64,000 nt of DNA. It comes from a bacterium endosymbiont of Pedicinus badii (GTDB lineage: Bacteria; Pseudomonadota; Gammaproteobacteria; Enterobacterales; Enterobacteriaceae). The notes beneath the pieces are model-generated. The model searched no databases. It was not told where the DNA came from and saw only the letters and a program-made list of their open reading frames with translations. The DNA lies in NCBI RefSeq assembly GCF_002075085.1, contig NZ_LKAS01000001.1, forward strand, positions 62,001 through 126,000. The letters run 5' to 3'. The position numbers and the translations under genes were made by a program. Positions 1 to 64,000 of the stretch are shown here, one piece after another; within the stretch, counting starts at the first letter, position 1; the number at the start of each line of letters is the position of its first letter.

Positions 1-807
1 TTTGTAGGAACTAGAAAAAAAGAAATTTTTTTTTATAAAAAAGATCCAAAAAAAGTAATAAAAAAGATTTCTTTTATAAATATTGGATGTATTCCTACTT
101 ATATATCTGTAAGTGAAAAAAAGAATCTAGTTTTTTACGCATCTTATCATGGAAATTGTTTTGGAATTATTAGTATAAAAAAAAAAAAATTATTTTTTGT
201 ACGTAAAATGCATCTTTCTTCTTGTCATTGTATAATTTTTGACGAAAAAAAAAAGCTAATATGGGCAACTTCTTTAAAAGAAGATTCTGTAAAAATATAT
301 AAATTACATAAAAATCTTAGTATTTCTTTGCATAAAGTAGTAAAAACTAGTAAATTTTTTGGTCCTAGACACATTATTTTTCATCCTAAAAATAAATATT
401 CTTATTTAATAGGAGAAAAAAACGGATTAGTTTCTATAATAGATAGAAATAGCTATAAAATTATTGATAACATTGCAAGTTTACCAAAAAATTTCAATTA
501 TTTTTGGTCTTCAGAAATATGTATTACTTCTAATGCAAAATGGATATATACTGCAGAACGAAGGCATAGTATTTTATCCTGTTTTATTGCAAATCAAAAA
601 GGAGATTGTATAAAACTATTAAGAATACAAAAAACTACAAAACAGCCTAGAAGTTTTTCTATAGAAAAAAATGGTAAATACTTAGCTTGTGTTGGACAAG
701 AATCTAATGAACTCTGTATTTACAAAATAGATAAGAAATATGGAAAACTTTTAAATCTTTGTCAAATTGAAACTGGGAAAAATCCAATTTCTTCTATTTT
801 TTTATAA
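1..807 (+). CDS. pgl: 6-phosphogluconolactonase, C-terminal part
   Basis: The frame is open from the first base, so the gene begins upstream and 268 codons are visible. The product resembles the YbhE-type beta-propeller lactonase, which hydrolyses 6-phosphogluconolactone in the cytosolic oxidative pentose phosphate pathway. It shows repeated short beta-strand patterns and a conserved stretch near the C-terminus (QPRSFSIEKNGKYLACVG). The E. coli protein has about 331 residues, so roughly 60 N-terminal residues lie outside the window. The position beside bioA matches enterobacteria. The gene is convergent with bioA, and one base separates the two stop codons. Confidence 0.85.
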   Translation, partial: FVGTRKKEIFFYKKDPKKVIKKISFINIGCIPTYISVSEKKNLVFYASYHGNCFGIISIKKKKLFFVRKMHLSSCHCIIFDEKKKLIWATSLKEDSVKIYKLHKNLSISLHKVVKTSKFFGPRHIIFHPKNKYSYLIGEKNGLVSIIDRNSYKIIDNIASLPKNFNYFWSSEICITSNAKWIYTAERRHSILSCFIANQKGDCIKLLRIQKTTKQPRSFSIEKNGKYLACVGQESNELCIYKIDKKYGKLLNLCQIETGKNPISSIFL

Positions 808-808
808 A

Positions 809-2113
809 CTAATTTTTTAAAAAAAAATTTTTTTTATGATCTAAAGATTTTGAAATAGCAATAATTAGTTTTTTTATATTTTTTTTAGAAATAATATAAG
901 GAGGAGTTAGGTATATTATATTTCTAAAAGGTCTTATCCAAACTCCTTCTTTAACAAAAATTTTTTGTATGTTTTTTATATTAATCAAAAATTTTGTTTC
1001 TACAACTCCTATAGATCCTAATACTCTGGTATTTTTTACCATTGGATGTTTTTCTAATTTAGACAATCCAGATTTTAATTCTATAGAAATTTTCGATACT
1101 AAAGATTTCCAATTAGTGTTTTCTAATATTTGTAAACTTGCTGTTGCAGATGCACAAGCTAAAGGGTTTGCCATAAAAGTAGGTCCATGCATAAAACAAT
1201 TTGTAGATCCATTACTAATGGTATAAGCTATTTTTTTTGTTGTTAATGTAGCTGCTAATGTTATAGTACCACCAGTTAAAGCTTTTCCAATACATAAAAT
1301 GTCTGGACTAATTTTTGCGTAATTACAGGCAAAAAGTTTCCCTGTTCTTCCAAATCCTGTAGCAATTTCATCACAGATCATAAGAATACCGTACTTATAG
1401 CAAAGCTCCCTAATTTTAATAAGATATTTTTTATGGTAGAAATTCATTCCTCCTATAGCTTGCACAATTGGTTCTAGTATTAGAGCAGCTACTTCTTTAT
1501 GATATTTTTTTATTTTTTTTTCTATTTCGAATATATCAGTATTTTTCCAAGTATCTCCAAATTTTCTTTTAGGAGATTCCAAAAAATGATTAGAAAAAAG
1601 ATTTCTTTTTGTAAAATATAGATCATGTATAGAGTTTTTTGGATCACAAACAGAAATTGCTCCAAATGTATCTCCATGATATCCATTTTTGAGAGAAAAA
1701 AATTTATTTTTTTTTGTATTATTTTTTCCTTTCCAATACTGTAAAGCCATTTTTATAGCTACTTCTATAGAAACAGAACCAGAATCAGATAAAAAAACAC
1801 ATTCTAAATTTTTAGGTACTATTTTTATTAGTTTTCTACAAAGATCTATAGCAGGTTGATGAGTAATTCCTCCAAACATAACATGAGACATTTTTTTTAT
1901 TTGATTTTGTATAGCTTTATTGATAATAGGATGATTATAACCATGTATTGTAGACCACCATGAAGACATACCATCAATTAGTTTTTTTCCATTATTTAAA
2001 AATAGATAACAATCTTTAGCATACACAATGGGGTATACTGGAAGAGGATTTTTTATAGAAGTGTATGGATGCCATATATGCTTTTTGTCAAAATCTATAT
2101 CTTGAAAATTCAT
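809..2113 (-). CDS. bioA: Adenosylmethionine-8-amino-7-oxononanoate aminotransferase
   Basis: BioA uses S-adenosylmethionine to aminate 7-keto-8-aminopelargonate to 7,8-diaminopelargonate, the third step of biotin ring assembly. The 434 residues match the family length (about 429). A class III aminotransferase fold is shown by SDSGS near residue 110, NGYHGDT near 143, the PLP-binding Asp in CDEIATGFGRTG near 248, and the Schiff-base Lys in GKALTGG at residue 277. The ATG is preceded by a strong AAGGAG. It is divergent from bioB across 88 bases, as in E. coli. Confidence 0.97.
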   Translation of the reverse strand: MNFQDIDFDKKHIWHPYTSIKNPLPVYPIVYAKDCYLFLNNGKKLIDGMSSWWSTIHGYNHPIINKAIQNQIKKMSHVMFGGITHQPAIDLCRKLIKIVPKNLECVFLSDSGSVSIEVAIKMALQYWKGKNNTKKNKFFSLKNGYHGDTFGAISVCDPKNSIHDLYFTKRNLFSNHFLESPKRKFGDTWKNTDIFEIEKKIKKYHKEVAALILEPIVQAIGGMNFYHKKYLIKIRELCYKYGILMICDEIATGFGRTGKLFACNYAKISPDILCIGKALTGGTITLAATLTTKKIAYTISNGSTNCFMHGPTFMANPLACASATASLQILENTNWKSLVSKISIELKSGLSKLEKHPMVKNTRVLGSIGVVETKFLINIKNIQKIFVKEGVWIRPFRNIIYLTPPYIISKKNIKKLIIAISKSLDHKKNFFLKN

Positions 2114-2143
2114 ACTATTTGCTCCTTATAATATAACATTCTA

Positions 2144-2180
2144 TTGACAGTTTTTTAGTATTCTTTACACTAATTATAAT
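2144..2180 (+). promoter_or_regulatory. Candidate bioB promoter in the bioA-bioB divergent region
   Basis: A perfect -35 box TTGACA (2144-2149) is followed after 16 bases by TACACT (2166-2171). A perfect TATAAT also lies at 2175-2180 but is 25 bases from that -35. The ATTATAAT at 2173-2180 is palindromic and could serve transcription toward bioA too. I see no half-site resembling the E. coli BirA operator (TTGTAAACC), so repression by biotin may have been lost. This is a sequence match only. Confidence 0.45.
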
Positions 2181-2201
2181 GATAATCTATAATTTAAAAT
2201 T

Positions 2202-3239
2202 ATGTTAAAAAATGAAGTATGGACTGTAAAAAGAACAAAAAAACTTTTTAAAAAGCCTTTTTTTGATCTATTATTTGATGCACAAATGGTGCATAGAAAA
2301 AATTTTAATGTACAAAATATACAAGTCAGTACACTACTGTCTATTAAAACAGGTGCATGTCCTGAAGATTGTCAGTACTGTGCTCAAAGTGCTAGATATA
2401 AAACAAAAATTAAGAAAGAAAATTTATTAAAAATAGAAAAAATTTTACAATCTGCAAAAAAGGCTTTACAGTCTGGTTCTACAAGATTTTGTATGGGAGC
2501 TGCTTGGAGAAACCCCAAAGATAGAGATATTCCTTATTTAGTAGAAGTTATAAAAAAAGTGAAAAAATTGGGATTAGAAACTTGTATGACATTAGGTTTT
2601 TTAAAAGAAAAACAAGCTAAAAAACTAGCAGAAGCAGGATTAGATTTCTATAATCACAACTTAGATACTTCAAGAAGATTCTATAGTAAAATAATTTCTA
2701 CAAGAAATTATCAAGAAAGATTAGACACTTTAAAAGTTGTTAGAAAATCCGGCATAAAAGTCTGTTCTGGAGGAATTTTAGGTTTAGGAGAAGAAAAAAT
2801 AGATAGAATTGAACTATTAGTCGAATTAGCAAATTTAAAAAAATCTCCGGAAAGTATTCCCATAAATGTTTTAGTAAAAAATAAAGGAACTCCTTTATAT
2901 AATAAAAATATTAAGGAATTAGATCCTTTTGATTTAATAAGAACAATAGCAGTAGCTAGAATTATGATGCCTACTTCATATGTTCGACTTTCTGCTGGAA
3001 GAGAAAATATGAATGAGCAAACACAAGCATTATGCTTTTTAGCTGGAGCAAATTCTATTTTTTATGGATGCAAATTATTGACTGTTTCTAATGTAAAAGT
3101 GGAAAAAGATATAGAATTATTTAAAAAATTAGATCTAAAAATAGAAAAAAAGAACCTTTTTTATAAAGAAAAGGAAGAATTAAACAATTCTAATTTTCGC
3201 ATAACAAATAGAAACGATTTGTACTATGAAGCAAAATGA
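2202..3239 (+). CDS. bioB: Biotin synthase
   Basis: BioB is a radical-SAM enzyme that inserts sulfur into dethiobiotin, the last step of biotin synthesis. The 345 residues match E. coli (346). The radical-SAM cluster motif CPEDCQYC supplies Cys53, Cys57 and Cys60. The ligands of the sacrificial [2Fe-2S] cluster are present at Cys97, Cys128 and Cys188, with the Arg in YVRLSAGRE near 262. All catalytic residues are therefore kept. It is the first gene of bioBFCD, and no clear ribosome binding site precedes its ATG. Confidence 0.98.
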
Positions 3240-3245
3240 TTTTAT

Positions 3246-4415
3246 ATGAATAGTTTATTAAAAAAAGTGAAGGAATCAATTTTAGATAGAAAAAAAAAGT
3301 TCTTGTATAGAAAAAAAAAAATTATCAATCATGGAAATAAAAAATGGATTTTTTATAAAAATAAAAAGTATCTAAATTTTTCTAATAATAATTATTTAGG
3401 ATTAGCTAGAAATTTTAGAGTAATTTCTGCATACAAAAAAGCAATTGAAAAATTCGGAATTGGTTCAACAAGTTCTTCCCACATAGTGGGCTATAGTTCA
3501 TTACAAAAAGAACTAGAAGAGAAAATTTCTAAATGGATGAAGTATTCTTGTGGACTAATTTTTAATTCTGGATTTTGTGCAAATCAGTCTATAATAAAAG
3601 TTTTAATAGAAAAAAAAGATTTTATTATTGTTGATAGGTTCATGCATGCATCTATAATGGAAGAAATCATTAGATCTTCTTTGAAATTTTCCAGATTTTT
3701 GCATAATGATTTTCGATCTTTAGAAAAAATTTTAAGAAAAAATTATTCTGAAAATAAATTCATTTTTACAGAAGGAATATTTAGTATGGACGGGGATGTA
3801 TCTCCTTTAAAGGAAATATATCTTTTAAAAAAAAAGTACAATTCTTTTCTTATTGTAGATGATGCTCATGCATTTGGAATATTAGGAGAAAATGGAAGAG
3901 GATCTACTTGGAAAATTTGTAAACCTGATTTCCTGGTCTTTACTTTTAGTAAGGCACTGGGTATACAAGGAGCAATTGTTCTTTTCAAAGAAAAAGAATT
4001 TTTAGATTACTTTTGGCAGTTTTGTAAAAATTTGATATATAGCACTTCCATGCCTCCTGCACAAATTGTTGCTATAAAAATAGCTTTTTCAGAGATGCGT
4101 AAAAAAGGAATGCTTCTAAGAAAAAAACTTTTAAAAAATATAAAAAGATTTAGAAAAGGAATAAAATCTTTAAATTTTTTGACTACTAAATCTAGTAGTC
4201 CAATTCAAACTATTATCATAGGAAATAATGAAAAAACTATAAAAGCAGAAAAATTCTTAAGATTCTTAGGATTTTGGGTAACAGCTATTCTTCCTCCAAC
4301 TGTCCCTCCTAAAACTTCTAGACTTCGTATTATTATAACTTCAGAACATAGTGACAATGACATAGATTCTTTGCTTTTTTCTCTAAAAGTATTAAAAAAA
4401 AAATATGTACAATGA
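3246..4415 (+). CDS. bioF: 8-amino-7-oxononanoate synthase
   Basis: BioF condenses pimeloyl-ACP (or CoA) with L-alanine to form 7-keto-8-aminopelargonate. The 389 residues compare with 384 in E. coli. The PLP Lys is in TFSKALGI at residue 236, the ring-stacking His is in RFMHAS at 133, and DDAHAFG near 205 holds the PLP-contacting Asp and His. The gene follows bioB by 6 bases and overlaps bioC by 11, which suggests coupled translation within the biotin operon. Confidence 0.97.
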   Translation: MNSLLKKVKESILDRKKKFLYRKKKIINHGNKKWIFYKNKKYLNFSNNNYLGLARNFRVISAYKKAIEKFGIGSTSSSHIVGYSSLQKELEEKISKWMKYSCGLIFNSGFCANQSIIKVLIEKKDFIIVDRFMHASIMEEIIRSSLKFSRFLHNDFRSLEKILRKNYSENKFIFTEGIFSMDGDVSPLKEIYLLKKKYNSFLIVDDAHAFGILGENGRGSTWKICKPDFLVFTFSKALGIQGAIVLFKEKEFLDYFWQFCKNLIYSTSMPPAQIVAIKIAFSEMRKKGMLLRKKLLKNIKRFRKGIKSLNFLTTKSSSPIQTIIIGNNEKTIKAEKFLRFLGFWVTAILPPTVPPKTSRLRIIITSEHSDNDIDSLLFSLKVLKKKYVQ

Positions 4416-5169
4416 TTTTTTAAGTAAAAAAATAAAAATATCTAAAAAATTTGATCAAGTTTCTAAATACTATGAAAAAAATAATTTTTTACAAAAAATT
4501 TCAGGAAATTATTTAAAAAAAGTTTTAGGAATAATTAGAAAAAATTGTATTTTAGATGCTGGATCCGGTACAGGATTTTTTAGTAGATTTTTTAAAAAAC
4601 ATAATTATGTAATAGCTTTAGATTCTTCTTGGAAGATGCTACAATATTCCAAATATAAAAATTCGGCTGATTTTTATGTTCTTGGAGATATGGAGTACAT
4701 TCCTATAAAAAACGAATCTATAGATGTGATATTTAGCAATCTATCTATCCAATGGTGTGATATGAAAAAGGTAAAATCTGAATTTTTTAGAATTATAAAA
4801 AAAGGAGGAAAAATAGCTTTTTCAACTTTAGTTAAAGGTTCTTTAGTAGAATTGCAAAATGCTTGGAAAAAAATAGATGATTACAAGCACATTAATTCCT
4901 TTGAAAAAAAAGAAAATATTATTTCTTTTTGCTTTCCTTATAAATATGATATTTTTTTTAAAGTAAAAAAATTTTATTATTACAGAATAATAGATATTTT
5001 TAGAGATTTTAAAAATACAGGAACAAACTATGTAGACAGAAAAAATTCTTTTTCTGGATTAATTGGCAAACAAAAAATAAAGAAAATAGAAAAGTTCTGG
5101 CCAAGAAAAGAAAAAGAAAAATTTATTTTAAGTTACATAATAGCATATGGGATAATACATTGTGAATAA
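4405..5169 (+). CDS. bioC: Malonyl-ACP O-methyltransferase
   Basis: BioC methylates malonyl-ACP so that the fatty-acid enzymes can elongate it as a disguised primer to pimeloyl-ACP. The 254 residues match the family (251 in E. coli). SAM-binding motif I is ILDAGSGTGFF at residues 49-59, followed by a SAM-contacting acidic end (ALDSS) and the post-III segment SNLSIQWCD. The gene overlaps bioF by 11 bases and bioD by 8. FabG and FabF, used in this pathway, are encoded later in the window. BioH, which frees the pimeloyl group in E. coli, is not seen here. Confidence 0.95.
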   Translation: MYNDFLSKKIKISKKFDQVSKYYEKNNFLQKISGNYLKKVLGIIRKNCILDAGSGTGFFSRFFKKHNYVIALDSSWKMLQYSKYKNSADFYVLGDMEYIPIKNESIDVIFSNLSIQWCDMKKVKSEFFRIIKKGGKIAFSTLVKGSLVELQNAWKKIDDYKHINSFEKKENIISFCFPYKYDIFFKVKKFYYYRIIDIFRDFKNTGTNYVDRKNSFSGLIGKQKIKKIEKFWPRKEKEKFILSYIIAYGIIHCE

Positions 5170-5839
5170 AAAAACTTTTTTTATAACAGGAACTGATACA
5201 AATTCGGGAAAAACAGTAGTTTCTTGTCTAATAATAAATTCTATTAAAAATTTTGGACGTAAAGTTATAGGATTTAAGCCAATATCTTCTGGATCTTTTT
5301 TAGAAAATGGACAAATAAAAAATAGAGATGCACAAAAATTAAAATATTTTAGTAATCTAAAAGTTTCTAACAAAATGATGAATCCTTATTTTTTCATAAA
5401 ACCAACAGCACCTCATATTGCAGCAAAAAAACAAAACATTACTATTAAAAAAAAAGTTCTTTCAGAAAACTTTAAAAAATTACAAAAAATTTCTGAATAT
5501 ATAATAATTGAAGGAGCTGGAGGATGGCTTACTCCTATAAATGAATCACAGTTTCTTAGCGATTGGATTTTGGAAAATAAAATAAAAATTATACTAGTAG
5601 TAAATATGAAAATTGGCTGTATAAATCATGCTTTATTAACTCAATATGCAATTAAAAACTCTAAAGGGATAATATTTGGATGGGTTGCAAATTTTAAAAA
5701 CAAGATGTCAGAAAAAAAAGAATATCTACAATTCCTATCAAAAAAAATTTGTGCTCCATTAATTGGTACAGTTAAAAAATACAAAAACTTTCAAGAAATA
5801 GAAAAAGAAGAGAATTTTTTTTCAAATTATATTACTTAG
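5162..5839 (+). CDS. bioD: Dethiobiotin synthetase
   Basis: BioD closes the ureido ring of dethiobiotin from diaminopelargonate, CO2 and ATP. The 225 residues equal the E. coli length. The P-loop GTDTNSGKT spans residues 10-18, the catalytic Lys is in GFKPISSG near 37, and EGAGGW near 115 binds substrate. The start is GTG, inside the end of bioC. The stop TAG overlaps the infA stop on the other strand in the four bases TTAG. In E. coli uvrB follows bioD, but here it is absent. Confidence 0.96.
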
Positions 5840-6090
5840 TTATTATTATTAGAATTATTTTTTTCTTTTTGTTCTTTACTTCTGAATATAATTCTTCCTT
5901 TATTTAGATCATAAGGTGTTAATTCGACAATAACTTTATCTCCTGCTAGTATCCTAATGTAATTTTTTCTTATTCTTCCAGAAATATGTGCTATCATTAC
6001 ATGTCCATTTTCTAACTTTACTCTAAACATAGTATTAGGTAAAGCATCAATAACTGTTCCTTTCATTTCTATATTTTCTTCTTTAGTCAT
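5836..6090 (-). CDS. infA: Translation initiation factor IF-1 with extended C-terminus
   Basis: IF-1 is a small OB-fold protein that occupies the 30S A site during initiation. Residues 1-71 match E. coli IF-1 nearly end to end, including NTMFRV, HISG and RKNYIRIL. E. coli IF-1 ends at FRSR, whereas this protein continues for about 13 more residues of Lys, Glu and Asn ([13 protein letters not shown]), giving 84 residues. The tail is probably drift at the 3' end, since the stop now overlaps bioD by four bases. It lies downstream of cydC as in E. coli, with aat missing between them. Confidence 0.96.
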
Positions 6091-6112
6091 ATTTTTCCTT
6101 TATATAATTAGT

Positions 6113-7831
6113 CTAAAATAAAAAATTTTTAATAGAAATTTTTTTTCTTTCAATAAGATACTTGTACGATCCGGAATGGAGAATTCTTCCATTTTCTAAA
6201 ATGGAAATTTGATCGCATTTTTTTATCCAATCCATATAGTGAGTCGCTAGTATAATAGTTTTTTTATTATTTTTTTTAAAAAGAATTTTTTTCAAATTTT
6301 CTATATTTTTTTTGTCTAAATATTCAGTTGGTTCATCTAATATCCATATAGGACAGTTTTTTAAAATCATCCTTGCAATACCAATTCGTTTTATTTCCCC
6401 TAATGATAATTTTCTTCCTCCTTCTCCAATCCAATAGTCTAAATTTTTATCTTTTTTTAGAAGATTTTTTAGATTCAATTTTTCTAATATTTCTATAATT
6501 TTTTTATCTATCTTATTGTTCTTTTCTTCAGAAAAGATTAAATTTTCTCTTAAAGTAGTATTAAATATATGGATATTTTTCGGTAATACAGAAATCATTT
6601 TATTAATTTCATTTCTTGTAAAACTAGTAATATTTTCATTATTAATTTTTATTATTCCATTTTTTGTTTTTATTTCTCTATAGATTAATTTTAATAAAGT
6701 TGTTTTTCCACTACCGTTACTTCCTATAAATACATTAAATGTATTAGGAAGAATTTTTAAAGAAACTCCATCTATAGAATTAAAAATTTGTACAGGATAC
6801 TTAAAGTACAAATTTTGAATATCAATACTAATTGGTTTTTTATTTTTTTTACAAAAATTACTACTTTTTTTGTTTCTAAAAATCATTTGACTAATTTTCT
6901 TTATAGAAATATTTGCTTTTGCTAAATTTTTTGGTATAAAAAATAGTAATGAAAAAATTTCTGTATAAGAAATAAATATAGAAAATAGTATTATAAAATT
7001 ATTTTTTTCTCGTAGATTTAAAAAAGTAGTTTTTTCAAATGTTTTTATAAATATAAAATAAAAAGCTGCAAAATACACTACTGAAAGAATAGAATTAATG
7101 GTAATTTCAATAATATGAGAAAATAGTTGGTATCTATTCCATTCTTTTTCTAAATTTTCTATAGATTCTATTTTTTTTAAAGATTTTTCATAAATTAAGT
7201 ATTCTAGGTTGTATCTAATCCATTTATTTAAACTAGATCGATAATTTTCAGAAAGAGATTGATTTTTTTTACTACTAAATTTTTCAAATTTGTAAATGAT
7301 TGGAAAGAATATTAGAGAAACAAAAAGAAAGAAAAAACTAATTAGATTTCCTATTTTTGGATGCATTGCATAAACAAAAAGATTCAAAGAAATTAAAGCT
7401 ACTACATAGCTTATAATAGGAAGAATTACTTTAATATAAAAATTATCTAAATTATTGATATCTTGCATCATACAATTTAAAAAATTAGATCTTTTAAATT
7501 GTGTCAATAATTTACTGAAATTTGAGAAAATACTCTTAAATAGATCAATTCTCAAATTTCTCAATAATATGAAAGTAATTTTATGAGAGAAAAATTTTTC
7601 TATCCAATTACTAAATATTTTTAGTGTAGAAATAAAACGAATGATAGAAGAAAAAAGCAAGTAACTTATTTTGTATCTATTGTAATTTACGCAATAAACT
7701 AAAAAATGAAAAGAAAAAATAAAAATTAGAGCTCCAGAAAAAACAGATAAAAAACTAAATATTATGCTAAGAATAAATAAATTTTTATGTAGTAAAATTT
7801 TTTTTATGTATGAAATTGTTTCTTGAAACAT
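6113..7831 (-). CDS. cydC: Heterodimeric ABC exporter subunit CydC
   Basis: CydC pairs with CydD in the inner membrane. The CydDC exporter is needed for cytochrome bd assembly and was long linked to cysteine and glutathione export. The 572 residues match the family (573). About six hydrophobic segments occupy the first 300 residues, followed by an ATPase domain with Walker A GSNGSGKTT near 372, a degenerate signature LSLGE instead of LSGGE, and Walker B WILDEPTEYLD. The gene begins two bases after cydD. Its order after trxB and cydD identifies it as CydC rather than CydD. Confidence 0.9.
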   Translation of the reverse strand: MFQETISYIKKILLHKNLFILSIIFSFLSVFSGALIFIFSFHFLVYCVNYNRYKISYLLFSSIIRFISTLKIFSNWIEKFFSHKITFILLRNLRIDLFKSIFSNFSKLLTQFKRSNFLNCMMQDINNLDNFYIKVILPIISYVVALISLNLFVYAMHPKIGNLISFFFLFVSLIFFPIIYKFEKFSSKKNQSLSENYRSSLNKWIRYNLEYLIYEKSLKKIESIENLEKEWNRYQLFSHIIEITINSILSVVYFAAFYFIFIKTFEKTTFLNLREKNNFIILFSIFISYTEIFSLLFFIPKNLAKANISIKKISQMIFRNKKSSNFCKKNKKPISIDIQNLYFKYPVQIFNSIDGVSLKILPNTFNVFIGSNGSGKTTLLKLIYREIKTKNGIIKINNENITSFTRNEINKMISVLPKNIHIFNTTLRENLIFSEEKNNKIDKKIIEILEKLNLKNLLKKDKNLDYWIGEGGRKLSLGEIKRIGIARMILKNCPIWILDEPTEYLDKKNIENLKKILFKKNNKKTIILATHYMDWIKKCDQISILENGRILHSGSYKYLIERKKISIKNFLF

Positions 7832-7833
7832 TT

Positions 7834-9531
7834 TTATTTGTTTTTAGTATAAATTATTTTTCCGTTTTTAATTCTCAAAATTATATCAAATTTTTTAATC
7901 ATATCTATCTTATGAGTAATTAAAATGGATGTTTTTGATTCTATTTTTCTTAGTAAAGATTTTACTATAATGTTTTTACTTTGCAAATCTAATCCTGAAG
8001 TTGGTTCGTCCAGTATTAAAAGTTTAGAATTTCTTGCTAAAAATCTAGCAATTGAAATTCTTTGCATTTGTCCATAAGACAAAAGATCCGTAGATTTTTT
8101 TCTAATTTTAGTTTTTATTCCGTCAGATAATTTATTTAAAAATTCCACTATATGAGACTCTTTAGAAATTTTTTGTATTTCTTCTTTTTGAATGGAACAA
8201 TTGCTTCCAAAAGTAATATTTTCTCGTATAGTCGATTCTGTTAAGTAAGGATTTTGACTCAAAAAATTGATATTTTTTCTCCATTCTTTTTTTGATATTT
8301 TCTTTAGTTCTATTCCATTAATTTTTATTGATCCAGAATATGGAAGTATACCGAATATAGCATAAATGATGGAAGTCTTTCCAGATCCACTTTCTCCTAA
8401 AATAGCTACTTTTTGTTTTGGAAGTATTTTAAAATTTACAGGACCTAGTATTTTATCTCCTTGAATTGAATGCACTATAAGATTTTTGGCTTCAATTCCA
8501 ATAGAATCAAAGAAATCTGTCTTATCTTTTTTTATTTTACTTCTCTTTTTCAAAATTAATAAAATTGGAAGAACCTGCTTCGCAGCTTCTATAGATTGCG
8601 CTTTGCAGTGATAAAATTTACTCAAATCTTTTATTGGAATAAAGAATTCTACAATAAGAAAAAATACTAAAATACCTAAAGCCACAGATGGTGTTTCATA
8701 AAATCCAAATTTAAAAATTTTTAGATAATAGAAACCTAAATACACAGTATTTATAGCTATAATAAGAGCAGAAAAAAATTCTAATATTGTTGAATTTAAA
8801 AAAGCTATTTTTAATATAGAAAATGTTTTTTTTCTTAAAGCTTCTAGTATAAAAATCATTTTTTTTGTTTCTTTTTTCTTTTTACTAAAGATTTTTATTG
8901 TTCTAATTCCTTGTATCCTATTTAAAAAATATCCAGAAAATCTAGATAGTAAGGAAAAACTTTTTTGACTTTTATCAAATATTTTTTTTCCTATAATAGA
9001 TAAAAAAAAGATATTAATTGGAATACTTAAAAGTATAGTGGTTCCACAAAACCAATTTATAGAAAAAATTTTTATCAAAAAGACTAATGGCAATACAAAA
9101 GAAAATACTTCTCTAGGTAGATAATTGACATAAAAATTTCCTATTTCTTCTACACATTCTATTATAGTACTGTTCCAATCTCCAATAGATTTTTTTTTTA
9201 TTTTCTCAGATTCTAAGATTTGCATATATTTTAGTATTTTTTTTCTAATTTTATTTTTAATTTTTTTACCTAAAATAAAACTTAAAATCTCTTGAAAAAA
9301 TTTTAGTACTATTCTAACTGATAAAAATAAGAACAGAAGAATCAAAATATTTTCTGAACCTTTAATTTGGTTTGATAGAAGATTTTGTATAGAAGAAGAA
9401 AAAACGTACAGATAACAAATACTAGATATTCCTATAAAAATTGCAAAAAAACATAAATAAAGTATATGAATTTTAATAAATCTACTTTTTGTTAACCAAT
9501 GTAGTATATATCTATTTTTTTTATTTTTCAT
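7834..9531 (-). CDS. cydD: Heterodimeric ABC exporter subunit CydD
   Basis: This is the partner of CydC in the inner-membrane exporter required for cytochrome bd maturation. I place the start at the ATG at 9531, giving 565 residues. A GAGG lies just upstream and overlaps the trxB stop, and the N-terminus MKNKKNRYILHWL aligns with E. coli CydD. A start at 9573 would overlap trxB by 35 bases and add 14 residues without homology. Membrane segments fill the first half. The ATPase has Walker A GESGSGKTS, signature LSYGQ and Walker B LLILDEPTSGLD. Confidence 0.92.
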   Translation of the reverse strand: MKNKKNRYILHWLTKSRFIKIHILYLCFFAIFIGISSICYLYVFSSSIQNLLSNQIKGSENILILLFLFLSVRIVLKFFQEILSFILGKKIKNKIRKKILKYMQILESEKIKKKSIGDWNSTIIECVEEIGNFYVNYLPREVFSFVLPLVFLIKIFSINWFCGTTILLSIPINIFFLSIIGKKIFDKSQKSFSLLSRFSGYFLNRIQGIRTIKIFSKKKKETKKMIFILEALRKKTFSILKIAFLNSTILEFFSALIIAINTVYLGFYYLKIFKFGFYETPSVALGILVFFLIVEFFIPIKDLSKFYHCKAQSIEAAKQVLPILLILKKRSKIKKDKTDFFDSIGIEAKNLIVHSIQGDKILGPVNFKILPKQKVAILGESGSGKTSIIYAIFGILPYSGSIKINGIELKKISKKEWRKNINFLSQNPYLTESTIRENITFGSNCSIQKEEIQKISKESHIVEFLNKLSDGIKTKIRKKSTDLLSYGQMQRISIARFLARNSKLLILDEPTSGLDLQSKNIIVKSLLRKIESKTSILITHKIDMIKKFDIILRIKNGKIIYTKNK

Positions 9532-9538
9532 TTTTCCC

Positions 9539-10489
9539 TCAAAAAGATTTTTCCATAAGGTATTTTTTTGCATCTAAAGCAGCCATACATCCACTAGCAG
9601 AAGAAGTAATTGCTTGTCTATAAAAAGGATCAATTATATCTCCAGCAGCAAATACTCCTTCTACAGAAGTAGAAGTAGAAAAATTTTTTTTTTTAAAAAA
9701 ATTTGTACATATATATCCATTATGAGTTTTAATGTGTTTTATAAAAATTTTGCTATTAGGAATATATCCAATAGCTATAAATATTCCAGAAATTTGTATC
9801 TTTTTTTCTATTTTTTTATTCTTTTCTTTTATTATAATACTTTTTATTTTATCTTTATTTCCTAAAATTTTTTTTATTTCAAAATTTTTGTATATTTTTA
9901 TATTTTTTTTTACTTCTACACACTTTTTTAATTTTTTAATTAGTATATCTTCTGCTCTAAAAATTTCTCTTCTGTGGATAAGATAAATTTTCTTTACTAT
10001 CTTAGATAGATAGATTACTTCTTCTAAAGCAGTATTGCCTCCTCCTACGACAGCAACGTTTTTATTTCTATAAAAAAATCCATCACAAACAGCACAAGTA
10101 GAAACTCCTTTTCCTAAATATTCTTGTTCTGATTTAATTCCCAGATATTTAGGAGAAGATCCTGTTGCGATAATTACACAATTACAGATATACTTATTTT
10201 TTTCTCCAAATAAAATAAATGGATTTTTTTGAAAGTCTACCGATTTTATTGTGTCAAATACAACTTTCGTTCCTAGTTTTTTTGTTTGTTTTTGCATATT
10301 TTCCATTAAATCTCTTCCAGAAATTTTTTGTTGTCCAGGCCAATTTTCTATATTCTCAGTAAAGTTTAATTGTCCTCCTGGTAAATTTCCAGTAATTAAT
10401 ATTGGAGGAAATCCTGATCTAGAAGAATATATTGAAGCTGTATATCCTGCAGGTCCAGATCCTATAATAACTATTTTATTTTTTTGCAT
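9539..10489 (-). CDS. trxB: Thioredoxin reductase
   Basis: TrxB transfers electrons from NADPH through FAD to thioredoxin in the cytosol. The 316 residues match the family. The FAD-binding GSGPAGYTAS is at residues 10-19, the redox pair is in CAVC at 132-135 (CATC in E. coli), the NADPH-binding GGGNTALEE lies near 158, and the C-terminal FAD motif is GVFAAGDI. It is the first gene of the minus-strand run trxB-cydD-cydC-infA. In E. coli lrp and ftsK flank it on the other side. Lrp is gone here. Confidence 0.97.
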   Translation of the reverse strand: MQKNKIVIIGSGPAGYTASIYSSRSGFPPILITGNLPGGQLNFTENIENWPGQQKISGRDLMENMQKQTKKLGTKVVFDTIKSVDFQKNPFILFGEKNKYICNCVIIATGSSPKYLGIKSEQEYLGKGVSTCAVCDGFFYRNKNVAVVGGGNTALEEVIYLSKIVKKIYLIHRREIFRAEDILIKKLKKCVEVKKNIKIYKNFEIKKILGNKDKIKSIIIKEKNKKIEKKIQISGIFIAIGYIPNSKIFIKHIKTHNGYICTNFFKKKNFSTSTSVEGVFAAGDIIDPFYRQAITSSASGCMAALDAKKYLMEKSF

Positions 10490-10567
10490 ATAATGTTTTA
10501 ACTATTTATTATTAGAAGTTTTTTTATTATATTCTATAAATTTAAATTTCTAAAAGTATTGAGAAGA

Positions 10568-11150
10568 ATGTTTATAAGAATTTTATCTATGAATCTTAAA
10601 AAACAAGTAATAAAATTTTTTTTTATTTTATTTTTTTTATTTTTTTTATATATCTTAGTTTCTTTACTCAGTTTTGATCCTAACGATCCAAATTGGTCAA
10701 AAATAGAAATAAAAGAAAACTGCATAATAAACAACTTTGGAGGAGTATTTGGATCTTGGATATCTGATATTTTATTTTTATTGTTTGGAAAAGCTATTTA
10801 TTTTATTCTACTATTTTTTTATATATCTATTTGGAGAATATGCAATTATTTAATTAAAAAAAAAATGAAATTTAAATTTTTTTTTTATAAAATTTTTAAA
10901 TTTTATTCTTTTATCTTTTTTGTTTTGTATACTATCTTGTATGCATTTTAGTAACTTTTTTTATTTTCAATCTGGTGGAATTGTAGGTTTTGTTTTATAT
11001 AATGTAATAGAAAAATATTTTAAAAATAGATTTTTTTTAGAAATTTCGATATATGCTTCTCTTTTACTAAGTATATTAATTTATTTTAGAATATTTGAAA
11101 AAAAAATTTTTAATTTATTAAATAAGAAAAAAAAACAAAAATGTAAATAA
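10568..11150 (+). pseudogene. ftsK: FtsK N-terminal membrane domain, frameshifted and without the motor
   Basis: Two frames together encode only the N-terminal membrane domain of the division protein FtsK. The first (from 10568) contains LLSFDPNDPNWS and NNFGGVFGSWISD, matching E. coli LLSFNPSDPSWS and NLGGMPGAWLAD. The second, open to 11150, contains ILSC and FYFQSGGIVG, matching ILTSC and WYFASGGVIG. They are offset by one base at a run of ten T (10877-10886), and reading nine T joins them into about 193 residues. The linker and the RecA-like translocase domain are absent because serS starts 38 bases later. In E. coli this N-terminal domain is the part essential for division. Confidence 0.8.
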
Positions 11151-11188
11151 TATTTTTAATTTAATGCAAAAATTCGTAAGTACAAAAT

Positions 11189-12463
11189 ATGCTAAATAAA
11201 AATTTATTAAAAACAAAATTTTATGAAATAAAAAAACAACTTTTAAAAAGAAATTTTTTTTTAGATGAAAAAATTGTAATTCTAGAAGAAGAAAAAAGAA
11301 AAAAATTACAAATAGAATTAGAAAAATTACAAAAAGAAAAAAATAAAATATCAAAAAAAATAGGAATTTCTAAAAATAAAGTAGCAATAGTAGAACTTTA
11401 TTTTAAAAGAATTAAAAAAATTAACCAGTGTATACAAGAAAAAAAAAATTTACTAAAAGAAAAGAAAAAGATTTTAAAAGATTACCTAGAAAAAATTCCA
11501 AATATTTTATCTAAAGAAGTACCTTACGGTACAGACTATAAAAATAATGTAGAAATTAAGAAATTCGGAAATCCAAAAAGAAATAAATTTTTTATTCAAG
11601 ATCATGTAAAAATAGGAATCGAAAAAAAAGGAATTGACTTTGTTTCTTCTGCTGAAATTTCTGGTTCAAAATTTGTAATTTTAAAAAATCAAATTGCTAG
11701 AATGCATAGATCTCTCATACAATTTATGCTAGATTTTCATACTGAAATAAATTATCAAGAAATCTACGTACCCTATATAGTAAAATATGATGCTTTGTAC
11801 GGATCTGGACAACTTCCAAAATTTTCAAAAAACCTATTTGCTATTAATATAAAAGAAAAAGAAAATCAATTTTTAATACCTACCGCTGAGGTTCCTTTAA
11901 TAAATTTAGCTAAAAATCGTATTTTTGAAGTGCAAGAATTACCAAAAAAATTTGTTGCTCATTCTCCTTGTTTCAGATACGAAGGAAAATCTTATGGAAA
12001 AAAAAATCAAGGTATGATTAGACTAAATCAATTTGACAAAGTTGAATTAGTACAAATTGTTCATCCAAAAAAATCAAAACAAGCCTTAGAAGAAATTACT
12101 CTAGATGCAGAAAAAATTTTACAAAATTTAGAACTTCCTTATAGAAAAGTTCTTCTTTGTTCTCAAGAAATTTGTTTTTCTTCTTGTAAAACATACGATT
12201 TAGAAGTTTGGATTCCTAGTGAAAATCGATATATTGAAGTATCTTCTTGTTCTAATACTTCAGATTTTCAGTCTAGAAGAATCAATGCTAAATTTATAGA
12301 TTTCGATGGAAAAAAAAAATTTGTACATATCTTAAATGCATCAGGTTTAGCTATAGGAAGAACATTAGTAGCTATTATGGAAAATTTTCAAAAAAGAAAC
12401 GGAAGAATAAAAATTCCTAGAGTTTTAAGAAAATATATGAGAAATTCTAAATATATAGAATAA
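11189..12463 (+). CDS. serS: Seryl-tRNA synthetase
   Basis: SerS charges tRNA-Ser, and the window encodes such a tRNA at 25611. The 424 residues compare with 430 in E. coli. A charged helical arm at about residues 25-95 forms the antiparallel coiled coil that grips the long variable arm of tRNA-Ser. The class II core follows with motif 2 around CFRYEGKSYG and motif 3 in ASGLAIGRTLVAIME. The N-terminal arm is extremely Lys/Glu-rich, in line with the base bias. Downstream order serC-aroA-rpsA resembles E. coli with fewer genes between. Confidence 0.97.
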   Translation: MLNKNLLKTKFYEIKKQLLKRNFFLDEKIVILEEEKRKKLQIELEKLQKEKNKISKKIGISKNKVAIVELYFKRIKKINQCIQEKKNLLKEKKKILKDYLEKIPNILSKEVPYGTDYKNNVEIKKFGNPKRNKFFIQDHVKIGIEKKGIDFVSSAEISGSKFVILKNQIARMHRSLIQFMLDFHTEINYQEIYVPYIVKYDALYGSGQLPKFSKNLFAINIKEKENQFLIPTAEVPLINLAKNRIFEVQELPKKFVAHSPCFRYEGKSYGKKNQGMIRLNQFDKVELVQIVHPKKSKQALEEITLDAEKILQNLELPYRKVLLCSQEICFSSCKTYDLEVWIPSENRYIEVSSCSNTSDFQSRRINAKFIDFDGKKKFVHILNASGLAIGRTLVAIMENFQKRNGRIKIPRVLRKYMRNSKYIE

Positions 12464-12477
12464 TAGTGTAAATAATT

Positions 12478-13572
12478 ATGAAAAGAATATTTAATTTTAG
12501 CGCAGGACCTTCTTCTATTCCGAGTACAGTTATTAAAAAGATTAAAAAAGAACTTTTTAATTGGAAAGATTTGCACGTTTCTGTTATGGAAGTTAGTCAT
12601 AGAAACGAAAATTTTTTCACAATGCTAGAAAATATGAAAAAAAACTTAAGAGAAATTATGAATATTCCTAAAAATTATAAGATACTATTTTGTACAGGTA
12701 GCGGAAGATCTCAATTTTCTGCGGTTCCTATGAATCTTATTAGCAATACTAGTACGCAAGCAGATTATGTATATAGCGGAATTTGGTCAAAGTATGCAAT
12801 TCAAGAAGCCAAAAAATACTGTAAAGTAAATATTATAAATATAGTAAAAAAAAAAGGAAATAAAATTTTTCTATCTCCTATGAAAGATTGGAATATTACA
12901 AAAAAAAGTGTATACATACATTACTGTGCAAATGAAACTATAGAAGGTCTTTCAATAGAAGAAGTACCAATTTTTAAAAATAAAATTCTAGTTGCTGATT
13001 TTTCTTCTTCAATTCTATCGCATCCAATTAATATTAAAAAATTTGGTATAATATACGCTGCTTCTCAAAAAAATATAGGAATTTCTGGTTTTTCTTTAGT
13101 AATCATAAGAGAAGATTTATTAAAATTAAAAAAAAATAGTTTTCTTCCCTCTTTTCTAAATTATCAAATTATTCAAAAAAAAAAATCTTTATTTAATACT
13201 CCTTCCACATTTTCTTGGTATGTTGCAAATCTAGTAATAGAATGGATTAAATCTATTGGAATTACAAATATTTATAAAATGAATCAAGAAAAATCAAAAA
13301 TTTTGTACAGTATAATTGATAAATATAAAATATACCAGAATCATATTCTTCCTATTAGCAGATCTAAAATGAATGTAGTTTTTTTTATAAAAAACAAATA
13401 CTTACAAGAAATTTTTTTAAAAATGTCTATGAAAATTGGACTACTTTTTTTGAAAGGGCATGCCAAAGTTGGAGGAATAAGGGCTTCTTTGTATAATGCT
13501 ATGTCAATTGAAGGAGTAGAAAAGTTAGTATCTTTTATGAAAAATTTTTCTAAAACTTATAAAAATTTTTAA
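12478..13572 (+). CDS. serC: Phosphoserine aminotransferase
   Basis: SerC is a PLP enzyme that transaminates 3-phosphohydroxypyruvate to phosphoserine and also acts in pyridoxal phosphate synthesis. The 364 residues match E. coli (362). The N-terminal FNFSAGPSSIP, the CANETIEG segment and the PLP Lys in AASQKNIG near residue 198 are all present. The gene is followed after two bases by aroA, the conserved serC-aroA operon of enterobacteria. Confidence 0.97.
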   Translation: MKRIFNFSAGPSSIPSTVIKKIKKELFNWKDLHVSVMEVSHRNENFFTMLENMKKNLREIMNIPKNYKILFCTGSGRSQFSAVPMNLISNTSTQADYVYSGIWSKYAIQEAKKYCKVNIINIVKKKGNKIFLSPMKDWNITKKSVYIHYCANETIEGLSIEEVPIFKNKILVADFSSSILSHPINIKKFGIIYAASQKNIGISGFSLVIIREDLLKLKKNSFLPSFLNYQIIQKKKSLFNTPSTFSWYVANLVIEWIKSIGITNIYKMNQEKSKILYSIIDKYKIYQNHILPISRSKMNVVFFIKNKYLQEIFLKMSMKIGLLFLKGHAKVGGIRASLYNAMSIEGVEKLVSFMKNFSKTYKNF

Positions 13573-13574
13573 AA

Positions 13575-14861
13575 ATGAAAAAAATTTTACTAAATCCTAT
13601 AAAAAATATTTTTGGATCTATTAGATTACCAGGTTCAAAAAGTATAGCAAATAGAATACTTATCATTGCTTCTCAAGCAATTGGAAAAACAAAGATATAT
13701 AATATTCCTATTAATAGAGACTTTTTTTCTATGTTGATTTCTTTAAGAAAATTAGGTGTTTTTTGTAAATTAAAAAAAAAAAAGAAGTATTGCGAAATAC
13801 TAGGAAATAACGGAGTTTTTAGAAAAAAAAATATTTCAATAAATACAGATAATTCTGGAACAACAATGAGATTTTTATCTTCTTCTTTATCTGTAGATTG
13901 TAAAAATATCACCATTACTGGGAAAAAACAAATTTTAAGTAGACCAATTGGAGATTTAGTTCGTTCTCTATTGCAAGGAGGAGCTAAAATAAAGTACTTA
14001 AGAAAAAATAAGTATCCACCAATTATTGTAAATGGTGGATTAAAAGGAGGTTTAATAAAAGTAAATTGTACTATTTCTAGTCAATTTTTAAGTGGAATTT
14101 TAATGATTGCTCCACAATTAAAGAAAGATACAAAAATTTTAGTAGAAGGTAGTATTTGCTCTAAATCCTATATAGATATGACATTATCCATAATGCAACA
14201 ATTTGGAGTACAAGTAGAAAATAGATCTTATAAAGTATTTTTTATTAAAGGAAATCAAAAATATATTTCAAAAGGTAGATATTTTATTGAAAGTGATGTA
14301 GTTAGTGCATCCTATTTCGCTGTAGCCGCTTTATACAGTGGAAGAAAAATGGTTGTAAAAGGAATAGGAAAAAAAACTATACAAGGAGAAATAAAATTTT
14401 TTTATTTACTAAAAAAAATGGGAGCTAATTTAAAAATAAAAAAAAGTAGAATTATTTGTAGAAAAAGTTTCTTAAATTTTAGTAGAAATATAAATGCAAT
14501 TAACATACCAGATTCTTCCATGACTCTTTTAATTTCTTCTATACTTTTTAATCAAAATATAAAAATAAAAGGATTGTACAGTTGGAACTTTAAAGAAACA
14601 AACAGAATTTTAGTTTTTAAAAAAGAATTAAGAAAAATTGGTGTGAATTCAAAAGTAAGTAAAAATTGCATAAAAATTATAAAAATTGAAGAAAAAAACA
14701 AAAAATTTATAACGATAGACACTCATGGAGATCATAGAATAGCTATGTGTTTTTCTTTACTATGCTGTAAAGGATACTTAATAGAACTTTTAAATTCTAG
14801 TTGTGTAGATAAAAGTTTTCCTGATTTTTACAAATTTTTTCTTCATTTATCTAATTTTTAA
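13575..14861 (+). CDS. aroA: 3-phosphoshikimate 1-carboxyvinyltransferase (EPSP synthase)
   Basis: AroA transfers enolpyruvyl from PEP to shikimate-3-phosphate on the route to chorismate. The 428 residues compare with 427 in E. coli. The conserved LPGSKSIANR (substrate-binding Lys and Ser), NSGTTMRFL, and DTHGDHRIAM motifs are intact. Chorismate made here can feed the aminodeoxychorismate lyase PabC encoded at 35396. In E. coli cmk separates aroA and rpsA, but here a 201-base spacer does. Confidence 0.97.
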   Translation: MKKILLNPIKNIFGSIRLPGSKSIANRILIIASQAIGKTKIYNIPINRDFFSMLISLRKLGVFCKLKKKKKYCEILGNNGVFRKKNISINTDNSGTTMRFLSSSLSVDCKNITITGKKQILSRPIGDLVRSLLQGGAKIKYLRKNKYPPIIVNGGLKGGLIKVNCTISSQFLSGILMIAPQLKKDTKILVEGSICSKSYIDMTLSIMQQFGVQVENRSYKVFFIKGNQKYISKGRYFIESDVVSASYFAVAALYSGRKMVVKGIGKKTIQGEIKFFYLLKKMGANLKIKKSRIICRKSFLNFSRNINAINIPDSSMTLLISSILFNQNIKIKGLYSWNFKETNRILVFKKELRKIGVNSKVSKNCIKIIKIEEKNKKFITIDTHGDHRIAMCFSLLCCKGYLIELLNSSCVDKSFPDFYKFFLHLSNF

Positions 14862-15001
14862 TCTTTAGTGCAATATATTGCAGTAAAAATTCTATTTTTG
14901 TAGTATCTATAAAAATATTCATAACAAATTAAATTTTTTATAAAACAAAACTCTACAAGAATTTTATTAATGATAGAATTACTTATAAATATGCATTAAT
15001 A

Positions 15002-15031
15002 TTGTTTTATTCTGTAAAATTTCTGTAAAAT
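15002..15031 (+). promoter_or_regulatory. Candidate rpsA promoter
   Basis: In the 201-base spacer before rpsA, TTGTTT (15002-15007) and TAAAAT (15026-15031) are 18 bases apart, about 30 bases upstream of the rpsA ATG. No Shine-Dalgarno precedes that ATG, which fits rpsA in E. coli, whose leader also lacks a strong one. In such A+T-rich DNA this match could be chance. Confidence 0.3.
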
Positions 15032-15062
15032 ATAAAAAATTAAATTTTTTTAAATAAAAAAA

Positions 15063-16739
15063 ATGGAAAATACAAAAAAAAATTTTTTAAAAGTTTTTAA
15101 AAAATTTTTAAAAATTATAGATACCAAACCTGGATCTATTATAAAAGGAAAAATTATAGATATAAAAAAAGATATAGTTTTAGTGGATGCAAATTTAAAA
15201 TCTGAATCAAATATACCAATAGAACAATTTTTAGATAGAAAAGGAAATTTAGAAGTCAAAGTTGGAGATATTGTAGATGTAACTTTAGATGCTATAGAAG
15301 ATGGTTTTGGAAATACAATTCTTTCTAGAGAAAAAGCTAAAAAACATGAAGCTTGGCTTTCTTTAGAAAAAGCTCATGAAAATAAAAATAGTGTTATAGG
15401 AATTATTAATGGAAAAGTAAAAGGAGGTTTCACTGCTGAAATAAACGGCATAAGAGCTTTTCTTCCAGGTTCTTTAGTAGATATAAGACCTATTAAAGAT
15501 TCTATGCAGTTAGAAGGAAAAGAACTAGAGTTTAAAGTAATCAAATTAGATCAAAAAAGGAATAACGTAGTAATTTCTAGAAGAGCAGTTATAGAATCAG
15601 AAAACAGCGTAGAAAGAAATAAAATTCTTTCTAGTCTACAAGAGGGAGATAAGATTAAAGGAATAGTTAAAAATTTAACAGAATACGGAGCTTTTATTGA
15701 TTTGGGAGGATTAGATGGACTGCTACATATTACAGATATGGCTTGGAAAAGAGTAAAACATCCAAACGAAATTGTAGAAATAGGAGAAGAAATTTTTGTT
15801 AAAATACTTAAATTTGATAAAGAAAAAACAAGAGTTTCTTTAGGATTAAAGCAACTTGAAGAAGACCCTTGGATCGATATATCTAAAAAATATCCTAGTG
15901 GATCCAAAATAAAAGGAAAAGTTACTAATCTAACTGACTATGGATGTTTTGTAGAAATCCAAGAAGGTGTAGAAGGCCTTGTTCACATATCAGAAATGGA
16001 TTGGACAAAAAAGAATTTGCATCCTTCTAAAGTTGTACAATTAGGAGAAATTAAGGAAGTAATGATTTTAGATATTGATGAAGAAAAAAGAAGGATTTCT
16101 TTAGGAATCAAACAATGTAAACCAAATCCTTGGAAAAAATTTAAGAAAAAAAATAAAATTGGAGATAAAGTACTAGGAAAAATAAAATCTATTACAGATT
16201 TTGGAATATTCGTTGGTTTACAAGGTGGAGTAGACGGATTAATTCATCTTTCTGATATATCTTGGGAATTTAGAGGAGAAGATGCTGTAAAAATCTATAA
16301 AAAAGGAGAGGAAATACAAGCTGTTGTACTACAAGTAGATGTAGAAAGAGAAAGAATATCTTTAGGAATTAAACAACTGACAGAGGATCCATTTATTTCT
16401 TATACAAAAAAAATAGAAAAAAATGAACTTATTTCTGGAGAAATCTATGAAGTTTATGATCAGTATGTCCTAGTGAAAATTAAAGAAGGTATATTTGGAA
16501 GATTAAATTTTTTAGAAAAAAATAAAAATTATAATTTAGAAAAAAGACTTAAATTTTCTTTAGGTAGTAAAATAGATTGTAAAATTACAGCAATAGATAA
16601 AAAAAATCGTTTGATTATACTAGAATTTTATACGCATCAAGAAAATAGAAATAAAGAAAATAAAAATAAAGAAGAACAAAAATTTTCAAATGTAATGACA
16701 GAAGCATTTAAAGCTGCAACTAACAAAAAAGAACAATAA
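15063..16739 (+). CDS. rpsA: 30S ribosomal protein S1
   Basis: S1 helps the 30S subunit bind and unfold mRNA. The 558 residues match the enterobacterial length (557), and six S1-type OB repeats are kept. The later ones show clear motifs such as [37 protein letters not shown] and [19 protein letters not shown]. The first two bind the ribosome and are more divergent. A full-length six-repeat S1 is noteworthy in so reduced a genome, and fits the weak or absent Shine-Dalgarno sequences of many genes here. ihfB follows after one base. Confidence 0.98.
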
Positions 16740-16740
16740 A

Positions 16741-17022
16741 ATGAACAAAAAAGACTTAATAAAAATTTTGTATATAAAAAATAAAAAAATTGCAAAATCT
16801 ACTATACAAAATATAGTAACAAATACAATAGATTTAATTTCTTCAAATCTTTCCAAAGGAAAAAAAATTGAATTAAGAGGATTTGGAGTTTTCTTTCTAA
16901 AGTATTTTCCTCCAAGAATTTTAAAACATCCTAAAACAAAAAAATCTTTTAAAACTGAAGGAAAATACATTCCAAAATTTAGAGCTAGTAGAAAATTAAA
17001 AGATGCAATCAAAAAAAAGTAA
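16741..17022 (+). CDS. ihfB: Integration host factor beta subunit
   Basis: This DNA-bending HU/IHF-family protein has 93 residues (94 in E. coli). The beta-arm region contains IELRGFGVFFLKYFPPR, with the RGFG turn and the Pro that intercalates into DNA at PPR. The C-terminal GKYIPKF matches GKYVPHF of E. coli IHF-beta, and the location after rpsA is diagnostic. The partner gene ihfA normally follows pheT but is absent from that place in this window (61099-61106), so the protein may act as a homodimer unless ihfA is elsewhere. Confidence 0.93.
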   Translation: MNKKDLIKILYIKNKKIAKSTIQNIVTNTIDLISSNLSKGKKIELRGFGVFFLKYFPPRILKHPKTKKSFKTEGKYIPKFRASRKLKDAIKKK

Positions 17023-17044
17023 AGTAGTAATTTCTTTATCCTAT

Positions 17045-17076
17045 AAAGAAAATATCTTTAAGAGATATCTTTTTTT
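17045..17076 (+). terminator. Rho-independent terminator after ihfB
   Basis: The left arm at 17045-17057 pairs with 17063-17075 over about 13 positions with one mismatch and one G-T wobble, around a five-base loop. The right arm runs into a T tract ending at 17076. It lies 22 bases after the ihfB stop and before msbA, so it probably ends the rpsA-ihfB transcript. A+T-rich stems are weak, which limits confidence. Confidence 0.6.
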
Positions 17077-17112
17077 CGTAAAAAATTTTTATAAAATTTT
17101 TAATAAATTGAA

Positions 17113-18873
17113 ATGTTAAAAAAAAATTCTATAAAAAAAACTTTTTTTCGTTTTTGGAAAATTATAGTACCTTTTAAATTTGGATTAATAATTTCGATAG
17201 TAGCTCTTATAATAAATGCAGTTAGTGAAATTTTTATGCTGTCTTTGTTAAGACCTTTACTAGATGAAGGTTTTAATAAATTTAATAAACGTATTCTAAT
17301 AACAACAGCAATAATGACAATTGTTTCTATGAGTATAAAGGGTATTAGTAGTTTTATTTCTAATTATTTTATGTATTGGGTATCTGGTAAAGTAGTTATG
17401 AAAATGCGTCTTCTTCTATTCAGACATATTATGCATATGTCAACAAAATTTTTTGATGAAAATAAAACAGGAGAATTACTTTCTAGAATTATATACGATA
17501 CAGAACAAATTGCTTATTCTTCTTCATTTTCTTTGGTAACTTTTGTAAGAGAAGGTACTTTAATAGTAGGTCTTTCCATTATGATGATTTTGCATAGTTG
17601 GAAATTATCGATTATTTTATTTTTTATATCTCCAATACTATTATATTTTACTAAAATTATTTCGAATAGTTTTCGTAATATTAGCAAAAAAATTCAAAAA
17701 ACTATGGGAGACATTACCAGCGTTACAGAACAAATGCTAAAATCCCATAAAGAAATACTCCTTTTTGGAAGACAAAAAATTGAAAAAGAAAAGTTTAAAA
17801 ATATTAACAATACTATAAGAAAGCAAAACATGAGAATGATGTTTTCAACTTCTATTATAGATCCTATTATACAATTTATTTCTTCCATTGGATTGTCTAC
17901 AATTTTATTTCTTTCAAGCATACCTTATATTATGGAAAATCTTACTTCTGGTACTATAACTGTTATATTTTCTTCAATGATTTCATTAATGAAACCTTTG
18001 AAGTCTTTTAATAATGTAAATATGCAGTTTCAAAAAGGTATGACAATTTGTCAAGTTTTATTTTCTATATTGGATAAAAATACAGAAAAAAATAAGGGTA
18101 TTTCTAATGTAAAGAATTTTAAAGGTAATATAAGTTTTCAAAATGTTACTTTTTTTTATGAAAAACAAAAGTTTCCAGTTTTACAAAAAATAAACTTTAA
18201 TATTCTTGCAGGAACTAAAGTAGCATTAGTAGGATCTTCTGGATCAGGAAAATCAACTATAGTGAATCTTTTAGTAAGATTGTACGAAATAAATAACGGA
18301 AAAATATTTTTAGATGGAATAAATCTTACTAGATATAAATTATCCTATTTAAGAAAAAAAATTTCTATTGTTTCGCAGAATGTACATTTATTTAACGATA
18401 CTATAATTAATAATATTACCTATGAAAAAAGTAATTTTTCAAAAAAACAGATAGAAAAAGCTATTAATATGGCTAATGCATCAGAATTTATAAGTAAAAC
18501 TAAATATGGTTTAAATACTATTATAGGAGAAGGAGGCAACTTACTGTCTAATGGACAGAAAAAAAAAATTGCTATTGCTAGAGCTTTTTTAAAAGATGCT
18601 CCAATTATTATATTTGATGAAGCAACAGCAGAATTAGATAGCAAATCAGAATATTACATTCATAAATCTATTAGTAGATTGTTAAAAAATAGAACTTTTT
18701 TAACTATCACTCATAGAATTAATACGGTAAAAAAATTTGATAAAATTTTAGTTTTAGAAAAAGGAAAAGTAATAGAATTTGGTAATCATATACAGTTAAT
18801 AAAAAAACAAGGATTGTATGCAAAACTTTATAATTTACAGACTGGAAAGAATAGTAAGAAAAATTTATTATAA
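17113..18873 (+). CDS. msbA: Lipid A export ATP-binding/permease protein MsbA
   Basis: MsbA flips core-lipid A across the inner membrane and acts as a homodimer. The 586 residues compare with 582 in E. coli. Six membrane segments fill the first 320 residues. The ATPase has Walker A GSSGSGKST near 380, Q-loop VSQNVHLF, signature LSNGQ (LSGGQ in E. coli), Walker B IIIFDEATAELD and the switch His in ITHRI. With kdsA, kdsB and fabA in the window it implies an outer membrane with at least a Kdo-lipid A-like lipid. The usual next gene, lpxK, is missing. Confidence 0.95.
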   Translation: MLKKNSIKKTFFRFWKIIVPFKFGLIISIVALIINAVSEIFMLSLLRPLLDEGFNKFNKRILITTAIMTIVSMSIKGISSFISNYFMYWVSGKVVMKMRLLLFRHIMHMSTKFFDENKTGELLSRIIYDTEQIAYSSSFSLVTFVREGTLIVGLSIMMILHSWKLSIILFFISPILLYFTKIISNSFRNISKKIQKTMGDITSVTEQMLKSHKEILLFGRQKIEKEKFKNINNTIRKQNMRMMFSTSIIDPIIQFISSIGLSTILFLSSIPYIMENLTSGTITVIFSSMISLMKPLKSFNNVNMQFQKGMTICQVLFSILDKNTEKNKGISNVKNFKGNISFQNVTFFYEKQKFPVLQKINFNILAGTKVALVGSSGSGKSTIVNLLVRLYEINNGKIFLDGINLTRYKLSYLRKKISIVSQNVHLFNDTIINNITYEKSNFSKKQIEKAINMANASEFISKTKYGLNTIIGEGGNLLSNGQKKKIAIARAFLKDAPIIIFDEATAELDSKSEYYIHKSISRLLKNRTFLTITHRINTVKKFDKILVLEKGKVIEFGNHIQLIKKQGLYAKLYNLQTGKNSKKNLL

Positions 18874-19519
18874 ATTTTGCATAGTATTATTTGAGTAATT
18901 AAATTTTTAAAATACTTATAAAAAGGTTATGATGTCTATTTTTTAGGAAATAATCATTATTATGTAGCAATAAAAACTTTAAGTACTATTTAGATTTTGA
19001 TATAAGTTACAAATGTACAGAAACAAATTTTAGCATAAAAATTGTATTTTATGTAATAAACCAATTATGCAGAAAAAATTTATATACTAAATTTATTTGC
19101 ATTTTTTCGTGTAAAAAATCTTTGAAAAATTTATTTTTTTGTATAGAAAAACACTATAAAATAATTTTCTATTAATCTGATTTTATTATAAAAAAGAAAG
19201 CTAAAATTTTTTAGTTACAAAATTTGTAGTAGATAAAAATAGTAACTTAATCTATAAGTGATTTTTATTTTAAGTACTATTAAACAAAAATTATTTTTAT
19301 GTATTTTCTAAATATTAATACAATAATTCTAGTAATTTTTAAATTTTAAAGAATTTGTTTTTTATAAAAAATAGTACTTTAATTTTTATAAAAAATTATA
19401 AATGAGATAAATGCAATGATAAAATAAAAAATACAGAAATTTTATAATACTAAGGATTCAGAAAAATAAATTTTTATACAAAAACTGATTAATAAAATTT
19501 TAGATACAAAAGAAATAAA
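18874..19519 (+). other. Gene-free gap where lpxK would be expected
   Basis: These 646 bases carry stops in all frames and no protein I can recognise on either strand. In E. coli lpxK (lipid A 4'-kinase) and ycaQ lie between msbA and ycaR, so this is probably an eroded lpxK, but I could not find a surviving LpxK motif such as its P-loop. No tRNA, hairpin terminator or repeat stands out. Sequence composition is about the same as other spacers. Confidence 0.5.
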
Positions 19520-19708
19520 ATGGATAGTTTTTTATTAAATATTTTAGTTTGTCCTATTTGTAAAAGTGCTTTAACTATTTCTAAAAATAGAAAAGAACTT
19601 ATCTGTAAAAAAGAAAAATTAGCTTTTCCTATAAAACAAAAAATTCCAATTTTATTAAAAAATAAGACAAGAAAAATAACTAAAAAAGAAAAATCCAATG
19701 AAATTTAG
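19520..19708 (+). CDS. ycaR: UPF0434 family small protein YcaR
   Basis: A 62-residue protein of the Trm112-like UPF0434 family. It begins MDSFLLNILVCPICKSAL and has a second Cys in ELICKKEKLAFPI, matching E. coli YcaR (about 60 residues), with the CPIC pair typical of a small zinc-binding fold. Its role is not established, although Trm112-like proteins often activate methyltransferases. It overlaps kdsB by 11 bases, and the ycaR-kdsB pairing is conserved in enterobacteria. Confidence 0.9.
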   Translation: MDSFLLNILVCPICKSALTISKNRKELICKKEKLAFPIKQKIPILLKNKTRKITKKEKSNEI

Positions 19709-20459
19709 TATTATTATTCCAGCTAGAATCGGTTCAAAAAGATTTCCTAAAAAGTTACTATTTAAAATTTTTGAAAAACCAATTCTTTTTTATACTATTC
19801 AAAATGCTAAAAATTCTTTAGCAAATAAAATAATTGTAGCAACAGATTCACAAGAAATATTTAATTATTCTAGAAAATTAGATTGCGAAGCTTGTTTAAT
19901 TGAAAAAAAATGCGATTCTGGTACAGAAAGATTATATGAAGCTATTAAAAAATTTAATTTACAAAAAGAAGAAATAATTATTAATTTGCAAGGTGATGAA
20001 ATTCTTGTAAATCATAATATAATTAATACACTAGCAAAAAAATTTGTAAAAAATAAATCTGAAGTAGAAACTTTAGGAACACATTTTACAAATTTACAAG
20101 ATTTACTAAGTTTTGATTCAGTAAAAATAGTTTTAGATTGTAATCAAAATGCTCTATATTTTTCTAGATATCCTATACCTTGGAGAAAAGAAAATGATGC
20201 TATAAAAAATAAGACGGTATCCAATTATATTAAACATATTGGTATATACATATACTCTTCAAAATTTATTCAAATATACCATAATTGGAAAAAGACAAAA
20301 TTAGAAAAAATGGAAAATTTAGAACAACTTAGAATACTTTGGTATGCAAGAAAAATACATGTTACTGTGCTAAAAAATATAGATTTATATAGTGTAAATA
20401 GAATTAAGGATATAAAAATTGTAGAAAAAATTTTAAAAAATGAATTGTATGGAATATAA
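19698..20459 (+). CDS. kdsB: 3-deoxy-manno-octulosonate cytidylyltransferase
   Basis: KdsB activates Kdo to CMP-Kdo for transfer to lipid A. The 253 residues compare with 248 in E. coli. The nucleotide-binding PARIGSKRFPKK, the SGTERL motif near residue 75 and NLQGDE near 97 are present, together with SRYPIPW. It works downstream of KdsA (52579) and upstream of lipid export by MsbA. The start lies inside ycaR and the end overlaps ycbL by 11 bases. Confidence 0.95.
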   Translation: MKFSIIIPARIGSKRFPKKLLFKIFEKPILFYTIQNAKNSLANKIIVATDSQEIFNYSRKLDCEACLIEKKCDSGTERLYEAIKKFNLQKEEIIINLQGDEILVNHNIINTLAKKFVKNKSEVETLGTHFTNLQDLLSFDSVKIVLDCNQNALYFSRYPIPWRKENDAIKNKTVSNYIKHIGIYIYSSKFIQIYHNWKKTKLEKMENLEQLRILWYARKIHVTVLKNIDLYSVNRIKDIKIVEKILKNELYGI

Positions 20460-21087
20460 AATAATTGTTGTAACAAAATTAAAACAAAATTGTTCTATTA
20501 TATGGTGTAAATCTACAAAAATAGGAGTTTTAATCGATCCTGGAGAAAATTCAAAAAAAATAAAAAATTTTGTTTTTCTGAAAAAAATAAATATTAAATA
20601 CATATTTTTAACACATGGTCATATTGATCATATATACGCAGCAAAGTACTTTTCTAAATTTTATTCTGTTCCGATTATAGGTCCTAATATAAAAGAAAAA
20701 TTACTATTTAAACTTATTCCTGAACAATCTGAAATTTTTAATTTCAAGAAAATACCTGTATTTTTTCCAGATTTTTGGGTAACAGATAAGCAAATTTTTC
20801 AAGTTGGAAAATTAAAAATTCAATCATTTCATTGCCCAGGACATTCTCCAGGACACGTAATATTTTTTATTCCAGATTTTAATTTTTTAGTGGTTGGAGA
20901 TATAATTTTTAAAGGAAGTATAGGAAGAACAGATTTATTCGGAGGAAATACGAAAAATATGTTGTGTTCTATAAAAAAAATTTTTTCATTAGGAGAAAAG
21001 AACAGAATTCTTCCAGGACATGGAGATACAACAAATACTGAAGAAGAAAAAAAAAATAATCTTTTTTTAAAGGAAATAGAATTCTAA
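20449..21087 (+). CDS. ycbL: Metallo-beta-lactamase-fold hydrolase YcbL (type II glyoxalase-like)
   Basis: A 212-residue hydrolase with the metal-binding THGHIDH motif, a second His in CPGHSPGHV, the bridging Asp in VVGDIIFKGSIGR and the C-terminal LPGHGDTT. It matches E. coli YcbL end to end. YcbL is related to glyoxalase II and may hydrolyse glutathione thioesters such as lactoylglutathione. I take the second ATG (20449) because MEYKIIVVT aligns with the E. coli N-terminus. Another ATG lies three codons earlier. The stop shares the bases CTAA with the asnS stop on the other strand. Confidence 0.88.
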   Translation: MEYKIIVVTKLKQNCSIIWCKSTKIGVLIDPGENSKKIKNFVFLKKINIKYIFLTHGHIDHIYAAKYFSKFYSVPIIGPNIKEKLLFKLIPEQSEIFNFKKIPVFFPDFWVTDKQIFQVGKLKIQSFHCPGHSPGHVIFFIPDFNFLVVGDIIFKGSIGRTDLFGGNTKNMLCSIKKIFSLGEKNRILPGHGDTTNTEEEKKNNLFLKEIEF

Positions 21088-22466
21088 AATTCTGCTTGAT
21101 TTCTACTTCTTGGAAAAGGTATTGTATCTCTAACATTTTTCATTCCTGTAATAAAGCATACTAATCTTTCTAGTCCCATTCCGAATCCAGAATGAGGAAC
21201 TGTTCCGTACTTTCTTAAATCTCTATACCACCAGTATTCTTCTTTTTTTAATTTGCATTCTTTTATTCTTTTATCAAGAAATTTTAATCTTTCTTCTCTT
21301 TGTGATCCTCCTATAATTTCTCCTATTTCAGGAGTAATAATATCAAATGAAGATACTGTTTTTTTATCTTTATTAATTCTCATATAAAATGCTTTTATGC
21401 TTTTAGGATAATTTTTTATCGCTACGATAGAATTAAAATATTCATTTGATAAAAATTTTTCTTGCTCTATAGAAAGATCTTGACCCCATAAAAAATTACT
21501 ATATTTTTTTTCCTGATTTAATATTTCTATTGCATCAGAATATTCTATTACTTTCATTTTTGTATTTATGAAATTTTCTATTCTAGTAATAATACTACTA
21601 TTTTTTCTTGATAAAAATTTTAAATCTTCGTATCTTTCTAAAAGAACGAATTGAAATATGTATTTTAGCATTTTTTCAGAGAAATGAATGATTTTTTTTA
21701 AATCTATAAAAGCCATTTCCGGTTCTACCATCCAAAGTTCAGAAAGATGTCTAGTAGTATTAGAGTTTTCTGCTCTAAATGTTGGTCCAAATGTATATAC
21801 TTTAGATAGAGCACATGCATAAGATTCCGCATTTAATTGACCAGAAACCGTTAAAAAAGTTTTTTTTCCAAAAAACTTAGTTTTAGAATACGAAATTTTT
21901 TGGTTTTTAAGATATTCTGTATAAATCAAAAAAGTTTTTCCTGCCCCTTCTGCATCTGAAGTACTTATTATTGGAGTAGATATCCAATAAAAACCTTTTT
22001 CATACATAAATCTATGAATTGCATAAGAAACAGTATTTCTTATTCTAGTGATTGCTCCTATAATATTAGTTCTAGGACGAAGATGTGCAACTTCTCTTAA
22101 GTATTCTAATGTATGATTTTTTGAAGAAATAGGATATTTTTCTGGATTTTTGACTAATCCCAGCACTTTAATTTTTTTAGCCAAAACTTCGTATTTTTGT
22201 TTTTTCCCTATAGATTTTACTACAGTTCCAAGTACTTCTATTGAACAGCCACTATTTAATTTTAAAATTTCATTACTATAATTTTTTATATTTTTTTTTT
22301 TAGCTATTATTTGCAAAGAATTGAGACAAGATCCATCGTGAATAGATATAAAAGAAATTCCTAATTTTGAATCTCTTCTTGTTTTTACCCATCCTCTTAC
22401 TAAAATAATATCTAAAATATTTTTTTTACTTTTTAAAATTTTTACTATTTCTAAAATTTTTGGCAT
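21084..22466 (-). CDS. asnS: Asparaginyl-tRNA synthetase
   Basis: AsnS directly charges tRNA-Asn. The 460 residues compare with 466 in E. coli. An N-terminal OB-fold anticodon-binding domain (residues 15-105, with VRGWVKTRRDSK) precedes a class IIb core with motif 2 FRAENSNTTRHLSEFW-like sequence (here LSELWMVEPE) and motif 3 GFGMGLERLV. It is convergent with ycbL, overlapping by four bases. In E. coli ycbL, aspC and ompF precede asnS. aspC and ompF are gone here. Confidence 0.97.
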   Translation of the reverse strand: MPKILEIVKILKSKKNILDIILVRGWVKTRRDSKLGISFISIHDGSCLNSLQIIAKKKNIKNYSNEILKLNSGCSIEVLGTVVKSIGKKQKYEVLAKKIKVLGLVKNPEKYPISSKNHTLEYLREVAHLRPRTNIIGAITRIRNTVSYAIHRFMYEKGFYWISTPIISTSDAEGAGKTFLIYTEYLKNQKISYSKTKFFGKKTFLTVSGQLNAESYACALSKVYTFGPTFRAENSNTTRHLSELWMVEPEMAFIDLKKIIHFSEKMLKYIFQFVLLERYEDLKFLSRKNSSIITRIENFINTKMKVIEYSDAIEILNQEKKYSNFLWGQDLSIEQEKFLSNEYFNSIVAIKNYPKSIKAFYMRINKDKKTVSSFDIITPEIGEIIGGSQREERLKFLDKRIKECKLKKEEYWWYRDLRKYGTVPHSGFGMGLERLVCFITGMKNVRDTIPFPRSRNQAEF

Positions 22467-22573
22467 ATAATTATTTTATAGAATCCAGAATTTTTGTATT
22501 TTAAAGTCTATATAATTAATTATATAACTGTTTTTTTTAAAAATAAATATCATGTTTATGCAAGGAGAATAAA

Positions 22574-23566
22574 GTGTTGTATTCAATGCTTAAAAAATTT
22601 TTATTTAAAATGGATGAAGAATCAAAAAATCATATGATACTAAACAAATTAAAAAAAATTCTTGGTACTCCTTTTGGTTTTCTTGTTAAACAATCTGTAC
22701 CATTAAAAACTGTAAAATGTATGGGATTATCTTTTAAAAATCCAGTAGGATTATCTCCAGGAATGGATTACAATGCAGAATATATTGATTTATTTGGATC
22801 ATTAGGATTCGGATTTATAGAAGTCGGTACTGTAACTCCAAAACCAAAAATAGGAAATTTAAAACCAAGAATATTTGCAATTAAAAAAGCTAAAAGTTTA
22901 ATAAGCAGAATAGGGTATGAAAATAAAGGAATTGATTTTGTTATAGAAAATATAAAAAAAAGTAGTTTTAATGGAATTATAGGGATAAACATTGCAAGCA
23001 ATGAAAATCAAGATATAGAAAGTATTATAAAAGATCATTTATTGTGTATAGAAAAATCCTATCCTATAGTAGGATATATTTCTATTAATATTCCTAGTGT
23101 TTTTCTTTCTAATTTAGAATCTTTAAAAAATTGGATTAAGGAAATAAAAAATAAACAAAAATTTTTAAAAAAAGAGAAAAAAAAATACGTACCTATAGTA
23201 ATCAAAATACAACCAGATCTTACTAAAAATACAATTATTAAAATTGCAGAAAACATTCTAGATTTCAAAGTTGATGGAATTATTGCAACAAATTCAACTA
23301 AAGATAAAAATTTGATTAATGGACTAAATTTTTCTCATCAAAAAGGAACAATCAGTGGAAAAGCTTTACAAATAAAAAGTACAAATGTAATTAAAATACT
23401 AAAAGAAGTCTTGAAGGAAGAAGTTATTATAATTGGATCTGGAGGAGTAGATTCTTTAATATCAGCAAGAGAAAAAATTTTTTTTGGAGCTTCTTTAGTA
23501 CAAGTTTGTACTGGTTTTATATATAAAGGTCCAAAAATAATTAAAGAAATAGTTAAATATATATAG
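22574..23566 (+). CDS. pyrD: Dihydroorotate dehydrogenase (class 2) with altered substrate pocket
   Basis: Class 2 PyrD oxidises dihydroorotate with FMN and passes electrons to membrane quinone. The 330 residues align with E. coli without gaps through residue 180. The start is GTG with AAGGAG six bases upstream. FMN-site motifs are intact: GTVTP, GINI (Asn139), VIKIQPDL (Lys217), ISGKALQIKS and GSGGVDS. Ser175, the catalytic base, and Asn172 remain. However, residues that contact orotate in E. coli are replaced: Lys66 by Tyr, Asn111 by Ser and Asn177 by Phe. The fold is surely PyrD, but the activity is doubtful. Confidence 0.9.
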   Translation: MLYSMLKKFLFKMDEESKNHMILNKLKKILGTPFGFLVKQSVPLKTVKCMGLSFKNPVGLSPGMDYNAEYIDLFGSLGFGFIEVGTVTPKPKIGNLKPRIFAIKKAKSLISRIGYENKGIDFVIENIKKSSFNGIIGINIASNENQDIESIIKDHLLCIEKSYPIVGYISINIPSVFLSNLESLKNWIKEIKNKQKFLKKEKKKYVPIVIKIQPDLTKNTIIKIAENILDFKVDGIIATNSTKDKNLINGLNFSHQKGTISGKALQIKSTNVIKILKEVLKEEVIIIGSGGVDSLISAREKIFFGASLVQVCTGFIYKGPKIIKEIVKYI

Positions 23567-23573
23567 CAAAATC

Positions 23574-23603
23574 TTGCGTTATATTCAAAATATAACGCAA
23601 TTT
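23574..23603 (+). terminator. Bidirectional terminator between pyrD and fabA
   Basis: A perfect 12-bp inverted repeat (23574-23585 with 23589-23600) encloses a three-base loop. It sits in the 36-base gap between the convergent pyrD and fabA genes, with a T-rich run after it on the plus strand and a short T run on the minus strand. The stem includes two G-C pairs in TTGCG, unusual in this genome. It probably serves both genes. Confidence 0.85.
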
Positions 23604-24130
23604 TAAAATTTTTGTTTTTCTTTAAAAAGTCCTACTTTTAAATCATTTGAAGTATAAATAATTTTTCCATCACAAAATACTTCTCCATCTGCCATACCCA
23701 TCATTAGTTTTCTGTATATTACTCTTCTAAAATGAATTCTATAAGTAACTTTTTTAGCAATTGGAAGAATTTGTCCGGAAAATTTAACTTCTCCTACTCC
23801 TAAAGCTCTTCCTCTTCCTTTTCCTCCCAACCATCCTAAATAAAATCCTACTAATTGCCACATAGCATCTAAGCCTAAACATCCAGGCATAACTGGATCA
23901 CCAATAAAATGACATTGAAAAAACCACATTTCCGGATATATATCTAATTCTGCTTCTACAAATCCTTTTCTATAATTTCCTCCATTAGTATTCATTTGCA
24001 CTACTCTATCCATCATTAGCATATTTGGAGCAGGAAGTTTTGGTCCTAATTTTCCAAATAATTCTCCTCTGCTAGAAGCTAATAAGTCATCTTTAGAATA
24101 AAATTTTTTTTTGTTTTCTATTTTTTGCAT
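23603..24130 (-). CDS. fabA: 3-hydroxydecanoyl-ACP dehydratase/isomerase
   Basis: FabA dehydrates 3-hydroxyacyl-ACP and isomerises the trans-2 to cis-3 decenoyl form, creating unsaturated fatty acids. The 175 residues compare with 172 in E. coli. The catalytic His is in [14 protein letters not shown] (His74) and the Asp in [10 protein letters not shown] (Asp88). The protein is very well conserved. FabF in this window can elongate saturated chains. The FabB needed for the unsaturated branch is not seen here. Confidence 0.97.
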
Positions 24131-24164
24131 AAAAATTTTATATCTATTTATTATAATTTGTAAT

Positions 24165-24479
24165 TTAATTTCTCAAACGAGGTAATTGTAGTTGCATACG
24201 AATGGATTTAGATAACTCATACAATAATTTGGATTTTTCCGTATTTATTTCGTATCCTAATTGCTCTTCCGCTAAGTATGTATGTATTGGTTTTCCTTCT
24301 TCATCTTCCATAATTACATGATACCAAGGATTTTTTTTAAAAGAGTTATTTTCTATAGAAATTTCTTCTATAGAAGGTTTTTCTAAAGCATATTCAGGAT
24401 CTGCATCTATTACAACTCCAGAATATCCCAGAAGTTTATGTACTACTTTTTGTCCTATGCTAAATTTACTTAAAATCAT
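24165..24479 (-). CDS. hspQ: Heat shock protein HspQ (hemimethylated DNA-binding family)
   Basis: HspQ is a small protein (104 residues here, 105 in E. coli) that promotes Lon protease activity and was first described as a hemimethylated-DNA binder. It shows [20 protein letters not shown], the PWYHVIMED core and the C-terminal LQLPRLRN, as in E. coli. I chose the ATG at 24479 because AAGGAG lies six bases upstream and the N-terminus then aligns. An upstream in-frame ATG at 24533 would add 18 non-homologous residues and overlap tusE. Confidence 0.93.
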
Positions 24480-24523
24480 ATTTTTCTCCTTAAAAATCGG
24501 AAAAAATTTGCGAATACTGATTT

Positions 24524-24793
24524 TTAAAAACACACTTTTGAATTAGGTATGCCAGCAATTTTTTTTATTTTTTTATTAGCATTGAAAGAAAATAATTTAA
24601 ACAAATATATACTGCTTCCGAATTGCTTTCCAAACCTTTTTTTTATAAAACTTACTAGCATTTTATCAGAAGGAAAAAAGTTGTATTTTTTATAGAATTT
24701 TCTAACTAAATAAATGATTTTCCAATGCATTTTATTCAGAACGATTCCTTCTTCTTTAGCAAATCTAATAGCAATTTTTCTGTTCCATTCCAT
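24524..24793 (-). CDS. tusE: Sulfur carrier TusE, N-terminally shortened
   Basis: TusE accepts persulfide sulfur from TusBCD and hands it to MnmA for 2-thiouridine in tRNA. mnmA is at 46052. The 89 residues match E. coli TusE from about residue 22 onward (MEWNRKIAIRFAKEEGI), and the sulfur-carrying Cys is next to last (KVCF; KCI in E. coli). About 21 N-terminal residues are missing, and only 11 bases separate this start from the yccA stop, so there is no hidden N-terminus. Whether the short form functions is unknown. Confidence 0.88.
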   Translation of the reverse strand: MEWNRKIAIRFAKEEGIVLNKMHWKIIYLVRKFYKKYNFFPSDKMLVSFIKKRFGKQFGSSIYLFKLFSFNANKKIKKIAGIPNSKVCF

Positions 24794-24804
24794 AAAAATA
24801 AAAG

Positions 24805-25464
24805 CTAATTATTTTTCCATCCAAATAGTACATTTGTAATGCTAACGAATAAATTGTATATAGAAACGTACAGATTTACTGTAGCTCTTACGTAGTTTGT
24901 TTCTCCTCTATGTATAATGTTACTAATTTCCCAAAGCATTGTAATTGAAGAGAAAATAATAAACATTCCACTAATTACCAAAGAAAAAATAGGAATATGT
25001 AAAAAAAGATTCAGTAGACTACAGACAACTAAAACTACAAATCCAGCAGTAATAGTATTAGTTAGAAAAGACATATTTTTTTTTGTTATTATTAAATATA
25101 ATGAACAAGATAAAAATACTAATGCTGTTCCAAAAAGAGCAACTAAAACAATTTCATAAGAGTTAGAATAAAAAACTAATTTTAGTAAAGGACTTATTGT
25201 ATATCCCATAAATCCAGTTAAAGAAAATGTTGCTATAATACCTTTTTTTGTTTCAGAATATTTATTTGTCAAGTATAAAAGACCGTAAAATCCTACTATA
25301 GTAACTAAAAATCCTGGAGATGGAAGATTAAGAAATATGCTTAGAGTTGCTGTTAAAGCGGAAAATAAAGTAGTTAAAAATAATAAAAAGTATGTATTTC
25401 TTAAAACTCTATTAGTTCTCGCAGTAGATTTCTTCTCTGAAGAAGTAATAATAATTCGATTCAT
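24805..25464 (-). CDS. yccA: Inner-membrane modulator of FtsH protease YccA
   Basis: YccA is a Bax-inhibitor-1 (UPF0005) family membrane protein that is a substrate and modulator of the FtsH protease. The 219 residues equal the E. coli length, with about seven hydrophobic segments. The VLRNTYFLL, LPSPGF and SNIIHRGETNYVRATV stretches are almost unchanged. It is the first gene of yccA-tusE-hspQ on the minus strand, next to serT as in E. coli. Confidence 0.95.
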   Translation of the reverse strand: MNRIIITSSEKKSTARTNRVLRNTYFLLFLTTLFSALTATLSIFLNLPSPGFLVTIVGFYGLLYLTNKYSETKKGIIATFSLTGFMGYTISPLLKLVFYSNSYEIVLVALFGTALVFLSCSLYLIITKKNMSFLTNTITAGFVVLVVCSLLNLFLHIPIFSLVISGMFIIFSSITMLWEISNIIHRGETNYVRATVNLYVSIYNLFVSITNVLFGWKNN

Positions 25465-25568
25465 TTTTATATCCTATGAGTAAAATTATAGTATATTTCC
25501 TTTAGAAAGATAAATCAAAATAGCGATAATTACAAGAAAAGAAAAAAATATTTTATCAAATATAGAAT

Positions 25569-25596
25569 TTTACAAAAAAAAAAAAATCTCTATAAT
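25569..25596 (+). promoter_or_regulatory. Promoter of the serine tRNA gene
   Basis: TTTACA (25569-25574) and a perfect TATAAT (25591-25596) are separated by 16 bases, and the -10 ends 14 bases before the tRNA. This placement leaves a very short leader, as usual for tRNA genes. Confidence 0.6.
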
Positions 25597-25610
25597 AAAA
25601 TATATATTTT

Positions 25611-25696
25611 GGAGGAGTGGTCGAGTGGTTTAAGGCACCGGTCTTGAAAATCGGAAATGCAGTTTGCATTCTAGAGTTCGAATCTCTACTCCTCCG
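25611..25696 (+). tRNA. serT: tRNA-Ser (anticodon UGA)
   Basis: A full cloverleaf with seven-pair acceptor stem (GGAGGAG with CTCCTCC), D arm, anticodon TGA in the loop CTTGAAA, a long variable arm typical of class II tRNAs and the T loop TTCGAAT. The discriminator is G, as required by SerRS. The 3' CCA is not encoded. It is next to yccA, the place of serT in E. coli. Confidence 0.97.
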
Positions 25697-25739
25697 TTTT
25701 GTTATCAGGTAGAGATTCTTAATTTTTAGAAAAATAAAA

Positions 25740-26285
25740 ATGAGATTTAATATACCTATTTATATTACTATATTTAGATTAATTACTATCCCTTTTTTCA
25801 CTTTTAGTTTTTATATACAGAATAAAAATTCTTCTTTATTTTCTGCAGTAATTTTTTTTCTAGGGGCAATAACAGATTGGTTTGATGGTTTTTTAGCTAG
25901 AAAAACAAAAAAAATTACTAAGTTTGGTACATTTTTAGATCCAGTAGTAGATAAAATTATAGTAATTACTGCTTTAACTTTAATTTTAGAATTTTTTCAT
26001 ACTGTATGGATTACGATACCTATTACTTTACTAATAATAAGAGAAATTATAGTTTCTGCATTAAGACAATGGGCTGCGTATATAGGAAAGAGCAAAAAAA
26101 TTAAAGTTTCTTTTTTCGGAAAGATTAAAACCACATCTCAAATGTTATCCATAATTATCCTGTTATGGAACCCTAATTATAGAATACAAATAGTAGGAAT
26201 ATTTTTTTTATACTTTACAACAATTATAGCTTTTTTTTCTATGATGTACTATTTTTTTTTAATTAGAAAAGATCTTTGTAAATAA
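25740..26285 (+). CDS. pgsA: Phosphatidylglycerophosphate synthase
   Basis: PgsA joins CDP-diacylglycerol and glycerol-3-phosphate in the inner membrane, the committed step to phosphatidylglycerol. The 181 residues compare with 182 in E. coli. The CDP-alcohol phosphotransferase motif is complete: DWFDGFLARKTKKITKFG followed by FLDPVVDK. About four to five hydrophobic segments follow. In E. coli uvrC precedes pgsA and glyW, cysT and leuZ follow it. Here uvrC and glyW are missing. Confidence 0.96.
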   Translation: MRFNIPIYITIFRLITIPFFTFSFYIQNKNSSLFSAVIFFLGAITDWFDGFLARKTKKITKFGTFLDPVVDKIIVITALTLILEFFHTVWITIPITLLIIREIIVSALRQWAAYIGKSKKIKVSFFGKIKTTSQMLSIIILLWNPNYRIQIVGIFFLYFTTIIAFFSMMYYFFLIRKDLCK

Positions 26286-26332
26286 AAATCCTATTTTAAA
26301 TTTTAAAAAATCTATTATAATAATTTTATAAT

Positions 26333-26404
26333 GGCGTGTTGACAGAGTGGCTTATGTGACGGATTGCAAATCCGTATACTTCGGTTCGATTCCGAAACAC
26401 GCCT
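26333..26404 (+). tRNA. cysT: tRNA-Cys (anticodon GCA)
   Basis: The cloverleaf has acceptor stem GGCGTGT with ACACGCC, anticodon GCA in ATTGCAAAT, T loop TTCGATT and discriminator U, the identity base for CysRS. CCA is not encoded. It follows pgsA and precedes leuZ by two bases, as in the E. coli glyW-cysT-leuZ cluster. A TATAAT at 26316-26321 could give it a promoter of its own. Confidence 0.97.
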
Positions 26405-26406
26405 TT

Positions 26407-26493
26407 GCCCAGGTGGTGGAATTGGTAGACACAAAGGACTTAAAATCCTTCGGCTTAAAAAAAGCTTTACGAGTTCAAGTCTCGTCCTGGGTA
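26407..26493 (+). tRNA. leuZ: tRNA-Leu (anticodon UAA)
   Basis: A class II tRNA with acceptor stem GCCCAGG with CCTGGGT (one G-U pair), anticodon TAA in ACTTAAAAT, a long variable arm and T loop TTCAAGT. The discriminator is A. It reads UUA, by far the commonest Leu codon in this window. CCA is not encoded. It ends one base before the erfK stop on the other strand. Confidence 0.97.
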
Positions 26494-26494
26494 C

Positions 26495-27415
26495 TTATTT
26501 AGTAATATCAATAGGAATTCCTTGACGTTTTTCTAATGCGTTTTTTAATTTTATTTGATCTATGTATTTAGAAGATAAAATCTTTTTTTCTTCTTTAGAA
26601 ATTTCTATAGGATTTTTATCATTAGAAAATAGTTGTTCTTTAGAATTAGATAAAGGATCATGCACTTCAATGTAGTATTTTTTATTTTGTTCTATAGAAA
26701 ATTTTATTGGTTTATTAATAATTTCCACTCTAGTTTTTTTAGGAACATGATTGTACAAATATTCAATATCACTATTTCTTAATCTAACACAACCGTGACT
26801 TACTCTAAGACCTATACCAAAATTTGCATTTGTTCCATGTATAGCATACGAATTTCCTATATATAGAGCATATGGTCCCATAGGATTTTTTGGTCCAGGA
26901 GGAAATACAATAGGTAATTCTATACCTAATTTTTTATATTCTGATTTAATACTGGCACTTGGAATCCAAGAGGGATTTTTTTTTTTTTTTATAATATACG
27001 TAATCCAATTTGACGGAGTATCACTTCCAATTTGTCCTATTCCTATAGGAAATACTATAACTTTCTTAGTATTTTCTGGATAATAATAGAGACGCATTTC
27101 TGCTAAATTGATAATAATACCTTTTTGTATAGTATCTGGAAGAATAAGACTATGAGGTATAATTATTTTTTCTCTTTGTTTTGGAAGATAAACATCTACT
27201 TTAGGATTAGCCTCTAATAAATTACTTATTCCCACTTGAAATTTTTTTGCAAAATATTCTAAAGGAAGTTTGTTGTTTTCTGGAATAGTAAAAATTATAT
27301 TTTTTCCAACTAGTCTACCATTTTTATTTGGTAAATCATATTCTTTGCTAAAAAAAGAATTTGTAAAATACAAAATAGAGAATACGTATATAAAAATTTT
27401 TATAGTTTCTTTCAT
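26495..27415 (-). CDS. erfK: L,D-transpeptidase ErfK/LdtA
   Basis: Periplasmic YkuD-fold transpeptidases of this group attach Braun lipoprotein to peptidoglycan. A signal-peptide-like segment (first 25 residues) is followed by a LysM-like region and the catalytic motif AIHGTNANFGIGLRVSHGCVRLR, with His, Ser-His-Gly-Cys and Arg. Similarity over the C-terminal EVHDPLS region and the position near pgsA favour ErfK over YcfS. The start is ATG 27415 (an upstream TTG at 27427 is less likely). A run of 15 T at 26976-26990, in frame, encodes KKKK. The stop lies next to tRNA-Leu. Confidence 0.82.
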   Translation of the reverse strand: MKETIKIFIYVFSILYFTNSFFSKEYDLPNKNGRLVGKNIIFTIPENNKLPLEYFAKKFQVGISNLLEANPKVDVYLPKQREKIIIPHSLILPDTIQKGIIINLAEMRLYYYPENTKKVIVFPIGIGQIGSDTPSNWITYIIKKKKNPSWIPSASIKSEYKKLGIELPIVFPPGPKNPMGPYALYIGNSYAIHGTNANFGIGLRVSHGCVRLRNSDIEYLYNHVPKKTRVEIINKPIKFSIEQNKKYYIEVHDPLSNSKEQLFSNDKNPIEISKEEKKILSSKYIDQIKLKNALEKRQGIPIDITK

Positions 27416-27427
27416 CAAAGTATTCAA

Positions 27428-27758
27428 ATTTTTAGTCTAAAAAAGTTTAAAAGTTAAAATTTTTGGCATAATACTAGAATTTTTTTTATAAAAAAGCCAA
27501 AAATTTAGTATCAAATAGTATATTTTATAATAGATATTAGCATATTTTATTTATATCTATTATGAATAAAATTGTAGAATTTTGTAAAATTTCACAAATT
27601 ATTGGATAAAATATTTCTATAAAATTTATTTAAAATGTTAAAATTATTTGAATTAAAGTGTTTTATAAAATTTTTTATGAATTAAAAAGTTATTTTCAAA
27701 AATAAAAATACAATTCCTAATTTACTAGCGAAAATTTTTGCATACGAATTTAATAAAA
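27428..27758 (-). repeat. Spacer between rne and erfK with two inverted repeats
   Basis: No gene is visible in these 331 bases. Two perfect 11-bp inverted repeats stand out. The first pairs 27457-27467 (AAATTTTTGGC) with 27496-27506 across 28 bases. The second pairs 27527-27537 (ATAATAGATAT) with 27553-27563 across 15. The first lies about 40 bases upstream of the erfK start, so it could form in its leader. Neither has the T run expected of a terminator in the rne direction. Confidence 0.45.
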
Positions 27759-29720
27759 TTAAATTTTTTTATTTTTTTTACTAATGCTATACGAATACTT
27801 CTTTCTATGCAAATAATAAATATTTCTTTGTATTTCTGTATTTTTTGCTAAATAAAAAATTTCTGAATTTTTAAAATTGATTATATTTTTTATACTAGAT
27901 AAGGTGTAATACTCAAAAGTCTTATTTTTTTTGAAATTTATTTCATTTTCGTATTTATCAAAGATAATTTTATTTTTTATAATTTTTTTATTCTTATTGA
28001 ATGAAATATTATTTCTATTTTTTCTATGATTCAAAAAAAAATTTTTCTTTTTTTTGTAAATTGAATATTTTTTTTTTTTTTTATTTTTTACTAAACAAAA
28101 AATTTTATTTTTGGCAATTTTTATGGAATACAAAACTTTTTTATATAAAAAACTTATAAAAAAAACAAAAATTTTTTTTAAATAGCAAATTTTTTTTAGA
28201 AAACTTTTTGATATATGATGTAGAAAAAAATCTTTTGTATTTTTATTCTTTTTAATTTCCAAAATCTCATAGTTCGGTATCTTAGTTTTTTTTTTAGAAA
28301 AAGTTTTAATTTTTATGTCAAAAAAATTTTTCTTTATAGAAAGAAGACTATTTCTCTTTTTCCTAAGTAAGTATTTTGCTATTATTGTAGGAACAACAAT
28401 TTCTATATAATTAGTACTTTTCCTTATACATAATTCTTTTATCGTACGCAACATAGAAATATAAAAAGAATTTGTACTATTAAATGTTCCAGTTCCTATA
28501 CAAAAAGGACAAATATGTATGCTAGATACTTTTAAAGAATAGTTTAGTCTTTGTCTAGAAAGCTCAAGAAGTCCAAATTTTGATATTTTTCCAATTTGAA
28601 TTCTGGCTCTGTCTTTTTGAATAAATTTCTTAAAAGAATTTTCTACTTCTTTTTGATGATCAATTATATTCATATCTATAAAATCTATAACTATCAATCC
28701 TCCTAAATCTCTTAGTCTGATTTGTTTAGCAATTTCGTAAGTAGCTTCTAGATTGGTATTTAGAGCTGTTTCTTCTATATCACAAGCACTAGTATATTTA
28801 GAAGAATTTATATCTATAGCAGTTAGAGCTTCTGTACTATCTATGAATATAGATCCTCCGGAAGGTAGTCGTATTTCTCTTTGAAAGATAGATTCAATTT
28901 GTGTTTCTATTTTGTATTTTTCAAAAATTGGTATTTTTCCTTTGTAAAATTTGATCTTTTTTGCGTATTCAAATTTTCCTAAAGAACAGATATAGTTCTT
29001 TGCTAAATTTAGTACCATATAATCATCAATTATGATTTCTTTAATATCTGATATCAAATAATCTCTAAAAGTTCTTATAACAATATTACTATCTTTATAA
29101 ATTAAACAAGGAGCAGATTTTTTTTTTGCAGAATTTTGAATTTTTTTCCAAATATTTAGTAAAAAATTTAAATCAATTTGTAATTCTTTTTCTGTTTTTT
29201 CTGCTCCAGCGGTTCGTATAATAATACTCATATTTTCTGGGATATACATATTAGATATTATTTCTTTTATCTTGTTTCTTCTTTCTCCTTCTATTTTTCT
29301 AGAAATTCCATTAGATCCAGTAGTATTTGGTAGCAATACAAGATAATTTCCTGCTAAACTAATATAAGTCGTTAATGAAGCTCCCTTTTTGCTTCTTTCT
29401 TCTTTATTAATTTGTATGATAATTTCTTTTCCAATTAAAAATTCTTTGCAAAAATTGTATTTTTTATTTGCTTTATTTTTTTTTAAATATTCTTCATTCA
29501 TTTCTTTAAAAGGTAAAAATCCATTTTTTTCCATTCCATAACTAACGAATACTGCTTCTAAACTTGGTTCGATTCTTGTAATTTTTCCTTTATAAATATT
29601 AGATTTTTTTATTTTATAATCATTCCTCTCTATCCCTAAATCACATAATTCATTATTTTCAATTAAAGCAATTCTAAGTTCTGTTTTTTTTGAAGCATTA
29701 ATAAGCATCCTTTTCGTCAT
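27759..29720 (-). CDS. rne: Ribonuclease E, catalytic half with a short basic tail
   Basis: RNase E cuts mRNA and processes rRNA and tRNA. From the ATG at 29720 the protein has 653 residues and numbers exactly like E. coli: S1 domain 37-125, 5'-sensor Arg169-Thr170, catalytic Asp303 (AIDINS) and Asp346 (VIDFIDM), and zinc-link Cys404 and Cys407 (CPFC). After about residue 505, 150 Lys-rich residues replace the 530-residue E. coli scaffold. The hydrophobic-basic stretch around LKKIFVFFISFLYKK may anchor it to the membrane. A 15-A run encodes KKKKK. An upstream ATG at 29780 would add 20 non-homologous residues. Confidence 0.95.
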   Translation of the reverse strand: MTKRMLINASKKTELRIALIENNELCDLGIERNDYKIKKSNIYKGKITRIEPSLEAVFVSYGMEKNGFLPFKEMNEEYLKKNKANKKYNFCKEFLIGKEIIIQINKEERSKKGASLTTYISLAGNYLVLLPNTTGSNGISRKIEGERRNKIKEIISNMYIPENMSIIIRTAGAEKTEKELQIDLNFLLNIWKKIQNSAKKKSAPCLIYKDSNIVIRTFRDYLISDIKEIIIDDYMVLNLAKNYICSLGKFEYAKKIKFYKGKIPIFEKYKIETQIESIFQREIRLPSGGSIFIDSTEALTAIDINSSKYTSACDIEETALNTNLEATYEIAKQIRLRDLGGLIVIDFIDMNIIDHQKEVENSFKKFIQKDRARIQIGKISKFGLLELSRQRLNYSLKVSSIHICPFCIGTGTFNSTNSFYISMLRTIKELCIRKSTNYIEIVVPTIIAKYLLRKKRNSLLSIKKNFFDIKIKTFSKKKTKIPNYEILEIKKNKNTKDFFLHHISKSFLKKICYLKKIFVFFISFLYKKVLYSIKIAKNKIFCLVKNKKKKKYSIYKKKKNFFLNHRKNRNNISFNKNKKIIKNKIIFDKYENEINFKKNKTFEYYTLSSIKNIINFKNSEIFYLAKNTEIQRNIYYLHRKKYSYSISKKNKKI

Positions 29721-29868
29721 AAATTTACTCTTTAATTTGATTTGCATTCTAAGTATTAAATATTTTTTTTTTGTATTCAATTACTAAAAAAAATAAATTC
29801 ATTGGAAAATAATACTTAATATTTGATATATTACAAGAAAAAATTTTTTATTTTATTACTATTAGACT

Positions 29869-30806
29869 ATGAAAAATGAAAATATTTTTATTGTATCAGA
29901 ATGCAGCATACAACAAAGAATTGACAATTTTTTAATATCTAAATTAAAAATTCCAAGAAGTAAGATTTATCAGATTATCAGAACTGGACAAGTTAGAATT
30001 AATAAAAGAAGGATAAAAGTTAATTATAGACTTAAAAATTTGGATGTTATTAGAATACCTCCAAAAATAAAAAAAAAACTACATTAAATTATCGATTAAC
30101 AAAAAAAGAAAAAAATACTTTTCGAGATAGAATTTTGTACCAAGATAAAGAAATACTTGCTTTTAATAAACCTAATAATATGTCCGTTCATGGAGGAAAT
30201 TTCGTAAAGTTCGGTTTAATAGAAAAATTAAAGATTTTTATGAAAGATACAAAATTCTTGGAGTTAGTTCACAGATTAGATAAAAAAACTTCCGGAATTC
30301 TTCTTTTGGCTAAAAAAAAATCTATACTAAAAAATTTACATGAACAATTTCGCAATAAAACAATTAAAAAAGAATATTTCGCAATAGTACATGGAAATGT
30401 TGTAAAAAATAGAATAATAAAAAAAGAAATATCAGAATACCGTATAAAAAATAAAAAGAAAATTAAGAAAAAGAAGTTTTCTAAAACACAATTTCTTGTG
30501 AAAAAAAAATTCAAAAATGCAACTTATGTAAAAATTATACCTTATACAGGAAGAAAACACCAAATTAGAATACATAGTAAGTATATGGGAAATCCAATCA
30601 TAGGAGATGAAAAATACGGAAGTAAAAAACTTAATAAACTTTTTACAAAAAATGGATTTAAAAAATTGTATCTACATTCCTATTCGATAAAATTTGTACA
30701 TCCGAAAACTAAGAAGATAAAAAGAATTAAAGCTCCAATAAATCCTTCAATAAAAAAATTGCTGTATTTTTTACAAGAAAAAAAATGTAAAGTTTTTTGT
30801 AAATAG
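29869..30806 (+). CDS. rluC: 23S rRNA pseudouridine synthase RluC, frame broken at poly(A)
   Basis: RluC makes three pseudouridines in 23S rRNA. Codons from 29869 give an S4-like RNA-binding domain ([19 protein letters not shown]) and then stop after a run of ten A (30069-30078). The next frame is open from inside that run and gives the catalytic domain with [13 protein letters not shown], where the Asp is the nucleophile, and [14 protein letters not shown]. One more A would join them into about 312 residues (319 in E. coli). Family identity is certain, but expression depends on the frame being restored. Confidence 0.85.
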
Positions 30807-30871
30807 AAAATAATATATAATAAAGTTACGAAATTATACAGATTTTGAACATAAAATCTATAGAGGATAAA

Positions 30872-31036
30872 ATGGCTGTACAGCAAAATAGAAAAACAAG
30901 AGCTAAAAGAGGGATGAGAAGATAGCAAGACAAAATTAAGAAAAATTTGCTTTCAATCGATAGAACTTCTAAAGAAATACATATAAGACACTATATGACA
31001 AAAAAAGGATTTTATAAAGGAAAAAAAATAAAATAA
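30872..31036 (+). pseudogene. rpmF: 50S ribosomal protein L32 with an in-frame TAG
   Basis: The start MAVQQNRKTRAKRGMRR is nearly identical to E. coli L32 and is preceded by GAGG. Codon 18 (30923-30925) is TAG where E. coli has Ser. The same frame then continues without another stop through SIDRTSKEIHIRHYMTKKGFYKGKKIK to TAA at 31036, so the rest of the gene is preserved. There is no frameshift. A nonsense mutation, a base-calling error or readthrough could explain it. In E. coli yceD precedes and plsX follows rpmF. Neither is here. Confidence 0.82.
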
Positions 31037-31145
31037 ATCTAAAAATTAGATAACAGAATTTTACGTTTTATAATAAAAACTATGAAAATTTTTATAAATA
31101 GAAATTTCAATAAACAACAAATTCGAATTCTTGTCTATAAAATTC

Positions 31146-32099
31146 ATGTTTACTAAAATTATAGGTACTGGAGGCTATCTTCCAAAAAAAATTCTTTCTA
31201 ATTTCGATTTAGAAAAATTCATAAATACTTCAAATGAGTGGATATTTTTAAGAACTGGAATTAGAGAAAGACGTATTGCTAGCTTTAATGAAACAGTTTC
31301 TAGCATGGGAGAAAAAGCTGCTAAAAAAGCTATAAAAATGGCTGGTATAAATCCGAAAAGTATCAGTATGATAATAGTTGCAACGACATCTTCAGATTAT
31401 GCTTTTCCTAGCTCAGCTTGTCAAATTCAACACTATTTAGGAATTAGAGATAGTATTGCCTTCGATTTATCAGCTGCATGTGCAGGTTTTTCTTATGCTT
31501 TAAGTATAGCTGATAATTATATGAAAAATGGATCAATAAAATATGCATTAGTAGTAGGTTCTGATATTCTAAGTAGAGTAATAGATCCAAATGATAAAAA
31601 GACAATTATTTTGTTTGGAGACGGTGCAGGAGCAGTAGTTTTAAAAAAATCTAAAATTCCTGGAATTATTGCAACTCATTTACATGCGAATGGGAAATAC
31701 GGAAATTTACTAAAATTGCCTAATTTTATGTATCAATCTAAATATTCTTATCTAACCATGTCTGGAAAAAAAGTGTTTAAAATAGCTGTCAAAAATCTTA
31801 CTAAGATTACTAAAGAAACAATAAAAAAAAATAAAATCAACTATAGAGAAATTGATTGGTTTATACCTCATCAAGCAAATTTGAGAATTATAAAAGCAAT
31901 TATAAAAAAATTAAAATTTAAAATTAGCCAAAAGAAAATAATAATTACCTTAGATAAACATGGAAATACTTCTTCTGCTTCTATTCCATTAGCATTGGAT
32001 CAAGCTGTAAGAGACGGAAGAATAAAACCTGGACAATTAGTACTTTTAGAAGCTTTTGGAGGAGGATTTACTTGGGGATCTGCACTGATTCGTTTTTAA
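31146..32099 (+). CDS. fabH: 3-oxoacyl-ACP synthase III
   Basis: FabH starts fatty-acid synthesis by condensing acetyl-CoA with malonyl-ACP. From the ATG at 31146 the protein has 317 residues, the E. coli length. The catalytic triad is visible: Cys112 in SAACAGF, His in PHQANLRI and Asn in [12 protein letters not shown] at 31131 would add five residues without homology. It begins the fabH-fabD-fabG-acpP-fabF cluster. plsX, which precedes it in E. coli, is absent. Confidence 0.97.
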
Positions 32100-33049
32100 A
32101 AAAAAAAAACAGAAAATTTGCTTTTGTTTTTCCTGGTCAAGGATCGCAAGAAGTAGGGATGCTATCTCAACTCTACAGTAGTTATCAAATAGTAAAAAGA
32201 ATATTTCTAGAGTCTTCAGAAATACTAGGATACGATCTTTGGGGAATCATCAAAAATAATACAAAAAATTCTTTGCATACTAGTTCTATTATTCAACCTG
32301 CTATATTAACTTGTTCTTATGCTATATGGAAAGTATGGAAATATTTCTGTAATTTGAATCCATCTTATATGATGGGTCATAGTTTAGGAGAGTATTCTGC
32401 TTTGGTTTGTTCTGAAAGTATAGATTTTAGTACTGCAATTAAATTAGTACGATTTAGAGGAAAAATAATGCAAGATTTTTCTAAAAAAATAGGATTTTCA
32501 ATGTTTGCAGTTATTGGAAAAAATTGCCAGAGAATTATGAATCTTTATAAAGATTATTTAAATAGCAAAAATATATATTTAACGAATTTTAACTCTTATG
32601 ATCAAGTAGTTATCTGTGGAAAAGAAAAATCTATTTGTATTTTGGAAGAAAAAAAAATTTTTGAGAACTTTAAATTTTTTAAAATTCCAATGAATGTACT
32701 TTCTCATTGTAAAGTTATGAAATCCACTTCTACTAAGTTATTTCGTTTTTTAAAAAAAATAAATTTTTGTAAACCAAAAATTCCTATAGTGAGTAGTATA
32801 AATAAAAATAAAATAATAAAAAAAGAAGAAATTAAAAAATATTTAACGCAACAAATGTACAAATCAATTAATTGGATGAACATGATTAATTATTTAAAAA
32901 AAAGAAAAATAAAAAAAATTTTTGAAATTGGTCCGAAAAATATTTTAACTAGAATTACGAAAAATTATTTAGATAAAGATAGTTTAATAATGCCTATTAA
33001 TAGCAAAGATTCTTTATTAAAAGCAATAATGAAAATAAAGGAAAACTAA
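32072..33049 (+). CDS. fabD: Malonyl-CoA:ACP transacylase
   Basis: FabD loads malonyl groups onto ACP. Homology begins at [16 protein letters not shown]. The active-site Ser is in [11 protein letters not shown], with the partner His in VLSHCKVM. No ATG lies near the expected start. The best candidate is TTG at 32072, inside fabH, with GGAGGAGG about six bases upstream. It adds 14 residues encoded partly by a run of 12 A (32098-32109). The true start is uncertain. The 325 residues compare with 309 in E. coli. fabG begins directly after the stop. Confidence 0.92.
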
Positions 33050-33784
33050 ATGGAATTTGAAAATAAAATTGTTCTTGTTACAGGAGCTAGCAGAGGAATC
33101 GGTTACGAAATAGCAAAAATGTTTTCTAATAAAGGAGCAATAGTAGTTGGAACTTCCACAAATAAACTTGGTATTTCAAAAATTGAGAAAATTTTTAAAA
33201 AAAATGTTTTTGCAATGAAACTAGATGTTTCTAATTTTCAAAATATTAAAAAATTTTTCGAAAAATTCTATAATAAATTTAATAATATAGACATACTAGT
33301 AAATAATGCAGGAATTATTAAAGACAATCTTCTCATAAGAATGAAAATAGATGACTGGAATCAAGTACTTCAAATAAATTTGCATTCTATTTTTTACATT
33401 TCTAAAATTGTAGTTTATAGAATGTTGAAAAAAAAGTTTGGTAGAATTATTAATATTAGTTCTTTAATAGCTGATTCTGGAAATATTGGACAGAGCAATT
33501 ATTCTACTTCTAAATCTGGTTTAATAGGATTTAGTAAGTCTTTAGCAAGAGAAGTAGCTTCAAGAAATATAACTGTCAATGTAGTTTCTCCTGGATTTAT
33601 AAAAACAGATATGACAAAGAAAATGGATTGCTTAAGAAAAAGAGAGATACTGAAGAGTATACCTATGAATCGATTTGGAGAAGCTAAGGAAGTAGCAAAT
33701 GTAGTGCTTTTTCTTGCTTCTGAAAAATCTTCTTATATAACTGGAGAAACTATACACATCAATGGTGGTATTTATATGAGATAA
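33050..33784 (+). CDS. fabG: 3-oxoacyl-ACP reductase
   Basis: FabG reduces 3-ketoacyl-ACP with NADPH in each elongation round. The 244 residues equal E. coli. The short-chain dehydrogenase features are TGASRGIG near residue 12, NNAG near 86, and the Ser-Tyr-Lys triad in ISSLIADSG and NYSTSKSG. The ATG directly abuts the fabD stop. The enzyme also acts in the BioC-dependent synthesis of pimeloyl-ACP. Confidence 0.97.
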   Translation: MEFENKIVLVTGASRGIGYEIAKMFSNKGAIVVGTSTNKLGISKIEKIFKKNVFAMKLDVSNFQNIKKFFEKFYNKFNNIDILVNNAGIIKDNLLIRMKIDDWNQVLQINLHSIFYISKIVVYRMLKKKFGRIINISSLIADSGNIGQSNYSTSKSGLIGFSKSLAREVASRNITVNVVSPGFIKTDMTKKMDCLRKREILKSIPMNRFGEAKEVANVVLFLASEKSSYITGETIHINGGIYMR

Positions 33785-33857
33785 AAACAATAAATTTTTA
33801 TTTACTAAAGCAAATAGTTTATATTATAAGAATTTTATAATATATTTTGGATGAAAA

Positions 33858-34094
33858 ATGAATAGTATAGAAAAAAAAGTTAAAAAAATTATTGTTGAGC
33901 AATTGGGAGTAAAAAAAGAAGAAGTTGTGAATACAGCATCTTTTGTAGAAGATTTGGGAGCAGATTCTTTGGATACTGTTGAGTTAGTAATGGCTTTAGA
34001 AGAAGAATTCGATATAGAAATACCAGATGAAGAAGCAGAAAAAATTACTACTGTTCAAGCTGCTATTGATTTTATTAAAAAAAATAAAAAATAG
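33858..34094 (+). CDS. acpP: Acyl carrier protein
   Basis: ACP carries growing acyl chains on a phosphopantetheine arm. The 78 residues equal E. coli, and the attachment site is Ser37 in [18 protein letters not shown]. The acidic composition stands out among the Lys-rich proteins of the window. The 73-base gap before it contains TATAAT at 33836-33841, a plausible -10 for an acpP promoter. A stem-loop follows before fabF. Confidence 0.98.
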
Positions 34095-34096
34095 AT

Positions 34097-34134
34097 TTTT
34101 TGGGCAATCTTATTTTATAAAGATTGCCCAAAAA
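34097..34134 (+). promoter_or_regulatory. Stem-loop between acpP and fabF
   Basis: A perfect 15-bp stem (34097-34111 with 34120-34134) around an eight-base loop, with GGGCAATCTT in its core, ends two bases before the fabF ribosome binding site GGAGG. No T run follows on the plus strand, so it is not a standard terminator. It could protect acpP mRNA from 3' decay or adjust fabF translation, keeping ACP more abundant than FabF. Confidence 0.65.
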
Positions 34135-34146
34135 TGGAGGAATATA

Positions 34147-35391
34147 TTGAAAAAAATTCGTAGAGTAGTTATCACAGGAATTGGAATGATTACTCCATTA
34201 GGTAATAGTGTAAAATCTACTTGGAAAAATATTATTAATGGGAAAAGTGGAATAGATTTAATAAAAAGTTTTGATGTTTCTCAATATCCAACTCGTTTTG
34301 CAGGAATTATAAAAAATTTTAACTCTAGCATGTATTTTTCTAAGAAAGAAGCAAAAAAAATGGATGAATTTATTCAGTACGGAGTTGCTGCTGGAATTCA
34401 AGCTATACAAGATTCAGGAATATCAATAAATTCTGAAAATTCAAACCGTATAGGAATTTCTATAGGATCTGGAATTGGAGGTCTACAATTAATAGAAGAA
34501 AATTATAAAATCCTTTTAAAAAAAGGACCAAAAAAAATTAGTCCCTTTTTCGTACCAGCTACAATTATCAACATGATTTCTGGATGTCTATCAATTAAAT
34601 GTGGAATAACAGGACCAAATATTTCTATATCTACTGCCTGTGCAACTGGATTGCATAACATTGGATATGCAGCAAGAACAATAGTAAACAGAGATGCTGA
34701 CATTATGATTGCTGGTGGATCAGAAAAAGGTACTACTCCTTTAGGAATAGGAGGATTTAGTGCCGCTAGAGCTCTTTCTACAAGAAACGAAGATCCAAAA
34801 TCTGCTAGTAGACCTTGGGATAAAGATAGAGATGGATTTGTTTTAGGAGATGGAGCAGGAGCGGTAGTACTAGAAGAATATGAGTGCGCAAAAAAAAGAG
34901 GAGCTAATATTTACGCAGAATTAGTTGGATTTGGAATGAGCAGTGATGCTTATCATATAACTTTGCCTCCTAAAAATGGTTTTGGAGCTTACTTATCTAT
35001 GAAAAATGCTTTACAGGATGCTAATATTTCTTATGATAAAATAGATTATATTAATGCTCATGGCACTTCCACTATTGCTGGTGATAAATCAGAAACAGAA
35101 TCTGTAAAAAGAGTTTTCTTAAAACATGCAAAAAAAGTTATGATTAGTTCTACTAAATCTATGACAGGACATCTTTTAGGTGCAGCGGGAGCAGTGGAAT
35201 CAATTTTTTCAATTCTCTCTATAAAAAATAAAGTTATTCCTCCTACAATAAATTTAGAAAATCCAGACAAAGATTGTGATTTAGACTACGTTCCAAAAGA
35301 AGCAAGAGAAGTAAAAAATGTAAAGTATGTTTTATGCAATTCTTTCGGATTTGGAGGATCTAATGGATCCTTAGTATTTAAGTATTTGTAA
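34147..35391 (+). CDS. fabF: 3-oxoacyl-ACP synthase II
   Basis: FabF carries out the elongating condensations of fatty-acid synthesis. From TTG at 34147, with GGAGG six bases upstream, the product has 414 residues (413 in E. coli) and begins [13 protein letters not shown]. The Cys-His-His triad is in STACATG (Cys165), [12 protein letters not shown] and [11 protein letters not shown]. An upstream start inside acpP at 34027 would only add shadow sequence. It may be the only elongating synthase if fabB is truly lost. Confidence 0.97.
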
Positions 35392-35395
35392 AAAT

Positions 35396-36199
35396 ATGTA
35401 TTGGATAAATGGAAAAAAAACAAAAATAGTACCCATAAACAATAGAATATTGAATTTTGGAGACGGATTTTTTACTACTGCTAGAATTTATAGAGGAAAG
35501 GTAGAAGATCTTGATCTGCATTTAAAGAGATTATTATTCTCCGCAAAAAAATTGTATTTTAAAAAGTTTGAAATTCTTAAAGTAAAAAGTCAAATATTAA
35601 AAGTATCTAAAAATATAAAAAAAGATGGAGTTATTAAAGTTATTATTGGAAGGAATAATAATAAAAATTTTGAGTATAGTATTAAAGGTTGTATAGGTTT
35701 TTTTTGTATTTTATTTTTTAGGAAAATTTCTAAAAAATACAAATTTTGGAAAAAGAATGGCATTAAATTGCATTTTTGTCCTATTAATCTATCTTTTAAT
35801 AAAATTGTATCTGGAATAAAATGTATTAGTAGACTAGAATATGTATTGATAAATAGATATATAGAAAGTAAAAAATTAGAAGAAGTAATTTTAACAGACA
35901 ATCAAGGGTATTTAATAGAATGTTCTAATTCTAATATATTTTGGAGAATAAAAAATACTGTATATACACCTGATTTACAAAAATCAGGAATACCTGGTAT
36001 TATAAGACAAAAAATACTGTCTAAGTTTCCTATTTTTGGATACAATATAAAAATAGTGAAAGAAAAAAAAAGTATTTTAAAAATAGCAGATGAAGTATTT
36101 ATTACAAACTCTGTTTTTAAAATCGTATTCATAAAAGAAATAGAGAAAATTGTGTATAAAAGTAGAAAAATCTATAATATTTTGAATAGTATTTTATAA
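35396..36199 (+). CDS. pabC: 4-amino-4-deoxychorismate lyase
   Basis: PabC is a fold-type IV PLP enzyme that releases pyruvate from aminodeoxychorismate to give p-aminobenzoate for folate. The 267 residues compare with 269 in E. coli. The PLP Lys is in GIKCISRLEYVL, and the ECSNSNIFW and SGIPGIIRQ segments match the family. It follows fabF by four bases. In E. coli mltG lies between pabC and tmk, but here tmk starts four bases after the stop. Confidence 0.93.
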   Translation: MYWINGKKTKIVPINNRILNFGDGFFTTARIYRGKVEDLDLHLKRLLFSAKKLYFKKFEILKVKSQILKVSKNIKKDGVIKVIIGRNNNKNFEYSIKGCIGFFCILFFRKISKKYKFWKKNGIKLHFCPINLSFNKIVSGIKCISRLEYVLINRYIESKKLEEVILTDNQGYLIECSNSNIFWRIKNTVYTPDLQKSGIPGIIRQKILSKFPIFGYNIKIVKEKKSILKIADEVFITNSVFKIVFIKEIEKIVYKSRKIYNILNSIL

Positions 36200-36202
36200 A
36201 TT

Positions 36203-36837
36203 ATGAAAAAAAAAAAGAAAAATTTATTGTTGTAGAAGGAATAGACGGATCTGGAAAAACGACTTTTGTAAAAAAGATAGTAGAATTTTTTAAGAGACTA
36301 GGTATAAAAAAGATTATCTCTACTAAAGATCCAGGTGGTACTAAAGTATCAAAAGAAATAAGAAAAATACTACTTGAGGAGAGAGACGAAAAAATAGACA
36401 AGTATACAGAACTTTTGCTTTTATATGCATCTAGAATACAAATAGTAAAAAACGTTATTATTCCTAAATTACAAAATGATTTTATAGTAGTTAGTGATAG
36501 ATATAATATATCAACTTTGGCCTATCAAGTATCTGGAAGAGGAATAAAAAAAAAATTTATTAAATATTTAGAGTTATTTTTGCCAAAAATTTTAAAACCT
36601 AGTATTATAATCTATTTAGATATACATCCTAAAGAAGCAGTAAAGAGAATTATAAAAGCAAGAAAATTAGATAAAATTGAAAAAAATTCTTTTTTATTTT
36701 TTAATAAAATAAGAAATAGTTATATTAAATTATCTAAAAAAGAAAATTTTTTTCTCATTGATGCACAACAAAGCATAAAAAAAATTGATAAAGAAATTCA
36801 AAAAATACTTACTAATTGGTATGAAAAATATACTTAA
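36203..36837 (+). CDS. tmk: Thymidylate kinase, frame broken at poly(A) near the start
   Basis: Tmk phosphorylates dTMP to dTDP and is essential for DNA synthesis. The only ATG (36203) is followed by 11 A (36206-36216) and reaches TAG after ten codons. The adjacent frame encodes the entire rest: P-loop EGIDGSGKTTF, DPGGTKVSKEIR, SDRYNISTLAYQ with the DR motif, and the lid region. One additional A would give about 211 residues (213 in E. coli). A TTG at 36415 cannot be the start, since it would drop the P-loop. The gene is intact apart from this one base. Confidence 0.88.
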
Positions 36838-37781
36838 AAAATATACTTGGTTATCTAGAGAATATAAAAAATCTTTTTATTTACTAAAAAAAAAAGTCTA
36901 TATTAATTTATAGTAATTTTAAAAATAAGATAAAAAATATATGTTTTAAAATTTGTCAAAATATTTTGTGTGAAAATAAGGAAATTTATTCTTGTGAAAT
37001 TTGTAAGGCATGCAAATTATTTAAAAGTTATTTACATAAGAGATTTTTTTATTTTTCTTTTAAAAAAAGTTTTACAAAAGAGAAAATAGAAGAAGTACTT
37101 TTATTTCTTTCAAAAAATACTTATAAAGGTTTTGAAAAAAAAGAAAAAACTGTATTTTTGATCACTAATATTTCTATATTATCAGATATAAATCAGAAAA
37201 TACTTTCAAAAATTATTAGTCCTTCTAAAAAAAATTTATATTTTTTACTTAGTTCAGAAAGTTATAAAAAAAATTTTTATTTTTATAAAAGTCTTATTCC
37301 TATAATCAATATACCACCTCCAAGTGAAGAAAATGCAATAAAATGGATAAAAAGAAAATTTTTTTTAACAAAAGACGAAATTACTTTTGCAGTAAGAATT
37401 TCTGAAAATTATCCAATTGAAGCAGAAAGAGTATTGAAAAAAATATGGAAAGATAGGAAAAATTTTTGTTCTATTTTAAATAGATCTATTCTGAATAGAG
37501 ATCCCATAGATTTGTTTCTATTTTTTTATAAAAAAAAATACAAAACTATATTTTTATACTGGACAGTATCTTTTATAATAGATGCAGTAAAATGGAAAGC
37601 AGGAATAAAAAATTTCTTCTTTAATACTGATTGTATTTATATAATAAAAAATATTGGAGATAAATTCTCTACAAATTTTCTATTATCTACTATAGTGAAA
37701 TGGATTGATACAATAAAGATTATAGAAAAAGAAGAAAATATTGGAAGAGAAATGCTTATACTAAATAATTTAATTTTTTAA
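36821..37781 (+). CDS. holB: DNA polymerase III delta-prime subunit, frame broken at poly(A)
   Basis: HolB is part of the clamp loader. An ATG at 36821, overlapping tmk by 17 bases, begins KKYTWLSREYKKSF, like YPWLRPDFEKLV in E. coli. After ten A (36886-36895) the homologous reading moves to the next frame, KSILIYSNF, then SCEICKAC with the zinc Cys residues, then the helical C-terminal domain. Deleting one A gives about 319 residues (334 in E. coli). The lack of a Walker A is normal for enterobacterial delta-prime. A TTG at 36966 would lose about 47 residues. Confidence 0.82.
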
Positions 37782-37807
37782 AATTCTAAATTTTTTTAGA
37801 GGTATTT

Positions 37808-38584
37808 ATGTTTTTAGTGGATTCGCATTGTCACATTGATAAAATAAATGCTAAAAAAATAGGTAAAAATATTTCAGAAATAATAGAAAAAGCGAAAAAA
37901 AATCAAGTTCAGTATTTTTTATGTGTTTGCACAGAAATAAAAAATTTTCATAGTATGACTAAAATTCTTAAAAATTATAAAAATGTATTTTTTTCTTGCG
38001 GACAGCATCCTTTATATTTAAAAAATAGTTATGATTTTGATTTATTTATGCAGTTTTCTAAAGAAAAAAAAGTTATAGCTATAGGAGAAACAGGATTAGA
38101 TTTTTTAAAAGATAATAATAAAAAAGTTCAAGAAAATTCTTTTATAGAACATATAGATGTTGCAAAAAAAATTAAAAAACCTATTATAGTTCATTCAAGA
38201 TATGCAAAAAAAAGAACAATTGAAATTCTAAAAGATAATCAAGTCGATAAGTGTGGAGGTATATTGCATTGTTTTTCAGAAGATAAAAAAATGGCAAAAG
38301 ATTTATTAGATATGGGATTTTATATTTCTTTTTCTGGTATTATCACTTTTAAAAAGAACAGAAAAATAGAAGAAGTTGTAAAATATATTCCAAAAGATAG
38401 GATACTAATAGAAACAGATTCTCCATTTTTATCTCCAAATCCTGTACGAAAAGAAGAAAATCAACCTGCAAACGTTCGATACATTGCTAAAAAAATATCT
38501 GAAATTCGTGATGATGATATTAAAGATGTGTATTACTATACTTCAAATAATTTTTTTTCACTTTTTAATATGAAATTTCCTTAA
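37808..38584 (+). CDS. ycfH: TatD-family metal-dependent hydrolase YcfH
   Basis: A TIM-barrel metallohydrolase of the TatD family, 258 residues (265 in E. coli YcfH). It shows the metal ligands HxH in FLVDSHCHID, Glu in AIGETGLDF, His in IIVHSR, His in GGILHCF and the Asp in LIETDSPF. TatD relatives have DNase activity, but the physiological role of YcfH is unsettled. GAGG precedes the ATG. It follows holB as in E. coli. Confidence 0.93.
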   Translation: MFLVDSHCHIDKINAKKIGKNISEIIEKAKKNQVQYFLCVCTEIKNFHSMTKILKNYKNVFFSCGQHPLYLKNSYDFDLFMQFSKEKKVIAIGETGLDFLKDNNKKVQENSFIEHIDVAKKIKKPIIVHSRYAKKRTIEILKDNQVDKCGGILHCFSEDKKMAKDLLDMGFYISFSGIITFKKNRKIEEVVKYIPKDRILIETDSPFLSPNPVRKEENQPANVRYIAKKISEIRDDDIKDVYYYTSNNFFSLFNMKFP

Positions 38585-38595
38585 AATTAAATAAA

Positions 38596-38946
38596 ATGAA
38601 TATGAAAAATAGTAAAAAGAGTGTTTTTTTAGAAATTATTAGTAAGAAATCTAGTAAAATTTTATATCAAGACAATTACGTGACAGCATTTAGAGATATT
38701 AATCCTAAAGCTCCAGTACATATACTAATTGTTAGTAATGAATTAATACCTACTTTGAATAATATTAAAAGCAGACATAAAAATTTATTTAGTAGTTTTT
38801 TTCTAGCAGCAAAAAAAATAGCAAAGAAAGAAAAAATTAGTGATTCTGGATATAGAATAGTTATTAATTGCAATAAGGATGCTGGACAAGAAATATATCA
38901 CTTACATATGCACCTTTTAGGTGGGAAAAAATTAAAAAAAATATGA
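38596..38946 (+). CDS. hinT: HIT-family purine nucleoside phosphoramidase
   Basis: HinT hydrolyses AMP-lysine and similar phosphoramidates. The 116 residues compare with 119 in E. coli. YQDNYVTAFRDINPKAPVHIL and the histidine triad in EIYHLHMHLLGG are clear. The ATG at 38602 is an equally possible start. The stop overlaps the next gene by four bases (ATGA). Confidence 0.95.
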   Translation: MNMKNSKKSVFLEIISKKSSKILYQDNYVTAFRDINPKAPVHILIVSNELIPTLNNIKSRHKNLFSSFFLAAKKIAKKEKISDSGYRIVINCNKDAGQEIYHLHMHLLGGKKLKKI

Positions 38947-39529
38947 AAATTTTTATTTTTTTTATTCTACTTTTTAAAAAAATTTTGTATGTATACCAAA
39001 ATAATTTTTTTTGTATAGAAAAAAAAAATTTTTTTTTCAAAAATTTTTATTTTATAAATTATGAAAAAAATCAAGAAAATTTTTTAAAAAATAAAAAATT
39101 TACTAATGTTAGAAAAGATTTAGTTAATGTTTTTAAGACAATTAAAGAAAAATTATCTACTAAAGAAAGAGGAAAATTATTTATAGAAATTAGAAGAAAA
39201 AATTTTTTTCAGAATTTTTTTTTGAAAATAGAATACGTTTGATTATAGAAACAATTTTTAAAAAAGAACTTAGAGAATACTTCGAGGAAATTTGTATAGA
39301 AAAAATACAAAAAATTAAAAAGGATAATAAAATTCATGAAGATACTATACAGTCTTTGGAATTGATATTTAAAATTGCAGAACTTTTAGATGCTAGATAC
39401 ATACTTCTATGTGAAGTACAAAAAAAAGAAAATGATCAAATAGAAGAGCATTTAGAAATGCAATTTCAAATAATTTCTACAGAAAGTAGAGAAATTATAT
39501 GGAATTCTTCTATACTATACTTTCGATAA
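38943..39529 (+). CDS. lpoB: LpoB-like penicillin-binding-protein activator, frame broken at poly(T)
   Basis: In E. coli LpoB is an outer-membrane lipoprotein that activates PBP1B, encoded close to hinT. Here two frames meet at nine T (39215-39223). The first ends GKLFIEIRRKNFFQNFF, and the second gives ENRIRLIIETIFKKEL, then IAELLDARYILL and ESREIIWNSS, resembling LpoB IARNVGAHYVLY and TGEIIWSG. One extra T makes about 195 residues. A hydrophobic N-terminus is present, but no convincing lipobox (the only early Cys is in NFFC). The end overlaps mfd by 20 bases. Confidence 0.62.
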
Positions 39530-41531
39530 TTTTTTTAATTTCTTTAATTCTGAGCTCATAGTCTAAAATTTTTTTTCTAAACTGTATCATTCTTTCTTTG
39601 TTAGAAATACTAAATTTTTCGTATTTACTCAAATAAATAAGTTTTCTAGTTTTAATTTTATTTTTTTTATAAAATTTCAAAATTACTAGTTCTCCATCGA
39701 AAAACAATTTTTTAATTCCAATTTTCCTACAAAGTATTTTTATTTCTGCTATTTTCAATAAAAATATGGTTTCTTTAGGAACAGAACCAAATTTTTTTTC
39801 TAATTCTATTTTTAGTTTTTCTATTTCTTTTTTTGAAGAAAGATCTGCAATTTTTTTATAAAATTCTATTCTTAAATTTGGATTTTTTATATATTTTTTA
39901 GGAAAATTTGTAGGAACTAAAATTTCTACTTCAGTAGTTTTATCGTATTGTTCAAAAGCATACGAAACTTTTTTTTTATTTTTTAAGTTTTCTATAGCTT
40001 TTTTTAAAAAATACAAATGCATATTTATACCTATTGAATGAATAATTCCACTTTGTTTTTTTCCTAGTATTTCTCCTGATCCTCTATTTTTTAAATCTTG
40101 ATAAGATAAATGTAAACCTATTTGTTTATTTTTTTTACTAATTCTTAAAAAAGTGCGTATCCTATTTTTTGAAGTATTGCTGATATTTTTCGAGGTTATA
40201 ATGTATATAAAAGAACTTCTTTTAGATCTTCCTACTCTTCCTTTTAATTGATATAATTGCGACAATCCAAAATTTTCTCCTTTCTCAATGAAAATGGTAT
40301 TTACATTAGGTATATCTAAACCTATTTCTATTATTGTAGTACATACAAGTAAATCAAACTTTTTTTTATAAAAATTTTTTACTATTTTTTGTAAAATTTT
40401 TTTTTCCATATCACCATGGATAAAAGCTATTTGAATACTAGGAATTATATTTTTTATTTCATGTATAGTTTTTTGGATTTTTTTTATTCTATTTTGAATG
40501 TAAAATATTTGTCCTCCTCTAGAAATTTCTCGTAAAATTGCTTTTTTAATAGTATTTTTTTTATATTTTAGAATAAAAATTTTTGTAGGAATTCTATCTT
40601 TTGGAAAGGTAGAAATTTTTGAAATACTCATAAATTTGCTAATTACCATACTAGTAGTTCTAGGTATAGGAGTAGCACTTATTAGTAGTGTATCTATATT
40701 TTTTCCAATAGATTTCTGTATTTTTTCTTTTTCTAAAACTCCAAATTTATGTTCTTCATCTATAATAAGTAATCCTAAGTCAAACCAAAATACCTTAGAA
40801 TATAGTATTTTGTGTGTACTAATAACGATATCTACTAGTCCATATTTAATCGAATCAAAAATTTTTTTCTTTTCTTTTCCATTTTCAAATTTAGAGTAAA
40901 TTGCTGTACTTATAGAATATTTAAGAAGTCTTTTTTTAAAATTATGAAAATGTTGTTTTGCTAAAATAGTGCTAGGAACTAAAAAAAGAGTTTGTTTTTT
41001 GTTTTTCGAAGCTATAAATGCGGCGTGCATAGCCACTTCTGTTTTTCCAACTCCCGAATCTCCACATAAGAGTCTATTCATAGGATAGTTTCTATGCATA
41101 TCTTTTTTTATTTCTAAAATTGCTTTTTTCTGTTCTTTCGTTAATTTATAGGGAGAATTTTCATAAAATTCTATATAACTATTTATACTACAATTGAAAG
41201 AAAAACTTTTTTTACGAAATCGATTTGCGTATATTTCGAACAACTCTTTTGCTATTTTTTTAGTTAATTCAATATTTTTTTCTATTTTTCTCTTCCAAGA
41301 AAAACTTCTTAAACTATCTAATACAATTTTTTTATTATCAAAATTTTTGTATTTCTTAACTAAATCTAAAGAACTTATCGGAACATATAACTTATCTTGA
41401 TCCGCATATTGCAAAACAATGTACTCACTTTCTATTTTTCTATTTATAATTGTTTCTGTTCCTAAATACTTTCCTAACCCGTACTTTAAATGTACTAAAA
41501 TATCTTTATTTTTAAATCTATTTTTTTGCAT
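39510..41531 (-). CDS. mfd: Transcription-repair coupling factor Mfd lacking its N-terminal repair module
   Basis: Mfd is a translocase that removes stalled RNA polymerase. The 673 residues cover only the C-terminal part of the 1148-residue E. coli protein: an RNA-polymerase-interacting domain (VHLKYGLGKYLG, residues 13-60), two RecA-like domains with Walker A GDSGVGKTE at 157-165, DEEH near 255 and GRVGRS, and the D7 domain. The UvrB-like, UvrA-binding domains are absent, and only 84 bases separate the start from lolC. The uvrB and uvrC neighbours expected near bioD and pgsA are also missing, so it probably rescues polymerase without repair. Confidence 0.92.
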   Translation of the reverse strand: MQKNRFKNKDILVHLKYGLGKYLGTETIINRKIESEYIVLQYADQDKLYVPISSLDLVKKYKNFDNKKIVLDSLRSFSWKRKIEKNIELTKKIAKELFEIYANRFRKKSFSFNCSINSYIEFYENSPYKLTKEQKKAILEIKKDMHRNYPMNRLLCGDSGVGKTEVAMHAAFIASKNKKQTLFLVPSTILAKQHFHNFKKRLLKYSISTAIYSKFENGKEKKKIFDSIKYGLVDIVISTHKILYSKVFWFDLGLLIIDEEHKFGVLEKEKIQKSIGKNIDTLLISATPIPRTTSMVISKFMSISKISTFPKDRIPTKIFILKYKKNTIKKAILREISRGGQIFYIQNRIKKIQKTIHEIKNIIPSIQIAFIHGDMEKKILQKIVKNFYKKKFDLLVCTTIIEIGLDIPNVNTIFIEKGENFGLSQLYQLKGRVGRSKRSSFIYIITSKNISNTSKNRIRTFLRISKKNKQIGLHLSYQDLKNRGSGEILGKKQSGIIHSIGINMHLYFLKKAIENLKNKKKVSYAFEQYDKTTEVEILVPTNFPKKYIKNPNLRIEFYKKIADLSSKKEIEKLKIELEKKFGSVPKETIFLLKIAEIKILCRKIGIKKLFFDGELVILKFYKKNKIKTRKLIYLSKYEKFSISNKERMIQFRKKILDYELRIKEIKKIIESIV

Positions 41532-41615
41532 GAGTGTTAATTAAGATAAATTTTTAATTTCCTAATTTTTTTTTTTTTAATATACTAATTTATAATAAAT
41601 ATTTGGAAATACCTA

Positions 41616-42833
41616 ATGTGCAAAAATTATATACTTTACATTATAATAAAGAAATTGCAATATAAAAAAATAAGAAAATCTAAAAAATTAGTTTCTTTCA
41701 TTTTTTCTTTTAGTATTATATTTGGTGTATCATTTACTATATTTATAGTGTCATTTATAAATGGTTTTGAAAACACATTTGAAAAGAAAGTGCTGAGATT
41801 CATTCCACACATTATACTAAAAAGTAAAAAAGAAGAGATAGATAAAAAAGAAATTTTTAAAATTTTTAATAAAATAGAAAAAAAATCTCTTTTACAAATA
41901 GAAAAAATAGTTCCTTTAGAAAGAAAAGAAATAATACTATACAATAAGAAAAATTTTTTTTATGTGAATTTATTAGGAATAGAGGATATAGAAAAGAATC
42001 TATTTTTTACAAAAAAATTTTTTCTACTGAAAAATCAAAAGAATTATGTAGATAATTTTTTATACATTAGTTCTTATCTATCTAATAAAATTCGTGCAAA
42101 TATTGGAGAAAAAATAAAATTTATTTTGCCTAATTTTAAGTACGATAGTATTCTACAAAATTTTTTTTCTCCAAAAATTTTTACTATTTCTGGAATTTTT
42201 GAAACAGAAAGTGAAATAGATTTTAATTTTGTTTTTACAGAAAAAAAAAATTTAAAAAACCTATTTGGAAATGATAGTACTTCAGAAGTTTACATTTTTA
42301 TTAAAAAACCGAATGAATTTTACAATTTGAAAAAAATAAAATCCTATATTCCAAATCAATACATAGTAAAAGATTGGAAAGAAACAAAATCTTCTTTATT
42401 CAATGCAGTAAAATTAGAAAAGTATACTACAGTTGTATTATTTTCTTTGGTACTTTTAGTTTCTATATTTAATATTATCACAATAGTATTATTCAATTCT
42501 TTAGAAAAAAATAGAGAAATTTATATATTTCGTATGCAAGGAATGACAAAAAAAAAAATACTCTATATATATATCTTAAAAGAAATTTTTATTGGAATTA
42601 TTGCAACTCTTTTCGGTGTTTTAGTAGGATTTTTGCTAACTAAAAATATTAATTTTGTACTCTATTTTTTAAATATTTTTGATAAAAATACTTTTCTCCC
42701 TTATTTAATAAACTTTAATCAAATTTTTTATATAGCAATTTTTTTTATTATTTTAATTGCTTTATCTACAGTTTTATCTATTTCGTATACAATTAATCAT
42801 TCTCATTCATTAAAATATTTAAAAGATGAGTAA
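41616..42833 (+). CDS. lolC: Lipoprotein-releasing permease LolC
   Basis: LolC and LolE form the membrane part of the LolCDE complex, which extracts outer-membrane lipoproteins from the inner membrane. The 405 residues compare with 399 in E. coli. One membrane helix near residues 28-50 (with SFINGFE after it) precedes a large periplasmic domain, and three helices follow near 270-400. It is the first gene of the run, divergent from mfd. The end overlaps lolD by eight bases. Confidence 0.92.
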   Translation: MCKNYILYIIIKKLQYKKIRKSKKLVSFIFSFSIIFGVSFTIFIVSFINGFENTFEKKVLRFIPHIILKSKKEEIDKKEIFKIFNKIEKKSLLQIEKIVPLERKEIILYNKKNFFYVNLLGIEDIEKNLFFTKKFFLLKNQKNYVDNFLYISSYLSNKIRANIGEKIKFILPNFKYDSILQNFFSPKIFTISGIFETESEIDFNFVFTEKKNLKNLFGNDSTSEVYIFIKKPNEFYNLKKIKSYIPNQYIVKDWKETKSSLFNAVKLEKYTTVVLFSLVLLVSIFNIITIVLFNSLEKNREIYIFRMQGMTKKKILYIYILKEIFIGIIATLFGVLVGFLLTKNINFVLYFLNIFDKNTFLPYLINFNQIFYIAIFFIILIALSTVLSISYTINHSHSLKYLKDE

Positions 42834-43485
42834 AAAAAAATTACTAATTTGTAAAAATTTAGTTAAAAAATATAAAAATAGTAAAATTTTGGCTTTATCT
42901 AAAATTAATCTAGAATTGGATTATGGAGAAATTTTGGTAATTTCCGGAAAATCTGGATCTGGAAAAAGTACGTTATTAAGTTTGATAGCTAAATTTGAAG
43001 AACCAACTCTTGGAAATATATATTTTAAAGGAATTCTTCTAAAAAAAATTTCAGATAAAAATATGTCTATTTTAAGAAATAGAAATATAGGATTTATACA
43101 TCAATTTCATTATCTTCTATCAGATTTTTCTATTTTAGAAAATGTTATGCTTCCATCTTTAATATACGGTAATAAAATAAAAGAATCCGAAAAAAAAGCA
43201 AAAGTACTACTAAAAAAATTCGGACTTTATGAAAAAATACATTTTTTTCCAGGAGAATTATCTGGAGGAGAAAATCAAAGAGTTGCTATTGCAAGAGCTA
43301 TAGTTAACCATCCTGATCTAATTTTAGCAGATGAGCCTACTGGAAATTTAGATAAAGAAAATACAGAAATTGTAATAGAAATTTTCAAAAAAATAAATAG
43401 GGAGTATAAAACTTCAATCATTATCGTTACACACGATAAGAAAATTATAAATACATTCAAAAAAAATATAGTAATAAAAAAATAA
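42826..43485 (+). CDS. lolD: Lipoprotein-releasing ATPase LolD
   Basis: LolD powers LolCE. The 219 residues include Walker A SGKSGSGKST, the Q-loop in HQFHYLLSDFS, signature ELSGGENQRVAIARA, Walker B LILADEPTGNLD and the switch His in IVTHD. It is about 14 residues shorter than E. coli LolD at the C-terminus. It overlaps lolC and directly abuts lolE, so the three genes are one translation-coupled operon. Confidence 0.96.
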   Translation: MSKKKLLICKNLVKKYKNSKILALSKINLELDYGEILVISGKSGSGKSTLLSLIAKFEEPTLGNIYFKGILLKKISDKNMSILRNRNIGFIHQFHYLLSDFSILENVMLPSLIYGNKIKESEKKAKVLLKKFGLYEKIHFFPGELSGGENQRVAIARAIVNHPDLILADEPTGNLDKENTEIVIEIFKKINREYKTSIIIVTHDKKIINTFKKNIVIKK

Positions 43486-44685
43486 ATGTTTACTTTTCCT
43501 ATTTCTTTAAAATTTGCTCTAAAATTTAGTAAAACAAAAAATAACAAAAATAAATTCTTAGTATCCGTTATATCTATAATAGGAATTACGATAGGAACGG
43601 CTGTATTAATTATTTCTATAGGAGTTATGAACGGATTTGAAAAAGAAATTAGTAGGTATATATCTTCTAAAATTTTACACGGCAACATACTTTTGGATAA
43701 TACAACTTCTGTAACACTTAAAAAAATTAATGAACTTAATCAAAATAAAGACTACTTTCTTATACCGTACATTCAGTTTTCTGGAGTAGTAAAACATAAA
43801 AATCAACTTCATGTTATTAATATGCATGGAATACCGTATTTTTCTGAAAAATACTTAGGATTAGAAACAAAAAATATAGGAGAAAATGAAATTTTTATTA
43901 GTAAAAAAATTTCTGATTTGTTGAAATTAAATATAGGAGATCATATAGAATTGTTTTTTTTTTCTGAAAAAAAAGAAAAAAATATAAAAAGTATCAGAAT
44001 AAAAATAAAAAAAATAGTTTTTTTAGAAGAAGAATTTGATAAAGGAATGGGTTGGATTTCTTTAAAATATGCACAAAAAATCCTAAATAAATTAAACAGA
44101 ATAGATGGAATTTTCGTAAAAGTACAAAAAATATTCGAAACTACTAAAATAATTAAAAAAATAAAGAAAAATTTAAAAGAAAAAATAACTTATTATTATA
44201 CTTGGTTGGACACACATGGATACATATACCAAGATATACAAACAGTTAGATATATAGTGTTTTTATCAGTTTTCTCAATTATGTTTCTTTCTTTTCTAAA
44301 TATAGCGTTTGTTATGATTATTTCTATAAAGGAAAAAAGTATAGAAATAGTAATTTTACAATCTTTAGGAGCTAAAAAAAGTTTTATACACAGAATTTTT
44401 TTTTGGTATAGTTTTATAATTTCTGGTATAGGAAATATCTTAGGTTTTTTAATAGGAGCTATAATTGCTAAAAATCTTTTTCCTATAGTGGAATTTTTAG
44501 AAAAAACTCTTTTTCAAAATAAAGTTTTTTTTAAAGAAACTTACTTTATAGAAGAGTTTACTCCAGAAATAGAAGTTTTTGAAATATTTTTACTATTCTT
44601 TATTTCCTTATTTTTTTGTATAATTTTTAGTCTTTATCCAACTTATTTGGTAACGAGAAAAAAAATAAGCTATTTTTTAAAATAG
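43486..44685 (+). CDS. lolE: Lipoprotein-releasing permease LolE
   Basis: The second permease of LolCDE, 399 residues (414 in E. coli). ISIIGITIGTAVLIISIGVMNGFE forms the first helix and its conserved exit, a periplasmic domain follows, and three helices close the protein near residues 260-395. The order C-D-E and the family signature MNGFE assign it. The C-terminal end overlaps purB, on the other strand, by 16 bases. LolA and LolB are not encoded in the places where E. coli has them. Confidence 0.92.
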   Translation: MFTFPISLKFALKFSKTKNNKNKFLVSVISIIGITIGTAVLIISIGVMNGFEKEISRYISSKILHGNILLDNTTSVTLKKINELNQNKDYFLIPYIQFSGVVKHKNQLHVINMHGIPYFSEKYLGLETKNIGENEIFISKKISDLLKLNIGDHIELFFFSEKKEKNIKSIRIKIKKIVFLEEEFDKGMGWISLKYAQKILNKLNRIDGIFVKVQKIFETTKIIKKIKKNLKEKITYYYTWLDTHGYIYQDIQTVRYIVFLSVFSIMFLSFLNIAFVMIISIKEKSIEIVILQSLGAKKSFIHRIFFWYSFIISGIGNILGFLIGAIIAKNLFPIVEFLEKTLFQNKVFFKETYFIEEFTPEIEVFEIFLLFFISLFFCIIFSLYPTYLVTRKKISYFLK

Positions 44686-46055
44686 TAAAAAAAATTTTTC
44701 AAAATTTTTTTAGAAATTCCAATATATTTTTCTGGTCGTAGAGAATATAGTCTATTTTTCTCTTTTTCTGTAACTGGAATATTTTTAATAATTTCTCTAA
44801 TTTTATTTTTATCTATTTTATTTTCATGAAAGATGTTTTTTATTTTTTCGTAAGAATCAGAAATTTTATTTTTTCTCATTATTGTTTGTATAGGTTCTAA
44901 AAGAATTTTCCAATTTTTTTCTATATCTTTTGTAATATTTTTTTGATTTATGCGTAACTTTTTAAATCCATGAAGAAAAATTCTATAAGACTGTATAGAA
45001 TGAGCTATAGAAACTCCTAAATTTCTTAAAATTGTTGAATCTTTTAAATCTCTTTGCCATCTTGATACAGTTGCATTATTAATTATGCAATTCATTATTG
45101 CATTAGATATTTCTAAATTTCCTTCTGAATTTTCAAATTCAATTGGATTTATTTTGTGAGGCATTGTAGATGAACCAATTTCTTGCTTATTAGAATTTTT
45201 TTTGAAGTATCCTATTGCGTTGTATCTCCAAATATCTCTATTAATTTGAATAAGAATATTATTGAATCTTACGATACAACTTAGATATTCTGCAATATAG
45301 TCGTGAGGTTCTATTTGAGTAGTATACGGATTCCAAGAAATTCCTAGATCTTCCACGAATTTTTTTGAAAATTTTTCCCAATCAATTTTTGGGTATGCAA
45401 AAGTATGAGCATTAAAACTTCCTATAGCTCCATTAATTTTTCCTAAAATCTTTGTTTTTTTCAATTGTTTATATTGTCTTAATAATCTATAAGAAAAGTT
45501 TATTATTTCCTTACACAAAGTAGTAGGAATAGCAACTTCTCCATGAGTTCTTCCAAGAATAACAGTATTTTTATTAAAAAAAGCAAAAATATTAATAACA
45601 CTAATTATTTTTTTCCATATGGGTAAAATAAAAAATTTTTTTGTTTTTAGTAAAATAATTGCATAAGAAAGATTATTAATATCTTCAGAAGTACATGCAA
45701 AATGTATAAATTCTTTGTATAGAGAAATACGAAAATTTTTACTAATTTTTTCTTTTATAAAGTATTCAATAGATTTTACATCATGATTAGTTTTTTTTTC
45801 TATTTCTTTTATTTTTTTTGCATCTTGCAAATTAAAAAAACGATAGATATTATCAAGAAAATTTACTTCTTTTTTTGTAAATTTCGGAATTTCTTTTATT
45901 CTTTTATAAAAAGAGAGTTTCTTAAACCATTCTATTTCAATAAATATTCTATTTTTAATTAATCCGTACTCACTAAACATAGATCTTAAAAAAAATAGAT
46001 TTTTTCCATATCTTCCATCTATAGGAGAAATAGCTGTTAATTCTGATAGTTTCAT
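44670..46055 (-). CDS. purB: Adenylosuccinate lyase
   Basis: PurB removes fumarate from SAICAR and from adenylosuccinate in purine synthesis. The 461 residues compare with 456 in E. coli. The superfamily signature SSTMPHKINPIEFENSEGN with the flexible catalytic-Ser loop is intact, as are GRTHGEVAIPTT and TSEDINNLSY. It follows mnmA with a four-base overlap. hflD, which separates them in E. coli, is lost. Confidence 0.97.
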   Translation of the reverse strand: MKLSELTAISPIDGRYGKNLFFLRSMFSEYGLIKNRIFIEIEWFKKLSFYKRIKEIPKFTKKEVNFLDNIYRFFNLQDAKKIKEIEKKTNHDVKSIEYFIKEKISKNFRISLYKEFIHFACTSEDINNLSYAIILLKTKKFFILPIWKKIISVINIFAFFNKNTVILGRTHGEVAIPTTLCKEIINFSYRLLRQYKQLKKTKILGKINGAIGSFNAHTFAYPKIDWEKFSKKFVEDLGISWNPYTTQIEPHDYIAEYLSCIVRFNNILIQINRDIWRYNAIGYFKKNSNKQEIGSSTMPHKINPIEFENSEGNLEISNAIMNCIINNATVSRWQRDLKDSTILRNLGVSIAHSIQSYRIFLHGFKKLRINQKNITKDIEKNWKILLEPIQTIMRKNKISDSYEKIKNIFHENKIDKNKIREIIKNIPVTEKEKNRLYSLRPEKYIGISKKILKNFFYYFKK

Positions 46056-47140
46056 ACTAGTTTCTTAAAATTATTTTGTATAATTCCTCCTCCTATGCAG
46101 CAATTTTTTACATAAAATACTATTGATTGTCCTATTGTTGCTGCATAAACTGGATTTTTGAATACTGCGTATACAGATTTCGTATTTTTATTTTTTTTCA
46201 AAATACATTTTTCTTCTTTTTGTTGGTATCTAATTTTTGCTTTGCATTTTATAGGTAGTCTAAAAAAATTTTTATTTATCATATGAAAATTTTTAATTTT
46301 TATAATTTTAGAAAATAAATCTAGGTTATTTTTTCCTTGTGAAACGAATAAAAAGTTCTTTTTTATGTCTTTTTTTACTACATACCAAGGAAAATTTTGG
46401 AAACCTTTTTTTCCTCCAATTCTGATTCCTTTTCTTTGTCCTATGGTATATAAATGAAGTCCATTATGCAATCCTAATTCTTCTCCAGTACTAGAAACTA
46501 TTTTCCCTGGATTTTTCGGTATGTATTTCTTAATAAAATTTTGAAATTTTTTTTCCCCTATAAAACAAATTCCTGTAGAACTTTTTTTTTTTGCATTAAT
46601 TAATCTTAAATTTTTTGCTATTTTTCTTACTATTTTCTTTTTTAAATGTCCTATAGGAAATAAACATTTTGAAATTTGCTTTTCATTTAGACTATATAAG
46701 AAATAACTTTGATCTTTTTTTTGATCTTTCCCTTTTATTAAGAAGGTTCTGTTTTGGATTACTAATTTTCTTACGTAATGTCCAGTGGCTATGTAATTTG
46801 CATTTAGTTGTTCTATTGCGAAGTTTAAAAAAACTTTAAATTTTATTTCTTTATTACAAAGTATATCTGGATTTGGAGTATATCCACTTTTGTAATCTAA
46901 AATAAATTTTTTAAAAACTTTTTCCCAATATTCGTAAGAAAAATTTATTTTTTCTATAGGTATTCCTAATTTTTTGCAAACCATTTGAGAGATTAAAAAA
47001 TCTTTTTTTGAATCGCAATTTTGATCTTCTTCCCAGTTTTGCATAAATACTGCTTCTACTTGATATCCAATTTTTTTTAGCATCCAAGCAGCAATAGAAG
47101 AATCTACTCCACCAGAAATTCCAATTACTACTTTTTTCAT
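46052..47140 (-). CDS. mnmA: tRNA-specific 2-thiouridylase MnmA
   Basis: MnmA adds sulfur to U34 of tRNA-Lys, -Glu and -Gln. The 362 residues compare with 368 in E. coli. The PP-loop is GISGGVDSSIAAW near residue 8, and the two catalytic Cys lie in NPDILCNKEIKF and SSTGICFIGE. The sulfur donor TusE is encoded at 24524. In a Lys-rich AAA-codon genome, thiolated tRNA-Lys should matter for decoding speed and frame keeping. Confidence 0.97.
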   Translation of the reverse strand: MKKVVIGISGGVDSSIAAWMLKKIGYQVEAVFMQNWEEDQNCDSKKDFLISQMVCKKLGIPIEKINFSYEYWEKVFKKFILDYKSGYTPNPDILCNKEIKFKVFLNFAIEQLNANYIATGHYVRKLVIQNRTFLIKGKDQKKDQSYFLYSLNEKQISKCLFPIGHLKKKIVRKIAKNLRLINAKKKSSTGICFIGEKKFQNFIKKYIPKNPGKIVSSTGEELGLHNGLHLYTIGQRKGIRIGGKKGFQNFPWYVVKKDIKKNFLFVSQGKNNLDLFSKIIKIKNFHMINKNFFRLPIKCKAKIRYQQKEEKCILKKNKNTKSVYAVFKNPVYAATIGQSIVFYVKNCCIGGGIIQNNFKKLV

Positions 47141-47152
47141 TGTTATAAAATT

Positions 47153-48202
47153 CTATATTTTAAATAAAAATTTTATTATATCTCCATCCTTTATGATATA
47201 ATTTTTTCCTTCTAAACGAATTTTTCCAAAATTTCTAGCATTCTTTATCCCTTTACAATTTACATAATCTTTATACGATACAACTTCTGCTCTTATGAAG
47301 CCCCTTTGGATATCAGAATGTATTTTTTTTGCTGCTTGAAAAGCATTACAATCTTTTTTAATAGTCCAGGATTTTATTTCTTTTTCTCCTACTGTGAAAA
47401 AAGTTTTTAAATTAAGCATTTTATATGTTAAGTAAATAATTTGATTCAACTTTTTATTTTTATAATATTGATTATTTAAATTTTTTCTGCAATCTAAAAA
47501 TTCTTTTTTTATACATATTGTAATAAACTTTTCACTTTTTAAATATGACTTTACTTTTTCAAGTTTTTTACATTCAGTATTATGCAATCTATTTTTGTTT
47601 TCATTTTTATTTAAAATATAAATAGTTGGTTTAAAAGTTAAAAAATTTAATTTTTGCACTTCTTTTTTTTCTACTTCAGAAAAATGGGATTTTCTTAAAA
47701 GATTTCCTTCATTTAAATATTTAAAACATTTTTCTAGTATGCATGATTCTTTTTTTTCATCTTGATTTTTTATGTATTTTTCACACAATAGTAAATCCGA
47801 AAGAATTAATTCTGTATTAATTGTGTCAATATCATTTATTGGACTAATATTTCCATTAATATGAAAAATATCTTTATTTTGAAAACAAAGTACTACATGA
47901 AGTAGTGCATTAGATAATCGAATTTGTGAAAGAAACTTGTTTCCCAATCCTTCTCCTTTGTAGGAATTTTTTATTAATCCAGCTATATCAAAGAAATCAA
48001 TCGTAGAATACGTATTTTTTTTTGATTTTACAATACTTTGTAATAGTTCTATTCTTTCATCAAAAAGAATTGCCTTTCCAATATTTGGCTCTATTGTGCA
48101 AAAAGGAAAATTTTTAGAATTTACATTCATACTAGTTAAAGAATTAAATAAAGTAGATTTTCCTACATTAGGAAAACCTATAATTCCACATTTAAATCCC
48201 AT
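47153..48202 (-). CDS. ychF: Ribosome-binding ATPase YchF
   Basis: An Obg-family P-loop protein that prefers ATP. The 349 residues compare with 363 in E. coli. G1 is GFPNVGKST near residue 9, G3 is DIAGL, and the G4-like motif is NKNE, the NxxE form that gives ATP specificity. A coiled coil lies in the middle, and a TGS-like C-terminus ends in RLEGKNYIIKDGDIIKF. The middle region is more divergent than usual. It precedes mnmA and follows pth on the minus strand. Confidence 0.94.
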   Translation of the reverse strand: MGFKCGIIGFPNVGKSTLFNSLTSMNVNSKNFPFCTIEPNIGKAILFDERIELLQSIVKSKKNTYSTIDFFDIAGLIKNSYKGEGLGNKFLSQIRLSNALLHVVLCFQNKDIFHINGNISPINDIDTINTELILSDLLLCEKYIKNQDEKKESCILEKCFKYLNEGNLLRKSHFSEVEKKEVQKLNFLTFKPTIYILNKNENKNRLHNTECKKLEKVKSYLKSEKFITICIKKEFLDCRKNLNNQYYKNKKLNQIIYLTYKMLNLKTFFTVGEKEIKSWTIKKDCNAFQAAKKIHSDIQRGFIRAEVVSYKDYVNCKGIKNARNFGKIRLEGKNYIIKDGDIIKFLFKI

Positions 48203-48213
48203 TTAACATTTCC

Positions 48214-48744
48214 TTAGTTGTATATTAAATACTGTTTGGATTTTATAGAAATTTTAATACAATTTTTAATAATTTTTTTCTCTTTTTCAGAAAAATTTTT
48301 TAGTACAAAATCAGAAATATCAGTCTTATTTTTTGGTCTTCCAATTCCTATTTTGATTCTATAAAAATCTTTATTTTTTAGAATTTCTATTATATTTTTT
48401 ACACCATTATGACCATTATGATATTTTCCAAAACAAATCTTTATTTTTCCTATAGGAAGATCAATTTCATCATGTACAATAGCAATTTCTTTATTAGAAA
48501 ATTTATAAAAATTTTTTACTTTTTCTACAGAAATTCCATTAAGATTCATGAATAGATCTGGTACTAATAAATTTATTTTTTTTTTTTCTATAAAACTGGT
48601 AAGGTATCCAAAAAAATATTTCTTTCTAGAAAATACTTTTTTTTTATGTTTTGCTAATTCTTTTAAGTATATTTTCCCAATATTATGTCTAGTGCTTTCG
48701 TATTTTTTTCCTGGATTTGATAGTCCTACTAGTAATTTAATCAT
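48214..48744 (-). CDS. pth: Peptidyl-tRNA hydrolase
   Basis: Pth releases peptides from prematurely dropped peptidyl-tRNA. From the ATG at 48744 the protein has 176 residues, about 18 fewer than E. coli, all lost at the C-terminus. Asn10 and the catalytic His20 lie in [15 protein letters not shown], the Asn in FMNLNG and Asp92 in VHDEIDLP. The start lies within the last eight bases of prs. An upstream ATG at 48822 inside prs is a shadow. Confidence 0.95.
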
Positions 48745-49696
48745 ATATTTCAGTTTTAAACATTTCTGATATTGATTCCTCATTGCTAATTCTTCTAATT
48801 GCTTCTGCAAGCATATTAGCAACAGTTAATACAGAAATTTTAGATAAATTTTTTATGTTATTATTCAGTGGTATTGTATCACAAACTATAATTTGATCTA
48901 TTGTAGATTTTTGAATATTCTTGTAAGAATTGCCTGAAAATATAGGATGAGTAGCATATGCAAAAACTCTTTTAGCTTTTCTTAGTTTAAGTGCTTCTGA
49001 AGCTTTACAAAGTGTACCAGCAGTATCTATAATATCATCTATCAATAAACAGTCTCTGTTTTCCACTTCTCCTATTATGTTCATAACTTCAGAGACATTG
49101 GCTTTCTGTCTTCTTTTATCAACTACAGCAATGTCAATATCACTTAATAATTTTGCAATTGCTCTAGCTCTTGCTACTCCTCCAATATCTGGAGAAACAA
49201 CAATAGGATTTTCTAATTTTCTTTTTTTTATATCTTCTAATAAAATAGAACTTCCAAAAACATTATCTACTGGAACATCAAAAAAACCTTGTATTTGTTC
49301 TGCGTGAAGATCAATTGTTAGCATTCTGTCTATACCTACACTAGATAAAAAATCTGCAACAATTTTAGCAGTAATTGGAACTCTTGCAGAACGTACTCTT
49401 CTATCTTGTCTTGCATATCCAAAATATGGAATTACAGCTGTAATTCTTCCTGCAGAGGCTCTTCTTAAAGCATCTATCATAACTGCTAATTCCATAAGAT
49501 TATCATTTGTTGGAAAGCATGTTGATTGTATTATAAATATGTCATCTCCTCTAACATTTTCGTTAATTTGAACATTTACTTCCCCATCTTTAAATTTTCC
49601 TACAGAAGCTTTTCCTATACCAATTTTTAATTTATTTGCTATTTTTTTTGATAATTTTGGATTAGAATTTCCAGAAAATAGTTTCATTTTTGTCAT
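48737..49696 (-). CDS. prs: Ribose-phosphate pyrophosphokinase
   Basis: Prs makes PRPP for nucleotides, NAD, His and Trp. The 319 residues compare with 315 in E. coli, and conservation is very high. [20 protein letters not shown] contains the ATP-binding flexible loop, [11 protein letters not shown] the metal-binding His, and [10 protein letters not shown] the PRPP-binding loop. It is followed by pth (overlap) and preceded by ispE on the minus strand. Confidence 0.98.
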
Positions 49697-49715
49697 AAAT
49701 TTATTCCTAAAAATT

Positions 49716-50579
49716 TTAATTGCAAACAGAAAGAATTTTTTTTACAATTTCTTGAACTTTTTTCAAGGGAGAAAAATTTATTCCTTTTACTAATATACAA
49801 TCCATCCATTTTGGAATTTTTGAAAGAACTTTTTTAGCTTCTTTTTTTTTATTGAATGCTGAAAAAACGCAAGATCCACTGCCTGTTATGCTAGAAGGAG
49901 CAAACTTAGATAGCCAAAAAATATATTTTTTTAGTATTTGAAATTTTTTTATTATAACTGTTTCTAAATCATTAGAAAATATTTTTTCTATTGTTTCTTT
50001 TTTTGTTGTGTTTTTTTCAAATAAAAAAAAAGCTTCTTTTGTAGAAATTCTTATTGGAGGAATAGCAATTACATACCAATTTTCGAATAAGTTAATTTTT
50101 TTTAATTTTTCTCCTCTACCTTCTGCATACGAAGAAAATCCTCTAACAAATATAGGCACATCAGATCCAACTTTTTGAGCAATTTCTAGTAGTTTTTTTA
50201 TTTTTATATTACATTTCCATAAAATGTTTAAAGCTACTAAAGTAGTAGCTGCATTTGAAGATCCTCCTCCCATTCCAGATCCAATAGGAATATTTTTTTT
50301 CACTATTTTAATGTTAACTCCTGGAAGAATTCCATATTTTTTATAATGGTATTTTTGAAGTAATTTAGCTGCTACAGTAATTAAATTATTTTTATTTTTT
50401 ATTCCAAAAATAGGATTTATAATTTTAATTTTCTTACTTTTATTTACAAAAAATTTTATATAATCACAATAATTTATTATTTGAAAAATAGTTTTTATAT
50501 TATAAAATCCATCTTTTCTTTTGTTTAAAATTTTAAGAAAAAGATTAATTTTTGCAGGACAAGGCCATATTATATTCAT
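49716..50579 (-). CDS. ispE: 4-diphosphocytidyl-2-C-methyl-D-erythritol kinase
   Basis: IspE is the GHMP kinase of the non-mevalonate isoprenoid pathway. The 287 residues compare with 283 in E. coli. CPAKINLFL near the N-terminus holds the catalytic Lys, [14 protein letters not shown] is the ATP-binding motif, and [10 protein letters not shown] carries the catalytic Asp. The C-terminal [10 protein letters not shown] glycine loop is present. lolB, which follows the ispE region in E. coli, is missing. Confidence 0.96.
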
Positions 50580-50652
50580 ATCAATTAATAAAATTTTTAT
50601 TTTTTATTTTTTCAATATCTTATATAATTTTTTAAAAATTTTTAAAATTAAA

Positions 50653-51723
50653 ATGCACACTAAAATTATAAAAAAAATTGATTCTTTAAAAGAAAAAAAG
50701 AGAGAAATTGAAAATATTTTTAAAAATAAGAAAATTTTTTCAAATTATAAAGAGTTTGTAGAACTTTCTAAAAAATACAAAAAAATTAAAAGTATTGTAG
50801 ATTGTTTTGACAGTTGGAATGAAATTAAAAAAGAGATTTCTTCTGTTAAAAGTTTGTTATGTGATAAAGCTTTCAAAGATATAGCAAAGGAAGAAATTGA
50901 AAAGTTAAATGCTATAAAAAAGAAAAAAGAAAAAAAAATAAATTTTTTATTGCTTCCGAATGATCCAAATGATAAGTTAGGATGTTTTTTAGAAATTAGA
51001 TCAGCTACTGGAGGGGAAGAAGCAGCTCTTTTCGCTAAAGATTTATTCAAAATGTATAGTAGATTTGCAGAAGATAGTCATTGGGATATTAAAATAATCA
51101 GTTTACAATACGGAGAAAAACTTGGATATAAAGAAATAATAGCAAAAATTTCTTCTAAAAATTCTTATAAAATTCTTAAATTTGAATCTGGAGGACACAG
51201 AGTACAAAGAATACCAGAAACAGAGTCACAAGGAAGAATTCATACTTCTTCTTGTACTGTAGCAGTCATTCCTGATTTACCTAAAGAATCTCTTCCAAAA
51301 ATAGATTTTTCAGATTTAAAAATAGATACTTTTAGATCTTCTGGAGCTGGAGGACAACATGTAAATACTACAGATTCAGCAATTAGAATTACGCATATTC
51401 CAACTGGTATTGTAGTTGAATGCCAAAATGAAAGATCACAGCATAAAAATAAATCTAAGGCAATAGAAATTTTACAAAATCGTCTTATTTCTATGAAAAT
51501 TAAACAAAAAAGAGAGAAGGAATCTATAGAAAGAAAAATTCTTTTAGGAACTGGAGAAAGATCGGATAGAATTAGAACATACAATTATCCTAAAGGAAGA
51601 ATCACAGATCATAGAATAAATAAAAACTTTTATCAGTTAGAAGAAATTATGAGAGGAAAATTAGACATAATTTTAGATGCAATCTTACAATTTAACAGAA
51701 TTAATCAAATTTCTTCTTTATAA
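50653..51723 (+). CDS. prfA: Peptide chain release factor 1
   Basis: RF1 ends translation at UAA and UAG. From the ATG at 50653 the product has 356 residues (360 in E. coli). The PET tripeptide in HRVQRIPETESQGRIH reads the stop codon, and GGQ in SSGAGGQHVNTT triggers hydrolysis. Its presence shows that UAG is a real stop in this organism, which matters for the TAG in rpmF. hemA, upstream of prfA in E. coli, is gone. prmC follows after one base. Confidence 0.97.
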   Translation: MHTKIIKKIDSLKEKKREIENIFKNKKIFSNYKEFVELSKKYKKIKSIVDCFDSWNEIKKEISSVKSLLCDKAFKDIAKEEIEKLNAIKKKKEKKINFLLLPNDPNDKLGCFLEIRSATGGEEAALFAKDLFKMYSRFAEDSHWDIKIISLQYGEKLGYKEIIAKISSKNSYKILKFESGGHRVQRIPETESQGRIHTSSCTVAVIPDLPKESLPKIDFSDLKIDTFRSSGAGGQHVNTTDSAIRITHIPTGIVVECQNERSQHKNKSKAIEILQNRLISMKIKQKREKESIERKILLGTGERSDRIRTYNYPKGRITDHRINKNFYQLEEIMRGKLDIILDAILQFNRINQISSL

Positions 51724-51724
51724 A

Positions 51725-52582
51725 ATGACTACTATACTAGATTGGAAAAAAAATATAATGTTGAATTTTCAAAAGAATTTTCAAGAAAGGTCTATATCTC
51801 TTTTAGAAATTGATATGATACTGAAAAAAGTTCTTAATATGACTGATTTAGAAATTATTACTAAAGAAAATTTAAAAATACAAAAAAATAAATTAAAAAT
51901 TTTAGATTGTGCAGTACAAAGAAGAATTTTGGGAGAACCAATTGAATATATACTAAAGGAAAAAAATTTCTATCATTTAACTTTACAAACCAGTGAAAAA
52001 GTTTTTATACCAAGAAAAGATACAGAATTAATAATAGATATAGCACTAAAATTTTTTAAAAATAGAAAAATTAGAATTTTAGATTTAGGATCTGGAATTG
52101 GTACAATATCTATATGTTTAGCTTCAAAAAGAAAAAATTGGAATATACTTGGAGTTGATATAAATCCTTATGCAATTAAATTATCTAAAAAAAATGCGAA
52201 AAATTTAAAATTAAAAAATGTAAAATTTTTGAAAAGTAATTGGTTCAATGCTATAAAGAATCTTATTTTTGATATTCTAATAAGCAATCCTCCTTATATA
52301 GGAGGAAAAGATAAGCATCTAGTAAATTTAAAGTACGAACCAAAAAATTCTCTTATTTCTGGAATGAATGGGTTGAGATCTATCAAATACATATGCAAAA
52401 AATCTAAAAAATTTTTAAAAAAGCATGGTATTCTTATTATAGAACATGGATATAATCAATCAAAGTATGTTCAGTACTTCATGAAAAAGTCTGGATTTTA
52501 TAATATTCGAACCTTCTTAGATATAGAAAATAGAGAAAGAATCACTTTAGCAACTAAAAGCAGAATTTTTAAACAATTATGA
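51725..52582 (+). CDS. prmC: Release factor glutamine methyltransferase
   Basis: PrmC methylates the Gln of the GGQ motif in release factors. From the ATG at 51725, one base after the prfA stop, it has 285 residues (277 in E. coli). The SAM motif is LDLGSGIGTIS near residue 115, and the glutamine-binding NPPYIGG lies near 185. A start at 51677 inside prfA is a shadow. The end overlaps kdsA by four bases (ATGA). Confidence 0.95.
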   Translation: MTTILDWKKNIMLNFQKNFQERSISLLEIDMILKKVLNMTDLEIITKENLKIQKNKLKILDCAVQRRILGEPIEYILKEKNFYHLTLQTSEKVFIPRKDTELIIDIALKFFKNRKIRILDLGSGIGTISICLASKRKNWNILGVDINPYAIKLSKKNAKNLKLKNVKFLKSNWFNAIKNLIFDILISNPPYIGGKDKHLVNLKYEPKNSLISGMNGLRSIKYICKKSKKFLKKHGILIIEHGYNQSKYVQYFMKKSGFYNIRTFLDIENRERITLATKSRIFKQL

Positions 52583-53445
52583 AACAAATAACTATAAAAA
52601 TTAGAGACATAAAAATTTCGAATTCTAGATCTTTTGTTTTATTTGGAGGCATAAATGTATTAGAATCTTATGAAATTTCCGAAATAATTTGTGAGCATTT
52701 TATCAATATAACAAAAAAATTGAAAATACCTTATGTATTTAAAGCATCTTTTGATAAAGCGAATAGAACTCACTATAAATCTTATAGAGGAGTAGGATTG
52801 AAAAATGGAATGAAGATTTTTAAAAAGTTAAAAGATAAATTCAATGTTTTAATTATGACGGATGTACACGAAAGAGAACAAGTAAAAATAGTTAAAAATT
52901 TTGTTGATATTATACAAATACCTGCTTTTTTAGCTAGACAAACTGATTTAATTGAAGAAATTGCAAAATCTGGAATGCCTATTAATGTAAAAAAACCTCA
53001 ATTTTTAAGTCATGAGCAAGTGAAATATATAATAGAGAAAATAAGAAATTTTGGAAATAAAAAAATTATTTTATGCGAAAGAGGAAATGTTTTTGGGTAC
53101 GAAAATTTAGTAGTTGATATGCTTGGATTCAATATTATAAAGGTTGTTTCTAATGGATTACCAGTAATTTTTGATGCTAGTCATTCATTACAAAAAAGAA
53201 ATTCAAAAAATAAGAAATCTTGTTCTGGAAGGAATTGGCAAATTTTTAATTTATCTCAGTCAGCCATTTGTTCAAGAATTGCAGGATTGTTTGTTGAATC
53301 TTACTTTAATCCAGAAGATGCTAAATGTGATGGATTTTCTTCTCTTCCAATCAAAGAATTGGAAAATTTTCTTCAACAAATAAAAAAAGTAGATACTTTA
53401 ATAAAGTCTTTTCCAGAAAAAAGAATAGGTAAAGTTGAATTTTAG
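52579..53445 (+). CDS. kdsA: 3-deoxy-8-phosphooctulonate synthase
   Basis: KdsA condenses PEP and arabinose-5-phosphate to Kdo-8-phosphate. The 288 residues compare with 284 in E. coli. FKASFDKANRTHYKSYRG, MTDVHE, IPAFLARQTDL and VKKPQFLS carry substrate residues, and ILCERGNVFGYENLVVDM is well kept. The Asn in DKAN and lack of a metal Cys place it in the metal-independent group. Together with kdsB it shows that Kdo is still made. The stop shares TTAG with the nadE stop. Confidence 0.96.
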   Translation: MKQITIKIRDIKISNSRSFVLFGGINVLESYEISEIICEHFINITKKLKIPYVFKASFDKANRTHYKSYRGVGLKNGMKIFKKLKDKFNVLIMTDVHEREQVKIVKNFVDIIQIPAFLARQTDLIEEIAKSGMPINVKKPQFLSHEQVKYIIEKIRNFGNKKIILCERGNVFGYENLVVDMLGFNIIKVVSNGLPVIFDASHSLQKRNSKNKKSCSGRNWQIFNLSQSAICSRIAGLFVESYFNPEDAKCDGFSSLPIKELENFLQQIKKVDTLIKSFPEKRIGKVEF

Positions 53446-54239
53446 ATTTTAAATACTACATTTCTTTTATGTAAAGAATATAGATATAGATTTTCTATAA
53501 TTTTTTCATATTCTTTTTTGATTTTTTTTCCTTCTAAATATCTATCAATGTTCTTATAAGAAATTCCTATTGCTTTTTCATCAGAAACAAAAGGAAAAGA
53601 GTCTTCTAAACCAGACATTGGAGTTTTTTTATACAATATTTCTGGACATTTAAGATATTGAAGAATTTTTTTTCCTTGTCTTTTATTCAAATGAATTATG
53701 GGATTTATATCAACTGCATTATCTCCATATTTAGTAAAATATCCTGTTACTAATTCACAAGCATTTAAAGTTCCTACTACTATTCCAGAGTATATATTAG
53801 ATATTAAGTATTCAATTTTGGCTCTTTCTCTAGATTTTAAATTGCCTTTTATTTTTTCATTGATAGGTATATTTTTTTTTTTTAAAACACTGATAGTGTT
53901 TTCTACTATACTTTTAATATCAATTTTTATAATTTTATCTGGATTAATAAAATTAATTGCTTTTTCACAGTCTTTTTCATCTATTTGTTTTCCAAATGGC
54001 ATTCTTAATGCAATTAAAAAAACAGAAGAACTTTTTTTTTTTCTTATTTCAGAAATAGCAGATTGGCAAATTTTAGCTGTTAAAGTAGAGTCTTGTCCTC
54101 CACTGATTCCAATTATTAAAGATTTTATATTTCTATTATTTTGTATGTATTTTTGAATTTTTTTTTTAATTCCTCTAAATTCAGTTTCAGGAAAAATTTT
54201 TTGTTTTACGTTTAATTGAGATATAATCAACTTTTGCAT
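53442..54239 (-). CDS. nadE: NH3-dependent NAD synthetase
   Basis: NadE amidates deamido-NAD with ATP and ammonia. The 265 residues compare with 275 in E. coli. The PP-loop is GISGGQDSTLTAKICQ near residue 45, and GYFTKYGD and DINPIIHLNKRQGK follow. The segment after the core reads GTLNACELVTGYF, whereas I recall GTDHAAEAITGFF in E. coli, so the substrate loop differs. The C-terminal GLEDSFP and NIDRYLEGK resemble the enterobacterial enzyme. It lies one base after the ydjM stop. Confidence 0.92.
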   Translation of the reverse strand: MQKLIISQLNVKQKIFPETEFRGIKKKIQKYIQNNRNIKSLIIGISGGQDSTLTAKICQSAISEIRKKKSSSVFLIALRMPFGKQIDEKDCEKAINFINPDKIIKIDIKSIVENTISVLKKKNIPINEKIKGNLKSRERAKIEYLISNIYSGIVVGTLNACELVTGYFTKYGDNAVDINPIIHLNKRQGKKILQYLKCPEILYKKTPMSGLEDSFPFVSDEKAIGISYKNIDRYLEGKKIKKEYEKIIENLYLYSLHKRNVVFKI

Positions 54240-54240
54240 T

Positions 54241-54779
54241 TTATTTAAAAAGTACGTTAATTTTTTGTATAACTAGCTTTATAGCATAAAAAATATATTT
54301 TTCAAATACAATAAGTATAATAGATAAAAAAATTCCAAAATAAGACTCTTTTTTTTCATTTTTAGAACGTAGTATTGGAATGCTAAAATATATTCGAAAT
54401 GGCCAAAATATTGGTACTCCAAAAGGAGTAAAAAAATCTGCTAGAATATGTCCTAAGTATCCTATATAAATTCCATAAAATATACTTTTATAAAGACATT
54501 TTTCAAATATAGATGTAAAAAAATATACTATAGATACTGCTAACAGACTATGCGTAAAATCTCTATGACCAAAAAATTTAGAAATAGGAAAAGAAATAAA
54601 TTTTACTCTCTTTCCTATTGTAGATTTAGGATGATCGATGTCTGGAAATAAAAAAGAAATTAGATTTCCTAAAAATACAAAATTCCATTCTAAATTTTGT
54701 AAAATCTCGAAATATAAAGAAATTTTTTTATTTAGTAGTGTGAAGAATATAGAAAAAAAAAATGTCCTTTAAATTTCAT
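54241..54779 (-). CDS. ydjM: YdjM-like inner-membrane metal-dependent hydrolase, frame broken at poly(T)
   Basis: A DUF457-family membrane protein like E. coli YdjM (196 residues). The ATG at 54779 opens MKFKGHFFF and stops after 15 codons. The next frame gives SIFFTLLNKK and then runs to 54241 without a stop, with PDIDHPKSTIG, GHRDFTHSLLAV and GHILADFFTPFGVPIFWP, the His/Asp motifs of the family. They join if the ten T on the minus strand (54753-54762) were eleven, giving about 179 residues. There is no other start codon. The function of YdjM is not known beyond LexA control in E. coli. Confidence 0.78.
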
Positions 54780-54879
54780 ATTTTTTAAAATTAAAATCTG
54801 ACTTCTAAATAATTGTATTATACTCTAACTTATTTAAAATTTTTATTTTAAGTAAATCTTACTGAAATTAAGGATTTCA

Positions 54880-56769
54880 ATGATAGATATGAATTTTACT
54901 ATAAAAAATATACATTTAAAAAATTCTAGTTCTTTTAAAAAAGTTTTCGAATCTTTAGATAAAAAAATAAAAAAAATGTATGTAGCAGCAAAAATTAATG
55001 AAAACTTTATTTATTTTTCTGAAAATTTGAAAAAAAATTCTAAAATAAAAATTATTACTTATTTAGAAAAAGAAGGAATAAAAATTGCAAATTATTTTTA
55101 TGCTTATTTGTTAGGATTTGCTCTAAAAAAAACTTTTCCTAATATTAAAAGAAGAATTTTTGGAATAGAAGAAAAGAAATTTTTCTATGAATTTTCTTTT
55201 GATAAAAAAATAGAAAAAAAATATTGTTTAACATTAGAACAAGAAATGCAAAAAATATTTTTAGAAAATGCATTTTATATTAAAAAATTTTCTTTAAAAG
55301 AAGCAATAAATTTTTTTTCAGAAAAAAAAGAAGAGCATAAAATAGAATATATAAAAAAATACTTTTTAAAAAAAAATAGTATTTTTTTAATTTTCTATAA
55401 GAATTTTGCAGAAATAGCTAAAATTCCTTGCATATTAGAGAATAAAAAATTCTATTTCAAAATAAAAAAAATTAAATTTGTATCACAAGAAAAAAATAAG
55501 AAAAAAAAATTTATACAAAAAATTTTAGGAAAAGTCTATATAGATCGATATCACAAAGAAAATAATTCAATAATTGAAGAAAGAGATCATAGAAAAATAG
55601 CTAAAATTTTAGATTTATACCATATTGAAGAAACTTCTCCTGGAATGATTTTTTGGCATGATAATGGATGGACCATTTTTAAAGAATTAAAGAAATTAAT
55701 TAGAGAAAAATTAAAAAAATTTTCTTATCAAGAAGTGAAATGCTCTTTTATGACGGATAAAAAAATTTGGGAAACTACAGGACATTGGAAAAATTACAAA
55801 AAATATATATTTACAACGAATTTAGAAAAAAAAGTATACTGTATAAAGCCTATGAATTGTCCTTCTCATGCACAGATTTTTAAAAATAAAATTCGTTCTT
55901 ATAAAGACCTACCATTAAGAATTGCAGAATTTGGAAATTGTCATAGAAATGAGCCTTCTGGATCATTACATGGTCTTTTTAGAACTAGATGCTTTACCCA
56001 AGATGACGGACATATATTCTGTACTATAGAACAATCTGAAAAAGAAATTAGTGATTGTATTCAAATGATATACGAAACCTATAAAATATTTAATTTTAAA
56101 AATATAGAAGTAAAATTATCTACCAGACCAAAAAATAGGGTAGGAAAAGAAGAAATTTGGGAGATAGCAGAAAAAAAACTAAAATTTGTATTAGAAAAAA
56201 ATAAAATTAGTTTTTCTGATCAAATTGGAGAAGGAGCATTTTATGGTCCAAAAATTGAATTTATACTGTTGGATTCTTTAAATAGAGAATGGCAATGTGG
56301 TACAATACAGTTAGATTTTTTCTTACCGAAATATTTAAATGTAAATTATATAGATAAGAATAACGAAAAAAAAAATCCTGTTATGATTCATAGAGCAATA
56401 CTAGGATCAATAGAAAGATTTATAGGAATTATAACAGAAGAATATTATGGAAAATATCCAGTTTGGATTTCTCCTGTTCAAGTAGTTGTAATTAGTATAA
56501 GTTCAAAATATGACAAATACGTAAAATATGTAGAAAATGAACTAAATTTTCATAATATTAGAGTAAAAACAGATCTTAGAAACGAAAATTTGAATTTTAA
56601 AATTAGAGAAAATATACTATTAAGAATCCCATATATAATTATATGCGGAAAAAAAGAGAGCAGTACTAATACAATATCTATTCGAAAAAGAAACGAAAAA
56701 GAAATAAAAAATTTACAAATTAAAGAATTTCTAAAAATGGTAGAATTAGAAATACTTTATAAAAGGTAA
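54880..56769 (+). CDS. thrS: Threonyl-tRNA synthetase with degenerate editing site
   Basis: ThrS charges tRNA-Thr. The 629 residues compare with 642. The class II core is intact: [16 protein letters not shown]-like [12 protein letters not shown] with the zinc Cys, [26 protein letters not shown] and [13 protein letters not shown]. The N-terminal TGS domain is divergent. The editing domain has lost its catalytic residues: E. coli HSCAH (73-77) is YFYAY here, and the DMCRGPH segment is EIAKIPC. AAGGA lies before the ATG. The stop overlaps the infC ribosome binding site. Confidence 0.95.
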
Positions 56770-56780
56770 AGGAGAAATAT

Positions 56781-57332
56781 ATAAAAGTAAATAGAAGATT
56801 TCAAATGCTTAAAACACATAGAATTAATCGAGAAATTTTTGCTAAAAAAGTTAGATTAACAGATACTAAAGGTATACAAATTGGAATAGTTGATTTAGAA
56901 AAAGCTTTGAAAAAAGCAAAAGAATTAGAAATGGATTTAGTAGAAATCAGTCCAAATTCTAAACCTCCCGTTTGTAGAATTATGAATTACGGTAAATTCA
57001 TATATAAAAAGAATAAATCCATAAAAAAACAAAAAAAAAAACAAAAAACTGTACAAATTAAGGAGATTAAATTTCGTCCTAATACTGAATTAGGAGATTA
57101 TAAAATAAAAATAAGAAATCTGATAAAATTTTTAAAAGATGGAGATAAAACAAAAATTACTGTTCGATTCAGAGGGAGAGAAATTGTACACAAAGATATT
57201 GGAATTAGTATGTTATATCGTATAAAAAATGATTTAAATTCTTTTGGAAAAGTTGAATTTTTTTCAAAAAAAATAGAAGGAAGACAAATAACCATGATTG
57301 TTGCTCCAAAAATTTTTAATAGAAATAAATAA
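56781..57332 (+). CDS. infC: Translation initiation factor IF-3 with an AUA start
   Basis: IF-3 checks start codons and keeps ribosomal subunits apart. E. coli infC begins with AUU, which IF-3 itself rejects, giving autoregulation. Here the codon at the same aligned position is ATA (56781), six bases after GGAG. From it [16 protein letters not shown] aligns one for one with the E. coli MKGGKRVQTARPNRIN. That gives 183 residues (180 in E. coli). The first ATG, at 56805, would drop eight residues and has no ribosome binding site. [21 protein letters not shown] is conserved. Confidence 0.88.
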
Positions 57333-57336
57333 ATAT

Positions 57337-57534
57337 ATGAATAAAATAAAAACACTTCATAGTGCAGCAAAAAGATTTAAAAGAATTTCTTTAAATAAAA
57401 TCAAAAGAAAAAAAGCAAATTTAAGACATATTTTAACAAAAAAAAATTCTAATAGAAAAAGAAAATTAAGAAAAAAATCTTTAGTTTCTAAAAGTGATAT
57501 TTCTTTAATAAAACGTTGTTTACCTAATTTTTAG
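57337..57534 (+). CDS. rpmI: 50S ribosomal protein L35
   Basis: L35 has 65 residues, the same as E. coli, from the ATG at 57337. [26 protein letters not shown] and the C-terminal CLPNF are diagnostic. The initiator is four bases after the infC stop. An upstream in-frame TTG inside infC is not used by the family. It is the second gene of the conserved infC-rpmI-rplT operon. Confidence 0.97.
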
Positions 57535-57557
57535 TAGATAAATTTGGAGACCAATAA

Positions 57558-57920
57558 ATGGCAAGAGTTAAAAGAGGAAAAACAGCACATGCTAGACACA
57601 AAAAAATTCTAAAACTTGCAAAAGGATACTATGGTTCTAGATCTAGAACATATAGATCTGCTTTACAGTCTGTTACAAAATCTAGACAATATTCTTATAG
57701 AGATAGAAGAAATAAAAAAAGAGAATTTAGAAAATTATGGATTATAAGAATTGCTTTATCTTGCAAAAATAGTGGCATTTCTTATAGTAAATTTATTTTT
57801 GGATTAAAACAACTTTCTATAAAAATAAATAGAAAAATTTTATCTGATATGGCAATTAGAAATAAAACATATTTTAGATATTTATTAGAAAAAACAAAAA
57901 AACATCTTTCTATTCAATAA
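57558..57920 (+). CDS. rplT: 50S ribosomal protein L20
   Basis: L20 binds 23S rRNA early in assembly and in E. coli represses its own operon. The 120 residues compare with 118. [25 protein letters not shown] and [11 protein letters not shown] are almost unchanged. GGAG lies nine bases before the ATG. Confidence 0.98.
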
Positions 57921-57996
57921 TTTAAGGAAAATCTAAAATATCTACTAATGGAAATAAAATTTTGTATTTGCAAATAGTAAGTATTTATAATATAAA

Positions 57997-58749
57997 ATGA
58001 AAAAAAAAAAAGAAAAAAATTATCACTTTTTTAAAAAATACGAAAAAGATTTTAGTTTACCAGGTAAAAAAAACACAATAGGTTCTATACATATAATTAA
58101 TCAGACAATACAAAAATCTGTTTTTATACTTAAAAAATTTGGATTTTTTTTAGAAAGTGGAAAAGAAATAGAAGATTCGTACCACAATTTTACTGCACTC
58201 AACGTACCTGAAAATCACCCTTCAAGAGATGAAAAAGACACTTTTTGGATTAGTAAAAATAAACTATTAAGAACACAAACTTCTGGAGTACAAATAAGAA
58301 TACTAAAAAAAAAAAAAATTCCTACTAAAGTAATCTCTTTTGGAAAAGTTTATAGAAAAGATTATGATAAAACCCATACTCCTATGTTTCATCAAATAGA
58401 AGGATTTTATGTAGATAAAAACGTAAATTTTTTGTACTTAAAAAATATATTAATAAATTTTATAAAAGAATTTTTTGAAAAAAAAATTCAGTTTCGTTTT
58501 AGATGTTCATACTTTCCATTTACTGAACCTTCTTTTGAAATTGATATCTCAAAAGATGATCGTTGGATTGAAGTATTAGGATGCGGTATGATTCATCCAA
58601 AAGTTTTAAAAAATGTAGGTATAGATTGCAATAAATATTCTGGATTTGCTTTTGGAATTGGAATAGAAAGACTAGCTTCTATAAAGTACGAAGTAGAAGA
58701 TATAAGACTATTTTTTGAAAATGATGTACGTTTTCTTAAACAATTTTGA
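57997..58749 (+). CDS. pheS: Phenylalanyl-tRNA synthetase alpha subunit lacking its coiled coil
   Basis: PheS carries the catalytic site of PheRS. The 250 residues correspond to E. coli from about residue 85 onward, with ESGKEIEDSYHNF, RTQTSGVQIR, THTPMFHQIEGF and motif 3 GFAFGIGIERL (the specificity Ala is kept). The N-terminal coiled coil that touches tRNA-Phe is absent, and only 76 bases lie between rplT and the ATG, so it is not hidden. The ATG is followed by 12 A, in frame. The E. coli leader peptide gene pheM is not recognisable. Confidence 0.94.
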   Translation: MKKKKEKNYHFFKKYEKDFSLPGKKNTIGSIHIINQTIQKSVFILKKFGFFLESGKEIEDSYHNFTALNVPENHPSRDEKDTFWISKNKLLRTQTSGVQIRILKKKKIPTKVISFGKVYRKDYDKTHTPMFHQIEGFYVDKNVNFLYLKNILINFIKEFFEKKIQFRFRCSYFPFTEPSFEIDISKDDRWIEVLGCGMIHPKVLKNVGIDCNKYSGFAFGIGIERLASIKYEVEDIRLFFENDVRFLKQF

Positions 58750-58767
58750 TTAGTTGGTATTTAATAC

Positions 58768-61098
58768 ATGAAAATTAGTAAAAATTGGCTCCAAGAATGG
58801 ATAAAAATAAAAATTTCAAAAAAAATTCTAAAAAAAATTACAAATATTGGAATAGAAGTTAGAAAAATAGCTCCTTTTTATAAAAAAAAAAATTTTCTTT
58901 CTATAGGAAAAATTATTAGTTATAAAAAAATTCAAAATTCTTATGCAGGCAAAGAATTTCTTATAGATATAGGAAAAAATTTTTTTTTAGTGGTTCTCTC
59001 TAAAGAAAAAGATTTGAAAAAAAATACTTTTGTAGTTGTTTCGTATTTTCAAGATGAAAAGAATGAGAAAAAAAAAATTGGAAAATTTTGTTATTTTTCT
59101 GACTTCATAAAAAATGAAAGAAAAAAAATTATTACAATACAAGAAAAATCTTTTTTAGGAAAAGATTTTAAAAAATATATGATGCTAAATGATAGTATTA
59201 TACATTTTAGTACACTTCCTAACAGACCAGATTTTAATAGTTTAATTGGAATTGCTAGAGAACTATCTTTTTACACAAAAAAAAAATTAAAAAATAAAAT
59301 TTATAAAAAATTCAATCCTACTTTTGAGTATCCTATAAAATTTAAAAAAAAAATTAAGAGTTCTTCTTTTTATCATTGTAGTTTAGTAATTAAAAATCTA
59401 GATACTAAAAAAAAAACTCCTTTATGGATGAAAATAAAACTACTAAAAAGTGGAATTCAAACAAAAAATGCAATTATTGATGTCTTAAATTACATTTTTT
59501 TAGAATTAGGACAACCGATTAATTTTTTTGATTTTCAAATGATTGGAAAATTAGTAGTAATTAGAAATTCTAAAGAAAACGAAGAATTTTATTATGAAAA
59601 TAAGAAAAAAATTTTTCTAAAAAAAAATACTATTGTCTTATCTAATCAAAAAAGCATTTTTTCTATAGTTGGAATAAGAAAAAATCAAATATTTAGCAAA
59701 GTATCAAAAGATATATTTTTAGAAACTACTATACTTCCTATAGAATTTATAAAAAAGAATTTAAAAAATCATCATTTAAATCAATTTTACAAATCTCACA
59801 CGAAAGGAATAGATATTAAAACACAAAAATTTGCTTTGAAAAAAGCTGCTTATTTTATTGCATCTATCTGTAAAGGAAGATGTAGCGAAATTTTTGAATA
59901 TTCTTCGGAGCCTAAAACAGAAAAAAAGATTGTCTTGCATGAAAAAAAAATAAAAAAAGTTTTAGGATTTAGAATAAGTAGAAAAATAGTAAAAAAGATT
60001 TTACAAAAAATAGGATTTTTAGTGAAAGAAAAAAAAGAAAATTTTTGTGTTTTTTCTCCTACTTGGAGATTTGATATAAAATACGAAGAAGATTTAATAG
60101 AAGAAATAATTAAAAATTTTAATCATAATAAATTTTTTTTAGAAGAAAAAAAATTTTATGAAAATAAAAAATTCGAAAACAATTACTTATTGGAACAAGA
60201 TATAAAAAAAATACTTATTGCAAGAGGATATTATGAGATAATTTCTTATAGTTTTGTAGACTCTAGTCTACAATCTTTGTTGTTTCCAAAAAAAAAATTT
60301 ATTTTTCTAAAAAATCCTATTTCGAATAATATGTCTGTACTAAGAGCTTCATTGCAAATAGGACTAATTTCAACTTGTTTATACAATATAAATAGAAAAA
60401 ATAATTCAGTTAGATTTTTTGAATTTGGAAAAGTATTTTTTTATAAAGATAATAATTACTGTAAAAAAAAGATAATACAAGAGAATTTTTTATCTGGAAT
60501 ATCTACTAAAGAAGAATTTTTACATTGGAAAGATAAAAAAAATTATTTGGATTTTTATGATATTAAAGGAGATTTAGAAGCTATATTTTTTTATTTGGAT
60601 ATTCATGATAGAGTCGCTTTTAAAAAAACGAATACTCCTTTTCTCAATAAGAAATGTAGTTCTGATATATTTTTAAATGAAAAAAATATAGGTTTTGTAG
60701 GATTTTTAAAAAAAGAAATAAGACAAAAAATAAAACTTAAAAAAGAAATTTTTCTTTTTGAAATATTTTGGGATAAGATTCCAAATAAAAAACACAAAAA
60801 ATTCAGAAATTTTTCGAAATATCCTTTTAGTATAAGAGATATTTCTATGATTATCAAACAAAATATTACTTTTGGAAAAATTTTAAAAGAATGTAAAAAA
60901 ATTAAGCAAAAAGAAAATGTAGAATTCAGTTTAATAGATGTATACATAGGAGAAAATATACCTATAGGGTATAAAAGTTATACAATTTCTTTAAAAATAC
61001 AAGGAATGTTCCATACTATAAACGAAAAAGAAACGGAAAAAATAGTAAAGAAATATACTACTATGTTGGAAAAAAAATTTCTTGCAAAAATTAGATAA
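58768..61098 (+). CDS. pheT: Phenylalanyl-tRNA synthetase beta subunit with degenerate editing site
   Basis: PheT completes the PheRS heterotetramer. The 776 residues compare with 795. The domains run in order: an EMAP-type tRNA-binding region (about 39-145, divergent), B3/B4 editing (about 200-400), B5 (SPTWRFDIKYEEDLIEEI), the catalytic-like core and the C-terminal anticodon-binding FDX domain (RDISMI, GYKSYTISL). In B3/B4 the E. coli editing residues His265, Thr354 and Ala356 are Asn252, Asn338 and Phe340, and only Glu334 (Glu319) remains. ihfA, next in E. coli, is absent. Confidence 0.94.
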   Translation: MKISKNWLQEWIKIKISKKILKKITNIGIEVRKIAPFYKKKNFLSIGKIISYKKIQNSYAGKEFLIDIGKNFFLVVLSKEKDLKKNTFVVVSYFQDEKNEKKKIGKFCYFSDFIKNERKKIITIQEKSFLGKDFKKYMMLNDSIIHFSTLPNRPDFNSLIGIARELSFYTKKKLKNKIYKKFNPTFEYPIKFKKKIKSSSFYHCSLVIKNLDTKKKTPLWMKIKLLKSGIQTKNAIIDVLNYIFLELGQPINFFDFQMIGKLVVIRNSKENEEFYYENKKKIFLKKNTIVLSNQKSIFSIVGIRKNQIFSKVSKDIFLETTILPIEFIKKNLKNHHLNQFYKSHTKGIDIKTQKFALKKAAYFIASICKGRCSEIFEYSSEPKTEKKIVLHEKKIKKVLGFRISRKIVKKILQKIGFLVKEKKENFCVFSPTWRFDIKYEEDLIEEIIKNFNHNKFFLEEKKFYENKKFENNYLLEQDIKKILIARGYYEIISYSFVDSSLQSLLFPKKKFIFLKNPISNNMSVLRASLQIGLISTCLYNINRKNNSVRFFEFGKVFFYKDNNYCKKKIIQENFLSGISTKEEFLHWKDKKNYLDFYDIKGDLEAIFFYLDIHDRVAFKKTNTPFLNKKCSSDIFLNEKNIGFVGFLKKEIRQKIKLKKEIFLFEIFWDKIPNKKHKKFRNFSKYPFSIRDISMIIKQNITFGKILKECKKIKQKENVEFSLIDVYIGENIPIGYKSYTISLKIQGMFHTINEKETEKIVKKYTTMLEKKFLAKIR

Positions 61099-61106
61099 AA
61101 TACAAA

Positions 61107-61430
61107 ATGATAAAAATAACTTATTTAGCAAAGGAAAAATTTTTAGAAATATTTACTAAAGATAAGAAAACAATAGGTATAGAAATTGTTATTAAAAAAT
61201 CAGGTTGTGCAGGATTAGAATACGGAATAGAAAAAATGTATTCTAAAACAAATGCTCTTCTTTTGTACAAAAAAAATAAAATAAAAATTTTTTCTCAAAA
61301 AAAAAATTTAAAAATTCTAAAAGGAACAAAAATAGATTTTATACAAGATGAATTAAATAGCTCTTTTAAGTTTTATAATCCTAACGCAATTTCAATATGT
61401 GGTTGTGGAGAAAGTTTTAATACTGAGTAA
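61107..61430 (+). CDS. sufA: A-type iron-sulfur carrier SufA
   Basis: SufA carries Fe-S clusters from SufBCD to target proteins. The 107 residues are somewhat shorter than E. coli (122). The three conserved Cys are present in SGCAGLEYG and the C-terminal CGCGESF. It begins the suf operon directly after pheT. Targets in the window include BioB. Confidence 0.93.
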   Translation: MIKITYLAKEKFLEIFTKDKKTIGIEIVIKKSGCAGLEYGIEKMYSKTNALLLYKKNKIKIFSQKKNLKILKGTKIDFIQDELNSSFKFYNPNAISICGCGESFNTE

Positions 61431-61438
61431 GATACAAA

Positions 61439-62890
61439 ATGGAAAAAAAAATGAAGAAAATCTTTAGTAAAAAAAGAAAATACAATTTAGGTTTTTATAC
61501 AAAAATTAGAACAGAAGAATTTAAAAAAGGATTGAATAAAGATATAATTTATAAGATTTCTGAAAAAAGAAAAGAACCATCTTGGATGCTGAATTTTCGA
61601 ATTAAAGCATACCAAACTTGGAAAAAAATGAAAGAACCACATTGGTTAAAAGGGAAGTACCGAACAATTGATTATAATAAATATAGCTACTATTCTGCTC
61701 CTAAGTATATAAATAATACAGAACAAAATTCTATAGAAAGAAAAAAACATCAAAATTCTAAGAAACAAATAAAAAATACTTTTACTAAACTTGGTGTTCC
61801 AATAAAAAAAAATTCTACTATTGCAGTAGATGCAATCTTTGATTCTGTATCTGTATTTACCACTTCAAAAAAAGAAATTTCTAATTTAGGAATTATTTTT
61901 TGTTCATTTAACGAGGCAATACATAATTATCCTGATTTAGTAAAAAAATATTTGGGTTATGTAGTTCCCATAGGGGATAATTTTTTCTCTACTTTAAATT
62001 CTGCAGTTGCTTCAGATGGAACTTTTATATACATTCCAAAAAATGTTCGTTGTCCTATAGATTTGTCTACTTATTTTAGAATTAATTCTAAAAAAACAAA
62101 TCAATTTGAAAGAACTATACTAATTGCAGATGAGGGAAGTTATGTTAGTTATATTGAAGGATGTTCTGCTCCTATAAGAAAAAAAAATCAACTTCACGCT
62201 GCTGTGGTAGAAGTTATATTATTGAAAAATTCTACTGTTAAATACGCTACTGTACAGAATTGGTATTCTGGAAAGAATAAATCAAGTGGAATACTAAATT
62301 TTGTAACTAAAAGAGCATTGTGTGAAGGAGAAAATTCAAAAATGTCTTGGGCTCAGTCAGAGACAGGATCTTCAATCACTTGGAAGTATCCTAGTGTTAT
62401 TTTAAAAGGAAATAATTCTAGAGGAAAGTTTTTTTCTGTTTCTTTTACTAGTGGATTTCAACAAGCAGATACAGGAACAAAAATGATTCATATTGGAAAA
62501 AATACAAAATCTACTATTATTTCTAAGGGAATTTCTACTAATTGTAGTTCAAATACTTATAGAGGTTTAGTAAGTATTAAAAAAACAGCTAAAAATTCGC
62601 ATAATTTTACACAGTGCGATTCTATTTTAGTTGGAGAAAAATGCAGTTCGCATACTTTTCCAAGTATTAAGGTAGATAATAAAGATTCTATAGTAGAACA
62701 TGAGGCTTCTACATCAAAAATAGGAGAAAGGCAAATTTTTTATTGTACGCAAAGAGGTATGAATGAAGAAGAAGCAATTTCTATAATAATACATGGTTTT
62801 TGCAAAGAAATTTTTTTAAAATTTCCTTTAGAATTTGCTATAGAAGCACAAGAGCTTCTATCAGTAAATTTAGAAAACACAGTTGGATAA
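61439..62890 (+). CDS. sufB: Fe-S cluster assembly scaffold SufB
   Basis: SufB forms the SufBC2D scaffold on which clusters are built. The 483 residues compare with 495 in E. coli. EGCSAPIRKKNQLHAAVVE, TVQNWYSG, SETGSSITWKYPS and NFTQCDSILVGEKCSSHTFP (holding the C-terminal Cys region) mark the beta-helix core, and EHEASTSKIGERQIFY is nearly unchanged. It lies 8 bases after sufA. Confidence 0.97.
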   Translation: MEKKMKKIFSKKRKYNLGFYTKIRTEEFKKGLNKDIIYKISEKRKEPSWMLNFRIKAYQTWKKMKEPHWLKGKYRTIDYNKYSYYSAPKYINNTEQNSIERKKHQNSKKQIKNTFTKLGVPIKKNSTIAVDAIFDSVSVFTTSKKEISNLGIIFCSFNEAIHNYPDLVKKYLGYVVPIGDNFFSTLNSAVASDGTFIYIPKNVRCPIDLSTYFRINSKKTNQFERTILIADEGSYVSYIEGCSAPIRKKNQLHAAVVEVILLKNSTVKYATVQNWYSGKNKSSGILNFVTKRALCEGENSKMSWAQSETGSSITWKYPSVILKGNNSRGKFFSVSFTSGFQQADTGTKMIHIGKNTKSTIISKGISTNCSSNTYRGLVSIKKTAKNSHNFTQCDSILVGEKCSSHTFPSIKVDNKDSIVEHEASTSKIGERQIFYCTQRGMNEEEAISIIIHGFCKEIFLKFPLEFAIEAQELLSVNLENTVG

Positions 62891-62916
62891 TTGATAAAAT
62901 TTATGGAAAATAAAAT

Positions 62917-63660
62917 ATGTTAATGATAAAAAATCTTTGTGTTAAAGTAAAGAAAAAAAAAATTTTAGAAAATTTTAGTCTACATGTCAATTCTGGAGAA
63001 GTACATGCAATTATGGGTCCAAATGGTTCTGGAAAGAGTACTTTTGTAGAAACTTTAGCAGGAAATAAAAATTTTTTTGTCGAAAAAGGAGAAATACTTT
63101 TTAGAAAAAAAAATCTACTTTCATTACGAACAGAAGAAAGAGCAGGAGAAGGTATATTTATAACTTTTCAAAATCCTATAGAAATTCCTGGAGTAAATAA
63201 TAAAAATTTTTTAAAAACTTCTTTAAATTCAATAAGAAAGTATAGAAAACAAAAATTATTAGATACTTTAGAATTTGAAAATCTTATACAAAAAAAAATA
63301 GTTTCTCTTGGAATTTCTAAAGATTTTTTAAATAGATATTTTAACGTTGGTTTTTCAGGAGGAGAAAAAAAAAAAAACGAAATTTTACAAATGGCTATTT
63401 TGGATCCAATACTTTCTGTGCTAGATGAAATAGATTCTGGTTTGGATATTGATGCTCTAAAAACAGTTGCAAATAGTATAAATCATTTACAAAATGCTCA
63501 GAAATCTTTGATTATTATTACTCATTATCCAAGAATATTAAAATATATTCGTCCTAATTTTGTTCATATATTAAACAAAAAAAAAATTGTAGCTTCTGAA
63601 GATTTTTCTATAATTAAAAAAATTGAGGAACAAGGATATGAATATTTTAAAGGAAAATAA
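62917..63660 (+). CDS. sufC: Fe-S assembly ATPase SufC
   Basis: SufC is the ABC-type ATPase of the SufBCD complex. The 247 residues equal the family length. Walker A is GPNGSGKST, the Q-loop region is FITFQNPIEIPGV, signature FSGGEKKKNEILQMA and Walker B LSVLDEIDSGLDIDALK are all typical of SufC, and the switch His is in IITHYPRI. sufD begins within its last 23 bases. Confidence 0.97.
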   Translation: MLMIKNLCVKVKKKKILENFSLHVNSGEVHAIMGPNGSGKSTFVETLAGNKNFFVEKGEILFRKKNLLSLRTEERAGEGIFITFQNPIEIPGVNNKNFLKTSLNSIRKYRKQKLLDTLEFENLIQKKIVSLGISKDFLNRYFNVGFSGGEKKKNEILQMAILDPILSVLDEIDSGLDIDALKTVANSINHLQNAQKSLIIITHYPRILKYIRPNFVHILNKKKIVASEDFSIIKKIEEQGYEYFKGK

Positions 63661-64000
63661 AAAAATTATTTTAGAAAATTTTTTTTTAAAAAAAATTTTC
63701 TTTTAAAAAATAAAAAAGACCTTTTTTATTTTAAAAACAAAAGGTACAAAAAAAATCTACTAGATAAAAAAATTTTTTATAAAATAAAAGAAAATAAATT
63801 AAGAAATATTTTAAAATATATCAAATTTGAAAATCTTTATAAAAAAATAGAAGTAGAAAATTCTTATTTTGTCTTTTTCTTTAATGGAAATCTTTTATTA
63901 GAAAAATCAGTAAATAATTTTGGATATTGGAGAATAAAAAGAAAAAAAAGAAAAATTTATAAGGAAAGTTTATTTAATTGTATTGAAAAATTAAGTGATG
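63638..64000 (+). CDS. sufD: Start of SufD, frame broken at a poly(T)/poly(A) junction
   Basis: SufD is the SufB partner in SufBC2D. The only ATG (63638, inside sufC) runs for 22 codons to TAA. The neighbouring frame is open from there to the window end and reads YFVFFFNGNLLLEKS, like RLVFVDGRYVPALS of E. coli SufD. The two join if the nine T (63679-63687) before eight A were ten. The N-terminal part is poorly conserved, so the assignment rests on that match and on the order sufABC-sufD. The gene continues beyond the window. Confidence 0.68.

Follow-up and report, generated by a model that had tools for sequence, protein, structure and literature searches.

The question raised by this locus is whether the threonyl-tRNA synthetase (ThrRS) encoded there still proofreads its own product and, if it does not, why an editing domain is still attached to it. 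The window, by which we mean the whole stretch of 64,000 nucleotides that was analysed, belongs to a genome of 558,122 bases on two contigs that is 99.91% complete, and the same length, 558,122 bp under two accessions, is published for Puchtella sp. PRUG, the symbiont of the louse Pedicinus badii, which the accompanying phylogeny places as sister to Lightella (PMC9376444). Puchtella is entered in the literature as a louse endosymbiont within the Enterobacteriaceae, and we take the window's genome to be that of this insect symbiont.

Editing-deficient synthetases were reportedly described in Mycoplasma by Li in 2011 and in host-restricted bacteria by Melnikov in 2018. According to reviews, editing has degenerated in many, or even most, bacteria restricted to a host (PMC7373986, PMC10057733, PMC11415595). 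The preliminary description of this DNA, which referred to loss of synthetase editing as described in mycoplasmas, was true in that respect but too narrow, as the phenomenon extends to host-restricted bacteria in general and the organism here is an Enterobacteriaceae symbiont. Editing loss in such bacteria is thus already published and the present ThrRS is another case. Our search, which lay outside most subscription papers, found no paper joining Puchtella and a tRNA synthetase, and the parts of the endosymbiont literature that were available (including PMC4014445 and PMC5322561) do not describe this ThrRS.

The thrS locus

The G+C content of the window is 20-27% (in 4 kb steps) and ~22% around thrS. 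NCBIfam models identified kdsA, nadE (on the reverse strand), thrS and pheT, whilst infC, rplT and pheS were placed between thrS and pheT by eye from the translations. Upstream, on the minus strand at 54241-54768, lies an open stretch of 175 aa with a YdjM match (PF04307, 93.4 bits) that contains no ORF of at least 100 aa starting with ATG, GTG or TTG, so that either its start codon is unusual or the gene is decaying. The thrS product scored 537.9 bits on TIGR00418 against a cut-off of 383.65, and its frame runs free of stops for 629 aa under translation table 11, which rules out an artefact of the genetic code. Its features are as follows (G001 is a large relative):

54880..56769, + strand: thrS, threonyl-tRNA synthetase, 629 aa (TIGR00418; phmmer to 1qf6, E 5.6e-185)
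54880..55062, + strand: N1 (TGS-like), residues 1-61, strongly diverged (18% identity to G001; no Pfam TGS match)
55069..55545, + strand: N2, residues ~64-222, editing domain lacking the catalytic residues (25% identity to G001; pLDDT in blocks of 80-97)
55093..55107, + strand: YFYAY (residues 72-76) where E. coli has HSCAH (73-77), codons TAT TTT TAT GCT TAT (phmmer to 1qf6, 72-sequence alignment)
55339..55341, + strand: K154 (E. coli K156), kept (invariant in 48 rows of alignment A1)
55411..55431, + strand: EIAKIPC (residues 178-184) where E. coli has DMCRGPH (180-186) (phmmer to 1qf6, 72-sequence alignment)
55582..56463, + strand: class II catalytic core, residues 235-528 (PF00587, 180.2 bits; Z 54.6 to the E. 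coli core 8wia)
55858..55860, + strand: zinc ligand C327 (E. coli C334), by alignment
56011..56013, + strand: zinc ligand H378 (E. coli H385), by alignment
56389..56391, + strand: zinc ligand H504 (E. coli H511), by alignment
56464..56766, + strand: anticodon-binding domain, residues 529-629 (PF03129, 70.4 bits)

With 234 N-terminal residues in frame the protein is not a core-only ThrRS of the MST1 type. Its synthetic-site residues C334, H385, H511, R363, D383, Q381, Y462, Q479 and Q484 (E. coli numbering) are all present, and at the level of these residues the synthetic site is intact, zinc ligands included. Three tRNA-Thr genes, with anticodons GGT, TGT and CGT, are found in the genome. A second ThrRS was considered and rejected: the other match to the window protein is 26% identical (E 1.2e-13) and lies in a frame aligned as ProRS, and of the five genome matches counted for TIGR00418, those among the matches listed are thrS and this same frame.

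Loss of the editing tetrad

The replacement of HSCAH by YFYAY and of DMCRGPH by EIAKIPC had been proposed in the preliminary description, and both the phmmer alignment to 1qf6 and the 72-sequence alignment bear it out, agreeing column by column on the changes H73Y, H77Y, D180E, C182A and H186C; C75Y lies between the first two. H73, H77, D180, C182 and H186 are conserved in 30/30 large relatives (2.0-5.5 Mb; the best-scoring 30 of 60 genomes, therefore chosen by score and not each confirmed as free-living), so that the loss of the tetrad is not due to chance. Lys154, the counterpart of K156, which we take to be an editing-site residue of E. coli ThrRS, is kept, and D180E, with Glu for Asp, is a mild change.

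In E. coli ThrRS, editing depends critically on each of C182, H73, H77 and H186: the C182A and C182S variants have lost it altogether, whilst kcat falls 7000-fold in H73A and 70-fold in H186A (PMC4041444). The earlier wording that 'every catalytic residue' had gone consequently stands for the four critical residues (PMC4041444) but not beyond them, given that D180 has merely become Glu and K156 is kept. The suggested loss of post-transfer editing is supported by the sequence in combination with these mutants (PMC4041444); with the four residues of the editing pocket gone the window ThrRS would be unable to hydrolyse Ser-tRNA-Thr, and its editing activity is presumably zero. The E. coli C182A enzyme has the same pocket and the same lost nucleophile, with one engineered change compared with a whole tetrad lost here.

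An alternative alignment restoring a His-x3-His pair together with the second-site Cys and His was looked for and none is possible, since neither HxxxH nor CxxxH occurs anywhere in the window ThrRS, so that realignment cannot rescue the editing site. Residues 1-234 contain His only at 12, 153 and 225 and Cys only at 116 and 184, the latter occupying the position of H186 with no His partners in the sequence. Across the six frames of the window there was no HxxxH followed by CxxxH at a spacing of 85-130 residues.

Search for an editor in trans

Three kinds of free-standing editor were sought in the genome, namely ThrX/AlaX (PF07973), ProXp/YbaK (PF04073) and archaeal ThrRS-ed (PF08915). At E up to 10, PF07973 matched in one place, inside AlaRS, with the same search positive in 14/14 control genomes; PF04073 likewise had a single match, to the insert in the ProRS-aligned frame; and PF08915 gave no match, a family positive in only 5/14 control genomes. 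Searches with these three families thus revealed no free-standing editor across the 558 kb, and so no sign of the ThrX-type editor that would have spoken against the preliminary description.

Editing might still be supplied in trans by a symbiont protein of another family or by an imported host deacylase, given that the search was limited to PF07973, PF04073 and PF08915 and that Portiera and Carsonella have been suggested to import proteins encoded in the host nucleus (PMC5322561). We regard this as very improbable, as these families gave no extra match in the genome and the symbiont still encodes its own ThrRS.

Fold of the N2 domain

N2 is strongly diverged, with 25% identity to G001 compared to 62% for the core, and of the positions invariant in the 30 large relatives it keeps 23/75 compared to 148/178 in the core. 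Searched at E up to 10 with residues 1-224, and at E up to 1 with the full-length protein, Pfam gave no match to tRNA_SAD (PF07973) or TGS (PF02824). AlphaFold2 predicted the full protein with a mean pLDDT of 87.8 and residues 1-224 alone with a pLDDT of 88.5 and a pTM of 0.86, both models resting on alignments of mostly intact homologues that may pull the fold. The predicted N1-N2 part superposed on the E. coli editing domain 1tje (Z 22.8, rmsd 2.8, 214 residues aligned), with the alignment starting at residue 6, which supports the N1 part. The N2 fold thus seems to persist in these predictions despite loss of the tetrad, as the preliminary description of the domain as a fold-like spacer had anticipated.

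The same N1-N2 fold is found in chain Lm of 8k2a (Z 18.7, 214 residues aligned), presumably mL39, which is a ribosomal protein and not a synthetase. This mammalian mitoribosome protein, together with the open frame and confidently predicted fold of N2, could be taken to mean that the domain now acts on a different substrate, Cys184 having become its nucleophile. We think this very improbable: only 23 of the 75 invariant N2 positions survive, His153 is the sole His left within N2 and lies far from the tetrad positions in the sequence, and the genus taken as Lightella, the published sister, has dispensed with its N-terminal domains.

An autoregulatory thrS leader was examined as a reason for retaining N2 and set aside, with no Rfam match within 54000-57800 at E up to 1 and ordinary folding of 54700-54900 (z 0.37), which would still leave room for such a leader.

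ThrRS in reduced relatives

The state of ThrRS was compared across 42 genomes, reduced or AT-rich, from 28 genera, the window's own included, comprising 14 from the 60-genome set and 28 added from the 39/392 family members carrying an AT-rich ThrRS DNA pattern; as this pattern left many small family genomes unmatched and its loci came from listings of limited length, the 42 are not a census. The tetrad was intact in 5 and mutated in 21, whilst the N-terminal domains were absent from 16, belonging to 7 genera. An intact tetrad was found in 1/30 genomes of at most 0.6 Mb (rounded sizes) compared to 4/12 larger ones. The zinc ligands and R363, D383, Q381 and Y462 were kept in 42/42, and Q479 and Q484 were likewise present in 42/42, which says little since their codons lie inside the pattern by which most of the genomes were found. 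In a deeply decayed set the tetrad was kept at 6/56 positions compared to 504/980 for other N2 residues, a partly circular comparison on which we do not lean, since the state of the tetrad had served to define the set.

The N-terminal domains were absent in 5/5 genomes of genus g6, taken as Lightella, so that in the lineage published as sister to Puchtella the loss of the domain is complete. Several of the shortened proteins start near the boundary at which the E. coli enzyme was cut for crystallisation (~residue 242) and others have longer leaders. Upstream of the core-only thrS of G322 there is a stop-ridden, in-frame remnant of an N2 helix between stops, LLSCAYLMGHAVKK, which on sequence grounds is domain loss caught in progress; profile matches in G005 and G007 also cross stops upstream of the core.

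A tree of the ThrRS core grouped the window with G100 and G221 (taken as Nardonella) with support of 96/94; the published phylogeny pairs Puchtella with Lightella (PMC9376444). Because of its long branches we consider our tree unsafe and have not used it for kinship. The number of changes counted on this tree was 4 for intact versus lost and 11 for three states, the weakness from long branches being common to both.

The 42 genomes also bear on the possibility that the synthetic site itself maintains fidelity, through better rejection of Ser or hydrolysis of Ser-AMP, so that errors in the proteome stay low. The yeast mitochondrial ThrRS performs tRNA-dependent pre-transfer editing with no editing domain (PMC4267643), editing loss can accompany higher specificity according to a review (PMC11415595), and two core changes lie near zinc ligands of the window enzyme, A384G next to H385 and G336S two positions away from C334. 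On the other hand, position 384 is Gly in only 6/42 and position 336 is Ser in 1/42 of the reduced or AT-rich genomes, so that no shared compensating change is seen in the core, and the named synthetic-site ligands are unchanged. We consider retention of fidelity in this way rather unlikely.

Mutation bias and selection

By the shortest path, the change from HSCAH to YFYAY takes four single GC-to-AT transitions. The same direction was taken by 21/24 one-step changes at invariant N2 sites and by 17/21 in the core, which shows that the AT bias is general; with mutation pressure general, the difference lies in the selection that has let the editing pocket go.

The collection includes no second genome of the window's genus, so estimates of dN/dS were obtained from other genera and are rough, synonymous sites being fairly saturated. 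For N2 with a mutated tetrad, dN/dS was 0.33 (G010/G337) and 0.44 (G205/G284), in two other genera, and the anticodon-binding domains of the same two pairs gave 0.33 and 0.43; N1 of these dead pairs gave 0.24 and 0.60. The dead N2 of both pairs is therefore under purifying selection and not simply neutral. N2 of genus g63, with two of three members intact and H73C in G198, gave 0.24-0.32. In genus g101 (domain lost in G100, tetrad mutated in G221) dN/dS was 1.74 over 32 alignable codons, with 0.79 for the core, as expected once the domain is being lost. The constraint on the dead N2 would reflect a role in holding the acceptor arm.

As to cost, E. coli with ThrRS C182A grows like wild type, which E. 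coli with AlaRS C666A does not (PMC6918089), and Thr-to-Ser substitution has been described as possibly better tolerated (PMC10057733). This tolerance has a limit, since stronger Thr-to-Ser miscoding causes growth defects in E. coli (PMC6918089) and oxidation of ThrRS is costly when heat-shock proteases are lacking (PMC10057733). A large Thr-to-Ser error rate would not be free, given that high levels slow E. coli (PMC6918089).

Editing sites of other synthetases

In 14 reduced genomes the residues that we take to be the editing sites of the Phe, Leu, Pro, Ile, Val and Ala synthetases were read against a large relative, whose letters matched the expected editing residues; AlaRS could be read in 13 genomes and ProRS in 12, the remainder being split over contigs or lacking the insert. 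Editing residues were kept at 26/70 positions for Thr, 29/70 for Phe, 51/84 for Leu and 16/24 for Pro, and at 77/84 for Ile, 96/98 for Val and 52/52 for Ala. Two further genes of the window belong here:

57997..58749, + strand: pheS, PheRS alpha, 250 aa, ~75 residues shorter at the N-terminus than most relatives (by eye)
58768..61098, + strand: pheT, PheRS beta, with R244Q, H265N, T354N and A356F, and E334 kept (TIGR00472; B3/4 domain recognised, 104.6 bits)

PheRS alpha has 126 residues before HTPMFHQ compared to 201-205 in 12/14 other genomes, and the missing N-terminal part, which we take to be the coiled coil, seems to be gone; the proteins of G030 and G010 are shorter still at this point (96 and 29 residues), perhaps because the first Met is late or the locus is cut. 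LeuRS of the window's genome is an 801 aa protein with 13% identity in CP1 compared to 66% before it, a sub-threshold PF13603 match (18.2 versus 25 bits) and the changes T247I, T248N, R249K, T252E and D345N, D342 aligning as Asp. Judged by their residues, the ThrRS, LeuRS and PheRS editing sites are all lost in this genome, the latter two losses being absent from the preliminary description.

ProRS of the window's genome keeps K279 and has H369Y, and its AlaRS and ValRS editing sites are kept, as is that of IleRS but for T243N, a change also present in three other genomes. G010 and G018, in which PF04073 gave no match at E up to 10, seem to have lost the ProRS editing insert. The ValRS matches of the window's genome (C2:171872-174445) and of G021 stop at profile positions 795 and 810 of 863, before the C-terminal coiled coil; the frames are of 867 aa and 873 aa respectively (the latter with one stop inside the match), and their editing motifs are intact except for T222I in G021.

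In G008 (2.0 Mb) the ThrRS tetrad is intact and the editing residues of LeuRS and PheRS are mostly lost, so that ThrRS is not always the first to go and the order is not strict. Two Portiera strains devoid of alaS retain the free-standing editor alaXp (PMC5322561), which fits with Ala editing going last.

Discussion

We hold it to be highly probable that the window encodes an ordinary bacterial ThrRS in which post-transfer editing in cis has died as selection relaxed in a host-bound symbiont whose mutation is AT-biased. Such an enzyme would charge tRNA-Thr through its intact zinc site, Ser-tRNA-Thr would go unhydrolysed by it, and N2 would be retained as a folded, non-catalytic part probably because the full-length enzyme needs it for holding the acceptor arm. 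This state would come a single step ahead of that in Lightella, whose ThrRS has shed its N-terminal domains. The Thr-to-Ser error rate of the symbiont would presumably be raised. Serine at Thr codons is plausible and no more than that, in view of the pre-transfer editing of a domain-less ThrRS (PMC4267643) and of editing losses that do not always bring errors (PMC11415595).

The losses across synthetases may further form a ladder of erosion ordered by the harm of the substitution, on which Thr, Phe and Leu editing go, Pro editing goes in part and Val, Ile and Ala editing stay, with the dead N2 of ThrRS selected as a tRNA-holder and then cut near the core boundary; we offer this tentatively, at somewhat less than even chances.

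In known systems the closest likeness is to Mycoplasma and other host-restricted bacteria, with small genomes and editing domains that are degenerate or deleted, ThrRS, LeuRS and PheRS being those named for Mycoplasma. The window's genome differs in belonging to an Enterobacteriaceae insect symbiont, in having lost three editing sites and in seemingly keeping the N2 fold. The yeast mitochondrial ThrRS (MST1) also works without a post-transfer editing domain, and its core superposes on that of the window enzyme (Z 49.5 to 4eo4); it is core-only, whereas the window ThrRS has N-terminal domains, and the shortened ThrRS of g6 (Lightella) and of other genera is the closer parallel to it.

The study by Melnikov may already list genomes with three losses. 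The present case is of value for its series of states and for the three losses within one genome. No Mycoplasma genome with at least three editing losses is known according to the review that suggested such a limit, and by their residues three editing sites have been lost together here, against the limit of two suggested from mycoplasmas (PMC7373986). The natural series from intact through mutated to core-only ThrRS allows one to ask what a dead domain still does, and also which mistranslations a cell can bear.
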